Below are positions 1 to 64,000 of a stretch of 64,000 bases of DNA, one piece after another; the stretch's first letter is position 1; the number at the start of each line of letters is the position of its first letter. The stretch covers positions 1,821,161-1,885,160 of the forward strand of contig QEOQ01000316.1 in NCBI GenBank assembly GCA_010279815.1, in the 5' to 3' direction. Under the pieces are notes generated by a model. The model saw only the letters and a list, made by a program, of their open reading frames with translations. It did no database searches and was not told the origin of the DNA. This DNA comes from Brachionus plicatilis. Taxonomy: Eukaryota; Rotifera; Eurotatoria; Ploima; Brachionidae. A program made the position numbers and the translations under genes.

Positions 1-396
1 ATAGTAAGGTGAATCACCGTGAAGTGACGTTTGATCTAAATCTTTTGGATACAATTTGATATAACCACCACCACAGTCAATCTTTTGTTCGTGTTTTACA
101 GTAAATTGAATGACAAGGGATTTGCCTTCGTTCGAGAATGGCTCGAGTTTAGCTGAAATTCCATAAAACCGAGCGTCTTGCGATGTCTGAATGCCAACAT
201 CTTTCTCAGCATCACCGTAAAATTTACCATGAGACAATTTAAAAGCGCCTTGTTCATCTCCTTTAAATGTTGATTCAACCCATCGCTTTTTAAAGGTATC
301 TTCACTTTCAAATCTTTCATCAAAGTAAACAGTTTTGTCTGAGATGACTCTTTCGGCCAAAGCCAAAGCCATTACGGCTATTAGAAACTTGTTCAT
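1..396 (-). CDS. CALR: calreticulin, second copy (5' part only, runs off window)
   Basis: Reading leftwards from the ATG at 396, this encodes residues 1-132 of a calreticulin, and the window edge cuts it within the lectin domain. It aligns without gaps to the full gene at 4924-6159. By eye there are two coding differences: one silent (Glu30) and one replacement (Ala34 to Thr). The signal peptide and the first calreticulin signature (KHEQ...CGGGY, residues 101-111) are intact. The second signature begins just beyond the edge. Nothing in the visible part is broken, so it may be a functional tandem paralogue; only sequence to the left can tell whether it is complete. Confidence 0.9.
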   Translation of the reverse strand, partial: MNKFLIAVMALALAERVISDKTVYFDERFESEDTFKKRWVESTFKGDEQGAFKLSHGKFYGDAEKDVGIQTSQDARFYGISAKLEPFSNEGKSLVIQFTVKHEQKIDCGGGYIKLYPKDLDQTSLHGDSPYY

Positions 397-447
397 TTTT
401 GTTTCAATCTTACCAAAACATGTGTTTGTGATTTAGTAAATTGAAGA

Positions 448-457
448 TTTTTATAAG
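448..457 (-). promoter_or_regulatory. TATA box of calreticulin copy 2
   Basis: On the minus strand this reads CTTATAAAAA, about 52-61 nt upstream of the ATG at 396. It is identical to the element before the complete gene, so the duplicated copy kept its core promoter. Confidence 0.5.
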
Positions 458-1040
458 TAGAAATATTCCTTTACAAAATGAACTTTTGTTCTCTTTTATT
501 TTTAAATGGGAAATTCTTTCAAAAGTTGTGTTCAATTTTTGTTGGTTGATAATTTTTTGTTTTTACTAAATCGACAAAAAAATTGTCTTCAACTTTTAAT
601 ATTATTTTCTCTTGACTTTGTATATGGCAATAGAAAAATTTTTCGTTGGCAATTTTTCAAAATTTACGATTCAATTTTTCTGATATCTCCTAATTTTAAC
701 CAATTATTTTGTTACAACGTTGATACACGTTTATTAATTAAATTCATTTTATGCTTATTTATCTTTCCCTTTTATATATAGTTATAAATATCTTAACTTT
801 TGTTAAATCTAATTGATTATAATATATTTTTAGATTTTTGGAACACCCTTTAAATGTTTTGTTGGTTTTCCACGTTATCTTATCAATTTGTCACGAAACA
901 TGTGATTATTATCACTTTCTCAATTGTGACAATCACTTGTCACTTTACAATTTTTTACAAGTCATTAAATATCAAAAAATAATGTTAAATATAAAAATAT
1001 AAAAACCTTTGTATTTATAAATATATATTTTTACCTAATC

Positions 1041-1102
1041 ATGAATCCAGGCAATTTTGAACCTTGCTTAGTCTTTGCTTTCAGTCAAATGGTAAAAATT
1101 AT
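1041..1102. repeat. short dispersed direct repeat, copy 1
   Basis: The segment starting ATGAATCCAGGCAATTTTGA and ending GGTAAAAATTAT recurs at 1924-1981 in the same orientation. The copies differ mainly by a few missing bases in the middle. Probably a fragment of an interspersed repeat family. Confidence 0.75.
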
Positions 1103-1725
1103 ACAACTCAGGGAAAAAAAAATGTGTATGGTCACATAAAAAGTACGCTTGTCACCAAACGAATATTAATGTTCACCAAATTCTTTCAGAAATAAGCAAA
1201 TTTATATTTTTCAAATTATCTTTTATATTATTAAATTAAATAAAAATGAAATGATATTGTAATTTTAAACATGGTAAAAATATATAAGAATTTGAATATT
1301 CTTTATGCAAAAAAAAACTGAGTTGATTGAAAAAATGGAAAATGAACAAACATAGTTGTCCTAAGATACTAAAGATTTGATCAGGAAAATTTTAAGTGGT
1401 AAACCTTTTTAATTTGATCTATGCAGTAAAAAATAAATTAATGGCGAATTAGTTCAAAATTTCATAAAAGTAAAAGAATTCAATATTTTTAATTTTTATG
1501 TATTATACTTTTATGAATTTTTGAGACTTTTCGCTATTAGGTTTTGTATTTGAATTAGACTTTAATTTTAACAAATAATATGAATAAATAAAATCGATTT
1601 ATTTTTTTATTATTATTAATCCTATAGATCACCAAATTAATGACAATTTTTACCTTATTATTTTAATTTGTTATTTATTCAAAATTATTTTGTTTATAAA
1701 TTATTTACAAAAACTTAAGAAAAAG

Positions 1726-1749
1726 CTGGACTGATAATTATCAGTCCAG
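1726..1749. repeat. perfect 24-nt palindrome
   Basis: The half site CTGGACTGATAA is followed immediately by its exact reverse complement. It is unusually GC-rich for the surroundings and would form a 12-bp stem with no loop. No function can be assigned. Confidence 0.8.
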
Positions 1750-1923
1750 AGAGAAAAAGCCTATAAAAAGATTTTAAAAATTTAAAAATTTGAAGTCTTA
1801 TCGACCGATCTAAAATGAATTATCTGGGTTTGATTTTATTTCAATTTTGATTATGATTCTATCATGGACTTGTTTTTCGTTTGAATTTTGATTTTCATTT
1901 ATTTATTTAAAATTTTATTTGGG

Positions 1924-1981
1924 ATGAATCCAGGCAATTTTGAACCTTAGTCTTTCCTCTCAGTCAAATGGTAAAAATTAT
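1924..1981. repeat. short dispersed direct repeat, copy 2
   Basis: Partner of 1041-1102, about 880 bp away in direct orientation. Confidence 0.75.
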
Positions 1982-2479
1982 GCGTTCCATCGAAAATAAA
2001 ATTAAATGTTATATTACAATGAAAAAAAGAACATTATTCTTTTAATTTGTTTTTAGCTATTACAATGAAAACTTCGAGAGTCATTTCTGACTTTTTTTTT
2101 TGACCAACTGTGAGCTAAAATTGTGATCCAGGCTCACCTTATCTTTTTTTTGATTTAAGTTATCCAATTTATGCCTTTAATTTTTTCAAAATTTTCAAAT
2201 CAAAATATTCAAAAAAAAATCTTCTCCTTTGATATTTTAAGAGTCTTGAATTTACTTATCAAAGTTAAAAAATCTTTTTGTTAAGAATAATAAATTGTTT
2301 TAATGGAAATGAAATAAAGAAATAAAAATAATTAATTTTCGTATTCGATTTTATTGAAAAATTATAAATGTTTTTCAAAAGATAAAAAATTATTAGACTT
2401 TGTAAATTGATTACATACTAATTAAAATCAATTTATGATAATCTAAGAATTAAGAATTTTTTTAGAGCTCTTAATTCAA

Positions 2480-2566
2480 ATTATTAGCGATGGTAAACTG
2501 AGCGGCATTGGTATTCGCGGTGTCATCTTGAAAGTGCTTAAATCAATTTTACTAAATAAAATAAGT
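2480..2566 (+). pseudogene. possible non-LTR reverse transcriptase fragment
   Basis: The plus-strand frame from 2492 reads KLSGIGIRGVILKVLKS. This resembles the GIRG...LKS segment of LINE reverse transcriptases, which precedes the catalytic core. The open stretch is only about 25 codons and nothing else of the enzyme is visible, so this is a weak call on a single motif. Confidence 0.25.
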
Positions 2567-3028
2567 TAAAAAAACTAAATTTAATTAACTTTTAACTAAT
2601 TTTGTAAGTATTTAGTGGAATCAATAAGATTTATTTTCACTTAAATAGCCAAAACAAATGACCCCATCAATGCTACCGTCAATCCATTTCCCGGCCCTAT
2701 ATAATATAAAGAATAAATATTCTTCAAAAATTATTTTTTCAAATTATTACATTTCAAAATTTTATATAATTTATCAAAAAAATATTTAATACTAATTTAA
2801 TTTAATAAAAGATTTTAGAGTTCAAAATATTTTTTTGTTGAAAACTAAAACCAGACTTCAATTCAAATCAAAGTCATGACTTGATTTAAGCCTAAGATAA
2901 GAATTTAAATACATAAATTTATGACTTTTACTTAAAGGACTATTTAAATGAAACTCTTTCAAATTTTTTATTTTATTTTATATCAATTTTATATGAGCAT
3001 AAATAATATCTCTCCAGAAATCCAGTTA

Positions 3029-3895
3029 AAATCTTGACTAATTTAGTAAAAAAATAACAAAATGAATAAACAATTAACTAATTCAGTTTATAATATTTAT
3101 TTCAGAAAAAGAACACAAAAAATAAAAAAATATAACAAGAAAAGATGAAAAAACACTAATTCAATTAAATCATAACTTTATTTTAAATTTATTCACTAAT
3201 TAAGCAAAAAAAATTTACATAAAAAAAATAAAAAAATTACCTATTTTTTAAAAAAACACAAAAACACAAAAAAAAATTTTATTTTTATTTTTTTACTTCT
3301 TCTTAAAGGAGGTTAATTCAATTCAATATACAAATAAATAAATGAAGCTTTAAAAAAAATATATTTATAAATATAAAAAAGAAGAAATTTGTTTGGTTGA
3401 ACATCATCGTCTTCGTCATCGTCTCCGAGTGATTCAATGCCAATTTCTTTGTTTGAAACTAACTCAGATGGTTGAAATTCGAGTGCAGATTTTGTTTTGA
3501 TAGGTGCTCCTCTTTTGCGCTTGTTGCATATAGGAATATCCAGAGCTATATTATCAAAATTCATTAATTTCAATCAATAAGCACAACCTATTATGTGGTT
3601 ACAAAAATAATTTTTTAACGCAAAAATGTAAAAAAAGGTTTTTATTGTCCAAATGGTTGTACAAGAAAAAAATAGGTAATTTTTTATTTATTTTTATGTA
3701 AATTTTTTTTTGCTTAATTAGTGAATAAATTTAAAATAAAGTTATTATTTAATTTAATTAGTGTTTTTTCATCTTTTTCTGTTATATTTTTTTATTTTTT
3801 GTGTTCTTTTTCTGAAATAAATATTATAAACTGAATTAGTTAATTGTTTATTCATTTTGTTATTTTTTTAATAAATTAGTGAAGATTTTTCTAAA
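3029..3895. mobile_element. DNA element with long (about 225-bp) terminal inverted repeats
   Basis: The left arm, about 3029-3252, is the reverse complement of the right arm, about 3665-3895, with only scattered mismatches. Matching landmarks include AACAAAATGAATAAACAATT on the left and its complement on the right. The 410-bp centre holds a short open frame on the minus strand. Long inverted repeats around a transposase-tail-like peptide suggest a non-autonomous Mutator-like (MULE) foldback element. The family is inferred; the inverted repeat is directly visible. Confidence 0.75.
3313..3573 (-). pseudogene. transposase C-terminal remnant inside the 3.0-3.9 kb element
   Basis: An 86-codon frame with a basic patch NKRKRGAPIKTKSALEFQ (residues 17-34), then an acidic run GDDDEDDD, then low-complexity AT-rich sequence. 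A cluster of the type KRKRGRPxKxKxAL followed by acidic residues is typical of the tails of SWIM/MULE-type transposases. Being confined to the centre of an inverted-repeat element supports a transposon origin. No catalytic domain is present, so it is at most a leftover exon. Confidence 0.4.
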
Positions 3896-4923
3896 TTTGT
3901 GGTGACGTTTACTGACGTTCATTTTATATCAGTCAATAAATTTTTTGTATCATATAAACTTTTTATTTTTTAGCCAAAAATAAATTTTTTAAAGCTTCTA
4001 AAATAACAGACTAAGAGATCAATTGCTTTTATTGCTTTTTAATTTTATGCAAACATTTTGAATTAATATAAAGTAAAACTTAATTTCACAATATAGGTCT
4101 AATTAAAGAAGAAAAAAATTTTAAATTTATGTATTTAAAGTTGAAAATTATTTTGACCTAAAATAGAAAGCCTTAATATCGTAATTTTTCGAAAATATTA
4201 AATCAATTATTTAATTTTTATAATTATGAAAAATAAAGTAAAGTCGATGATATAAAATATTGAAAGATCTAATGATTAATTGATTTAAATATTTTTTTTA
4301 AATCTATTTAAAAAAATTAAATAAATCAGGGTAAGAAATCGAGTAAGAAATTTTTTGACGAAATTAATTGATGAGGTTTACTAATGTCAGAAATACATAT
4401 AATTTGCCAAAACAAAAATTAAGATCATTTTTAAATAAAAAATAAATAAACAAAAAATTTTATTTAAAAATTGAAAGAAAAAAAGATTAAAATTTTTAAA
4501 AAATGGACAAATTATAAATCCCACATTCCCTGATAGCATTAGGGAATGAAGCTCAAAAATAATAATTTTGTCAAAAATCATTTTAAATAAGTGAATATTT
4601 TCCATAATTTTTGAAACAACAGAAAGCAAGGTATATCACTGAAATTATATAATTAGTTTTTAATTATTATTAGATAGTGTTCAGAAAATATTCGTTTACA
4701 AGAAAAATTACTCATTTTTAAAAAAAAAAAGGCGTTCTTGAAAATTTACGGATCAATATAAAATTAATAAAAAAAAATTTTTAGAAAAATCTGATATTGG
4801 AATTAAATTTTTTAATTTAAAACAAAAAAATCAAAAAATTGTCTAAAATAAAATTGATAAATAAAAAAAAATTAAAAATATCAATGTGAATTATGAAGTT
4901 TGAAATGAGCTAGTTTTTTTATT
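3896..4923. other. intergenic, nothing recognised
   Basis: Very AT-rich spacer downstream of the calreticulin stop codon, with only short fortuitous frames. Confidence 0.6.
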
Positions 4924-6159
4924 TTACAATTCATCTTTTTCAGCATCATTAGATTCGGTATCAACATCAGCTGGTTCATCGGTTTCATTTTCACCTTTAT
5001 CTTGGCTCGCTTTTTCAGCTTCCTCTTGTTTGCGTTTCTCTTCTTCGCGTTGTCGCTGTTCTTCGTCTAGTTTTTCTTTGGCTTTTTGTTCAGCTTCTTT
5101 GGTTTGACCCCATGTTTCATTACCGATTTGCTCAGCATAAGCTTCGTTATCAGTAACTAAAATGTTGTCGAAAATTGTTCCTGATTTTACTTGCCACAAG
5201 TCAAAGCCAACAGCACCGATGTCAGTGTATCTATACAAGAAGTCATCAGAAGCATAATCTGGATTGTCGATTTCAGGATGAATCCATGGTCCCTTGTAGT
5301 TTGGATTATCTACTTGTTTTGGTTTCCATTCGCCTTTGTATTCTGGGTTGTTGATTTTTGGTGGAGCCCATTCACCGTCCATTTCATCGTCCCAATCGTC
5401 TGGTTTTTTGGCATCAGGATCCGGAATGAATTCTGGTTTATCCCAGTCTTCTGGTTTGGTATCAGTTGGATCATCGATTTTTTCATTGTCTTCCCAGTCA
5501 TCTGGCTTTTTGGCGTTTGGATCTGGAATTTTTTTTGGCGCCAAAAAGTCCCAGTCTTCTTCCAACTTGCCTGATTCTACTTTTTCGTTGTCAATTTTAA
5601 CCACATATGTATTGTCCGGATTCAGTACTAGTGTATACAAATGACTAAGCTCATCGTCTTTACATTTAATCTCTTTTTTGGTCAATAAATTTTTTCCTTT
5701 ATAATTGAAGATAACGTGTACTTTTTTGGTCGAGTATCCACAAATGTCTGGTCCAAACATAATATAGTAAGGTGAATCACCGTGAAGTGACGTTTGATCT
5801 AAATCTTTTGGATACAATTTGATATAACCACCACCACAGTCAATCTTTTGTTCGTGTTTTACAGTAAATTGAATGACAAGGGATTTGCCTTCGTTCGAGA
5901 ATGGCTCGAGTTTAGCTGAAATTCCATAAAACCGAGCGTCTTGCGATGTCTGAATGCCAACATCTTTCTCAGCATCACCGTAAAATTTACCATGAGACAA
6001 TTTAAAAGCGCCTTGTTCATCTCCTTTAAATGTTGATTCAACCCATCGCTTTTTAAAGGCATCTTCACTCTCAAATCTTTCATCAAAGTAAACAGTTTTG
6101 TCTGAGATGACTCTTTCGGCCAAAGCCAAAGCCATTACGGCTATTAGAAACTTGTTCAT
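4924..6159 (-). CDS. CALR: calreticulin, complete
   Basis: An intronless 411-aa protein: the Ca2+-binding lectin chaperone of the endoplasmic reticulum, which retains and helps fold N-glycosylated proteins. The hydrophobic start (residues 1-19) is a signal peptide. Both family signatures are present: KHEQKIDCGGGYIKLYP (101-117) and IMFGPDICG (133-141), including the disulfide pair Cys108/Cys140. The proline-rich P-domain arm has three IPDPxAKKPDDWxD-type repeats (211-258) followed by three GxWxPxxIxNPxY repeats (262-302). The C-terminal tail is long and acidic and ends in KDEL, the ER-retrieval signal. Length and domain order are normal for the family. A second, nearly identical copy starts at the left window edge in the same orientation. 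Confidence 0.98.
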   Translation of the reverse strand: MNKFLIAVMALALAERVISDKTVYFDERFESEDAFKKRWVESTFKGDEQGAFKLSHGKFYGDAEKDVGIQTSQDARFYGISAKLEPFSNEGKSLVIQFTVKHEQKIDCGGGYIKLYPKDLDQTSLHGDSPYYIMFGPDICGYSTKKVHVIFNYKGKNLLTKKEIKCKDDELSHLYTLVLNPDNTYVVKIDNEKVESGKLEEDWDFLAPKKIPDPNAKKPDDWEDNEKIDDPTDTKPEDWDKPEFIPDPDAKKPDDWDDEMDGEWAPPKINNPEYKGEWKPKQVDNPNYKGPWIHPEIDNPDYASDDFLYRYTDIGAVGFDLWQVKSGTIFDNILVTDNEAYAEQIGNETWGQTKEAEQKAKEKLDEEQRQREEEKRKQEEAEKASQDKGENETDEPADVDTESNDAEKDEL

Positions 6160-6484
6160 TTTTGTTTCAATCTTACCAAAACTTGTGTTTGTGATTTAGT
6201 AAATTGAAGATTTTTATAAGTAGAAATATTCCTTTACAAAATGAACTTTTGTTCTCTTTTATTTTTAAATGGGAAATTCTTTCAAAAGTTGTGTTCAATT
6301 TTTGTTGGTTGATAATTTTTTGTTTTTACTAAATCGACAAAAAAATTGTCTTCAACTTTTAATATTATTTTCTCTTGACTTTGTATATGGCAATAGAAAA
6401 ATTTTTCGTTGGCAATTTTTCAAAATTTGCGACTTAATTTTTCTGATATCTCCTAATTTTAACCAATTATTTTGTTACAACGTT
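5764..6484. repeat. direct duplication, right copy (partner 1-721)
   Basis: Right-hand copy of the calreticulin duplication; similarity ends at 6484, 325 bp upstream of the start codon. Confidence 0.95.
6211..6220 (-). promoter_or_regulatory. TATA box of calreticulin
   Basis: Minus-strand CTTATAAAAA, 52-61 nt upstream of the ATG at 6159. It predicts a very short 5' leader of about 25 nt and is conserved in the duplicate. Confidence 0.55.
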
Positions 6485-7935
6485 TTTTCTTAGAATTTTC
6501 TTTTTATCGTTCTACTTTTATTTTATTTACGATATTTTTTTTTATCTTTTAAAGTAATTTTTTATTTAGTATTTTTCAACTTACCATTTTACAATGTGAC
6601 ATTCATTTGATTTTTTAAAATATTTTACATCCTACTTGTTCGATATCAAATTTATTGAAACAATCTCTTTAACTTTAAAAATTGAAAATTTATTAATCTT
6701 GATTTATCGTCTTTTTCCTAAATCATATCTGATCCTTTATTATCATATTTCATTTTTATTTTTAACCGCTATATTTTTTCATGTTTTTCGAATTGTACAC
6801 TAAATACTGGTTCCATATTTTCAGATTTTATGATTAATTTGAAATAAAAACTCTTTTATCAAAATAAAAACATTGAAAAGTATTAATTGGATACTATTTA
6901 ATATTTAATATAAATATTTCTGCCAAATTTTTGTTAAAACAATTATTCCAAGAAAAATTAAGACTATACAGTTTTTTTTTTTAAATTAATTTAATTTTAA
7001 TTGTTCAAAATCATCAATTAAAATTCAGGACAATAAAATTAATAATAATAATAATAATATAAGTTACAATAAGCTAGCAATCTAGACTTGCGATGATGAG
7101 AAACATTAGGATGCCATCTATGGTAACTGGTAATAAAATTTTAATTTTGCATTTTTAAATTTTGTTGAAAATTATGAGAACATTTTTTGAATATGATTTT
7201 ATTTTTTAAATGGAAATTTTAATTACGCCATTTAATATTCATGAATATTTGGATCAATAATTAAAAAACTTCACTTATAAATTTGATAAAATTTTACAAT
7301 TTTATTTTTGATATATTTTTTTGTTTTCGCCACTTGACTATAAAATCAATTGTAATTATATTGGAGCTTTTTTATTATCTATGCCTTTAGGGTTTTGATA
7401 ACAATAAATTTTGTAATACCTCAAAAAAATTAATCATTTATTTAAGCAGCGATAAATTGTTTTTTTTAATTTTTAATTTTTTCTTTATAAAAACAAATGA
7501 CTAAAAAAAACAAAATTAGCTTGACCGAATATTCAGTTGGCGGGTTATGTTTTTTTAAAAGGATTTATAAAAAGGTGCATTTAAATCATAAATTGAGCGA
7601 AACTAATTAAACACAGTTTTTCTAAATTATTAACAGATTTTGAATCGTACTCATTGGAAGTGGGAGGAAAAGTCACATGAAATAATTTAAATTAATTAAA
7701 TTTAAGTTTTCTCAAAGCAATTTTTATTCTCTTTTTAATTCTCTTTTTCGTTTTGTTTTTATTTTCAAATTGATTTTAAACTTTTAAGAAATGAATTTAT
7801 TTCTCTTTGACAAACCATCAATATTAATCAAAAAATATTTTAGATGATTAAAAAATTTTGAAGTGATTTCCGAAAAAAAATCATAACAATTAAATTTCAA
7901 TATTTTTGTTTACTAATTTTGACAAAAAAGGCGAG
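6485..7935. other. intergenic, nothing recognised
   Basis: AT-rich spacer between the divergent calreticulin and cysteine-rich genes. The only structure noted is a short (AAT)n run at about 7040-7060. Confidence 0.6.
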
Positions 7936-7943
7936 TATAAATA
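7936..7943 (+). promoter_or_regulatory. TATA box of the plus-strand cysteine-rich gene
   Basis: TATAAATA, 37-44 nt upstream of the ATG at 7980, in a good position for a transcript with a very short leader. Confidence 0.55.
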
Positions 7944-7979
7944 ATCATTGGGTCCTTTATTTTAGATACAAAGTTAAAA

Positions 7980-8733
7980 ATGAATCTCATATTTGGAGTC
8001 GGGATAGTTCTTTTTGTGGTAAATATTGGATATACCAAAGCAATTGGAAAGATTACCGATAATTTTTTTGATTTTTATTCGGCTTTGAAATTCCCAAATG
8101 AATTGTCTACTAAAAAGATAGATATTTTCTCTTATAAAAATAAAAAAATTCATCAATCAGAGCACAGTGAAAATTTGCTGCCGGAAAAACAAAAAAATTT
8201 GTCAAAGTTTGGCAAAAATACTAGCTTTAATTCTGGAAAAAATAAAAGGTATATTAAAACGTTTTTTGGTTTTATTAATTGATTTTTTTAGAGTTTTTAT
8301 TATGCCAAAAATTTACCATATGAAAAATGTGTATTTATCTCATGAGTGTAAAAGTTATTTGAAGTACCAGAGTGGACTGGACTGGCATTGTAACAAGATC
8401 ATGAAACACACAGATGACTTGGACAATCATTTGGACAAATCCTGCTATTGTTGGCTAGAATACGATTGCATAGAAAACGAGCAATTTTATTTCGATTTCG
8501 ACACAGAGGAGGAAAAAATCAATTTAAATGAGAGTTTAATTAAAAATTATGAGAAAAGATGTGAAAATGGCATGAAAGAATTTACCAATGTCAAATGGAA
8601 TTGTACAATTCAAGTCTATGACAATGAGTTGGATTTTGATGCTGATAATTTGTCAAATTTCGACTCTTATTGTGACTGCTATACAAAGAAAAAATGCCAT
8701 GAGTCAAAAGTAATTTATTTACATGATTTTTGA
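7980..8733 (+). CDS. secreted two-domain cysteine-rich protein A (family not recognised)
   Basis: Two exons, 7980-8248 and 8292-8733, around a 43-nt GT-AG intron; the frames join exactly to give 236 aa. Residues 1-20 look like a signal peptide. Residues 21-100 are polar, lysine-rich and without cysteine. Two tandem domains follow, each C-x11-W-x-C-x(17-22)-C-x-C-x5-C: Cys109, Trp121, Cys123, Cys141, Cys143, Cys149, then Cys180, Trp192, Cys194, Cys217, Cys219, Cys225. The linker between them is acidic. The convergent gene at 9444-10157 has the same pattern. Five cysteines per domain suggest two intradomain disulfides plus one pairing between domains or chains (inference). The two short frames either side of the intron should not be annotated separately. 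Function unknown. Confidence 0.82.
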
Positions 8734-9443
8734 TAAGATTTGATTAGACTTGAATTCATTTTTTTATTTTTTTTACATGGTTCTTAAATTATTGTTAATG
8801 TGTTTAGTAATTATTTTTTATAGATGCTTTTTTTTATTAAAACAGTTTAAAAAAATATTCATTCTTTTTTTTTTAAATAATTAAAATTTAGATTGTCATG
8901 AAATGTGTGGAAAAAACAACACTCAGCGAGAATCGAATCAATTGAAAAAATAATCCATTGTATTTAGCCTAAAACTTAAAAAATATTATTTTTGGTTAAT
9001 ATTTCCTTATTTAAGTAATGCTAGATTAATTTCGCATTTTTTATCATGTAGGAGGCGGAAATGATTTTTTTTTTAAATCTGAATAATAATTGTTTTAAAT
9101 CGCAGTCTACAATTAAAAATATCATTTCCTCTTATTAAATTATTTAAAAAAAAAAACAATAATGGAAGCGTAGATATTTTATTTTTGCTTAGTGTTTTTG
9201 TTAACCCCTCAGGCAAGCTCTGAAATTTGAGCTAAACTCAATACTAGATGACACATTTAATTATTTCAAAAGTGTGGAAAATATTTGAAGGTAAAATTTG
9301 ACGCATCAAAAAACTCTCTTTTTAAAAAAATATATTTTTCTACTCGGAAAAATAAAAATTTACAAAATAAATTAATTTAAATTTTTTTTTACAATTTAAT
9401 AATAATATAAAAAAACAATATATTATCTGAACTAATTTTAAAA
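8734..9443. other. 3' spacer between convergent cysteine-rich genes
   Basis: 710 bp of AT-rich sequence holding the 3' ends of both genes; no further coding or repeat structure seen. Confidence 0.6.
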
Positions 9444-10157
9444 CTAAGAGTAAAAATCGACAATTCTTTGATGAGTGCATGTTTCAATGAGAATACAATC
9501 ACATAAGTATTCTTCGTTCGGATCATTGTTTGCATTAGGGCTATTTTTGCGGATTGAGCACTTCCAACTCTTGTTCGTTTCTTTTCTGAGAACTTTCTCG
9601 CACTGAAAATCAGCACCGCGGTTTATTTTTTTTCGAGCATTGTCTCTCAATAGCCTTAACATATAACCATAACTAAAATAAAACAGTTCTTTCTTGGAAC
9701 AATCGTATGCATACGAACATACACAAAACAATGGTATTAGATTGTCTCTGTTGGTCTGTGTGGCCGGATCTTTTTTGTCCGACCTGGTGTACTTGACTTT
9801 GCATGTCCAATTTTTTCCATCTTCTTTTTTGAGATTGGTCTCGCATTCGCGACTTTGGGACATTTTTTTGTTAGCCTCGTTGATCGAAACGTTCCAAAAG
9901 TCCTTCAAAAACTCCATCAAATCCAAGTATCTGTTTTGGTTGTTGGTCGGTGACGAATTCATCGATGACATCAGAAATGCATAAGACGAATATTGTCTTG
10001 TGTCGTTTTGTTTCTTCCGGCTTGTTTCGTGAGTGACCGAGTTGCCGGATCGAAAGGGTCTCTTTTGGTTGATAATATAACAAGATCCGTATGTTAGGCA
10101 TATTAAAAAAGCTATTAACAAAAAATGTTGGAATGAAATATTTTGTATATTTTTCAT
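9444..10157 (-). CDS. secreted two-domain cysteine-rich protein B, paralogue of A
   Basis: A single-exon 237-aa protein. Residues 1-25 form a hydrophobic signal peptide. A Ser/Asn-rich, cysteine-free segment runs to about residue 100. Two domains with the same C-x11-W-x-C-x(18-25)-C-x-C-x5-C spacing as protein A follow: Cys105, Trp117, Cys119, Cys145, Cys147, Cys153, then Cys186, Trp198, Cys200, Cys219, Cys221, Cys227. Apart from these positions identity to A is low, so the duplication is old or the proteins evolve fast. It lacks the 43-nt intron of A. Tail-to-tail orientation suggests inverted duplication. I do not recognise the domain. Confidence 0.82.
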   Translation of the reverse strand: MKNIQNISFQHFLLIAFLICLTYGSCYIINQKRPFRSGNSVTHETSRKKQNDTRQYSSYAFLMSSMNSSPTNNQNRYLDLMEFLKDFWNVSINEANKKMSQSRECETNLKKEDGKNWTCKVKYTRSDKKDPATQTNRDNLIPLFCVCSYAYDCSKKELFYFSYGYMLRLLRDNARKKINRGADFQCEKVLRKETNKSWKCSIRKNSPNANNDPNEEYLCDCILIETCTHQRIVDFYS

Positions 10158-13100
10158 TATTTTTTGATCTCGATTGGGCTGTATCTAGACACCAAAATTA
10201 TTAATTCAAATCTGCAAAAAATCGAAATTGTTTTATAAGAAAAAAAATGCTTGTTTTTTTAAAGACTTTTTGTCAAATTCTAAAACAAACAGCCATGGAA
10301 ATTTAAATTTCGTCAAAAAAATTCATTTTAATTTATTGTTTTTTCCTCTAAAAACTTAATAACTAATGTCCATTTGAAGATAATTTAATAATAATTAAAT
10401 TATTTATAGGTATTCTATATGAAGCTGATCAATTAAATTTTACAAATCTTTTTACAGATTATGAAAAAATTAAGTATTAACAAAGTTATGGCCTTTTTGC
10501 TTGTGTGCGTTTTTGAAAAAAAATATCCTAGCTCACTCAATTTATGTCCGAGTTGAATAAAAATGGTACCAAATTAAAGCTGAGATAAAAATTAACTTAC
10601 AGTTTTTTACAGGATTCAAAAAAAAAAATTTTTCTCCTAAAGTTATCAGCACTTAAAGGTTTTTTTACAAAAAAAAAACAAAAAATTTGTAAAAGTTTGC
10701 CTTGAAAAGTACCTAACTTCCTTAATTTATTATCAATTTCGATTTATAGGTAATCTATATGGAGCTGATCAACTAATTTCAATTCTTTTGCAAAAAAATA
10801 TTGAAGAAGAAAGTCTTTCTGATATGAACAAAAATATTGTTAACTTTGACAAAATTTAGCATCCACTCAAATGCAAATATATGCCACTTAAGTTTGATTT
10901 AATAACCGGTAAGTAACAATTTAAATCAAAATATTTTTTATTTAATAAAGCTAAATTTAAATTTATTTTCCGGTCAGATTATGAGAAGAAACCTCAAATG
11001 TTGTTTGCCAGCATTTCCTCATTTTATAAACCAGTTCAAATGTTTTAAATAAATTATTTAAAATAAAAAAATAAAAGACTTAAAAGGATTATTATTTTTC
11101 TTGTGACGCATAACTGTGCTTAGTAGGGAATATCTAATGACGAAAAATAATCTCAATTTATATCAAATTTGTTAAAATGAATTTTTTTTTTAGCTTAAAT
11201 CATTTTAGTCACCTATTTCTATTGATTTTTGATGTCTAAACAAGCTTTTAACCACCAAGTTATTTCATCGACTTTATTAGTTTAGAATTTCGAACGATTC
11301 TTTAGAAAAATTTTGATTGACAAATTTGAGAAAGGTATTATGCTTATCTTGTAACTATTTTCTAAACAAATGATCCTTTATTGTGACATATTAATATAAT
11401 GAAACAAAAAGAACAATTTTACTCTTAAAATTTATAAATTAATATTTTTTTACCAATTAACTATTTTTCCTATTGTTATCATCACCAGAATTGGCATAAA
11501 TTTTAAAATAAAAAACAACAAAGAGATGATAATAAAAAAGCTCTTAGAAAAGTTGGCTTCCTAGCCGACTTTTAGGGTAATTTTCTCTTAGGAACCTTAT
11601 TAAAAGTTCACAAGGCTATGTAGAATGAAAAGCTAAAAGTCAAAATAAACAAAAGATTTTATTTTGAAAAAATAATGAATGTTTAATAAAAAAATTGTTT
11701 AATTTTTCATTGTAGACCAGATCAATGAAAGTAAATTTAGGCATCCGGCTATTTTAAAGTGGTTTGTGTATTAGCTAAAATTAGGTTCCATTATCTTAAA
11801 AATTATAAAAGAAAACTTGTTGTCTTAACATCAAAATAAACATAAAGATAATTGCAGATTTTATCATTTCCTACTCAAACCTCTAAATGCAATTTCATGT
11901 AAATAACATTAAATTTTAATTAATGTTTTTAATCTATATTAAAAGATTTAAGAATATTTTTATTTAGAATATCGCACGGACTAAATTCAATTTATTTTAT
12001 TTGAAACCAAACAAGTGGGATTTAAATTTAAATTAAAACAAAATCTTAAAAAAAAGTTATAATGAATTAAAGATATTAAATAAAAACTATGTCAATTTTC
12101 AAATTTTTCAACTAGATACTCGACTATTAGTTTGATGTTGCACTTTTTTGAATTTTAAAAATGGCAAAAATTTTTAAAATAAACTATGAACCAAACATAA
12201 TTAAAGTGTTCAAAATTTTACTCTCAAATAGTCTGATTTATAATATTTAAGAAGAAAAATTAGGAAAAAATCGGTAAATTAACTGAATTTAAAATAATTT
12301 GAAAAAAATATGCTAAATTTTTTTAGCGACTAATTGATTAAACTTAAATAATTGTAAAATTTTATTTGCTGAAATTTCGGTTAATTGAATACTTTACTAA
12401 GCCATAAATTTAAATCTGTTTTTTTTTTCCCTTTTATTCTAGATTCAAATTTAACAAAAAAAAATTTTCAATTTTATTGGAAAATCAAAAACAGTTCTCA
12501 AATTTAAATTTTTGGCTTTTAAATTAAGTGCTAAAATAAATCAATATTCAAAATCAATGGCCTTAATTTTTTAAATTTAGTTCATTTTGACCATATCTTA
12601 GATTGAAAATTTTGAGCTATCTTTTATATAATTTTTCATTTCTAATTTTAGTTCTTAAAAGATTATGTTACTTTCCTACATTGTGTGTTTTGCGTGTTTT
12701 TTTGCAAAAAAAAATTGATTAAAAAAAAGTTATTTCGAAATACTTAATCACATTTCTAAAAGGGATATAATAAGGGGAAAATAAAAACATGTTCATGGGT
12801 ATATTTAAAATCTAAGTTATTTTGTTTTAAACGGTACCAGGCAATTTACATTAAATTAAGTAATAATTTTTAAGTACCATTTTTAAAAAAAAATAGATTG
12901 AAAGCTTTAGCCTTAATCCTTGACAAAAATTAGTAATTCAAAATTGAAAATTTAACTAAAAACGCCTTTAAATGAATCAAATTTTACTTATTTAAAATGA
13001 AAAAGCAATTTTTTTAAAATTTTATTTAAGTTTAAAAAATCTAATTAAAAAAAAAGATACATTTTTACATAGTGTTTTTTTGATTTAACTATTAGATTGT

Positions 13101-14529
13101 AAATTGTCTTTAAAAACAATGGAATAGTTATAATGGAATGGAATCTTACTAATATGAAAAATTTTGCAAAAATATTAAATTTTTTTTATTTCCGAGAAGC
13201 AAATTTTCTTCCGACTAAGATATTTGCTTACAAATAATTTGTTGATAATAAGCGTTTTCCTGTTTATAATGACCCGTCTAAAATTTAAACTTTTTGAGTG
13301 ATCTTAAATTTTTAGCCTAAAGAATCAAAAAATCAAATATTTTTTTAAACGTGAATGAGATTTTAAAAAATAGAATTAACAAAATTTTTAATCTCATTAA
13401 AATATCGGTTTAAATGATAAATATAAAATTTTAAATTTCCAAAGGTGATTAACAAAAAAAAAATAATTATAATTTCAAATCGAAAATTTTAAATAATGTT
13501 TTGATTTCGAAGTCCCTAAAGATTAAATTCCTATTGAATAGTTTTTTTTACACTCGAGGACTTGCACTTTACCAATATTCATTAAACTAGGATCACTCTA
13601 AAGGCTCTTATTGGAATATACATAAAATTATTGTAAACTCAGGCTTTTAGTTCAACAGCTGCCACCAGAAGCATATATAACCATGACCGAGTAAACCATG
13701 TAAAAAATCAAGAAAAAATAAAATGAAATTGTAGGACTGCATTTATAGAAACAAAATTTGAATAAAAAAAGTGTGGATTTATAAGCTAAAATTTATAAAG
13801 AAGAAATGCTATTTTTCAAATAAATCAAATTAATTTTTTTTGATAAATGGCATGTGTTTAATGCTTGGCTCTAAATTATTTTCAAAAATCTCCAAATAAT
13901 AAAGTTTTTGAGCTATTTAACTAATTTATACTTAATAAAAAAAGTATCTAAATTAATACTGATAAAGATTTCCTAGTGTGATATAGTTAAGACCTAAATT
14001 TTTGTTTTACAAAATTTTTATTTAGTTTAACCGTAAACTACAACGTTGTCTTATTTCATTAACCGTTGAGGTGAAGCTTAATTTTGAATTAAATTGAATG
14101 CCTAAAAACTTGATTTCTTTTTTACTCTCAATTTTATTTCCATATATTTATTATTTAAGTCATTTTTTTTTATTATATTCAAAAAAAAGACTATGAAGAA
14201 AGACTTTTCAGCATTTTTATCTGCCATTTAAAAAGTCATTCTTGTAATTGGTCCAAGTATTTTTTATTTTACTGTCGAGATTTCGTTTTTTTTTTTAATT
14301 TTTTTAGATTTCGTAGAATGTCTTGGTCAAGTGGTCAGCAAAAAGAAGAGATAATTACTCTTTGCTTTATCTCTTTTAGTTACATAATTGATAGAAATAC
14401 TGAATAGTAAAGGACTAAAAAAAAGTGAAATTAGAAAAACAGCGCATAAAACTAAAAAATGTCAAAAATATTTGTTTATTTTTTTTTCTTTGCTAAATTA
14501 GTTCCGAACTTTTTAATTGATATTCATTT
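10158..14529. other. gene-poor AT-rich region
   Basis: No host gene or RNA gene seen on either strand. Two related stretches around 10,405-10,435 and 10,745-10,775 share TTTATAGGTA.TCTATATG.AGCTGATCAA in direct orientation, indicating an old repeat. The rest is featureless to my reading. Confidence 0.55.
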
Positions 14530-15092
14530 TAATTTTGGCATCTCGAAGTTGATGATCAATTCAAAATATCATTTCAATTCAAAAAGTTTGTCTTTAGATA
14601 TTAAACTAAATCTTTGATTTTATTTAAATGATTGTAATGTATTATGCTTTACATGCAATGTAGATTTAAATGTGAAAATAAAAAAAAATTGAAAATACAT
14701 TTTCTCAGTCCATTGATAATCGATTTTAATATTTAAATGTATTGACTGATTTTTTGTAGAGTTTATTTGAGATTTTTTATTTCAAAAGTATTTGTGTTAG
14801 CATTCACTATTAAATTTAAAAAAAAAAATTCAAATGAAAAATTCAAAATTAGTAATAAAATGAAAATAAAACTTTACAAAAAATCAGTTAACTTAATTGA
14901 AAATCGATTTTATTATTGGATTGAGAAAATGTTTTTTCAATTTTTTCTTATTTTCTAAATCTTCATCGCATGCAAATCATGTTACATTAAAATTATTTAA
15001 ATGAAATCAAAGATTTAGTTTAATATCTAAAGACATACTTTTTGAATTGAAATGATATTTTGAATTGATCATCAACTTTAAGATGCCTTAAT
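14530..15092. repeat. foldback repeat with about 130-bp arms
   Basis: 14530-14662 and 14961-15092 are inverted copies with a few mismatches; both contain GATGATCAATTCAAAATATC in opposite orientation. The loop is about 300 bp and contains no believable gene. Likely a foldback MITE. Confidence 0.75.
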
Positions 15093-15659
15093 TTTTGTGA
15101 TCTTAACTGAGTATGATAAAAAAATTAAATCTAAAAGATGAAAATAAAAATGAAAAATTGAATAATTTATTTAAGAGGATTATCAATTTGGTCAAGTTCC
15201 GAACTGCCGTTTTTTCAGCCTTTTATGCGCTAAGGTAATTTTTTAGTGCAAACAGGCTCGTCAAATTTACATTGATTATCTTTATTAATTAAATTGAAGG
15301 TCACATTTCATCTATTTGCTAACATGTGACGAAGTGTTATTAATTTGTTTATCTGTACTAAGTAATTCTTCAGAATAAAAATATATAAACCAAAAAATTA
15401 AATAAAGTTAAATAGGATAAAATAAAATAAAAAAAAGAAAATTAAAAACGATTTGTTGAAATAGCTAGAGGTAAGACATGTTAAAATATTTGATAGTTCA
15501 GGATAAAAAGAAGAATTTGTTAGCTAGCAATTACACAATGGAGTTGGATATTCGATATTTCTTGATTCGAATCCTTTACTATCTTCTCTATCTACATTCC
15601 CAGTAAATATGCATATTTACAGGTCGACAAGTAAAAGAGTATCAATATTTATCAATATT

Positions 15660-15925
15660 TTTATTTTTCCACTTAAAATATATTTAAGTGGAATGTTATA
15701 AATTTGAATTTTTGAATTAACTTAACCTGAATTATTTAAATTATTGATTGTTTTTGTTAAATAAATTAGAGATCAATAATTTTGATGTAATAAATTTGAT
15801 AATGAACCATTATTAGACATAAAATGTCTAGTAATGTTAAGTATTAATTTCTTAAAAATTATCAAAATCACTAGATTAAATTAGTTTAAAATTTGATCTG
15901 AAACTTCAATTTGCCCTTTATACTA
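15660..15925. repeat. dispersed repeat, copy related to 25475-25735
   Basis: Contains GAATTATTTAAATTATTGAT, TTTGATAATGAACCAT and GATCTGAAACTTCAATTTGCC in the same order and orientation as the copy in HYDIN intron 18. Divergence is roughly 10-15% by eye. Confidence 0.7.
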
Positions 15926-16871
15926 AATTTACCATATAATTCAAAAATTCCTTCAAATTACACTGCAACTTAACTATAATTAAATGTTCAACTTAGCATG
16001 GTTCAATTTTTTGTGATTGAATTAAAAAATGTATTCAATGTTAAAATAATATTGAAAAAGTGTGATGTTTCAAATATTTTTTTCAGCTTCAAATAAAAAA
16101 ATAATATTAAGTTAATATATTAAATTTTGACTTAAGGTTTGTGAAATGATGATCCTTAAGATGATATATGTAATAAGATGGAGAAGTAGAGCTTTATAAT
16201 CACGAGTAACGAGCCGTTAGATTATAACAAATGTATTGAAACAATTATGGGCCAAGTTCAAAAAGGGTTGAGGAGGTTTTATTTAAATTAATTTATTTTT
16301 CAAATTCTACATGAAATAAGATCATAAAATATCAAATAAAAGTTAGGAAAATAATTGATAAACATTTTATTAATAAAATATTAATTAGGCAATAATTTTT
16401 TTTAAATATTGATAATGTTTTATCTTTTAACTGATTTAATCTTAATTCTTCGGTTTGTTTTGGAATTAAATTTATCCTTTCGTTAATTGTACTAAGCCTA
16501 TCGTAAGGAAAAGGAACAATTAAAAAGGCTAACATTTAATTTTTTTAAACGCAATTGTGACCAGATATTTTCACTCAAATAAGAGTCATTTTGAGTAAGA
16601 GTTTAAATGATGTACACTCAGCTCTCACCTAAAAACGATTTTTTTTCTACGTAACAGAATTTTAAAAAAATTTTAAAATTTTCTATTTAATGTCAAAATA
16701 AATAAATTTAAATTTTAAACATTTTGAAATATTTTTTAAGTTCGAACTTTTATTTAAATAGGCAAAGCTAACAAAAACAGTTAGTTGAGAACTTGATTTA
16801 TTTTTAGTTTTAAACTTTTGATAAAATCTTGTTTTATTTAAAAATTTTTCTCATTTATCAATATTATATAT

Positions 16872-17297
16872 ATGTCATAGTAAATTTTGATAACACGTAA
16901 ATTTTGATTATTACGAAACTTAATAAAGACAAAATTATTGATAAATTTGTGAGCACTTATTCTCTTTATAAACAGAAACAAGATTCTGGTAGGAAAAAAT
17001 TTCAGCTTTTCATTGATTGTTTTTGCAGTCAAATTGATTAAAGATTGAGATTGCTAGCTACTTAAGAAAAATAAATATTTTAAAAATTTGCACACATAAC
17101 TTTGAGAACCCATTACTTTGTGAATACTTATTCTTTTTCGATTAACAAACTAGATTCTGGAAGAGAAAATTTTTCACTATGGATTATCATTATTTGCAGC
17201 CAAATTGATTAAAGTTTTAGATTGCTAGGTACTTTAGAATTGATAATTATCAAAATTTACGTGTTATCAAATTTTACTATAACATATACAATAATTT
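16872..17297. repeat. short element with 35-40-bp inverted ends and an internal duplication
   Basis: The left end carries GATAACACGTAAATTTTGAT and the right end its reverse complement. Between them, two diverged direct copies share ACTTATTCT, AGATTCTGG, TTTGCAG.CAAATTGATTAAAG and ATTGCTAG. It looks like a MITE with an internal tandem duplication. Confidence 0.65.
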
Positions 17298-17827
17298 CAT
17301 GATGTTTTAGCTAATTTAATAATTAAAAAATCGGCGAAAATATTATTAATTTTGTTTAATTTTTTAATTATCCCTTTATTTTTTACTTCAAAAAGCTCTG
17401 CGATTTATTGCAAATTTTTATCAAATATTTTTGATGCTCCGCATAATAGAGAAAATTACAGAGTTTTTGAAGAGCTTAGAATTTGTTAGTACAAATTTGT
17501 ATAATATTTTACTTTTTACAGAACCATTTTTGCAGAATTAGATAAAAAATAGGTAAAAATTGGTAAATTTACGTAATATTACGAAAAATATCTTAAATTT
17601 CATACATGGACAGTAATTTGTATTATACAACTTAAATATCTTCAATTCAACTTTTTAATTTTTCAATTATTCTATTATTCAACTTTTAAATTTTTTAACA
17701 TATTCCACTTTTCATTTATTCAATTTTTCTACTAATTCAACTTTTCAATTTTTCTATTATTCTTTTTTTATTAATTCAAATGAAAATTCATTAAATTAAA
17801 TAAATTTTATTAAACAAAAAATATATA

Positions 17828-18400
17828 ATGAAAAAGATCCGGCTTTAAATTTGTTTACAGTGTCCGCTTCAACAATGCAGTTTGGCAACATATTGCACCA
17901 GCCAGACACTCTTTTTGAAAAAAGTGCATTCTTGTGCTTACGTTCTTATGATAATCATTTATTTCCCTTGATGTGAAACTCTTGTCCGTGCGGCCCACTA
18001 TATCTAAGCTTGTCTTGAAACCTGGCTTATAGTATAAATTCACATGCTCAAGACGGTTTATTATTTTATAAAATTGGATTAAATCTACCCTTTTTCTTCG
18101 CATTTCTAGCGAAGTGAGGTCCATCCTTTTCAATCTTATCTCATACCCAATGTTCCTTTTTTAACGGTTGGTATTTTAGTTGCTCTCCGTTGAGCCTTCT
18201 CTAAGACAGTGACCTTCGATATGTTTGGTGGACTCCATACTGGCACTGCAAACTCAAGATGTGGTCTTACGTAATAAATGTAAAGCCTCTCCCATAATTC
18301 ACTTTCACGACTCTTAAATGTGTTTTTTAAAAGTCCAAGCATTCTTGATGCCTTGTTTGCACACACTTGAAGTTTCTCTCAAAAACTTCAGCACCGACTC
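17828..18400 (-). pseudogene. LINE reverse-transcriptase C-terminus, frameshifted
   Basis: Minus-strand fragments read ANKASRMLGLLKNTFKSR, then YVRPHLEFAVPVWSP and LEKAQRRATKIP, then (new frame) RLKRMDLTSLEMRRKR, then (third frame) SGWCNMLPNCIVEADTVNKF. In this order they form the region downstream of the catalytic domain of CR1/Jockey-like non-LTR reverse transcriptases. At least two frameshifts are present and the catalytic YxDD part is missing, so it is a dead 5'-truncated copy. Confidence 0.85.
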
Positions 18401-19199
18401 TATCCAACTTAATTGTCTATAGTTTCACAGTGCAATACTATGATCTCATACGCTTAGCAAGTTGATAGTATTCAGCGATGTGTAAAATATTAGACATGCG
18501 CGGTTAGAAGAAAAACTTTGAAATCATTTTGTTTTCTTTTCTCCTTTTTTGTAATTATTATTTGTTAGGCTAGAAGTGGCCATTTAATTACCCAGTCACA
18601 AAAAAAACGATGATTAATCGATGAAAATTGATAGATAAATCATTAATGAGTTAGGAACCATTTCATCGAAATTCATAGATGAAAATTAGAATATTTCATC
18701 GGTAATACTCTAATACATCATAATTTTTTCAATTTTTTCATTAATATTTCAAATTTTTTTTAAGAAGACAATAATAAGCAGAAGTTTTAAAAATACAAGT
18801 TTTTTTTCCAATTTTTTTCAAAGTTTATCTATACTTTTGACTCATTAAAAACATCAATTTACTTTTTCTCAATAGAAAAAATTTAATGTTTTACTTTTGA
18901 GTAAATTATTAGCTTTAGAATTGTGCTTTATTGTCTTTTAACTAGACTAAAGGCAGCTTGAGTAAATTTTTGAATCAAAGAACATTGCTAGCAACCCAAT
19001 TAGGCTTATAGTCCTTTGTTAAGAGGAGATCCACTAGAAACACAATTAATTAAGAATTTACACTAATTATCAGCTTTTTATGTAGTTAAATTTCCACAAG
19101 TATTCGATATTTCAGCTTCATATCTTTCGTCTAGTAGAGTGTGTAATTCTTCTAAAATGTCTGTATATATATTTTTCTTGCTGTTTTCCTCATTTTTAC

Positions 19200-20089
19200 T
19201 AGGGTTGTTAATTGAACTGGATTTCAAATTTTTGAAGTTTTTGAGAAAACTTCTAGTTTATTTTTCAACACTTCGAAATTTTTTGACAAAGGAAAATTGA
19301 AATTGAAATATTAAATATAAAGTGAAATTTTAAAAATTTAAAGCCGGTAGAACTTTGTACTTCGAAATTTTATACTTGAATCAAAAGTTTCAAGTTTGAA
19401 ATTATCAAGTTTAAAATTTAGAAGTTTGAAATCTTGAGGTCTGAAATTTCTAATTTAAAAATTTCTTTCCTAATTAAAATTGAAAAATAAAAAATAAATA
19501 TAAATATCTACATTTACTAAATTTAACAAATACGCCTTCTAGCCTGACGGATTCAACTCCGGTCTCAACATTGAAAAGGCGCAAAAAAATAGAACCAAGA
19601 TCGTGGGTTTGGAAAACCAAAATGTTGTCAAAATAAATGAATCGTCTGACAAGTGTGATATATGTCAACAAGTTATAACTATTTACAACAGTTCAACAAT
19701 TGAGTTGGTTAAACATTTAGCAGAAAAACATAAAATTTCAAAATTATCACATGAAAATATTAGACTTAGTAAGCGTTTTTGCTTCGATTTTGAGGAGATG
19801 GCGAATGGACAAGAAGAAAGTCCTAGGACTTTACAATTTTTAACTTTATTATTTCATTCTTCAAAATTTTAAACTTCGAAATTTTAAATCGAACCCATTT
19901 TTTTGTATCCGAAATTATTTAAAATAATAAAGATAAATATTGAAAATTAATTTTTTCAAAACTAAATTTAATTTCAAGTAGGAATTTATTTCAATTTTAA
20001 ATTTTAAAATTTCAAAGTTCTTAATTTTACCTGAAGTCGAAAAGTATGAAAAAATTTCGAAGTTTTGAAACTTCAATTAACAACCCTAA
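19200..20089. mobile_element. hAT-type DNA transposon remnant with target-site duplication
   Basis: The left end TAGGGTTGTTAATTGAA and the right end TTCAATTAACAACCCTA form a 17-bp terminal inverted repeat. Each is flanked by an apparent 8-bp direct repeat ATTTTTAC (19192-19199 and just after 20089). Eight-bp duplications and TAGGG-type ends are hallmarks of hAT elements, and a BED zinc finger lies inside. Subterminal GAAGTTT/TTTCAAG repeats surround it. At 890 bp it is far too short to be autonomous. Confidence 0.8.
19530..19872 (+). pseudogene. hAT transposase BED zinc-finger remnant
   Basis: Plus strand, two frames. The first reads KKIEPRSWVWK; a frameshift at about 19,620 leads into DKCDICQQVI...STIELVKHLAEKHKI. 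This is the BED finger layout: an aromatic SWVW stretch, CxxC, then HxxxxH. The RNase-H-like catalytic domain is absent. Confidence 0.7.
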
Positions 20090-20622
20090 TTTTTACAGTA
20101 TTTTACGATTTATTCCCTTAAATATCAAAATTTAATATTTTTATGGTTTATCTTAAAACAAAAAATTTATCTTTTAATTTTGAAACTAAAAAAGAAATAA
20201 AAAATTATTGATGTTTAAAATAAAATTAAAAAATAAGCGTCCATTTTTTTTATATTTTGATTTTTTTGTTTGGCTCAAATTAGACCCGTCTTGGCCGTTA
20301 ACGTAGTTTTCTAAGTTTTGGACTGACAAGAGTTAATATTATTATTTATTTGTTTTTCTGTTCGAGCATAAGCTCCTTCAGATAAAAAAAAAAATAAATA
20401 AAATAAAATAATTAAAACAGTTTAAAAACTTTTAAATTTTAAATAAGTTATTTTTCATTTATGAATGAAAGGATGAGATACAAAAATAATAATTAAAGAG
20501 CTGGGAGAAAAAAGAAAAAAAAAACAAAAAAAAAACAAAAAATATAGATAAGATCTTAAGAGTCAGAAAATTTTTGTATAATTAGGTAGCAGCTACATAG
20601 AGGAGTGGGATTCGTTATAAAT

Positions 20623-21138
20623 CTAGAATCGAAGCCTCTTTGAAACAAGTCTTTTAGTCAATGGAACTGAATAATCAAGAGCATTACGAAGGTAATTTTC
20701 TAAGAGATTGCTTAATCTGTGGTCAATTTTACTGATATTCAATTTATTTTCTGCTTCATAGAATAATGATTCAGAGGAGGTTCTGAGAGGAAGTTTTAGA
20801 ATGCATCTAACAGCAGTATTTTGAATAACTTGTAACTTTTGTAAACCTGATTCGGAGAATGAGTTAAGACATGGAAAATTATAATCCAGAATTGAGCCAA
20901 TAAGTGCCTTGTAAAGACTAGCTAGTGTATTGTGGTAGAGCTTCCAATTTTTTGAAGACAAAATTTTTATTATATTGAGTCTATTCATGCATTTAGTCTT
21001 TACTTCTTTAATTTGTTTATCAAAGCAAAGACTTTCATCAAAGTACAGACCAAGAAATTTATTAGTTTTAGAATAGGGAATTGTTTTGTTGAATAACTGA
21101 AGTCTAAAGGTATTATTAAATTTCTTATTTTTTGTGTT
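20623..21138 (-). pseudogene. LINE reverse-transcriptase C-terminal fragment
   Basis: The minus-strand frame reads KFLGLYFDESLCFDKQIKEV, then CMNRLNIIKILSSKNW, then LYKALIGSILDYNFPCL and LQKLQVIQNTAVRCILKLP. This is the post-catalytic segment of a Jockey/CR1-like reverse transcriptase. It differs from the 17.8-18.4 kb fragment, so it comes from another element. The upstream part is out of frame and unreadable. Confidence 0.8.
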
Positions 21139-21846
21139 ATAGCTGTTAGATCAAATTTAAATAGCAAGAGAAGATGGGATGGCCTGTTGTTGACATAAGC
21201 CATTTAAAGAAAAAGCAAAGTCGAAATCGATATCTTTTAAGCACAAAACTTTATAACGAACCAATAATATGTCACAATAAATTCAATTAGTTGATAAACT
21301 TTTTCTTGGATTTAGTCCAAAAAAATCATTCATAATTGATGAGATAATTAAAGAATGAAGCAAAGATGAAATCTAAAGTTTTTCATGATTAGGTCATTTC
21401 TAAATGTTTTGAAGAGAATACGATGAAAATTTAGTGGTTTTAATCCAAAATCATTTTTCATCTATAAAAAATGAGATGATTCATAGATGAATCCTCCATG
21501 AACTCATCGTTTTTAGCTTGACTGGGTAATAAAGTTATTATTATTATTTATTTTCTTTTATTTATATTTATGCTATAACCCCGAACCACAATATCCAAAC
21601 AGATCCGGAAGAAACATTTTTTTTTTAAGATTTATAACAATTTTACTTTACTTTATTTTTAGTTTTATTATTCCGAAGAAGCTTAAGCTCGGAACAGTTA
21701 ACAAATAAATAAATAAAAATAATAATGAACAGTACACATAGTAAGATTAAAATAATGATCAAAAAATGATAATTGAAAAATTGAAAAATACAAAAAGTTG
21801 TCCATTAGCCATTTTACCTGAGATCCATGTATCGTAACGTATTATT

Positions 21847-22185
21847 TACAAGAATTTTATTCGTTCAATTTTTGATTACGCTTTTATTCCTCTGTCTAGT
21901 GCAACTCAGAAAATTTTACCAGAAGTTCAAAAACTTCAAACCAAAGCCCTCAGACACATTAAGTTCTTTCCGATCAGGACGAGAATAACCCACATTCACG
22001 AAAAGTTACGGATCGAGCTAACATCAAATAGAACTCAATCACTTCTCAAAAGTTTTTTCATCAGACACGAAAACCATGCACAGCTAAACTTAGATCTTAA
22101 CAAATTCATGTTGCACGAAAAGAATAACAATCCCAAATTTAATTCATTGTTCCAAAACTTTAATATTTTCCTAAATGGAACATAG
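21847..22185 (+). pseudogene. LINE reverse-transcriptase C-terminal fragment (third element)
   Basis: The plus-strand frame reads YKNFIRSIFDYAFIPLSSAT, then VQKLQTKALRHIKFFPIRT and ITHIHEKLRIE, and ends at TAG 22183. A stop codon (TAA at 21838) sits just upstream, so it is truncated. The orientation is opposite to the two neighbouring LINE fragments. Confidence 0.8.
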
Positions 22186-22344
22186 TTCTGGGTCAATACG
22201 CTTATCCAACAACAACCGCTAATTATATATTTATTTATGTTTTTTATTTTATTTTTGATTTTTACTCGAAACACATTTAAACAATTTTTGATCCTTTTTA
22301 ATAATCGTTAGGCTAAAAAGAAAGACTTTGTTCCATTCAGAGTA

Positions 22345-22396
22345 GCCTGAGGGTTTCCCTCAAATAAATAAAATATAATAATAATAATAATAATGT
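22345..22396 (+). repeat. LINE 3' tail with (ATA)n run
   Basis: CCTGAGGGTTTCCCTC followed by AAATAAATAAAATATAATAATAATA, downstream of the plus-strand reverse-transcriptase fragment. A simple-repeat tail is usual at the 3' end of non-LTR elements. Confidence 0.5.
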
Positions 22397-22541
22397 ATCG
22401 TAGCAGCAGTGTAGACATTTGAATGTCTTTGTCAAAGCAAAAATTTTAGCCAAAAATTATTTTATTCAAAACAAAAATTAAATTATTAAAAAAGGGGGAA
22501 AAAAGAAAATTTGTAAAAAAAAAAAATCAAATAAATTCATT

Positions 22542-25071
22542 TTAATTGGAAACGCCCTTAAGATAAAAGACCCATTGAATGTTGTTGGTGACGCCGGCGG
22601 ACTTGGGCGCAGTCACAACCAACTTGGCCATGACGTCGGCTTTTCCGGGTCCGTCATTGCCATCGAAGCCGACCATAATCTTGTGAGTCTGATGCGGCTT
22701 GATCAGCTCGTTCTGCTTGGCCACATGGAACAACGGGTTGTCGATGGCGAAAGAAAAGTTGAGCGGCGACGAGAACACGTTCTTGAACTCGATGGGCCGC
22801 GTGGTGCCCGACTTGATGCCGAAGGGGCCCTGGGGCTTGGGCGGCAAACAAGTACCGCACAGCGGAATCACGTACTCGCCACCGATCGGCGACGTGAGCG
22901 TCAGTGTCGCCTTACAGTCCCTCAAATTGGTCGGCTCGTAGGCCACGTCGAACGAGACCTCGATGCCGCTCGGCACCGTGCTCGACACCGCCGCCACACT
23001 CTTGTCCACTTTAAAGTCCGCACTGGACACTTTGCACACATAGTCCGTTTTTTGTTTGCAAAAATTCAAAAATTTGGCCACCTGGACCTGCGAGCTGCCC
23101 AGCCAAGTCTTGAAATGGAGCGGCTTTTCGGCCGGCGCGCCACAAGCCTTCAAGTTCAGGTCGTAGACGCTGGTGCCCAGCTCGGCCGATTGTATTTCCA
23201 GTTTGGCGCTGCTCTCGCCGCTTTTCAGCGGCAAAAACTCAAAGTTAAAGTCGCCCTGGCTCTTGGCCGATATGGTCACGTTGTTGGCCAACAGGATCTC
23301 GGACGTGTTTGTGCAGGTGGCTGTGAATGTGACCGCAGTGAGCAGCGGGTTGTCCAGCTTCACCCAGTGACTAACCGGCACTCTCACCTGTGTGACCAAA
23401 TCAATGGTGCCGATGCTGGCGGCTCTGACCGCCTTGAACGCCATTTCATAATGAGCGTACTCGTTGGTGAGCTCGTTTTTGAAAATCAACTTAAAAATGG
23501 TCAAACCTTCTTTGTGCGCCAAAAAGTTAACCTTGTACTCTTTTTTGCCATTGCCAGGCACGTCCACATAGTCGTTGGCCTTGATGCTGGTGCTAGGGTC
23601 TGGCTTGTCTGGCTTCACCATGTCAAACAACACTTTGAATCTTTGCGCCTTTTTCAACCAATTTTCCACTTGGACCACTTCGGTGTAGGCTGTTTTGCAT
23701 GGCACCTCTCGCTGTATCTTAGCAACGGGCTTGGGCGCATTGGCCTGTCCGCTCAAGTTGTACAACAGACCTGTGCCGTCCGGCAGCGGAAAGAACACGG
23801 AGCCGACGTGTTTCTTGTCATTTGAGGTCATGGTCATGGGCGAATAGGTTATTTCATAGGCACTTGAGTTGTTGGCCTCTACGCTGAAGCTTTCCAGGCC
23901 CCAAAAGTACTCGGCGTCGATTATGGGCCGCAAGTTCCACTGGCCGTTTGTTCGGTTCCAAATTATTATTTGTTTGCTCTCTTTTTGGCGCACTTGGGTC
24001 TCAAAGTGGTGTTGTTCTTTTTGCGCCACTATTTGAACACACGCACCGGTCAAGGTCAGCGACAGTGGCCGGCTTCCTTCGATGAAACACGGCACGTTTT
24101 GTTTGCGCAGATCGGCGCTCAGCTCGCCCGGACTCAGCGTCACGTCGAACGTGATCTGCATGCCGGCCGATATGTAGCCCGTGGCCGGATAAATGGTGAA
24201 CTCGGGCGCCATTTTGTGCACGTCCCATCTGAACGAGGCGCCAATGTCGCCGTCGTTGTGCATGAGAAGGCGTTTGGTGGTGGCGCACTTTTGGGTAATG
24301 GCGCCGAATGGAAGAGTGCTGCTCTCTAGCCAAATGTTGTAGCCGAGCGCTGCACCGCGCACTGAACACACGGGCACGCAAATTCCGCAGTACTCGACAA
24401 ACAAGTCCTCGACAAACTTTGGCACGCGTCTCTTTGCCGCAAATTTAACGTCCAATGCGACAACTTCATTGGGCCCCAAGTGCACATTGTGCATGGGACT
24501 TATTTCTATTTGAGACTTGTCCGCGTTCAGCTCACTGCTCTTGGGCTCGAACACAAAATTGAAGAGTGCGCTGGTGCCGCTCTTGTTCACCAAGTGAATT
24601 TTTCGTCTGCTCTCCTTGCCGATTTCCAGAGTTCCGAGCTCGATCAGCTTGGTCTTGGCGTCGACCAGTTCCAGTCTGAGCTGGGTGCCGCAGCCTTTGA
24701 GCTGGACGCGCCGCCTTGTCAGTCCGTTGAGCTCGAAGAGCAAAGTCTGCTCGTAGCACTTTGCTTCACGTGGCACAAATGTGATTAGTGGCGATATGGA
24801 CTTGCCGGCTGGGAGTATCTGCTGTTTGAAGTCGAACTGAAACACCGGGTCCAACTCGCTTAAGCAAGACACGTTCAGGTCCTTGGCGCCCCGGTTTGTC
24901 AACGTCAAATTGGTCGAGCTTACTCTCATGCCGGCTTTGTACACAAAACATTGTCCAAAGTCGAATTGACTGAACGAAAAGTGTAAGTCAGGCCGCACTG
25001 CTATGCCGTCCAAATGCACATGGTACACACAGCCGTTGTCTATTTTCAGAATCAAATTGGCAATGGTCGAC
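22542..25071 (-). CDS. HYDIN: HYDIN exon 19 (C-terminal ASH repeats and stop)
   Basis: Encodes the last 842 residues. Successive beta-rich segments have the family's recurring pattern of a FG-type strand, an NxG turn and a SGxI/PAGKS-like loop (for example LPAGKSISPLITFVP). It is markedly richer in G+C than the AT-rich flanks and than exons 5-9. This produces very long but spurious antisense frames. The first base completes a Lys codon split across intron 18. Confidence 0.93.
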
Positions 25072-28000
25072 CTGTAACCGGTTAATATTAATTATTGATT
25101 TTATTATTTTAATTATTATTTATTTGGTATTCATGTATCCTGCCAACCTGTTTTTTGACAAGTATTCGAGAATACGGCAAATTGAAGTTTAAGATCAAGA
25201 TCAAAAGATCAAAATATAAATTGTAATATTTTTTTTTAATAATAGAGAAAAAATAAATTTATTCCAAAGCAATTACTTAAGATGTCATGTCAAGTTTATT
25301 TTCATATTTAAAATTGTTTAAAATGTTCCTTTTTATTTAACTTTAATAGGTTTAAATATTTTGATTGATTTTAATGAAAATTTACTTTTAAAGACAAATA
25401 AATTTTCTGTTTTAAAATTTAAAAATTATTTAAGTGGAAAAATAAAATTATTTTAGTTTGAATGGAATGATGTGAATGTTACAAATTTGAATTTTTGAAC
25501 TAGCTTAAGCTGAATTATTTAAATTATTGATTGTTTTTGTTAACTAAATTAGAGGTCAATCATTTTGATGTTAATTTGATAATGAACCATCATTAAACAT
25601 AACATGTCTAGTAACGTTTAATATTTATTTCTTAAAAATCATCAAAATTATTAGATTAATTAGGTTTTAAAATTTTAAATGATCGTTTTGATCTTAAAAT
25701 TTGATCTGAAACTTCAATTTGCCGAGAATACGGCAAAATGTAATTTATTGTGCATTTTTATATTTTTACATTTTTACATTTTTGAGGGTTGCAACTGTTT
25801 TCGACAAGTTAATTTCGACAGATATAAATTCGACATGAAAAACTCGACTTGTCTGAATTCGACATAATTAATTTAGACAAATTATTTTATACTCGACAAG
25901 AATAAATTCGACATGTAGTTTTTCGACATATAGAATTCGACATAAAAAAATAAAATTTAATTTTGAATTTGTTTATAATTTTAAAAAAAATGGATGGCTT
26001 AACAAATTTGTTTGAAAATTTAAACCTTAATTTAATCAAATTGTCCAATGCTTTTTTACCTGATTAACCTATATAAAAAACATTGCATTTTGAACATTTT
26101 ATAATTTCACAAAACAATACAAGCCAGAATAAAAAACCTTCAATTTTAGTAGAATATTTTATGTTTTAAATCTCAAAAACTATTTTATTTTAAAATTAGA
26201 TATATAAAATAATTCAAATCTAAATTTAAATCTAATAAAAATATTTAAAAAAAAATTGACAAAATAATCAGTTAGCAATTTTTACATAGTCTTAAGTAAG
26301 AGCAATCAAATACAGAAAATGTATTTATAAAGTTATGTTCTGGTCGTACTAACAGACGTAAGCCAGGTTATATTTATTTGGTAGAGCAATTAAATCAAGC
26401 AATTTCTGATTTTACTTTTGATAAAACTTTATCTTTTCTTAAAAATTTATCTCACTTGATAGAATTTAATAGATAAATGAATAATTATAATTCTTTTATT
26501 TATATTTTTTTATTTTTTCTAATATTCTCAATTAATAAATTTTTGAATTCTCTGTCTAAATCATACACGTCGAAATTTTAGATACCTGTCCAAATTATAG
26601 ATGTCTTTATAATTGTTGTCCAAAATTAACTTGTCCAAAATTTACCTGTCGAATTAATTATGTCGAATTTTTTCTTGTCGAAAACAGCTTGTCGAAAACA
26701 GGCATATTCATTTTTGAGAGAAAAAATAAAAATCTCAAAATAAAAGGACTTAAAAAAGACTTAGGATTTTTTTTTTAAAGTTAAGTCATTTGACTTGACT
26801 TGACTTAGAATGACTTGAATTTTTTTTGGGAAAGTCAATAAAAAACGGGTAACAAGAATCCAATCATAATTATGATTCTTTAAATTTTAATGTTGTATAT
26901 ATAAGAAGATTAATTAGAAGATTTTTATATCAAATTCCTTCGAAAACACAAATTAAATTTTTTAAAATTCAAGTCATTCTAAGTCAAGGCAAGTCAAATG
27001 ACTTGACTTCACCAAAAAATGACTTAAAATTGACTTTAATTTTTTGACTTACGCACTTTGGTGGCATAATAATATTTAATGGGATTGGTTTCAATATAAT
27101 TAAAATATTCAAATTTTAAATCAAATCACATGATTTTGATACTTTATTTAAATAAAATAAAACATAATTTCAAAAAAGTAAAACCATGGATTTGTTACCT
27201 GGATGTAAAAAATCTTAAAAATGCTCTTTCAGAATATATATAACTTTAAAAAAGATTAAAATTTTATCTTTGAGTAAATCTTTGAGTATCTTTGAGTCTG
27301 AAAAACCTACAACTTTTTAAAAGGTTAGTTCTTTTTAGACACCTGGATATAAATTTTTTTTTTGTCCCCCAAAAAAAAATGAATTTTAGGTTTTCAAAGG
27401 ACATAGTTTACGAATTTAAAGTCAAAAATTAGAAATTCAGATAGCACTTAAGTTTTGAATTTCTGGAACCTAAATTGTTGTATATAATTACTTTTTGTTT
27501 AAATTAATTAGTTAATTTACAAAATATTTATTTTAAGTTTAAAAAAAATATGGCATTGTGAATTTTGGTACAAAAAACAAAAAAAAAATATTAAAAGTGC
27601 CAAAGCTTAAGTTCTGAAGGAGCAAAACATGGTCTGTAAATTGTAGCAACTGATACATCCTTTATACCACCACTTGAGTTGGATTTTTAGTATAATATAT
27701 TATCCCAAATTTACTATTTTCTGAATTTTGCAGAATCAGTATACTGTTAGTGCAAAGGATGTTTCAGTTGCTACAATTCACAGACCATTTTTTGGTTCTT
27801 CAGAACTTAAGCTTTGGAATTTTTAATATTTTGATTTTATTTTTTGTACCAAATTTCACAATGCCTGGCTTCATCTGCTTTTAAAATTTCTGATTTAAAA
27901 TCCTAATTGTAAACATTTTTTAGTTGCTTTTTTGGTACTGCAAATATAAATTCAATATTCAAATCTCCAGTCTCTGTTGAACAAATACTAATACAAATTA

Positions 28001-31000
28001 ACCTTTAACTTCTTGCAATCGGTTTGCAAATCAATAACTTTCCACGATAAATTAAACATTTTTATTCAATTTTATTTGAATTTTTTTTTAAACGAATATT
28101 TACATATACATAACTTATTTTATATTATTTTTTATGTATAAATAATTAGACAAAATCGATTTTGTATAAATAAATATTTTGTGTTGTATCTTTTTTTTTT
28201 GTTGTTGTATAAAAAAAACTGTAGGATGTTCAAATAATATTTACTCTTTATTTTTTCATCAAAAAGTAATTAATCACAACCCAAAGTAATTAGTTTCGAA
28301 GTACAGATAATTAACAGTCGACCCAAATATAGGGTCTAAATAGCTCTAAAAAAAAACTCTAATTTAGTTCAGAGCAACTTACTTTTCGTGCTTGGCATGG
28401 TACTTGAGAACACAATGCTTTTTGTCGCCAGGATCAATGTAGCCAGTGGTCGGCTCAATCCAAAAACACTGCAACGAGTCCTCGTACTCGCTGGTCAACA
28501 GCCATTCAAAGCTTGCCAAATGCTTGCCCTGGTTGACAATGTGCAAATTTCTGAAGCATGTCTCGCCTTTTTCCACTTCGCCCATGTGAATTTCGTTGAT
28601 GCTCGAGTCGGAGAACTCGACCCGGCTGCCAGTGCTGGTGTCCTCGCAGAACAAGGCGGTCTGAATGGCAAAGCCCTCGCCTTTCACGTTGAGCGCCAAT
28701 GGCTTTGGCAACGAGTCGATTTTGCACTTTAGATTGAAGACACTTTGGCGCTGCTCGCGCGGGGTAAACGACAAACTAATGGGCTGTTTGGAATTGGGCT
28801 GGACGAGGCCGGATGCCGGCGCGACCAGCACCACTTCGGACCGCGAGTCCGTGTAGCAACTGCTCTGCTCGATTTGAAATTGCAGCGCCTGGTCCTCTTG
28901 GTTTATGATGTGGACGGTTTGGGTGGCAGTGCGGCCCACTAGCAATGGCTGGAACATCACGTAGGACTTGTCAAACAGGACCCTGGGCTCAGTGCAAACG
29001 CCCACCAGCAACACTGGTATGCTCAGGTTGAACTTGGCAATGGAAAATGTCCAGAAGCTTTCGTCGACGCCGATCTCGCTCGGCTCGAACTCAAAGCCGA
29101 TGAGGGTCTTGCGGCCGCTTGGCAAAAAGCCGCCTCTTTTCACACACGTAAACTGGTTGTGACGCTTGCCGTCGTTTTGCTGCTCATTGGTCCACTCGAA
29201 ATGGTAGTCCGTGTTGGTCGGATTGATGATCTCGAATTGTTTGAGTATTTTGTGTCCGATGCCCACACTGTTGAACTCGATTACTTTGGTGTTCGGGTCG
29301 AGACCGAGACCGGACGCGGCCCCTGCCGGTCCTGGCAGTTCGGGGTTGCGCCGGCCTGATCTGATGTAGTCCGACTCGTCCAGCTCAAAGTGGCAGTAGG
29401 GCAGCAGGCCGCGGCCCTTCACCGGTATTATGTGGCCGATCTTGCCCTCGTCTGTGTTGGGTATTTGGCAAATGATGCGCGCCTGGTACTCGTTGGTGTT
29501 GAGCGGTGAAAATTTTACTTTGAATGTTTGGCTTTGGCCGGCCTCGATTTTGCCGAAGCTCGGCTCCACGCTGAACGGAACGTAGCCTGTGTCGGCTATG
29601 GTGCTGGGCGCGTTCTGGCTCAGGCTCGAGTCGGCCCGGTTGGCCGATTCGGGGCGCAGTGGCTGAATGGCCGAGTTGATGAATTGTTCGTCCATGTTGC
29701 GGTTGCTGGACTGGTTGTCGTCAGCGTCCGATGAGTTTTTCTCCTTGGACTTTCGGCTTTGTTTGGACGATTTGTCGTCCATGTTTTCTTTGCTGTTGGT
29801 TTTTTTGGGATTGGAGCTCTTGGACGTGTCTTTTTTGGCGTCTTTTTGGCTGATTTTGCGCGATGGCGACACGCTGTTGTCCGTGCCAGATTTGCTTGTT
29901 TTTGATGTGCGGCCTGGTGGCGATTGAGAGTGTTCTGGTGTTGGCGTGTCTGGCTGAATTTGAGGTGTAAATGGGCGACGTGAGTCTTCCATTGAAATTT
30001 TCCAGCTGTAGTCAAATGAAATTCTGCCGCGGTTTATTACCGTAACCCTTTTTTGTGCAAATTAGTTTAATAGGTTATTTTAATCAATTTTTTGGCTTTG
30101 GGAAATTAATTGGTTTTGGTCAAGATCATTATAAGTGAAAAAACTTTTTTTTCTTTTTTTTTTTAATTCAATTTTATGTTTTTTAAGAAATTTTTGAAAT
30201 GTTTTTTTAAATTTCACAACTTAAAAAATCTATCTCTTTTATCTGATTTTGTTTTTGAGTCTCTTAAATTTAAATAAATTTGACAACAAAAAAATCTCTC
30301 TTTAGTTTTAATTTTTAAATTTAATTTAATAAATCTTTCGAAATTTATTTTTGTTTTGCTTATTTTACAATTTAACAATCTATCTCTAGATTTTGTTAAT
30401 AATTTTTTTTTCATAGTTCAATTATTTTTAAATTTGACAAAAAAAAGTCTTTTTTTAGTTTTAATTTTATTAAAAATTTAAGCTTTTCTAATTTTTTTGT
30501 TATGCCCCAAATCAAAAACTGTAGCCACACATAAAAATCAAGTCTAAAAACCTCTGTGAGATTCTATCAATCTTAATTATTTTGTTTTCAATTAATGGCG
30601 GTAAATTTTTTTACAATTCTTATTGTTTCTTTAAACTCAAAATTTCAAAAATCTTTTTCAAGATTCTTTTTTCTTTTTGACTTTTACTGTAAAAAAATCT
30701 TATTTGTTAAATGTGAGATAATAATTTAATCTAATAATAATTAGTTTATTCTATTTTATTTGGTGTTTTTTTATTAATAGCTCTTTGATTACACAAAATT
30801 TATTAAAATTTAGAGTCTAGGTGGAAATATTCAAATAAGACGATTAGATATAATTTAGAATAAAATTTGAATTTAAAGTATCCGACACAGATTAAGATTA
30901 ATATTATATTGAATTATAGAAAATTATAAAGATTGAGGATTTTTCACTATAACTACCGATGACACTTTAAAATAAAACAAAACTATTAATTTAAAACAAA

Positions 31001-34000
31001 ACATCAAAATAATAAAATTAATTTTCCTAATGTAAAAAATGATAAATTTCATAAAAAAATTTTAAGGTTCATTAATTTATTATTGAAAAAACTCAAGGAT
31101 TTTAATAGTTTTTATAAATAGAAAGTTTTGAATTTTATTTTATATCTATTTATTGTAAAATTAAAATGCATTCAGACCTTTATTTTTATGGGGAAACATT
31201 AAACACTTAATTCGGAAATTTTTGAATTTTTTTTAGAAAATAATTTTGTTTTATTTGAAGAACAATTTAAAGCCTATTCTATCAAAAATTATGTCAATCT
31301 TTTCATTTTGTTTTGAAAGTTTATTTCAAATTTTAATTAATTTTTTTATTATTTTTTCTATTGAAAATAATGCTAAAAAAAAATTTCAACTTAAAATATT
31401 TAAATATTTAAAATGGCTTTAATGAATGAAAAAAATTAAATTAAAAGAAAATAATGTGAAATAAAAAAAAATATGCTAAACAGACAGATTTAATCTATTA
31501 ATTTGTTTTATTTCATCTGCAAAAATGTCTTCAAATTTTAATTCTTTTGATGAAAAATTAAAAATATATTGTTCTATTCTCTTGAATGGAATTTAATACT
31601 AGAATTTGAAAAAAAATAAATTATTTCAAAATTTTGCTCTAACTATTTTCAAAAGTAGCCAATTAGGCCTAAATTAATTAATAAAGCATTGTCTTTGATT
31701 TTTTCAATGAGATATTTTTTGTACAAAACCAATTATAGATAAAAAAAAATTTAAAAAAAAAAAAGAGAAAAAAAAGAAAAAAAAGAGTACTTACTCGTAC
31801 ACCCTAGTCTGAAACATGAGGGTATCCTTAAATCTTATTGAACTAGTCTTGCATCTGTAGCGCGAGTAATCACAATTGGCGCTGACAAAAATCTCCAATG
31901 GTTGTATGGTCTCATCGGACTTGGTAAATTTAGGCTCGGGCTCAGTTTCCACCACTTTTTTCCTAATTATTTGCTTATTACTCATCTGACTGTTATTACT
32001 AGCAGTCTGTTGCTGATTGATAAACTGATTGACCGAATTGGAAATGTTCGCCTCGCTCATTTGACGCTGACCAAACAAACCAGACGCCTCGCCATTTGCC
32101 ACAATCGAACTTTGCACAAATTCATTAACATACTTGACAATGCTCATTCTGTCATCCCAGTCCTTCACTTCACTAATTGGCTGATCGAACACAATCTTGC
32201 TCAATTGACACTTGTACAGCTCTTTTTTAAGAAGCTTTGGCTCCATTGACTTAAAGGTAACTGTAATGTCCTTGGCGCATCCGGCATGCAAGTGGCCCAC
32301 ACGCGGCCCAAACTGAACCAATGAAGGTGACGATTGTTCAGTTGGCGAGCCTTGTCCAGTGCCAGCCGGCCACTCGAATTTGTAGCACTCACTCTTGCTC
32401 AAATTTCTCATGGTGAACAACAACTGCTTTTTCTCGTTGGTATACACATGACCAAAATTTATCACATTTGGCTTGATGGCGCACGCGTCCTCATCTGACA
32501 CCATTTCCTCTTCCTCTGAGTTTGGCAAAGTGTGCAAATTTTCAATGGTCACATCTTCCATGTAGCCCTCGCCAATCATCTGAATCATGGTGTCTTCAAA
32601 CTGATTGTCAGTGACCGTCAGCTGAAGCGACGCTTGGTATGTCTGAACCAATTTTGGCGAACACGTGACCTCAAAAGTCATCTGACTACTTGGCTGAATC
32701 ACCACCGATGACACTGACTTTTCATTGAACACAACTCCATTCTTGGTCACTGGCCTCAGCTTAAAAGCCGAATCCGGGTCTATTAGATAAAAATTGACTT
32801 TGGCAGCCAAATTGCCATCGTTGGCAAGCACCAATTGCTGACTATCGCTGCTATTCACAATGCAGCGTTTGAACAGCAGCATTGTTTGGCCTTTTTTGTT
32901 GCGTATGTTGGGCTTGAGGACGGTAAAGCGCGGCAAATTGCCATCGCCGTAAATTTCAAAGTTAATGGTCTTATTTTTGATGGTGGCGTTGAGAGTTTCC
33001 AAGGAGGCCTCGAAAAATGCATTGTAAGAAGTCATAGAAGTGGGAGTAAAAGAAACAACTGCGTAAATGTGGGAAAAAGGCGCTATCTGAGCCTTGGCTG
33101 GCTCGATCTCGAACACCGACTCGGCAAGCATTTGCTGCCGAGTTGTCTTGGTGCTAGATGGTTTGTTGCTCAAGCTTAAATTAAGATCTATTGGTATTTT
33201 GTTGGTATTCATTAGTTTGAATCTGGCCTTGGCTGTTCTTGCCACAATTACGTTGTTGAAGAAAAATTTGTTCTCTTCCTCCACATAGATTCCGACGCCC
33301 ATTATTTTTGGGTTGAATGAGGACAGCGATGGCACAATGGTATGCTCTTCAAATATTTCATTTGAGCTGGTAATGCTTGGCTGCACAGATTCACAGGCTA
33401 GTTTGTACATGATGCCATTGGGAAATTCATTCATGTCCCGGTCCACTATGTCTATCATGAGCTCTTCTTCGAAGTGGCCGGACGAGTCCGGTGCACAGTC
33501 CACCGTTATGATCTGGTGACCGCCCTGCAAAAGAATACCATAAGCCGGCGTTATTGTGAACGCGCCGCACTGGAGCCGTGCCTGGTTCTGATTTCCATCT
33601 CTAGAATAAATAAAATTTTGAAAATAAAAAAAAAATCTATTTTATTTTTTTAATTTGTTTTATTTTTTAATTGTTAAAGTTAAAGCAAATGAGCAGCCCA
33701 AACATAGATAGGAAAAAAATTCATGCGATGCTAAAAGCGTTTAATTCCTAGTTGCCCAAATCTACCTGAGAAGAATGTTCGACTTAGAGCCGATCTTGCT
33801 CAATGAGCTGTACCTTTGTTTGCTAAGTGGATTTAAGTCCGAAATAGACTCCGAGTCAGGTAAATCGAAAACTCTTTTAAAAAATGGTTTTAAAATTAGT
33901 ATAAGCATTAATGGTGCATGTGGTCAACAAAGTCACTCGGATGAAAATTAACTTACTTTGATTGACTTTTGACTGATTCAGGTGAATACTTTGCAATGGT

Positions 34001-37000
34001 GAATTTGAAGTCCAATTCTCCTTTGTTTTCGACAACAAATCGTTCTTGTCGTCTTGTGTTGTTTAATATGGCACCGAAGTTGATTTCAGATTGAGGAGTA
34101 ATCGAAAATCTAAAATTAATTTTTTTTATAAATAAAATAAAAAAATAAAATATTTTTTTTATTGTAAAATTTTAAAAAGAATTTTAAAATTTTTATCAAT
34201 TTTTTTATTTAAATATAAAATAAAAATTGTATCTAAATGTAAATATTTTTTATTAAATTCATTACTAATCGATGAGAAATTTTTATTGCCGAATTGATGA
34301 TCCAAATAAGCATGTCATAATGAATGAGAAATAAAAAAAAAAGAATTATTTTTATTTTCAAAAAAAATTCTCATTTCGAATTTCATTTTGATTTTAATCA
34401 TTTATGTAAACTTTTTAATCTAAAAATAATAGTTTTCGAAGTTGGAAAAAATAGGCATTCCTTTTTTAAGTTCCTGAAAATACCTTTTAAAAATAAATTT
34501 GAAAGTTCGATATATTGATACTTTTTTTTGTTAAGAAAATATATTTATTATAATATATTTATAATAATATATTTTACGCCGTATTTTTGTTTTTTTTTTA
34601 AATTTATGCTGAATAAATCATTAATTATATAATAAAAAAAATTGAATCAAGTTCTTTATTTAAAATTCTTTGCATGAAAATTTTCTGATTTATAAGTAAC
34701 AATTTTTTGGTATTCGAGAAGCAAAAGAATTGCATGACTAATTTATTTTACCTAATTTAAGAGTATTTTTTTGAGCCACTATTTAAAAAATCTTTAAAAA
34801 CATTATTTAAAGCAATTTTAAAATTATTTAATTCTAAATTAACTTTTAATAAATTTTTTTTTCAAATAAAGTTTAGTGAAAAAAAATCAAATATGGAATT
34901 TTATTTTTATCTTTAAACAAGATTAAACTTATAATTCCTCAAATATTATTTTTTAGCTATGAAAAAAATACTCAAATTAAAGAAACAAAAAAAGCCAAAA
35001 AATTAAATTAATTTTTTTAAAATTTTCCTACCAAAACTTAAAAATTGATAAATTTTAAAAAACTCATTTTTTTTTTCATACTAAAATATAAAAAAAAATC
35101 AAAAAAAACTAACTTGCTAACAATAGCTTTGAGAGATATTTTAATCGGAATATTGGCAATAATAGATCCATCGTTCATAGACGGTTCTATAATTTGGCAT
35201 TTGAGAACCGGTGCATCTTTGACAAAAATCTCTTTTTTTGGATGAACTGTGACTGAAATAGCTTGATTTTGGGAGTTTTTATCCGAGCCGGGAAGATCTC
35301 CGAACGCAGGAGACACAGTCAAATATTTGAGCAATTCGGCAGTATGAGGCCCAGTGGACTCGGTCAAAAAATTAAATTTAATCGGAAATTTTCCCTTATT
35401 TTTCAAAGTACAACTCAATTTGCTCTCATTATTGACTCTCACATTGCCGAACTCGAGTCCTCCGTCATTTCCTTTTGGCAAATTGATCTCCAAGGCAACA
35501 TCGTACGCTTCGGCAATCACCATTATTGAATGATTTTCCATAAATCCCAAGAAACTATTTACAGATGATACAAGCAGTTTGAGAACCTTTTTATCTTTGG
35601 GTGTTATGTTCAGTGGCCTTAGAGCTCTAAAATGCATGACCAAATTAAATGACTGAAACGGGTCAATGACTCCACTGATCTGGCTGCACACAAACTCCTC
35701 TCCGAGCAGATCAACGCCCTCCAAACGCCACTGCACTGGTATCAGTGTGTTATTTGTCATTTTAATCTCTTTGGAGTCTTTGCGGTGCAGAAGAACTTGT
35801 TTGAAGTTGAACTCTTTTTTGTCCAAGACCAATTCTGGCTTTTGGCCGTGACAAGATACTTTGAAAGTGATTGGCTCGGGATTTTCTTTGACACAGCAGA
35901 TGAGCGTGTCCGTGTAGACTTTGGGGTCGCGCGGACAAGCGTATACCTTCAATTGCTTAGTCTCGTTTGGCTTCAAGACTAGTTCTGATGGTTCCAAAAA
36001 AAAGCAGCTATCTGTCTTATCATTGGCGTCTTCTAGAAAGCAAAAACTGACCTCGGCATCCAACGGTGACACATTCTGAATGTTCAAATTTTCTACATAC
36101 TCAGGAAATTTTCCCTCTCGGCATCTGTCCTTGTTATTTCCGACCAGCAATGGACCAAACTCGTATAAGTCTTCACTTAGCAGATATTTTTTGTTAACAA
36201 TTTCATTTGGTTCCTTGGTTTTCTTGCGGCTGTTGAACACAATTCTTGGCTCGCGGCTAATTGTTGGAAATGTGCAAATGCCACGGCAATGAAGTTGATA
36301 TCTTCGCCTAGTGCCCACAATTTCAAAGTTGAGAGTTTGATCAAATTGGCCTGTCTCTTCCGAGGTGAATCTTAACCGAATTGACATCTCGGCATTTGGC
36401 GGCAAAATCCATCTAAATCGCTGTAGTTTTTGACTTGGTTTTTCAATTGAGCTGCCGTCAATGGACGCTGTTCCATCTGTTGGATCTTCGACTTTGTTGC
36501 CGCTCAGGCTTGATGAGCCTCGATTTGGAGACTGTGCGCCGGCATCGCGCTTGTTTACGCGTGAGTCTGTTCTCTTGCGCTCACCACTCGCTCTGCGCTG
36601 CATTTCTATGCTGGTTCCACGCGATTCATTGCGTGAAGCTGTTGTTTTTTGTGATTTAGTCGATTTGGGACCCGATTTGCCAGATGGATTATCCGGAGTT
36701 TTTTCACCCTCAAGTGCACTACCTTCTGGGATGATGGTAATTTCTTGCTTCGGCTTTATGTCTGGAATCAAATTTCTGGAAAAAAAATTTTTTTTATTAA
36801 TTTTTTTTTTAAATTAATAAAATAAAAAAAAATTTTAATTAAAATTTTTTTTAAAATAATAAAATAAAATTTATAAAGATTACGGGTCGTTCTCATTATT
36901 TGTCACAAAGATGTAGTGGCTGAATTCAGCACCAGCTGGAGCTTTTCGGTAAACTGGATAGGGCACAACTGCAAATGAAGCTGGCGGAGGAATTGGCGGA

Positions 37001-40000
37001 CCTTTTGGACCAAGACCCATGCCATCTAAAACTTCGGATATTGACGGAAATTTAGGATGTTTATAAACTTCGTCCAATTCAGATTTGTTAAAATTTTCCA
37101 ATATTATACAAGGCACTCCGATTTGGTCATCTTTTTTGTCCTCATTTTGCATGCTTTGATTGGGATCTTGATTTTCTGAATCCTCTTCTTGATTCTGCTG
37201 TTGTTGCAGAAGAAGTTGCTGTTTTTCTGCCTCGGCTTTTAGTTTTTCGGCTTCGGCCTTTTCTTTCTCTTTTTCTTTTTCTTTTTTCTCTTTCTCCTTG
37301 TCTTTATCTTAAAATATATTTTTTTAAAAATAAAAGAATCAAATCTGGGACGGGTCTTGGTTCACGAAAGGACTATTTATTATTACAACAGACAGCTTAC
37401 CTGCCCATATGACCGAAAAGTAAATATTATTTAGAATAGCGTCTAGATGGTTAATTTTTTTTTTTGAATTACCTTGACAAATTTAATTAATTCTTAGACT
37501 AGATTAAGGATGAAATTTTGTTGCCTGATTTATTTAATACATTTTTTATTTTTTTTAAATTTTAAAAACTTAATTCATTTTTTTTAATAGTTAAATAAAA
37601 AATTTAATTCTAATTTATTAAAATTGAACTAAAAATAATTTTTCAACTATTATCAAAAAGAAATTTTATATAATTTTCTAATCAAAAATTTTAAATTCTG
37701 TAAGAAAATTAATTTTTTTTATTTCCAAAAAGGTTTGCAATCAAAGTTTTTAAAAGTCACATTTGGGATCTCACAGTTTAACCAGAAAAAAAAAATTACT
37801 TTTTAAAGCTTTTGGCTTTTTATTCGGTAAGTGGTCATCAGGATCAGACTTTTCTGACGGAGACGGTTGTCTAAACACAGTTCCTTGAGTTCGGTCCCAG
37901 GCATCAAGTAAATTGCATAATTCTTTGAAATGTATATCAAAAGTCTTGAATCTTTGCTGGAGAAATTTTTCGGCTTCTTTTCGTTTCTCCTCTTCAGGAT
38001 CAATAATCTTTTCTTTTACCATCGAATCTTCATCGGTGTTTTTGGCATTTTTTTTCGGTTTTTCAGCATTTTCCTCGACCGATGCTCGAGTATGAGGCCG
38101 CTCAGTACCATTAGGTTGATTAACCTTATTTTCTACTTTTTGTTCTTTGGCCTCTTTGGGCGCCTCTTTTTTTGCAGCATTATTTTGACTTTGAACTGTT
38201 GATTTTTTGTCACTCTCTTTACCACCTATAGTTTTTTTCTTTTTTTTCCTTAAAAAAAAAAGTAAACAATTTTTTTCTCACCACAAAAAAAACCCACTGT
38301 TTCTCTTCTTCCATTCTAGCCTGTTGTTCAGCTAGTTCTTTTTCGATGCGTTCCCTCTCAGCCGCTTTTTCCTCGGCTTCTTTTTTCAATCTGTGCTTCT
38401 TGGTCTCCAAAAATCGCTCATCAATCAGCTTTCGCCTCTCAGATGGAAGTGAATTATAAGTCTCTTCGTCCATTTCCTCGATTTCTCGTTGTTCTCTCAG
38501 CTCTTGTTCCTTTCTTAGTCTTTCTTTCTCCTCCTGGAGCTTGGCCATTTCTACCTTGTATTTTTGATAGTCTGATTTCATCACTAGGAAATAAATATAT
38601 CTTCTGTTATTGAACGCTTTGAGGACAGCAGTAGCGGCTAGTAAATTATTTTGAGCAAACAGCGTATCCAAGCCATCGATTATGATTCCCTTATTGCAGT
38701 CTGAAAGCATAAATCTGTCACTCAAAATTTCCACGAGTACTTCTTCTGGAAGAACTGTGCTCATGAACCCATCTTCGTTACTGAACAGGTTGGTTGAAAT
38801 GCTGAGCTTTCTGGCCACTGGCCCGGATAAAGGCGGCGGTGTTGATGGCTTTTAAAAATAAAAAAATTAAAATATATGTAGTATTCTCAGCAATCAAGCT
38901 TCTTTAGCATTTCCATAATATAAAATAAATTTTCAAATTGTCTTTTATACTTTACTAATGAAATTTTAAATCAATTAAATTTAAGTATAAAACTCATTAA
39001 TTTTTAAAAGACAATAAGAAATATTTATTTTTAAAACAAAATAATAATTTTTCTGAATTAATTGGCTTATTTAAAATTTTAAAATTCAACTAGAAATTTC
39101 CTATCCATATATCTTTGATATTTATTTTTTTTTGGTTTTCTTTTTTAATATTTTAATTATTGCAAGTTTAAGAATTTTTTTAATTTCTAAGTCTTTTTAA
39201 ATTGCGCTTCTGACAATTAATATTATAGAGAAATTAAATTAAAAGATAAATTATTAATAAATTTACAATTAAAATATTTTGATAATAAAATCTTTAATTC
39301 TAGAATATTTATTGAGTTTTTATTATTAATTTAAATTTTAGGACATAATTGTATTAAAAGCGAAGTAAAAATTATTTCTTAAGTTTTTTGGGAATTTTTA
39401 AAATTAAAAAAATTTAAATCGATTGAAAAAGATAATTTCAAAAATTCATTTACTTAATTCTTGCTTCAAATTTTTTTCTTTTATTTTTTAGATCGTGGAT
39501 CGTTATTTAATGTAAATTTTTTCAATATATTTATTCCAATTTTTTTTGCTTAAAAATTAAATTTAATATTTTGACTATTTGGTGAATCTTGGATATCAAA
39601 AAAAAAAAAAAATTTTATTACAAAAAACTCTTCTTTTTTGCATGAAAATTATTTTTTTCTTTTTATCAAATTATTATAGAAAAAAACTCAAACTAAAATA
39701 AAAAATTAAAATAAAATTTACATGATTAGATGATTGATCTGCATTTGATGCATCTCCTTTTAGTTTTTTACCGAGTTTAATATTTGCATGAGAATCTCCG
39801 GCCACCGATGTTTTTTTACTTCCACCAGGATTTCCTCCAACACTAATTGAATGCTGAGCCAAAGCCTCAACACTAAGTCCACCAGCTTGATTGACAGTAT
39901 TTTGACCAGTCACGTGAGTAGTTTTAGCCATTTCGGCCTTTTCCTCTTCGGCCAATTTGGTTGCCGCCTCAGCGCAGAACTGGCGCGCCTTGGCCGCTGC

Positions 40001-43000
40001 CGCCGATGTACTGCTAGCCAAAGCCTCAATTATTACTGAATCAATTGTGAGCAAAGCGCATTCGTAGTGTTTGGCCAAAGCCACTGCAGCTTGACTTTTT
40101 CCTGATAGTGGTGGTCCGTGCACTACCATTGAGACGCCGCGTCTGTTTCGGGCAGCGCGTCCTTCGCTTGACAAATCTATGCCTAGGTATCTAGCTATTG
40201 AGTCAAATACGGGATTTTTTTCCACATCTCCCACTGCTTGCTGAGAGCCCGAAGATTCAATTTGGATCTCCTGTTTCTCGGCCTCTTCGGTGTTCTCGAT
40301 TTCATTTATTGTGTCATGAAGAAGCTGCTTTTGTTTCTGGTCTTCATCTTCGAGTTTTTTCTGCTGATCTTCATAGTAGTCATACAATTCGATGGGTAGC
40401 TTTTCTCCGACAGTTCTGGGCGGAAGAAGAATAGTGTTGTACTCGTCATAGCCGCGGATTATTCTCAAAATTCTTTCCTCTTCGAGGTAATTTTTGTCAA
40501 ATTCTAAATTATAGATTTCTATGGGATAAGAACAAGGGTTGGATATTTTGACTTCTTGTTCATCGCCGGCACTGTGCGGCAAAATTGGATCAAATTCAAT
40601 TGAATTTTTGCTCAACTCAACTCTGGGCTCAAGGCCTTTTCCTTTGCATAGAATCATCAATCGCTGACTGCTTTGGGCCATTCGAATAGTCAATCTCTCT
40701 TCGTAGTTTTTTTCTTCAGTGGGCATGAATTTTATCTGAATGTTGGTCTTGTGGCCCGACAGGAGTATTCCGCTTGGTGGCATTATTTCAAATATTTTCG
40801 GCTTATTTTGTTCAGATTCATGTTTTTTCTTTCGTTTTAGATGCATGGGGGTGAATTTTTCTTCTTTTTTAGGCAGGTATGATGCTGACCAGTCGCACCT
40901 CACTTCCTTGTGATTGTTCAATTGAACCGTAATGATTTTGCATTCACCACATTTGACATCCGAAAATTCAATTATATCATTCGAAATTTGAAGATCTGGC
41001 ATAGTAACATTGGCTTTTAGGCGAAGGCTCACAATTGGACCATTAACAATCTTTAATAATTAATGATTAGTTTTTTTTGGAAAATTTAAAAATTTTGATC
41101 AATAGTAAAATTAATTAACTATTAGACAATTTATTAATAATGTAAAGCTAAGTCAATTTTTAGTGTTTTTTAATTTTTTGAAATTTTCTAAATTTTGCAT
41201 AACATTAATAATTAAATTTAAGACTGGTCAACTTTATTTAGAAAAAATAAATTCAGTTTTATGGATTCTTTTCAAAAAATTAATATTTGAATAATTTTTT
41301 TAGAAGAAGAGATAGAACAGCTCTATAAAAAATATTCACATTAAATTGCATTAAACTTTTAAATTCTTAAATTAAAAATAATTTTAATAATAAGAAATAG
41401 ATTGTAGATTAGCCTATTTATTCTGGTCACAAAATTCACAACTGAAAATAAACAAAGTAAAAAATAAGAACATTTTGCACTATGAGCAATTGCTACCAAA
41501 AAATTGTAATTGAAATATTTTTTAAGTTGTATTTCGATGTACAAATTTAAAAAAATAATAAAAAATATCTAATCTAGTTTATTTTTTCGATTTAAATTTT
41601 CAAATTTTTTTCTAAAATTATCAGAGAATTATTATCTTATTTTTTTTTCATTATTTAAAATCCATCAATATTTAAACATTTTTTACTTCGCCTGTTCTGT
41701 GATCTTTATTAAAGCAGTTGAAAAATAAATTATTCTGGATTCATAAAGTAATGCTAAGTAAATTTAGTTCACATTGGAGAATAAAAATGAGCAGTAAAAA
41801 TTTTTTAAGAAATAAATTTTATAAAATATTTAAAAAAATAAATACATTTATAGGTATGACATGTTCGACAGGGCCTAGGCCAAGGTTCGCACCTCTTGGA
41901 TCAAATGTGACCACGAATTCGACTGAAACGTCATGAGGTAAATATCGAACTTTTTCTAGATCGATTAAAAATCCAGTTTTGGAGAAATTTTGTCTTTCGA
42001 TTTCGAAACTAGCTGATATTTTTCCCATATTAGCCGCTCTGACTACATGGGTCTTTACTGTGCCGAGGATCACGTGACCAAAGTCCAGTATGTAATCAGG
42101 CAAAAATGGTCTTAAAAATAATTATAAAAACTCAAAAAACACAATTTTTATTAATTTACTTTATTTTTTTTTTGATTAGGCTTTTTGAGCTGATAGATGT
42201 TTTACTAGAAGCGGCACTTTTTGACTGCAAAGCCGATTGTTTTTTCGATTGTTTAGGACTAGACGCTTGTTCCAAGACCTCTTCGGCTTTTGAATCATTG
42301 CTTTCACTCGATACAACACTTTGATTATCTTTTTCATAAGGCACTACCTGGAACATGTCAGCCGAGTAGGCTCTGACAAAATTTTCAATGGCCAATCTAT
42401 CGATTTCAACTTGGAGATCCAATTCTGGCACCAAATGCAGTGACTTTTAAATTAAAAATATAAATTTTTTATTAATTTTTTCATATGAAATTTATTATTG
42501 CTTTTGGGTCTTAATTTTTTTTCAAATAAATACAAATGGATTAATTAGAAAATTTAAAAAAAAAATCTATTTACATTCAGGTCCGCATCGGATTTTTGTT
42601 CAGCATTTTTGACAAAACTTTTTGCTTCATCTTTTAATTGAATGTAGGAATCGGTCTCAAAGCGAGGAAGATCAAGCATTATATCAGCAAAGCCCGCGTC
42701 CCCTTCAATCAAAATGTCCTCTGGGGCAAAATGTGAAATTTGTAGTTGGAATGTTTTTGAGAACTTTTTAGGACTACCAGGTAGGTATTTAACAGTCAAT
42801 GTTTCAGTTTTGTCCGCTTCGATTGAACCCTGTCAAAATTATTAAAATATTCATTTTACTTCAATTATTTAAAAAATACTTTTATTGGAACAATTATTGG
42901 AACATCGGGCTCAATGACATACTCAGTCTGATTTTCATAGTCAATTCCAATCATACTATACTCAATATTGACTCGGCCTAAATTCTTAATTGTAATCGTT

Positions 43001-46000
43001 GCCTCACTTATTTCATCATAAGACTAAAAATTTTTTTTTTTAATTTAATCAAAAAATAAATTTTTTCATTAAAAATTTTTTTACAATATTTCCAAAATTA
43101 ATTTGTCTAGTATTTAGCTCATAATTGAGAACGGAAGCCTCGCCATGAAGACTTAATTCATATTCAGGTCCATTGTGGACCTCGCAAACTGCTTTAACAT
43201 AAGCCTGGATTTCTTTGTGACCAAAATAGGTGATGGTCAAATTTTGTACTTCGCCAGGGTTGAGTGTGCCAAACAAAGGAGTTATGTTGAATATTTCTTC
43301 AATGGTGGGAAGTTCACGTTCACCATTTCTGGTCAACATTTCCTCTAGTTTGCTCTCGATTTGAGCTTTTGATTGATCAATGAGACTCTGGCTGTTGGCA
43401 AAATTGTTCTCATCTTGGTTCTCTTCATTTACGTCAGACAAATCGAGTTTAAAATTTTTGCTATCTGATTCAATTGATCTATTTGTGTGACTCTCAGTCA
43501 AAGGCAGATTGGAAATAATGTTGTCTTTTTCTAGCAAAAATTTCCAATTGTAATTCACTTCTAGTGGTCCAATATTGGTCATTTTAATAACTTGAGTGAC
43601 TTCTGTATTATTTAAAATGCAGCCAAAGTCAATTTGATTCATTTCAAGATGAATGTTTGGAAAGTATATTTCTCCGATTAGATTGACTACATCGCCGTGC
43701 TGATGTTCTGAATAGTTTATGTTTAGCAACCCATTGGAGACTTGGTTGTGCAAGTCGCGTTTGAATTGTGTGTTGTAGTTGATGGCTATTTGCAGCGATT
43801 CTCCAGTTCTTAAATTGGTCATTATTTCGTTAACTAAATTTCCGGTCTCTTGGTCAACTAGGCTAAATGGTGAGCTTGTAGACATGTGGGCAGTAAGATC
43901 TAGTGAAGACACATTCGATAGTGTCAAATTTTTTATCTGATTTGGAGGCAGGCTTTGTCCATCCTAGAAAATTCAATTGATTAAAAAATGTGAAAAATGA
44001 GTTTATTCTATCTATTATAAACAATATTTTTCATAGTCAAAAAAAAAAAAAATTTATTGCAAAAAAAAGGAAAGATTGCCAGATTAACATTTTTAAGTAT
44101 GGTTTATATAGAAAAATTTGATGCATTTTCCGCAATCTATTAGAAATGGTTGTATTCAAGATAGAAAATTATTGTAAATATTTGTTTTTTAACGCCACAC
44201 TAAGAACTTTTGGGATCTCAAAAAAAATTGAATTTTGAACTTTCTAAAAAATTGAAACAGAAATTTTCGGCATTTTCATTTTCATCCTAAATTTTTTGGC
44301 CGTGAAAATTAAATTATTGTATTGTATCAAAACCGAGTTTTTGATTCTTTAGTGCTACGTTAAAAAAAAAAAAAATTTTGCAGTATATGATTTAAAAAAA
44401 TTATCCAAAATATATTTTATATTTTAAATTTTCTTATTCTATCGATTCTTACATTTGGAATAAAATAATTTACAAAAATTATTCTATTCTTAAATCTAAA
44501 AATTGGAAATAATTTAAGATTAAAATCTACTTAAGAATTTAATTCAAAAAGAATTGAAGAAATTTAATAAAATAAAAAGGCCTTTATTTTACTCAGGACC
44601 TAAAATATTCTATTCAGTACATAATTAAATTTTATGTAATACCAAATAAAATTTAATCCTAACCAAAAAACTAGTACCTAATATGTTTTACTAGTACCAA
44701 AAATAATTTAATAATACCTAATACTATTAGGTACAACTATTTTAGTAAGTACCAAAAATTAATTTTAATGAAACCAAAAATTGAAGGCAATTGTAAAAGT
44801 GGACGTCCAAAGATAGCAAAGCCAGCGTGGATGAGAAGTGAACCATCCAATTTATCTGAAATCGATAAATTGACAATTGCTCCATCAGTACAACCATAAA
44901 CATCATCAGAACAACTATCAGACTCGTTAGAACAACCACCACCACCATCACAAGTATCACAACCAAAAACAAAGGACAAAAAAGATGTTATTATTAAAAG
45001 ATCAGCTCGATTGGCTAAAAAGAATTAAATTTGTTTATTTTTTATTTTTTTCTTAAATTTTCTCTAATAAATTTTACTATTTCTTTTTTATAATTAAATA
45101 AAATTTTATAAAACGTCAAAAATTACGTTTTTTTTCTAATAAAACTGACAAAAAATGTTTTTCGGTACTAGAAAATTTAATTGGGTACGACTAAAACGTA
45201 TTTGCTATTTCTAAATTATTTTTTGGGACTTAATAAAATATAAGCCAAATAAATACTTCTTTTGTTAACATTTAAAATTTTTGTTTTCTACATGATACAT
45301 GTTTTCAAGATAATTTTGATTGTTTATAAATTTTTTGACATGAATCTGAATTTTTAATTTTTGTTAAAAATTCGAAAAAAAAAAGAATTGAAAAAATTTT
45401 TATGAGTTAGATAAAAATGAAAATTTTCCAAATCCTCGCCAACACAAACCTTAAAATTTTTATTTCTTTTATTAAATGTTTGAAAATTTACGCTTTTTCA
45501 CATTAATAAATAAAATTGCTAAAATTTCTTATTTGTTTAATGAATATTTGTTCCAAAATTCATGTAAAAAAATTAAAATAATAAAGAATAATCAAAATTG
45601 AATCAAAAAAAAAGCTACTATTTGACATTTTGACTTTTTTCAGCTCTAATTTCATTAAATAACAATTCAACTCGAATTTAAAATAAAAAAATGAAAACAA
45701 AATAATTACATGTTCGCATCTGAATACAAGATCCTTGGTAGAAAAAGAGACCAAAGGCGCAACAAACTCGCATCTAATTTTAAACCTCATAATTCTGTCC
45801 TTTCCACTAGTCTTTCCAATGATCGAATTGCAAACAAAATATTCCTCGACTAGCTGCGGCTTTTCGCCAAACGCCTCCACACAAATTTCCTTGCACTCGC
45901 CCGGATTAAGCTCAACCCGATTTGGGTTTATCTTAAAAATAGTGTTGGGCATACTTTTGGACATTTTCTCTCTTCTATTGGAATTAGCGCCGGCAATTTC

Positions 46001-49000
46001 TGGCATAAACGACAAACTTTGCTGTCTAGAGCTTCGATTGGTGAGTTTGAACACTCTTTTGAGCCATCCACCACTGAAAAAAGTGCCAAAATCAATGGCA
46101 CTGCCAATACTGGGCTCACAGACTATGGAACTTCCAGCGCCCTGAGCCCTCACATTTATCTTTTGAGTGTTGGCGTTCTCTATCTCAATAAAAATGCAGT
46201 CGTCATACCTAGTCTTGTCAATTAGATAACAAATAGCCTTGAGGACTATTTCGGCACCTGGCTCGACCACACCTTGAGATGGCTCGACCCTCCACGACGA
46301 GTTCCTCTTGGCCATCAGCACCCTAAACTTGGCCTCGATCAGCGACTCGTTGGAAACAGTGATGTCCCTGGCCGACTTTTGCAGCACAGTGGTCAAGCCC
46401 CAGTCTATTTCTTTGGGCAATATTTGGCACACTGGTCCTTGGCTAATGCAAATGAAACTACACTTTAGTGGCGGCTCAACACTTCCATTTATTTTGATCA
46501 GCAAATCTGATTGTATGTCGCCCAATTGCAGCGATTCGGCCAGCACGGACACATATTTTACCGAGTTGGCCTCAATGACCCCTTCTGCCTGGCCACTGCT
46601 GAATTTTATTGTGTCATTTGGCTTGGACGGCAGCAAATAGTACCTGGCCTTGAGAGATGTGTCGTTTTGCAGCTGAATTTGCTTTTCGTATGAATGATAG
46701 ATGAAGCAGCGGCCCAGGTCTATGTCAGGGCTGAGAGTGGTGATCTGGGGCACTGCTGAACGCGCACTGACCGGCAATTGGAACAGCTCATCGCCAACAT
46801 TTTCAATGTCCACGACCAAGTGTGTCTCGTATTTTTTGATAAAATGTGGCACGAATTCGACCAGAATTTTTATTTCACTCTGCGGTGGTATTATGCCCTG
46901 GCTGGGCACAATGGAAAATTCCTTGAAATTGTACTCATCGTGGTCGGACTGGACAAAATCTCTGGCTTCGCTGTCGCTGGCCACTCGCAGATTGAAGCTC
47001 ATGGGCACCAGCGATGTGTTGGCCAGCATGCACTGATGGGTGTACTTGAAGCCATAGGACACCAGGCCGTATTTGATGGCCGGCACGTCGAACACAAACG
47101 TGGGCGGTATCACCGTGCCTTGCACAATCATGGTATACTTTTCGGGCTTTCCGTCAATGGTAAAGTCAAATGTTTCGCTGAAATCCCCCAGTTTGTCGCA
47201 GGTGAGTGTGATGTTTATGGCCTGGTAGCCGTTTGGAGATATGAGGCCTTCGTTGGGCTCGAAGTTGAAGTACTGGCCAAATTGGCTGTTTGGCATGTTG
47301 ACGTTGTAGATGGCGTCAATGAAGCCCCGGTTGGACAGGACCACTTCGTAGACGTGGGTCGAGCCGATGAACACGCTGCCAATGTCCAGCTTTTCGATGG
47401 ACAGCTGCACTTTGGGTCCGGCGCCAACTCCGCTCAGTCTTAGCGGCAGTCGTGACTCCCGACCTGTCACTTGGCAGTAAGCTATTTTGTTGTAGATTTG
47501 GGCATAGTCCGGCTTGAATATGACGCTTACTTCAAATGATGAGTGGGGCCATATGTCGCCCTCGATGGGCTGGATGAAAAACACCTCGTCTTCGAAAATA
47601 AATGATTTGTGTTCGGTGGTCTTTATTTTGTTCTGAAAATTTCTGGACAACAGTGCCATGTAGTCTTCGGCCAAGTTGGACATTTTTATTTTGGCGTTCT
47701 CTTCTTCTCGGCTCAGATTGAGCACTTCTTTTAGGCGCTGCTGCTGTTCTAGCTCAGTGGTGGCGAATTTTTTCCACTCAAAGTGAACTATTATGTCGCT
47801 GCGGTTGTGGATGGTCACAGTCCGCTGGTTACACATGGTGATGTAGGTGTCTTCGATGCGAATTGAGCTTTTGTCCAGGCGGACGTTGATGTCCTGAGCA
47901 GCGCCGTACAGAGACACGTAAATGGTCTCGTTTGAGTCGTATTTTATGCACAGTTCTTTTTTGTATTCGCCGCATTTTTGCGCATTAAAGTACGCTGTTA
48001 CCTGCATGTTTTCGCCCACAGGCAATATTCCGTGCTCGGGTGACACCGAAAAAGGCCTTAAGAATAAATGTGAAATTGGTAGTGTTTTTAGCACACAAAA
48101 AGGTTGTTTAAACACATTAAGCAAAATTTTTTTTACAAAATAGAAAATAAATTCAGTGAAAGAATTCTTAAGAAAAAATTTAATTAAAAATTAATTTTTA
48201 ATTTTTTTTTTTAAAAGCCTGTTTTCATGCTTTTTGAATAATTTTGGGAGCTAATTTATCATTTAATGTTCTAATTATTATTATTATTATTATTATAAAT
48301 GTAATCTGCAACGAGCTGAGCTCGCAGAGCTAGGGTTAAAATACCTAGCTATGGCAGATCAATAACATAGACATTAAAGTAACTAGTAAAAAAAAAAAAT
48401 TAAGGTTTTTTTTTTTAAATTGAATTTCAAAATTGTAATGCATTATTGGATTTTATTCAGAGATGGTCAAGAGTCAAAAATTGACTTAAAAAAAAGGTGC
48501 AAAGTTAAAACTCAACTTTGAATTTTCAATTCTGACTTTGAGTTTTTTTAAATTATTTTTATGAATTTTGTATGAAATTTCTTAAAAAACTTTTAATTTT
48601 CTATTAGTAAAACCAAAATTTTTAATTGTGAAAATATTTTCTTCCGATATGATTTATTTGAATGAATAAAATAAAATTTAAGTATAGGAAATAGAATTAT
48701 AGGATATTTCTTTGAATATCTAAGATAATACTAAATTTTGTTTTATTGATAATTTTTTTTTAAAACAAAAATTTCGAATTAAATTAAAAGAACATGCTTT
48801 TAAAATTCATTTAAATAAAAATTGATCTATAAGGTAAAAAAAATAAAACTTGCAATAATAATAATGTGATAAATAGTCAAAATTGATTGCTAATTTTTTC
48901 AAATTTCTAATAAGTAATTTTTAAAAATGAAATTATAAAAAAAAATTAAATTTTTATAAATTTGATTTGAATTTAAAAAAAAAATCTTAATAAAAATATT

Positions 49001-50135
49001 AAAAAAATATATATCTGATTAATTAAATTAACAAATAAAATTTTCAAAAATATTGAAAAAATTTTTTCGATTAATTTTAAAAATACAAGGGCATAGTATG
49101 TAATCTTTTAAACAGAAACAAAACTATAGAAAAAAATTATATTTTTAATGAACAAAATTTACGAAATAAACTTATAAATGGATGAAAGACAATATTGGAA
49201 TTAAACCACACATTAAGCGACTTTTTTGTCAACTGACAAAAAAATTATTTTCTTTTTATTTTATGATGTGAAATAAAAAAATTATTAAACAAAAACTTAC
49301 TCTTCACATTTAAGAGAAAATTTTGCATCTCTATTTCCGATGTTGCGGATGCATAGAACTTTGAATGCCGAGTGCTTGACTGGACACGTTCCGTCGGCTG
49401 AAAAATTGATCTCGTCCGGAAAGTCAAGAATGGCCCGCGAGCCAATGCATTTAATCGGCACTATGAATTTTTCTCGCTCGGTAGTAACTATAAGTTCGTG
49501 GTTGTAGTCTTTGTTTTCTTCTGGAACAAATTGAATTTTGTAGATAACCGGGAGACCAGGCCCGACTTTTTGGTGTGAGTCGGCCGATGTGATTATCTTA
49601 AAATACGGTGTATCCAACTGGGTTACTTTTACTAAACGCGGTACTTTGTCATTGTTGCGTAACAAAAGCGGTATTTCGTAGGTCATAAATGGTTCGAATT
49701 TTTGAAAGAATATTTCGGATGGATACGGCTGGAACATGGGCTCATCCACCATAAGTTGAGTATTCTTAAAAAAAAAATATTTATATTTATTTAAATTTTA
49801 TTAAAAATAAAAAATTTAAAAAAAAATTATTTTTACTTTTTGAAGACTGGTTTCGCCCATGTCGAGTAGTTCGATTATTTTGGGCAAATGCATTTCGTGT
49901 GTGCTGGCCAGCTTTTGTCTAGTATCCATGGACATTTCTTTCAGAAACTCCGAAGGCTTAAGCTATCAAAAAAGAAGTTAGATGGAAAAAATTGTGATTT
50001 CACTTGGACTACCTTTCGAATTGTTTTGATTTCTTTGATAAGTTTGGGATTTTTGGGCGCACTTACTTTACTCTGATAAGTAATGTGCGGCAAGGCTTCC
50101 AACGAGCCTACTGTTCCCTTAATCTCCCAAGACAT
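22542..50135 (-). CDS. HYDIN: HYDIN, central-pair C2b projection protein of motile cilia, complete
   Basis: Nineteen exons on the minus strand: 50013-50135, 49837-49962, 49301-49764, 45710-48056, 43085-43963, 42880-43023, 42575-42829, 42160-42443, 41846-42110, 39722-41050, 38294-38848, 37800-38238, 36884-37307, 35114-36775, 33957-34109, 33766-33873, 31795-33600, 28383-30047, 22542-25071. Every junction is GT-AG and phases agree throughout, giving 5,185 codons plus TAA; vertebrate HYDIN is about 5,100. HYDIN is built from many ASH/MSP-like immunoglobulin-fold repeats and is needed for beating of 9+2 cilia. Family landmarks seen in order include LPKIIELLDMGE, LDFGHVILG, an adenylate-kinase-like P-loop, LGPKGPPIPPP and LLPYCHFELDESDYI. 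An in-frame ATG at 50168 would add 11 residues. The exon 11/12 junction is the least certain. Confidence 0.96.
25167..25735. repeat. MITE with inverted GAGAATACGGCAAATTGAAG ends
   Basis: The left end reads GAGAATACGGCAAATTGAAG followed by AGATCAA. The right end has the components in inverted order (GATCTGAAACTTCAATTTGCC), then a direct GAGAATACGG. The right half matches the repeat at 15660-15925. Confidence 0.6.
25795..26701. mobile_element. element with mirror-image TTCGACA motif arrays at both ends
   Basis: It starts CTGTTTTCGACAAG and ends with the exact complement CTTGTCGAAAACAG. From each end inward there are about ten copies of a degenerate (T/C)TCGACA(A/T)G motif at spacings of about 10-20 nt (left array 25795-25953; right array about 26551-26701). 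The two arrays point at each other, with about 600 bp of AT-rich non-coding DNA between them. Arrays of this kind usually bind the transposase, so it is probably a non-autonomous DNA transposon. No family is recognised. Confidence 0.7.
26740..27062. repeat. foldback with AAGTCA/TGACTT arrays
   Basis: AAGTTAAGTCATTTGACTTG with further GACTT units at about 26780-26832 is mirrored by AAGTCATTCTAAGTCAAG and AAGTCAAATGACTTGACTT at about 26964-27012. Related arrays occur in TBC1D32 intron 2. Confidence 0.65.
27178..27490. repeat. dispersed repeat, inverted partner of 56378-56815
   Basis: Holds GTAAAACCATGGATTTGTTA, CCTACAACTTTTTAAAAGG, TTCTTTTTAGACACCTGGAT and TTTGAATTTCTGGAACCT. All recur in reverse-complement order in TBC1D32 intron 8. 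Confidence 0.75.
27548..27868. repeat. foldback MITE with about 115-bp arms
   Basis: Left-arm landmarks GGCATTGTGAATTTTGGTAC, CCAAAGCTTAAGTTCTGAAG and ATTGTAGCAACTGATACATC all have reverse complements in the right arm (about 27745-27868). The loop is about 80 nt. The arms differ at about one base in ten. Confidence 0.8.
28383..30047 (-). CDS. HYDIN: HYDIN exon 18
   Basis: 555 residues. It opens with the strand VTVINRGRISFDYSWK, then a long Ser/Lys/Asp-rich disordered insert (about 100 residues, 29.65-29.95 kb). The conserved ASH block follows: FSVEPSFGKIEAGQSQTFKV, LLPYCHFELDESDYI and EPRVLFDKSYVMFQPLLVG. GC-rich like exon 19. Confidence 0.94.
30048..31794. other. HYDIN intron 17
   Basis: 1,747 nt of AT-rich sequence; I see neither a gene nor a clear repeat in it. 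Confidence 0.7.
31795..33600 (-). CDS. HYDIN: HYDIN exon 17
   Basis: 602 residues of ASH-type repeats. Typical family text includes TPAYGILLQGGHQIITVDC and EEELMIDIVDRD at its start and IRFKDTLMFQTR at its end. The latter runs directly into exon 18, so this domain is split by intron 17. Confidence 0.95.
34110..35113. other. HYDIN intron 14
   Basis: 1,004 nt, AT-rich, no recognised content. Confidence 0.7.
35114..36775 (-). CDS. HYDIN: HYDIN exon 14
   Basis: A basic Ser/Arg/Lys-rich linker (36.45-36.75 kb) is followed by ASH repeats (FRWILPPNAEMSIRLRFTS, EFGPLLVGNNKDRCREGKFP, FKQVLLHRKDSKEIKMTN). The segment equals the part of HYDIN after the P-loop region. Continuity into exon 15 (SITPQSEINFGAILNNT) fits the family. 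Confidence 0.94.
36884..38848 (-). CDS. HYDIN: HYDIN exons 11-13: charged coiled-coil region
   Basis: Exons 38294-38848, 37800-38238 and 36884-37307. Exon 11 has the conserved LPEEVLVEILSDRF...DCNKGIIIDGLDTLF block, which completes the kinase-like fold begun in exon 10. A long Glu/Lys/Arg coiled coil follows. Exon 12 has the LLDAWDRTQGTV motif. Exon 13 starts with an EKEKEKKEKEK run and ends with LGPKGPPIPPPASF. The only phase-consistent acceptor for exon 12 (at 38239) lies behind an A-run rather than a pyrimidine tract, so that boundary may be off by a few codons. Confidence 0.85.
37308..37799. other. HYDIN intron 12
   Basis: 492 nt, AT-rich, no recognised content. Confidence 0.7.
38849..39721. 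other. HYDIN intron 10
   Basis: 873 nt, AT-rich, no recognised content. Confidence 0.7.
39722..41050 (-). CDS. HYDIN: HYDIN exon 10: ASH repeat and adenylate-kinase-like P-loop
   Basis: Residues about 1630-2072. ASH-type strands (IEFSDVKCGECKIITVQL, GILLSGHKTNIQIKFMPTEE, SSQRLMILCKGKGLEPRVEL) lead into ARNRRGVSMVVHGPPLSGKS. GPPLSGKS (residues about 1941-1948, bases 40094-40117) is an intact Walker A motif, followed by ALAKHYECALLTIDSVIIEA. HYDIN is the only ASH giant with such a nucleotide-binding-type insert, so this exon alone fixes the identity. Whether it binds nucleotide is not known from sequence. Confidence 0.96.
41051..41845. other. HYDIN intron 9
   Basis: 795 nt, AT-rich; short frames inside are not conserved-looking. 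Confidence 0.7.
41846..43963 (-). CDS. HYDIN: HYDIN exons 5-9
   Basis: Exons 43085-43963, 42880-43023, 42575-42829, 42160-42443 and 41846-42110, with introns of only 49-131 nt. Landmarks are FGCILNNTEVTQVIKMTNIG, NITPLFGTLNPGEVQNL, FGHKEIQAYVKAVCEV, ILIEGDAGFADIMLDLPR and DYILDFGHVILGTVKTH. This stretch is much more AT-rich than exons 18-19. Confidence 0.94.
44172..44395. repeat. MITE with TGTAAATATTTGTTTTTTAACG-type inverted ends
   Basis: The left end is TTGTAAATATTTGTTTTTTA followed by ACGCCACACTAAG. The right end is the inverse (CTTTAGTGCTACGTTAAAAA...GCAGTATATG). It belongs to the same family as 61855-62110. Confidence 0.7.
44768..45028 (+). pseudogene. small transposon-like ORF with AT-hook-type start and basic end
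   Basis: An 86-codon plus-strand frame from ATG 44768 to TAA 45026, interrupted by one in-frame TAA. It opens with CKSGRPKIAKPAWMRSEP, has a Pro/Ser/Gln-rich middle and ends IIKRSARLAKKN. This composition fits a DNA-binding tail of a mobile element. Flanking TAGTACC/GGTACTA motifs (44.67-44.76 and 45.16-45.20 kb) suggest element ends. The family is not recognised. Confidence 0.35.
45710..48056 (-). CDS. HYDIN: HYDIN exon 4: N-terminal ASH-repeat array
   Basis: 783 residues. Landmarks: PFSVSPEHGILPVGENMQV, YGAAQDINVRLDKSSI, NQRTVTIHNRSDIIVHFEWK, IQPIEGDIWPHSSFEVSVIF, LDIGSVFIGSTHVYEVVLSN, FDVPAIKYGLVSYGF, IDLGRCFIYHSYEKQIQLQN and FVAPLVSFSTKDLVF. This is the N-terminal quarter of HYDIN in the expected order. 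The antisense frames here are coding shadows. Confidence 0.96.
48057..49300. other. HYDIN intron 3
   Basis: 1,244 nt, AT-rich. It contains a short retroposon-like tail (48272-48362) and scattered AAGTCA motifs at 48.46-48.55 kb. Confidence 0.7.
48272..48362 (-). repeat. retroposon 3' end with (ATT)n tail
   Basis: About eight ATT units followed by a GC-rich block that read on the minus strand is GATCTGCCATAGCTAGGTAT...CTCTGCGAGCTCAGCTCG. A GC-rich 3' end with an AAT-repeat tail fits a LINE/SINE insertion in the same orientation as HYDIN. Confidence 0.5.
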
Positions 50136-50268
50136 TTTGGATAAGATTTGGGTTTTATAATAATTCAATGTATTAACGGGTAAAGTTTCTAATACTCTTC
50201 TAAAAATTATAGCAAAATTTCAAAAATGTATTATAAAATATCAAAGAGTATTGGAGTCAAATTGGTTT

Positions 50269-50282
50269 GTTGTCATGGCAAT
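50269..50282. promoter_or_regulatory. RFX X-box 1
   Basis: GTTGTCATGGCAAT matches the inverted-repeat X-box consensus GTTNCCATGGNAAC at 12 of 14 positions by eye, or RYYNYY-N2-RRNRAC except for the last base. It lies 134 bp upstream of the HYDIN start. Confidence 0.8.
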
Positions 50283-50357
50283 CTTTAAACAAAATTTTAA
50301 TTTTAAAGTAGAACGAAGCGGCATGAGCCGTATATGAACAATTTATTACTTAATCTT

Positions 50358-50371
50358 GTTTCTATGGAAAC
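50358..50371. promoter_or_regulatory. RFX X-box 2
   Basis: GTTTCTATGGAAAC is a full X-box: both half sites are intact with a 2-nt spacer under RYYNYY-N2-RRNRAC. It lies within a longer symmetric context (CTTGTTTC...GAAACAAG, 50355-50374), 122 bp upstream of the TBC1D32 start. Confidence 0.9.
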
Positions 50372-50493
50372 AAGCTATCCAAAAGTTCAATGTCATGGGC
50401 AAAACAGGAAAAAAAATTTTAAATTTGAATTTTTTTTTATTATAATAAAATAAATTTTCGGAAATATTTTATTTATTTTTTCACATCATTGGC

Positions 50494-53400
50494 ATGAGTG
50501 AGAGTGGGTCTGCGGAGGATAAAGTTCAGAGCGAACGAATTCGCAATGGCTTGCGCAAAATGATCAAGTCTTTTGACAACTATATCAAGGATGCCAGTTT
50601 TTCTGAGCAGCTGGAGGACAATCTAAAGCACATGGAAGAGACGGATGGAAATTTTCACCGCCACGACCTGGTCGAGTACTTGCGCGATAAAATCGAGACC
50701 AATTTGGGCAATTCAATTGACCGGAGTATAAATGAAGCGTTTGCTAATTTCAAATTTGATGGTGACATTGATCTACAGAACCAAGTAGCTCAAAATATTT
50801 GCCAGGAGATTGTCAAGACCAAACAGGTTGGCGAGTTCAAAAATTCGTTCAGGAGCCATGTGATGAAAGCTAATGAATATTTAGGAAAAAATTTTCATGC
50901 AAATTTTATAGAAAATAATTCCGAAGAGATTACCTTGATCGAAAATGAGAACAAAAGTGTCACGTTCACCAATGACTTTGATTTTAGTTCGCCTGACAAT
51001 TCAATGAATCATAACAGTTTTGTTTTTTTCACTAGCGAACAATTTCCGGCCATTGCCAAAAATTTGGACCCGAGCAAATCGGACCAGCTGAGGCTCAGGG
51101 CCATCCAGCAATTGCTCTCTATTCCGGCTTGTGATCCCCAAGCGGCAGACCACTGGGTCGACATAAGAAAATATTTAAATTACGCTTTCAGAGATCCTAA
51201 TGAAAAAATATCTGTAATTGGAATAAAATTAAAAAAAAATTTTTCTCCAAAATTTTTATTAATTATTTTTTAGGAAATGTGTTTAAAGCTTCATTCGCGA
51301 ACACTAGCTTCGTCTCATTATAAAGTTTCGATTGAAATTTATAACAACTTGGTCGATCATCTGAGTCAATATTTTCAAGGAAGAGAACTTGAAAATCGAG
51401 CGTTCAAGTCTAATATAAACATGCTTAGCACTGACAATTCTTTTTTGCTTAGACTGGTATTTTTATTTCTTAAATTTTTGTTTTTTTTTAAACTTATTAT
51501 TTATTTTGTTTGAGATAATTTCTCGGACTACTTAGAATGAAGTTTAGTCCTTAGCTTAATGACTTAATTTCTCGATATCTATCATTCTTATTAAATGTCC
51601 TATAATATTGACATAGAAATAGATGCGGAAAAGAAATAAGTTATTGACTTATGAATGATATTTAAGTGTTTGAATTTAATTTTTTTTAATTCTTAAATAT
51701 TTTTATGAATGTTTTTCATAAGGAGATTTTTGAAAGATAATTTTTCTTAAATCTAGTTTTACATAATTTTTTAGCAAATAACAGTCATAGATTTTATAGA
51801 AAAAAATTTCAGTAGTGTTTATTTTTGGTTGAAGCGAAGGATTTTACCTTTAGTTAGTAAAATGCTCATGTCCTATCCAGACTTGTGCGTAATTCATAAA
51901 GTCAAAGTCAACTCATGGACTTAACTTAAGATTTTTTTATAAAGTTAAGTCATTTGAGTTGACTTATAAATTTTGACATGTATGTTAGAAATTAAGAGAA
52001 ATTTTAGTTTAAAATATAGACGATAAATATCGATACCACAAAAAAAATACCCCAAGTTTTTTTTTTTTTTTTTTGCCCAAATATTAAATAAATTACGAAA
52101 TCCAATTTTTTCAACTTATTAAAATTTTTTAAAAAATAAAACTTTTTATTAAATAATGATAACTTCCGCTTCGTTTTGTTCTGCTTTTTTCCCAAAATTT
52201 AAAGTAAATATACGAAAATTTAAGAAAGTAAAATGTCATAAATTTACCACGTAAAATTAGGTAAATTTTCAACATTTACGTAAATTGTTATAAAAACAAA
52301 TACGTCCGAATAATTTACTTGAATGTTATAACGTATTTGCTCGAATTTAACGACATGTCGTTAAATAATCTTTTTAATGTTATAAGACCCTGTCGTTAAT
52401 TCTGGATACCCATATTTAAAGACATGTCGTTAAAATCGAACAATTACGTCATCTCAAAAGATGCAATAATCAAACTTGCTAAAATATATTATTTTTCGAT
52501 TTTTAAATTATTTAAATCTAAATTTGAAACTAATCAATTCAATGACATTAACAACTTTCTAGAAAAATATTGCTTATATGATTTTCAGATTTCCATCCCA
52601 TAATTTAGGTACTTTTTCTTAAATTAGCCATCATTTTTTATAATGTGTCAAAAAGTTAAGTGTCAATTAATTGTTTATGTAAGATCCAAATAATTGGGGA
52701 ATTTATTTAATATTTGGGGAAAAAAATAAAAAATTTGGGATATTTTATTAAAATTTTGTGGTACTTGGGCTTAACTTCTCTTAAAACATAAACACTAAAA
52801 ACTTAAATTTTTCAAGTAGAGTAAGTTTTATTATGAATTTTTTATGATTCAAAAATTAAAGCCAATGTTTCTTTTTACTAATTTTTTAAAAAACTTTTCA
52901 TTATTAAAAATAAATTTTTAACTCAAGTCAAATAACTAAACGTTAAAAAAATATATCTTAAGTCATTGACTTCATTAAAAATGACTTCTCAAATTTTCAC
53001 TTTTATATCATTAAAGGTTCATCATTTTATGTTGAATTAAAATCAATTTTTTTGTGTAAATTCCATAGCTACTGATACTTTAGACAAATAATCTCCAGTT
53101 TAGTGACATAACTCAATATCAGACATTGATTTTCGAAAAAAAATTTCAAAATTTATAAAATTGATTTTTATTTTTATAAATTAAGTTTCGATTGATAAAT
53201 GATTACGCAAAAGATGTGTGTCTAAAATGGACACGATACCCGGACTCTTTTATTGACTCATTGATAGATGAGACTTTGAAATTTTTCAGTCTGTCTTCGG
53301 ATCAAAAATTTGGATCTCTAATGACTCCTGTGCATTATTTGGCATTGCTAGATATTCAAGCTAATTGGTTTTCAAAATGGATGGTAAGGAAAAAAAGAAA

Positions 53401-56400
53401 TCTCATCTTAATTATTTAATTTTGTTCTAATTAAGCATGGCCATGAAAGTCGTAAGGTCTTAATAGACAACTTGAAAAAATATGAACATTTTGTAAGATT
53501 AAATTTTTTAAAATAAAACTTAATTTAAAATTATTTATTTTAATTTAAAATAAATTTTATTTTAAGATTCACTCGGCCATTCAGTCAATCATGCTTTATT
53601 CCAGCACAGGTCCTAAAAATTCTGATGCGACCAGCTCAAATAAAGCAAGCAATGAGAGAAAAAAATCTATAAGCAAGAATTAAAATTCTTATTCTGAAGG
53701 GTCTAAGTTTATTTTAATTTAAATTAAATAAAGGTTCAGTTGCATCTGGTGTGTTGACCAAACGAAGTATTTACAAAAAATCAGAGATAGAATACGCTCA
53801 TTTTGTTCATTCTTTAAATTTAATACGAAAAATTTTGTGTTTCAAAAATGGAAGAAAATTGTTTCCGATTAAAATGTCTAATAGACAAAGTAAATTACTT
53901 AATTGAAAATCCAAAAAAAATATTCTAACTTTGTTGAAATTTAAAGTTGGGATCAAAGATTTAATAAAAATGATAATTCAAATTATATTCGACACTGCAT
54001 CAAGTCGAACTCTGAGTGGTAAATTAAATTGAAAAAATAATAAAAAAATGTTTTAAAAAAATTTTTTAATCAAGAATTTTCACCATCTAAATATGCTTAT
54101 GATTTACTTCTTGATTTGTGTATTTCAGAAGATACATGTAATGCATGTTTATGCAATGAAGAAGTGATTGATTTCTTATTAAAGCCACTTAAGTCATTGA
54201 TGGAGTCGACCAAGACTGATCAATCATTAGCTGAGACTTTTGATGAAAGCTGTATGCTTTTGATTGCAAATGTTCTTTCCAAACTGGCTTCAACTGAAAA
54301 TGGATACCGTCAATTGCTGTTCAATACTACCAAGCAAGATTTCATCAAGAATTTAAACAAGTAATTAAAAAATTTTAAATCTTTTTTTGAAAAGTATTGA
54401 AAATATAATGATACATTTATTTTCAATTTTTTTTTTTAATTTAGAGTTGGGTTTAGACTAGTGTTGTAAATAAATAGCATTTGAATTTAATTTTAAATAA
54501 TTAAATTAATTTTTAAATTTGAGTTTAAATTTAAAACAAATTTTTAAGTTAAGTTTTAATTTAAACCCAGAATAATAATTAAATTTAAATTCAAATTTGA
54601 ATCATAATTCAATTCAATTTAGAATTTAAAAAAGTCAAATTATTAAGCTTTTATTTGAAAATCAAAACGAAAATTTAAATTTATTTGGTGCTTTTTATAG
54701 TAAGTGTATTAATTCTAAAACGTAATTAACAAATAAATTCTAAAAATAAAGTTTTTTTTTTCTTTTTCCAATTATTATTTTTTTTGTTCAAGGTCCATCT
54801 AAAACAATATATAAATATTATTTTTTATTTTATTAAAAAACTAATTTATATTCTTAAAAATGAGTCAAACTCCTTTTACTACTCAATCGATAAACAAAAA
54901 GCAATACATTTAAAGATCTCTTTCCACAATAATTCAATTAGAGTTAGAAAATTTTAGTGAATAAAAATGCTGATATTACACTGTTGAATATAGTAATACA
55001 AATTCTTCAATCAATATGCTTAGTCATTTAAAAAAGAACATGCTATGGAATTGGGATATCAGCATAAAATTTTAGTAGGTTTTAGTTATACAGTCGACTC
55101 TCTTTAATCCGTAAAAGACGAGACCGAAAATAACCATTACGGATTAAGTTTTACGGATTATCTTTAATCCGTAAACGAACAAAAATCTTAAAATTTTCGG
55201 ATTAATGAATGTAAATTTTGATACAAAATTTTATTGATAACAATTTATAAAAATATAGTTTAATAAACATTTAATTTTAAATTAAACGGAATAATTTTTA
55301 AATTTATTTTTTTTAAAAAAAGAAGAAATAAATGTCTGGTTTAGACTTCTTAACCTCAAATCAGACATCCGCTCTTTTATTTTCGATAACAATTCTAAGT
55401 CACACTCGTTAAAATCTTTAGAAGTTTCAAAAAAAAGTTCCTGCTTCTATCTATTGCCTGATCTATTGCCTGCTTTGCTTGTTTATAACTTACAGATACA
55501 GGTTCTTGATCGACTATCTCAACTTCGTCATCACAGTTTTGATTGTTTTTTTGAACAATTTCAATTATATCTTGATCTGTTAGGGCCTCGCCCTCGCAGA
55601 TTTAGAATTTTAATTTTTTTTTGTTATGAATGGCAAAATAAACCGAACTAAAATTACGAATAAAAGTGATGAAATTTGTATTGAAAGTATTGGAAAGGGG
55701 GTAGGGACCGGAGAAAAACGTCCGAATGCCGAATTTTACGAATAAAGGAATTTAGGATTAAAGCGAGTCGGCTGTATCCGAAAATTTGAATTAGTCAAAT
55801 TGTTTAAGTAATTTTAATTAAAACATAATTTAAATAGAATTTAGAATTATTTAAGTTAATCTTGGAATTTAAATATCTTTTGAGTTTAAATTTGAATTCA
55901 AATTTTATGAAAAATTTAAATCGTAATAAATCGAACAATTTGTTCAAATCGCCAATTTGATTTACACCACTAGTTTAGGCGCATACCTAAAAACGAATAA
56001 TCATTAAATTTTTTTATGAAAAACATGTTCTCTAGCATTTAACAATTTAAATTTTCAAAAATTCTAAACTTTGCGATGAAAAAACTTAGTGATTTAATAC
56101 TAGAACAAAAAGAATACAGATACATATACATGAAGAAACAAAATATTCAATTTTTTTTAATAATTTTAACTCATTATAAAAGGTATATTGGTTAAAAAAA
56201 TTTATAATCAATTAGTCGGATTTCGAAAAATGTCGACTCTAACACTAAAAGAACCTAGAAGTTTTTAAGACCTTTTTTCACTTTTAAATGTTAAATTGAA
56301 TAAAAACTCAACATTAAATAATCGAATTTTTGCATCACTTAATTTAATATCAAAAAAGTAATATAAATTTTTAAAATATTTATTTAAGGTTCCAGAAATT

Positions 56401-59400
56401 CAAAACTTAAGAGCTTTCTGAATTTCTAATTTTTGACTCTAAAATCGTTAACTACGTCATTTGAAAACCTAAAATTCATTTTTTATGGGGGACTAGAAAA
56501 AAAAATTTTATCCAGGTGTCTAAAAAGAACTAACCCTCTTGAAAAGTTGTAGGTTTTTCATACTCAATTACACAAAGATAAAATTAAAATCTTTTTAAAA
56601 TTATATATATTCTGAAACAGCATAAATTTTCTACACCCTGGTATATAGTTTTGATTAAAAAAAGGGTGTGCCAATTTTTATTTTTGAAAAAAAGCCAAAA
56701 AGAATACTCTATCACTTTAATCGTATGTAGATCCATGGATTACTTAATAAACCAGTTTTTTTTTAAACAAAACCAGACAAAATTCTAAACAAATCCATGG
56801 TTTTACTTTTTTGAATTTACATTTTTTTTTCTTTTTTAAATTGAATTTATCTTCTGGGGTCTTAATGGTATAAAAAACATTATTTTTCTTATTTTACTTA
56901 TTTTTTCTTAAGATTCAGCAATTTCAAAGCGTTTGAATTATATTATTAATTTTATTTTAATAATAAAATAAAATTATAAAATATATGGATAAAATAACCA
57001 AGAATTTTTGTTATTTAAAGTTTGAAAAAGTTTTTTAGAATTCTCTGGTCTTAATGGTTAGAATAAATTTGGATCATACAGCTTTCATAGAGCTTGCATC
57101 AGAAAGTCCGGTTGAGAGTTAAATTGAATTTTTTTTATTTTTAATTTAGATTAAAATAATCATATTTATATTTTATTTTTAAAAAAATTCTTAATTTGAC
57201 ACATGAATTTTGGCTAATTTTTAAACTTTTTTTAATTTAATAATTAAATGAAATATGCTATATATGATGGAAATATTAATTTTTTAGGACAAACTATTAA
57301 TCTGCGTATATGAAAAAACAATAAAATTCTTTTATGAATTAATGGTGGCTTTTTTATTTTTATTTGACTTTTTTCCATTTTTTTCTAGCAAAGAATAGTC
57401 AAAATAACTAAATTTTGTTGCTTGATTCTTAGTTAATTTTTCTTAACTAGAATTTAAGATGTTAATCAAGCTTTATATTTTTTTTGTAAGCTCACCAAAT
57501 TCTCTACAAAAATTAATTTAATTCCTAAATATTTTTGTAAAAAAATCGTGTTTTGAATTTGATTTTTGTTTGATTTTTTAAGCCACTTAATAAAAATATA
57601 TAAATAAAACTCTATCTGTTTTGAATTTTAAAAACATGTAATTATTTAAAATATCACCAAATTCTCTACAAAAATCAAAATATTTTATGATTTTTTATTT
57701 ATTTTTTTTAAAGTATTTATTTTTCATATTTTTGTGATCTTAGCCAAAAAAATTATCAAAATATTAGTTTTAAATGATATAAAGAAATTTTGATGATTTT
57801 ATTCTTCATCTGAAAGAGTGTCATTATTTTCAATTACTGAAGAATCCTCATTTTCTAATTTATCTTTATCACAATCCATCACGAACTTAAACATCAAATT
57901 ACTTCTTCTCCTTTCTAACTTTCCCGGATTATGTTTTTCGATTCCCATAAACCACAATACACTAGTTACATGCGCACAAGATCCAAAAATCCTGGAACCG
58001 CGTTTACAATCACACTATTAAAACTAATATTTTGATAATTTTTTTGAAAAAAAAAAATTGTAGCAACTTTTCTATCCTAAAACAAAAATTCCGCCATCTA
58101 TAATAAACTTTGAGTGGCCTTACAATATGAAAAAATTAAGTAATTTTTCACATATACTATTAATCAGCGCATCGAGTTCTATTAGAATATGCCAAAAAAA
58201 ATATGGATGAAACTGCTGGGTTTTTTTTTTCTAATGTCCCCGGGAACCAATTAGTTTAGGCATCTTGAAGTTTAGGATCAAAAAAATCAGATCAAATAGT
58301 ATTTTGTTTATAACTTTTGAATGGTACTTGATTAAATCTCTCTGCAAAATGCTAAATAATGCAAAATACATGCTGAATATTGTGTGAGGCTCTGCAAAAA
58401 CTCTGCATTTAAATTGCGCAGTCAAATTAAATACTTTTTAATGGCGTGCATTTTGCTGCAAAATGCAGAGTTTTTGCAGAGCCTCACACAATATTCAGCA
58501 TGTATTTTGCATTATTTAGCATTTTGCAGAGAGACTTAATCAAGTACCATTCAAAAGTTATAAACAAAATACTATTTGATCTGATTTTTTTGATCCTAAA
58601 CTTCAAGATGCCTTAGTTTAGCAAGTTTTAATTGAGCATAATTAATTTAGCAAATGTTTAAAGGCTATTTTCAGCAAAGTTATTTTAGCAAAAAAAATAA
58701 ATCAATTAAACAAAATAAATTTTAGAATCATTTTGGCAAGTTTGAATTAGCAAATTTTTTACCTGAAAAAAAATTAATTAAGCATTAATATTTTCATTGT
58801 TTATTCTATTGAGTTACTATATTGTTAACTTTAATTTATGCTAATTTGACTTTTACTTAATTAAAGTTGCTAAAATGAATCTGCTAAAATTTATTTTGCT
58901 GAATTAATACAGTCCCAATTGCCCCGTATCCTTTCAATTTAAAAAATTGCAAATATACAATGCAATATAATTGCACATTTGAGATTTTTGAACAAAAAGA
59001 GCAAATTGAAAATTGGACAAAAATTTTACTTTGCCTAAAAAACACTCAACTGACAATTCATTTGAATCATCATTTATTATATAAAAAAAAATTCTAAATT
59101 TGAATAAAAAATATTTTTCTGTTTATTAAACAATGTATGTCAAAAAAAAAGAATGCTTATATTTTGAGACAAGAAATTAAATTTTAAATACTTAATAACT
59201 TTATTTCTAATATTTGTAATTGAATGGAAAATTAAAAAAAAAATTCGACTTTTTTCAAAATTTAAGTGTACTTTTTGATTAATTAATTTTTTAAAAGAAA
59301 TTCAGCCGCTCATGTCATTTCCAATTTTGTTAAAAAAGCTCTTAAAAATCAGCTCAATCATTCACTATCAAATGCTGAAATAAGTGAATATTTGTACATA

Positions 59401-61170
59401 GTGCGATTACTCTACTCTAAATGCCAAGGTGAATTTTTGATTAAAGATTATGGACTCAATAAATTAATCAGCGATACGTGGAGATCAGTAAATATTTAAT
59501 ATTTATTATTTAAAAAAATTTAATCATAAATTAAGCTTGTCGTGGAAAAACCAGTCAATGATACACCTAGACCATTGGAAGAAAAACAAAATAACAGCTT
59601 GTTATCATGGCCCGATTCATTACTGGACAATTTATTAAACATGGCATCAACGCCAAAAGGTGTTTTCTACTTAAACGAAACTGAACTGCTGGGACAAGTG
59701 ACCAACTATTTGTATAAACGCTACAGGTCCAAAATTCAAGTGGGTAAATATGAAAAATTCGGCTACGGATTTTTGATCTCACAACTGGCCAATACTCCTA
59801 GTGGATGCTATTTCCTTAACGAAGCCCAGATTATCCAGTCCATAATAGATGATATTTGGATAGAACTTGAATCCGGTACTGATGATTTTATGAGCGCATT
59901 TCCAAGAGCTTATTCGGTTGAACCAATTGACCGGGAAGTATACAAACCAATGCTTTGCTTAGTTAACATTTTATCCTCCTTTTCAGCTGTGTACGAGTTT
60001 TTGGCAGATGTTTTCTCTACACCTAGGCCTTTATACGGGTGCAAAGATTTTCCCAAAGGTCTTATAAGTCTACTTGAGCGAGTCACTTTTTTGGACAAAA
60101 AATCAAAAATTTCAAGTCTATGTAACTTTGAACAATCTCATATCTTTGGTCTAAAACTGATCAGTATTTTACAATTTGATCTGGACATTCTTCTCTTAAT
60201 TGAAGTTCAATATGATTTGAATAGAATCTTGTTAAACCTTCAAAAGTCCAATCGATCCAAAAATTTTAATTTCCAGTCTGAAGAAGGTGAGATGAACACG
60301 AGCAGAGATGAGACCGATGAACAGTGGGAAAATTTGGAGGAAAATGCAGAAAACTGCGAAATTATTCTGGATGCTCTGTCTGTTGAAAGAAATTTTGTTC
60401 TTGTTAACTCAAATGTGATCGGCGGTCCAAGTGAAAGACTTTTACCAGATAAAAATTTTACAGATTCAGTAAGACGCTTTTTTTTCATTTTTTTTAAATT
60501 GAATTATTTTTTTTTAAGAAAATTTCTGAATATAATTTTCCTTTATTTGATAAACTGCCAGTTCCTAGTTTTTACATTAAAAAGCCACTGTATCAAGATA
60601 GAACTGGTATTTTTAAAATTTGATTAAATTAAAGTTGTAAATTAAAAATCGTTTTTAGAACCGGACTTTGAAAATTTTATAAACAGCTTTAGCTTTATTG
60701 AAATTACCAAGAGCGAAGAGTCTCAATTAAGATGGAAGTCAGATTTTCAAAATTTTTACCTAAAATGTCTCAAAGAGTCAAAAGCAAATACCGAAATTAT
60801 GTCAATGGCTCTTGGCCAGTTTGTAAAAATTCTGCTCAAAATTGATGCCAATAGTCTCATTAGTCGAATAGAACCAAAAACTGATATTGAGAGCATAAAA
60901 TCAAAATATATCAAAAAACAGCCTAATTTATCACAACTCAATCTTCTAGGAATTGAAAAAACAATTCAGTAAATAAAATTTTTTTTGTCAAAAAAAAAAA
61001 AAAAATTATTTTTAATTTTAGATATGCTCAAATGATAAATAGACAAGGAAAACTGTCGAGAGAAGAATCATCCAACAATTTTATTGAATTAATAAAATTT
61101 AGTAAAACTTTATTAAAAAAAAGCAATACAAAGACCAAAAAATCTCAGTCAAGAAATGAGTCGTACTTAG
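50494..61170 (+). CDS. TBC1D32: TBC1D32 / Broad-minded, C-terminus not seen
   Basis: Thirteen exons: 50494-51213, 51274-51456, 53186-53383, 53436-53492, 53567-53609, 53734-53889, 53947-54018, 54075-54360, 59298-59487, 59536-60468, 60519-60606, 60659-60968, 61022-61170. Phases agree at every junction; 1,128 codons are visible against about 1,260 in vertebrates. Family landmarks include LEDNLKHMEETDGNFHRHDL, the NGRKLFPIKMSN stretch, STPKGVFYL, KYEKFGYGFLISQLA, FEQSHIFGLKLISIL and LSVERNFVLVN...GGPSERLLP. In vertebrates Broad-minded works with CDK20/CCRK at the ciliary base and affects ciliary length and Hedgehog signalling. The last visible exon ends with a phase-1 GTAAGA donor, so about 200 residues including the TBC-like end lie downstream. 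The exon 5 donor (GTCCTA) is weak. Confidence 0.93.
51890..53000. repeat. 1.1-kb foldback with AAGTCA arrays at both ends
   Basis: The left end has AAAGTCAAAGTCAACTCATG and AAAGTTAAGTCATTTGAGTT. The right end has ACTCAAGTCAAATAACTAAA and TTAAGTCATTGACTTC. Further inward, CCCAAATATTAAATAAATT (about 52,076) is mirrored by AATTTATTTAATATTTGGGG (about 52,700). Same motif family as 26740-27062. Confidence 0.65.
52345..52366. repeat. perfect 22-nt palindrome
   Basis: The half site ATTTAACGACA is followed directly by its complement. The core GTCGTTAA recurs at about 52,391 and 52,428, so it is part of a small repeated motif set inside the foldback element. Confidence 0.8.
55091..55774. mobile_element. 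Tigger/pogo (Tc1-mariner superfamily) element
   Basis: The ends CAGTCGACTCTCTTTAATCC and, inverted, CAGCCGACTCGCTTTAATCC are flanked by TA on both sides (55089-55090, 55775-55776). This CAGTCGACTC-type terminus with TA duplication is characteristic of pogo/Tigger elements. A transposase C-terminus lies inside on the minus strand. Confidence 0.88.
55325..55592 (-). pseudogene. Tigger transposase C-terminal remnant
   Basis: The minus strand reads GEALTDQDIIEIVQ, then DDEVEIVDQEPVSVSYKQAK and AIDQAIDRSRNFF. A slip in a run of eight T leads into KDFNECDLELLSKIKERM. The acidic linker followed by a helical pair matches the tail of Tigger transposases. The DDE catalytic core is missing. Confidence 0.75.
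56378..56815. repeat. dispersed repeat, inverted partner of 27178-27490
   Basis: Contains AGGTTCCAGAAATTCAAA, ATCCAGGTGTCTAAAAAGAA, AAAAGTTGTAGG and AAATCCATGGTTTTACTTTT, the complements of the HYDIN intron 18 copy in reverse order. Confidence 0.75.
57799..58014 (-). pseudogene. zinc-finger-type transposase C-terminal fragment
   Basis: The 71-codon minus-strand frame begins CDCKRGSRIFGSCAHVTSVL, continues WFMGIEKHN, and ends in an acidic tail NNDTLSDEE before TAA. The C-x-C-x-x-G-x-R-x(4)-C-x-H-V pattern is a SWIM-like zinc finger common at the ends of a widespread invertebrate transposase group. Stop codons directly precede it, so it is a fragment. It lies antisense to TBC1D32. Confidence 0.6.
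58258..58613. repeat. near-perfect hairpin, 153-bp arms, 50-nt loop
   Basis: 58258-58410 pairs base for base, without gaps, with 58461-58613. I find a single mismatch (ATTAAATCT against ATTAAGTCT). The structure would form a long double-stranded RNA in the TBC1D32 pre-mRNA. Its ends resemble foldback MITEs. Confidence 0.9.
58614..58910. repeat. TTAGCAA / TTGCTAA mirror array
   Basis: TTTAGCAA, TTCAGCAA, TTTAGCAA, TTGGCAAG and TTAGCAAA occur from 58617 to 58768. GCTAATTT, TTGCTAAAA, CTGCTAAAA and TTGCTGAA occur from 58848 to 58906. The two groups face each other, as in the TTCGACA element. Confidence 0.55.
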
Positions 61171-62814
61171 GTAAGATTTAATAGATTTTTTAATCTATTT
61201 TCAATGAAAGAAATAAAGTCTATTGACAAAAAAAATAAAAAAGACCCCTTTTTTTAAATAAATTTTGAGAAAAAAAGTTTTACTTAGTGTTAACAGTGCA
61301 CTGGGGCATTTTCCAGTTTTTGTTTTCATCAATTTGTTGAGAGAATAATCAAATAATTAGATTAGACGCTTTTTGAATCAGTTTGAAAAATTTTAATATT
61401 TATTATAGTTTTGTAAACTAAAAAAGTTAAAATAATAAAGCATTTTTAAGTGCTGTAAAATTCAGTTCAAATTTGGCAATACAGAAATTGATGCTATGAG
61501 TTATCTTCAATGGTTACACACTATTTTGCAAGAATTATTAATAAAAAATATTGAAGAAAATAACTGATTAGCAATAAATCAATTTTTGGGAAAAATAAAA
61601 ATTTATTTTTAAATAGTTTAATTTAAAAAATGAATAGTTAGCCTAAATGCAGAAAAAGTGGAACGAAGGTTCATTTAATTCATGTGTCAAAAGAAAAATT
61701 GTTTAGATTTGAATTTAATTAATGATTTTAATTATTCAAAAATAAATTCTCAAATTTTATTTTATTTTAAAATATGAGACAAAGAATGAAACCAAAAGAT
61801 TATATCTTCGTTTCATTTATTCTAAATAAACGCAATTTTTAACATAGAGTTATAAAACCATACTGTAAATATTTGTTTTATAACGTTTCACTAAAATCCC
61901 AAGAATTTGATTTTGGTGCCTTAATAAAAAAAGTTTTTTCGACTTACTAAAAAATCAAAATTGAAAATTTCGTTATTAAGTTGGCTTCAAGTTGCACATA
62001 TTTCCATCTTAAGCCTTGAAAATTCAATTTTTTCGAGGCACCAAAATCAAATTCTAGGGCTTTTAGTGCGAAGGTAAAAAAAACAAATATTTACGGTAGT
62101 GTAAAGTTTAAAATAAATCTTTATTATTATTGTAAATATTTAAATATTACCGATTTTTTAAATCTATTATTTTTGAGGTATATTTTAAATATTGTATTTT
62201 TTATTTCCCTTTTATAAAATAAATAGGTAAATAAATCTGATCTAAAAAATACTTAAATTTAAAACAAACATACTGGACCAAAAAATAATCTTCAAAAAAT
62301 AATTATACAGATATTTAAATTCATTTATAATGGGTATTTTTTGATACAAATATCAATTTTTCTTAAGGTTTTACCATGGTTGTAAAACAATCAAGGATTT
62401 TTCAGACCTAAAATTTTTATGAAAAAATTCCTAAAAATAATAATCGCAAATTCATTAAAATAAAGTAAATTTAAGTATTTCTGAATTAATTGTTAAAAAT
62501 TAGATTTTTGAAATTGAAAACATTTGATGAAAGTGTTGAATTATTTTTTTTTAAATTAAATTTTATTATTTTATTCAATTTTCATTCTATAAATCAAATT
62601 ATCGTTTTTTACGTAATTTTTGGTAATTTTTCGATTTTGATTTTAATTGGTAAAAAACGTTATATAAAGTATCAAAAGGTAGAAAACAATTTTCTTTAGT
62701 TTATTTAGATGTTTTTTTATAATTTGTTAATAATACTAAGTTTTATTTATTTCTAGCTTTGATCAATCATCTTTTAATCTATTTACAGAATTGAGCCGTT
62801 CTATTTTTTTAATT
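61171..62814. other. start of TBC1D32 intron 13 or beyond, no exon identified
   Basis: I searched for the conserved C-terminal blocks of TBC1D32 on the plus strand and did not find them. A MITE lies at 61855-62110; a 33-codon frame at about 61,470-61,566 is not recognisable. Confidence 0.55.
61855..62110. repeat. MITE, same family as 44172-44395
   Basis: The left arm ACTGTAAATATTTGTTTTAT...AATTTGATTTTGGTGCCT is mirrored by AGGCACCAAAATCAAATT...CAAATATTTACGGTAGT on the right. Arms are about 65-80 bp with some mismatches. Confidence 0.8.
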
Positions 62815-63526
62815 ACCGTAAACTCGCGTTGTGGACTCTAAGAGTAAAGCCCAAATTCAACCTTTTTTCTTTTAGAGCTAATTACATAGTTTCTATGTTA
62901 TAACAATTAAAATTGAATTAGCTGGAAAATACCTTGAATATGGGTTATTTTCCATTAATAAAGCCTAAATTTAGCTTTTATTCTAACAAAAAAATGGCCT
63001 TTATTCTCATTAAAAAAATTAAAAATAAAAAAAATTGTAGAGCTAATTTCGAAATAGAAAATAAGTCAAATCTAAGCTTTTTTCTATTTTTTCACTTTAC
63101 TCTAGGAGCATTTTTATAAGAAATTAAAGGTAAAATTTAAAAAAATTTGTTAAAAAATATATTGAATTCGATGCGGTAATTCGATATAAATTAGTTAGTT
63201 AAATGAATAATAAAAAATATGTAAAAACATACTCATTACTTCACTCATACAAGATTATGTTGATGTTTTTGTTGAAAGCTCAAGAAGTTCTGAACTTAAA
63301 ACCCTCCTTTGTAAAGTCTCAAATGAGCTATTTCAATGGACAACTATTTTTCTGTAACATTTCCGATTTCTTTTTCAACTTCTAATGTCATTTTATTAAT
63401 TTAATTAATTCAACACAACTTTTTATATGGAGACTTTTTTAAAATTTTAAATACCAAAGGCGAAAGGAGTTTCATTACTCAAAGCCTTTATTTCTCTTGA
63501 AATATTAAATAAACTATTAACAACAA

Positions 63527-63865
63527 CAACAATAATAAAAAAAGAAATGTCAATTTCTATTTGGTCTGATAATTTTTCCATTTTGATCACGTGGAAGCTA
63601 TTTACATTTTTTGAATTTTGAGTTAAAACTCTATTCGCTTGATTATTGACAATTAACAGGACGTGATCTATTAAGAGATATAGATGTAAATTCTCAAGTA
63701 ATTGTCAATAATCAAGCGAATAGAGTTTTAACTCAAAATTCAAAAAATGTAAATAATGATAAAAATAATGAAACAGGTCCAAAGAAAAGGGGAAGGAAAA
63801 AGCTTCCATGTGATCAAAATGGAAAAATTATCAGACCAAATAAAAATTAACATTTCTTTTTTTAT
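63527..63865. mobile_element. asymmetric foldback carrying an AT-hook ORF
   Basis: The arm at about 63527-63655 is the inverse of about 63699-63865 (landmark TTTGGTCTGATAATTTTTCC and its complement). The right arm has about 50 extra bases, so a deletion occurred in the left. The right arm encodes the end of a small protein. Confidence 0.75.
63662..63850 (+). pseudogene. C-terminal remnant with AT-hook (KKRGRKKLP)
   Basis: A 62-codon open frame without an ATG, ending at TAA 63848. An Asn/Gln-rich stretch is followed by GPKKRGRKKLPCDQNGKIIR. The AT-hook-like basic cluster suggests a DNA-binding transposon protein tail; no family can be named. Confidence 0.4.
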
Positions 63866-64000
63866 TATTCATTTAACTACTGTAAACTCGTGTTCACGAC
63901 TCTAAGAGTAAAAGCAAAAAACCCCGCTTTTACTCTAATTGAAATTGTCTTTTACTCTATATGGCAAAGGATGGGATTTTTTATTTTTTTTTTTTTTTCC

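What the first reader, a model, noticed from the sequence alone, without database searches (positions are those of the whole stretch)
50136..50493. Two ciliary genes share a 358-bp divergent promoter with two RFX X-boxes
HYDIN and TBC1D32 are head to head. GTTGTCATGGCAAT (50269-50282) and GTTTCTATGGAAAC (50358-50371) match the RFX X-box consensus, and each sits 122-134 bp upstream of one start codon. X-boxes bound by RFX factors are the established switch of ciliary genes in nematodes, flies and vertebrates. Pairing a motility protein with a ciliary-base regulator under one element is, as far as I know, not described, and could be a conserved microsynteny block.
Basis: partly seen in the sequence, partly recalled or inferred. 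Interest (0 to 1): 0.8.

Follow-up and report, generated by a model that had tools for sequence, protein, structure and literature searches.

The report
Back-to-back ciliary genes with X-boxes
In a small animal genome, probably a rotifer's, two genes needed for cilia sit back to back around a short stretch carrying two copies of the DNA switch that turns on ciliary genes in other animals, and relatives appear to keep the two genes together.

Summary
A matrix built from X-boxes elsewhere in this genome ranks them first and second of all positions in the 64-kb window. The motif is strongly enriched genome-wide (110/100 matches against 3/5 for the reversed pattern), though at least 11 places are copies of one repeated element.

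The main new result is on microsynteny. Four protein clusters of TBC1D32 from unnamed relatives have the same longest-contig length as a HYDIN cluster (44,694, 11,228, 6,967 and 5,305 bp), so the two genes are very probably linked in four relatives. Orientation and X-boxes there could not be read.

Best reading: an ordinary RFX ciliary promoter used in both directions. It is a new member of a known kind; the RFX-linked TMEM138/TMEM216 pair is the nearest precedent. RFX binding, co-expression and transcription starts were not testable. The RFX gene was not found, but those searches cannot show absence. "One element" is unproven, because each site may serve its own gene.

The parts
50136..50493 (.). 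358-bp divergent intergenic region between the HYDIN and TBC1D32 start codons
50269..50282 (-). X-box 1: ATTGCCATGACAAC on the minus strand; full fit to RYYNYYATRRNRAC on the HYDIN strand, 133 bases from the HYDIN ATG
   Evidence: matrix score 12.8, second best in the window
50358..50371 (+). X-box 2: GTTTCTATGGAAAC; fits RYYNYYATRRNRAC on both strands, 122 bases from the TBC1D32 ATG
   Evidence: matrix score 20.6, best in the window
50286..50293 (.). TAAACAAA, a possible forkhead-type site 3 bp from X-box 1; weak, since the 8-mer occurs 24 times counting both strands of the 64 kb
   Evidence: forkhead reading recalled
50013..50135 (-). HYDIN exon 1 (41 codons, starts MSWEIKG)
   Evidence: splice sites read by eye
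49837..49962 (-). HYDIN exon 2
   Evidence: splice sites read by eye
49301..49764 (-). HYDIN exon 3, N-terminal Ig region
   Evidence: splice sites read by eye
45563..48190 (-). Large HYDIN exon ORF (876 aa), used for the relatives search
39677..41059 (-). HYDIN ORF with Hydin_ADK domain PF17213
50494..51213 (+). TBC1D32 exon 1 (240 codons), BROMI_N and the start of BROMI
   Evidence: 3' end read by eye from the GT and from homologues
59530..60624 (+). TBC1D32 exon ORF, BROMI central region and start of BROMI_C

Best explanation
The 358 bp are a compact bidirectional promoter of two ciliary genes, HYDIN (central-pair protein) and TBC1D32/BROMI (a regulator placed at the ciliary base, role recalled). 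Two near-palindromic X-boxes 89 bp apart are bound by an RFX-family factor, one near each start codon, and switch on both genes in ciliated cells, possibly with a forkhead partner. Sharing one short interval would make the pair hard to separate, which would explain why relatives keep it. Shown: genes, geometry, motif quality, genome-wide enrichment and promoter-proximal placement of the motif. Inferred with strong support: linkage in four relatives. Inferred only: RFX binding, joint switching, and selection as the reason for conservation.
For: Gene identities. Both sites top the window under a matrix from other loci. Strict pattern 110/100 matches in the genome against 3/5 for the reversed pattern; the class of site 1, RTTGYCATGRCAAY, 69/69 against 1/1, with 16 of the 50 listed places (this one included) not the perfect palindrome. 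Of 20 fetched X-box loci (the first 20 of 56 listed places), 16 are neither element copies nor inside a coding ORF; in 11 of these 16 the site lies within 400 bp upstream of a predicted coding segment, against 1,293 of 8,000 random non-coding positions in the same loci. One is the axonemal gene DRC7, site 180 bp from the predicted coding segment; another a MORN protein whose best PDB hit is FAP266, site 97 bp away. Linkage: TBC1D32 and HYDIN clusters share longest-contig lengths 44,694 and 11,228 and 6,967 and 5,305; 4 or more coincidences in 0 of 200,000 jittered draws. Check of the method: two HYDIN pieces named Didymodactylos carnosus also share one length, 5,020. The four linked TBC1D32 rows fall at separate places in the relatives' tree. 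[quoted passage not shown]
Against: No RFX gene was found: families PF02257 and PF25340, a recalled 83-aa DNA-binding domain and a pattern for a recalled peptide gave no match; a second pattern gave 71/72 matches against 34/48 for its control, of which I looked at two places, neither RFX. For the family and protein searches the tool says that empty answers do not show absence. In Drosophila an X-box upstream of an ATG is by itself not predictive of RFX dependence (PMC2375033, passage). No expression or start-site data. Site 1 is the weaker match. hydin and tbc1d32 have 0 occurrences in the main text of two RFX2 papers (tables in supplements not seen). Two of the six TBC1D32 clusters with a longest contig of 5 kb or more (33,126 and 21,676) have no HYDIN cluster of equal length; only 2 of the 10 HYDIN clusters with longest contig of 10-100 kb, and 2 of the 7 with 5-100 kb, have a TBC1D32 partner.
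Confidence: 0.7

Rival explanations
1. Two independent back-to-back promoters: X-box 1 drives HYDIN only and X-box 2 drives TBC1D32 only. The closeness reflects a compact genome and gives no coupling.
For: One site lies near each ATG. Site 1 fits the consensus only in the HYDIN orientation, site 2 in both. Another tight head-to-head pair with one X-box between, L028, joins a ubiquitin-domain gene to an ankyrin-repeat gene that I cannot call ciliary, so such layouts need not be ciliary pairs.
Against: Linkage appears kept in relatives whose TBC1D32 exon is only 59-61% identical, which idle neighbours need not do; I made no test against the rate of rearrangement.
Confidence: 0.2
2. Only one gene is RFX-controlled; the other X-box is a weak or decayed site.
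For: Site 1 scores 12.8 against 20.6 for site 2. hydin has a published Rfx2 link, while tbc1d32 has 0 occurrences in the main text of the three RFX2 papers searched for it.
Against: Site 1 still outranks every position of the window except site 2, and its class is 69/69 against 1/1 in the genome. The published link is to hydin, the gene next to the weaker site.
Confidence: 0.07
3. The motifs are chance or belong to an unrelated palindrome binder.
For: The raw 2-mismatch count in the window is not above shuffles. Part of the genome-wide count is one repeated element (11 exact copies), and one fetched site lies in a DOCK-type coding ORF. No RFX gene was found.
Against: Matrix ranking and shuffles, promoter-proximal placement elsewhere, reversed-pattern control.
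Confidence: 0.03

Closest known systems
RFX X-box promoters of ciliary genes (nematode, fly, vertebrate)
   Same: Same consensus (RYYNYY N1-3 RRNRAC as printed in PMC2375033, passages), near start codons of ciliary genes; hydin under Rfx2 in Xenopus (PMC3889689, passage).
   Different: Two sites in one 358-bp divergent gap; lineage apparently rotifer; RFX factor not identified here.
TMEM138/TMEM216 cis-regulatory module
   Same: Two sequence-unrelated ciliary genes, adjacent, with RFX4-mediated cooperation and a conserved sequence between them (PMC12148096, passages, citing Lee et al. 2012, whose text is not held).
   Different: That pair is head to tail with an interval of about 23 kb; this one is head to head over 358 bp, with different genes.
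Probable bidirectional promoter at Cep290, Xenopus multiciliated cells
   Same: A promoter read as bidirectional, in a figure on binding of ciliary transcription factors (legend in PMC5245798, passage).
   Different: The passage names one ciliary partner only, and places the peaks more than 1 kb upstream of described starts; no paired X-boxes are mentioned in it.

Membership tests
RFX X-box element | Fits RYYNYY-N(1-3)-RRNRAC | tested here: met
   With AT spacer: site 2 on both strands, site 1 on the minus strand; consensus from PMC2375033
RFX X-box element | More than chance in place and in genome | tested here: met
   against: raw 2-mismatch count in the window not above shuffles, element copies
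RFX X-box element | Upstream of a ciliary gene | tested here: met
   HYDIN and TBC1D32; distances
RFX X-box element | An RFX factor is present in the genome | tested here: inconclusive
   None found; 2 places looked at, neither RFX; for the tool says an empty answer does not show absence
RFX X-box element | Site conserved in related species | not testable with these tools
RFX X-box element | RFX binding and RFX-dependent expression | not testable with these tools
   No binding or expression data
Bidirectional promoter | Head-to-head genes within 1 kb | tested here: met
   Start codons 358 bp apart; transcription starts themselves unknown
Bidirectional promoter | Divergent transcripts from the shared region | not testable with these tools
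   No RNA data
Co-regulated ciliary gene pair (TMEM138/TMEM216 type) | Adjacency conserved in relatives | tested here: inconclusive
   Equal longest-contig lengths in four cases argue for linkage; contigs not read, orientation not seen
Co-regulated ciliary gene pair (TMEM138/TMEM216 type) | Shared expression through the interval | not testable with these tools
   No expression data

The most novel reading that the evidence does not exclude
HYDIN and TBC1D32 form a long-lived head-to-head pair across a whole rotifer lineage, held together by a two-X-box promoter that ties the dose of a central-pair motility protein to that of a ciliary-base regulator: a conserved coupling of cilium building and cilium beating that I did not find in print (search).
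Probability: 0.3. Interest if true: 0.6.

Novelty: new member of a known kind. Interest (0 to 1): 0.42.

Why it matters
If true, it extends the RFX/X-box ciliary code to a little-studied animal lineage, with a genome-wide motif set to back it, and offers a compact two-gene test of whether ciliary gene neighbours are kept together by shared control. CRISPR knockout and knock-in are published for the monogonont rotifer Brachionus manjavacas (PMC10395877, passages), so the test looks practical if the animal is a rotifer.

Tried and rejected
Raw motif counting in the window: uninformative, not above shuffles. TBC1D32 exon 1 against plasmids and PDB: no match, uninformative. The RFX gene: families, a protein and patterns and two fetched loci gave nothing; left open. 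Relatives' DNA in GTDB genomes (21 pattern stretches, none confirmed) and IMG/VR (none). Taking all 20 fetched X-box loci as promoters: rejected, because L012, L016 and L021 are copies of one element and L014 is inside a DHR-2/DOCK coding ORF; these 4 were dropped before the counts. L028 as a second ciliary pair: rejected, since the minus gene has a ubiquitin domain and looks BAG1-like to me (recalled), and the plus gene is a short ankyrin protein without a ciliary name. L017 had no PDB match. Naming the species: not possible. Paper searches: (all 10 allowed).

Full report
What is there. The interval 50136-50493 separates the start codon of a minus-strand gene (ATG 50135-50133) from that of a plus-strand gene (ATG 50494), each with an in-frame stop upstream. 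The minus gene is HYDIN: its exons carry HYDIN/CFA65 Ig domains and the Hydin adenylate-kinase-like domain, its third exon matches Hydrocephalus-inducing protein in the PDB at E 1.1e-55, and an 876-aa exon finds 52 proteins, many named hydrocephalus-inducing protein. The plus gene is TBC1D32/BROMI: BROMI_N and BROMI in exon 1, the BROMI central region and the start of BROMI_C further on. In the whole genome (102.9 Mb, 173 contigs) BROMI_N rings once; Hydin_ADK rings at two places in this HYDIN gene and once more, weakly, on contig 56 (34.6 bits).

The motifs. Site 2, GTTTCTATGGAAAC (50358-50371), matches the strict consensus and fits the loose one on both strands. Site 1, GTTGTCATGGCAAT (50269-50282), has two mismatches to the strict form and fits the loose one on the minus strand. 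A raw 2-mismatch scan of the window is not above shuffles (4 rows, mean 5.69). A matrix from 20 sites elsewhere (16 loci plus the 4 sites of L029) puts the two sites first and second of all window positions (20.6, 12.8; next 8.7); shuffles of the 358 bp reach them in 0 and 22 of 20,000, and both together in 0 of 20,000.

The motif in the genome. GTTNCYATGGNAAC gives 110 forward and 100 reverse matches against 3 and 5 for the pattern read backwards; RTTGYCATGRCAAY gives 69/69 against 1/1. Near-palindromes count on both strands, and the two sets overlap in GTTGCCATGGCAAC. Part of the excess is not regulatory: 11 exact copies of a 26-base stretch around the palindrome belong to one repeated element, and one fetched site lies in a DOCK-type ORF. 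After dropping 3 element copies and the DOCK site, 11 of 16 sites lie within 400 bp upstream of a predicted coding segment, against 1,293 of 8,000 random non-coding positions in the same loci. The coding model is a simple codon score trained on this window, so distances are to predicted segments, not start codons. Neighbours that can be named include DRC7 and a MORN protein nearest to FAP266. A DUF3719 gene (FAM149-type by recall) has its site about 1.5 kb away. The others tested carry general domains or none. I made no control classification, so this is not a test of ciliary enrichment.

Relatives. The protein collection shows for each cluster the length of its longest contig. TBC1D32 exon 1 finds 16 clusters. 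Two share that length with clusters found by the large HYDIN exon: 44,694 bp (TBC1D32 90%, HYDIN 87% identity) and 11,228 bp (71% and 72%). Two more share it with clusters found by HYDIN exons 1-3: 6,967 bp (61% and 84%) and 5,305 bp (59% and 79%). Four or more such coincidences came up in 0 of 200,000 draws with lengths jittered by up to 20%. As a check, two HYDIN pieces both named Didymodactylos carnosus share the length 5,020. I conclude that both genes lie on the same contig in four relatives. In contigs of 5-7 kb holding both N-terminal exons, head to head is by far the simplest order, but it was not seen. Against: two of the six TBC1D32 clusters of 5 kb or more (33,126 and 21,676) have no equal HYDIN length; only 2 of the 10 HYDIN clusters with 10-100 kb contigs, and 2 of the 7 with 5-100 kb contigs, have a TBC1D32 partner. 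Since only the longest contig is shown, candidate lengths are bounded and some HYDIN clusters are from other animals, this is not evidence of separation, but it limits the claim. In the tree the linked TBC1D32 rows sit at separate places: 44,694 next to the window, 11,228 further out, 5,305 and 6,967 on the other side of the midpoint root.

The organism. No tool names it. Among named hits, bdelloid rotifers (41-48% over part of the query) are not clearly above Branchiostoma (43%). In the HYDIN N-terminal tree, if one roots it on the Nematostella row, the window's group and the three bdelloid rows fall on one side of a fork with support 89/95 (drawn there at the midpoint). GC of the fetched DNA is about 27%, and monogonont assemblies of about 38 to 216 Mb are reported (PMC11954553, passages). 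A monogonont rotifer is my inference, not a result.

How it most likely works. RFX-family factors bind near-palindromic X-boxes next to start codons of ciliary genes; [quoted passage not shown] Here one X-box lies near each start, and a promoter of 358 bp would most simply fire both ways in ciliated cells. A TAAACAAA 3 bp from site 1 could be a forkhead site, as forkhead partners act with RFX (title or abstract beginnings of PMC10393296 and PMC5245798, search listings), but that 8-mer is common here (24 in the window on both strands). Whether the sites act jointly or one per gene is open. I did not find the RFX gene; a looser pattern gave 71/72 matches against 34/48 for its control, of which I looked at two places, neither RFX. 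Intron-split exons are a likely cause (inference).

What is known. Two ciliary genes sharing RFX-linked control are described for TMEM138/TMEM216 (PMC12148096, passages; the original Lee et al. paper is not held). In Drosophila, an X-box upstream alone does not predict RFX dependence, whereas conservation between species helps (PMC2375033, passages). For HYDIN with TBC1D32, the search lists three papers, none with either name in title or abstract; I did not read them. None of the 12 papers listed (of 124) holds the word rotifer.

Verdict. It is a new instance of a known regulatory kind in a little-studied lineage.

Noticed in passing
L012, L016, L021 (around position 3994); 11 exact copies genome-wide: A repeated element carries the perfect palindrome GTTGCCATGGCAAC inside a stretch that scores as coding. 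Whether such copies ever act as RFX sites is unknown.
   Followed up: partly
L029:1671-2329 (G000:C6:1199027-1199685): Four strict X-boxes within 660 bp, downstream of a cyclin-D-like ORF; the gene they serve was not identified.
   Followed up: partly
L028:3263-4677: Another tight head-to-head pair with one palindromic X-box between: a ubiquitin-domain gene and a short ankyrin-repeat gene.
   Followed up: partly
L010: DRC7 (dynein regulatory complex) with a strict X-box 180 bp from its predicted coding segment.
   Followed up: yes
G000:C56:379158-379547 (L007): A second, weak Hydin_ADK match (34.6 bits) in a 543-aa open frame, not identified.
   Followed up: no
L020:754-2798 and L024:1-3089: Stretches open in all six frames, suggesting long tandem arrays near X-box loci.
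   Followed up: no
window 50390-50405: A stretch reading GTCATGGGCAAAAC that resembles an X-box half-site beside X-box 2; it is not among the 15 best matrix scores of the window.
   Followed up: no
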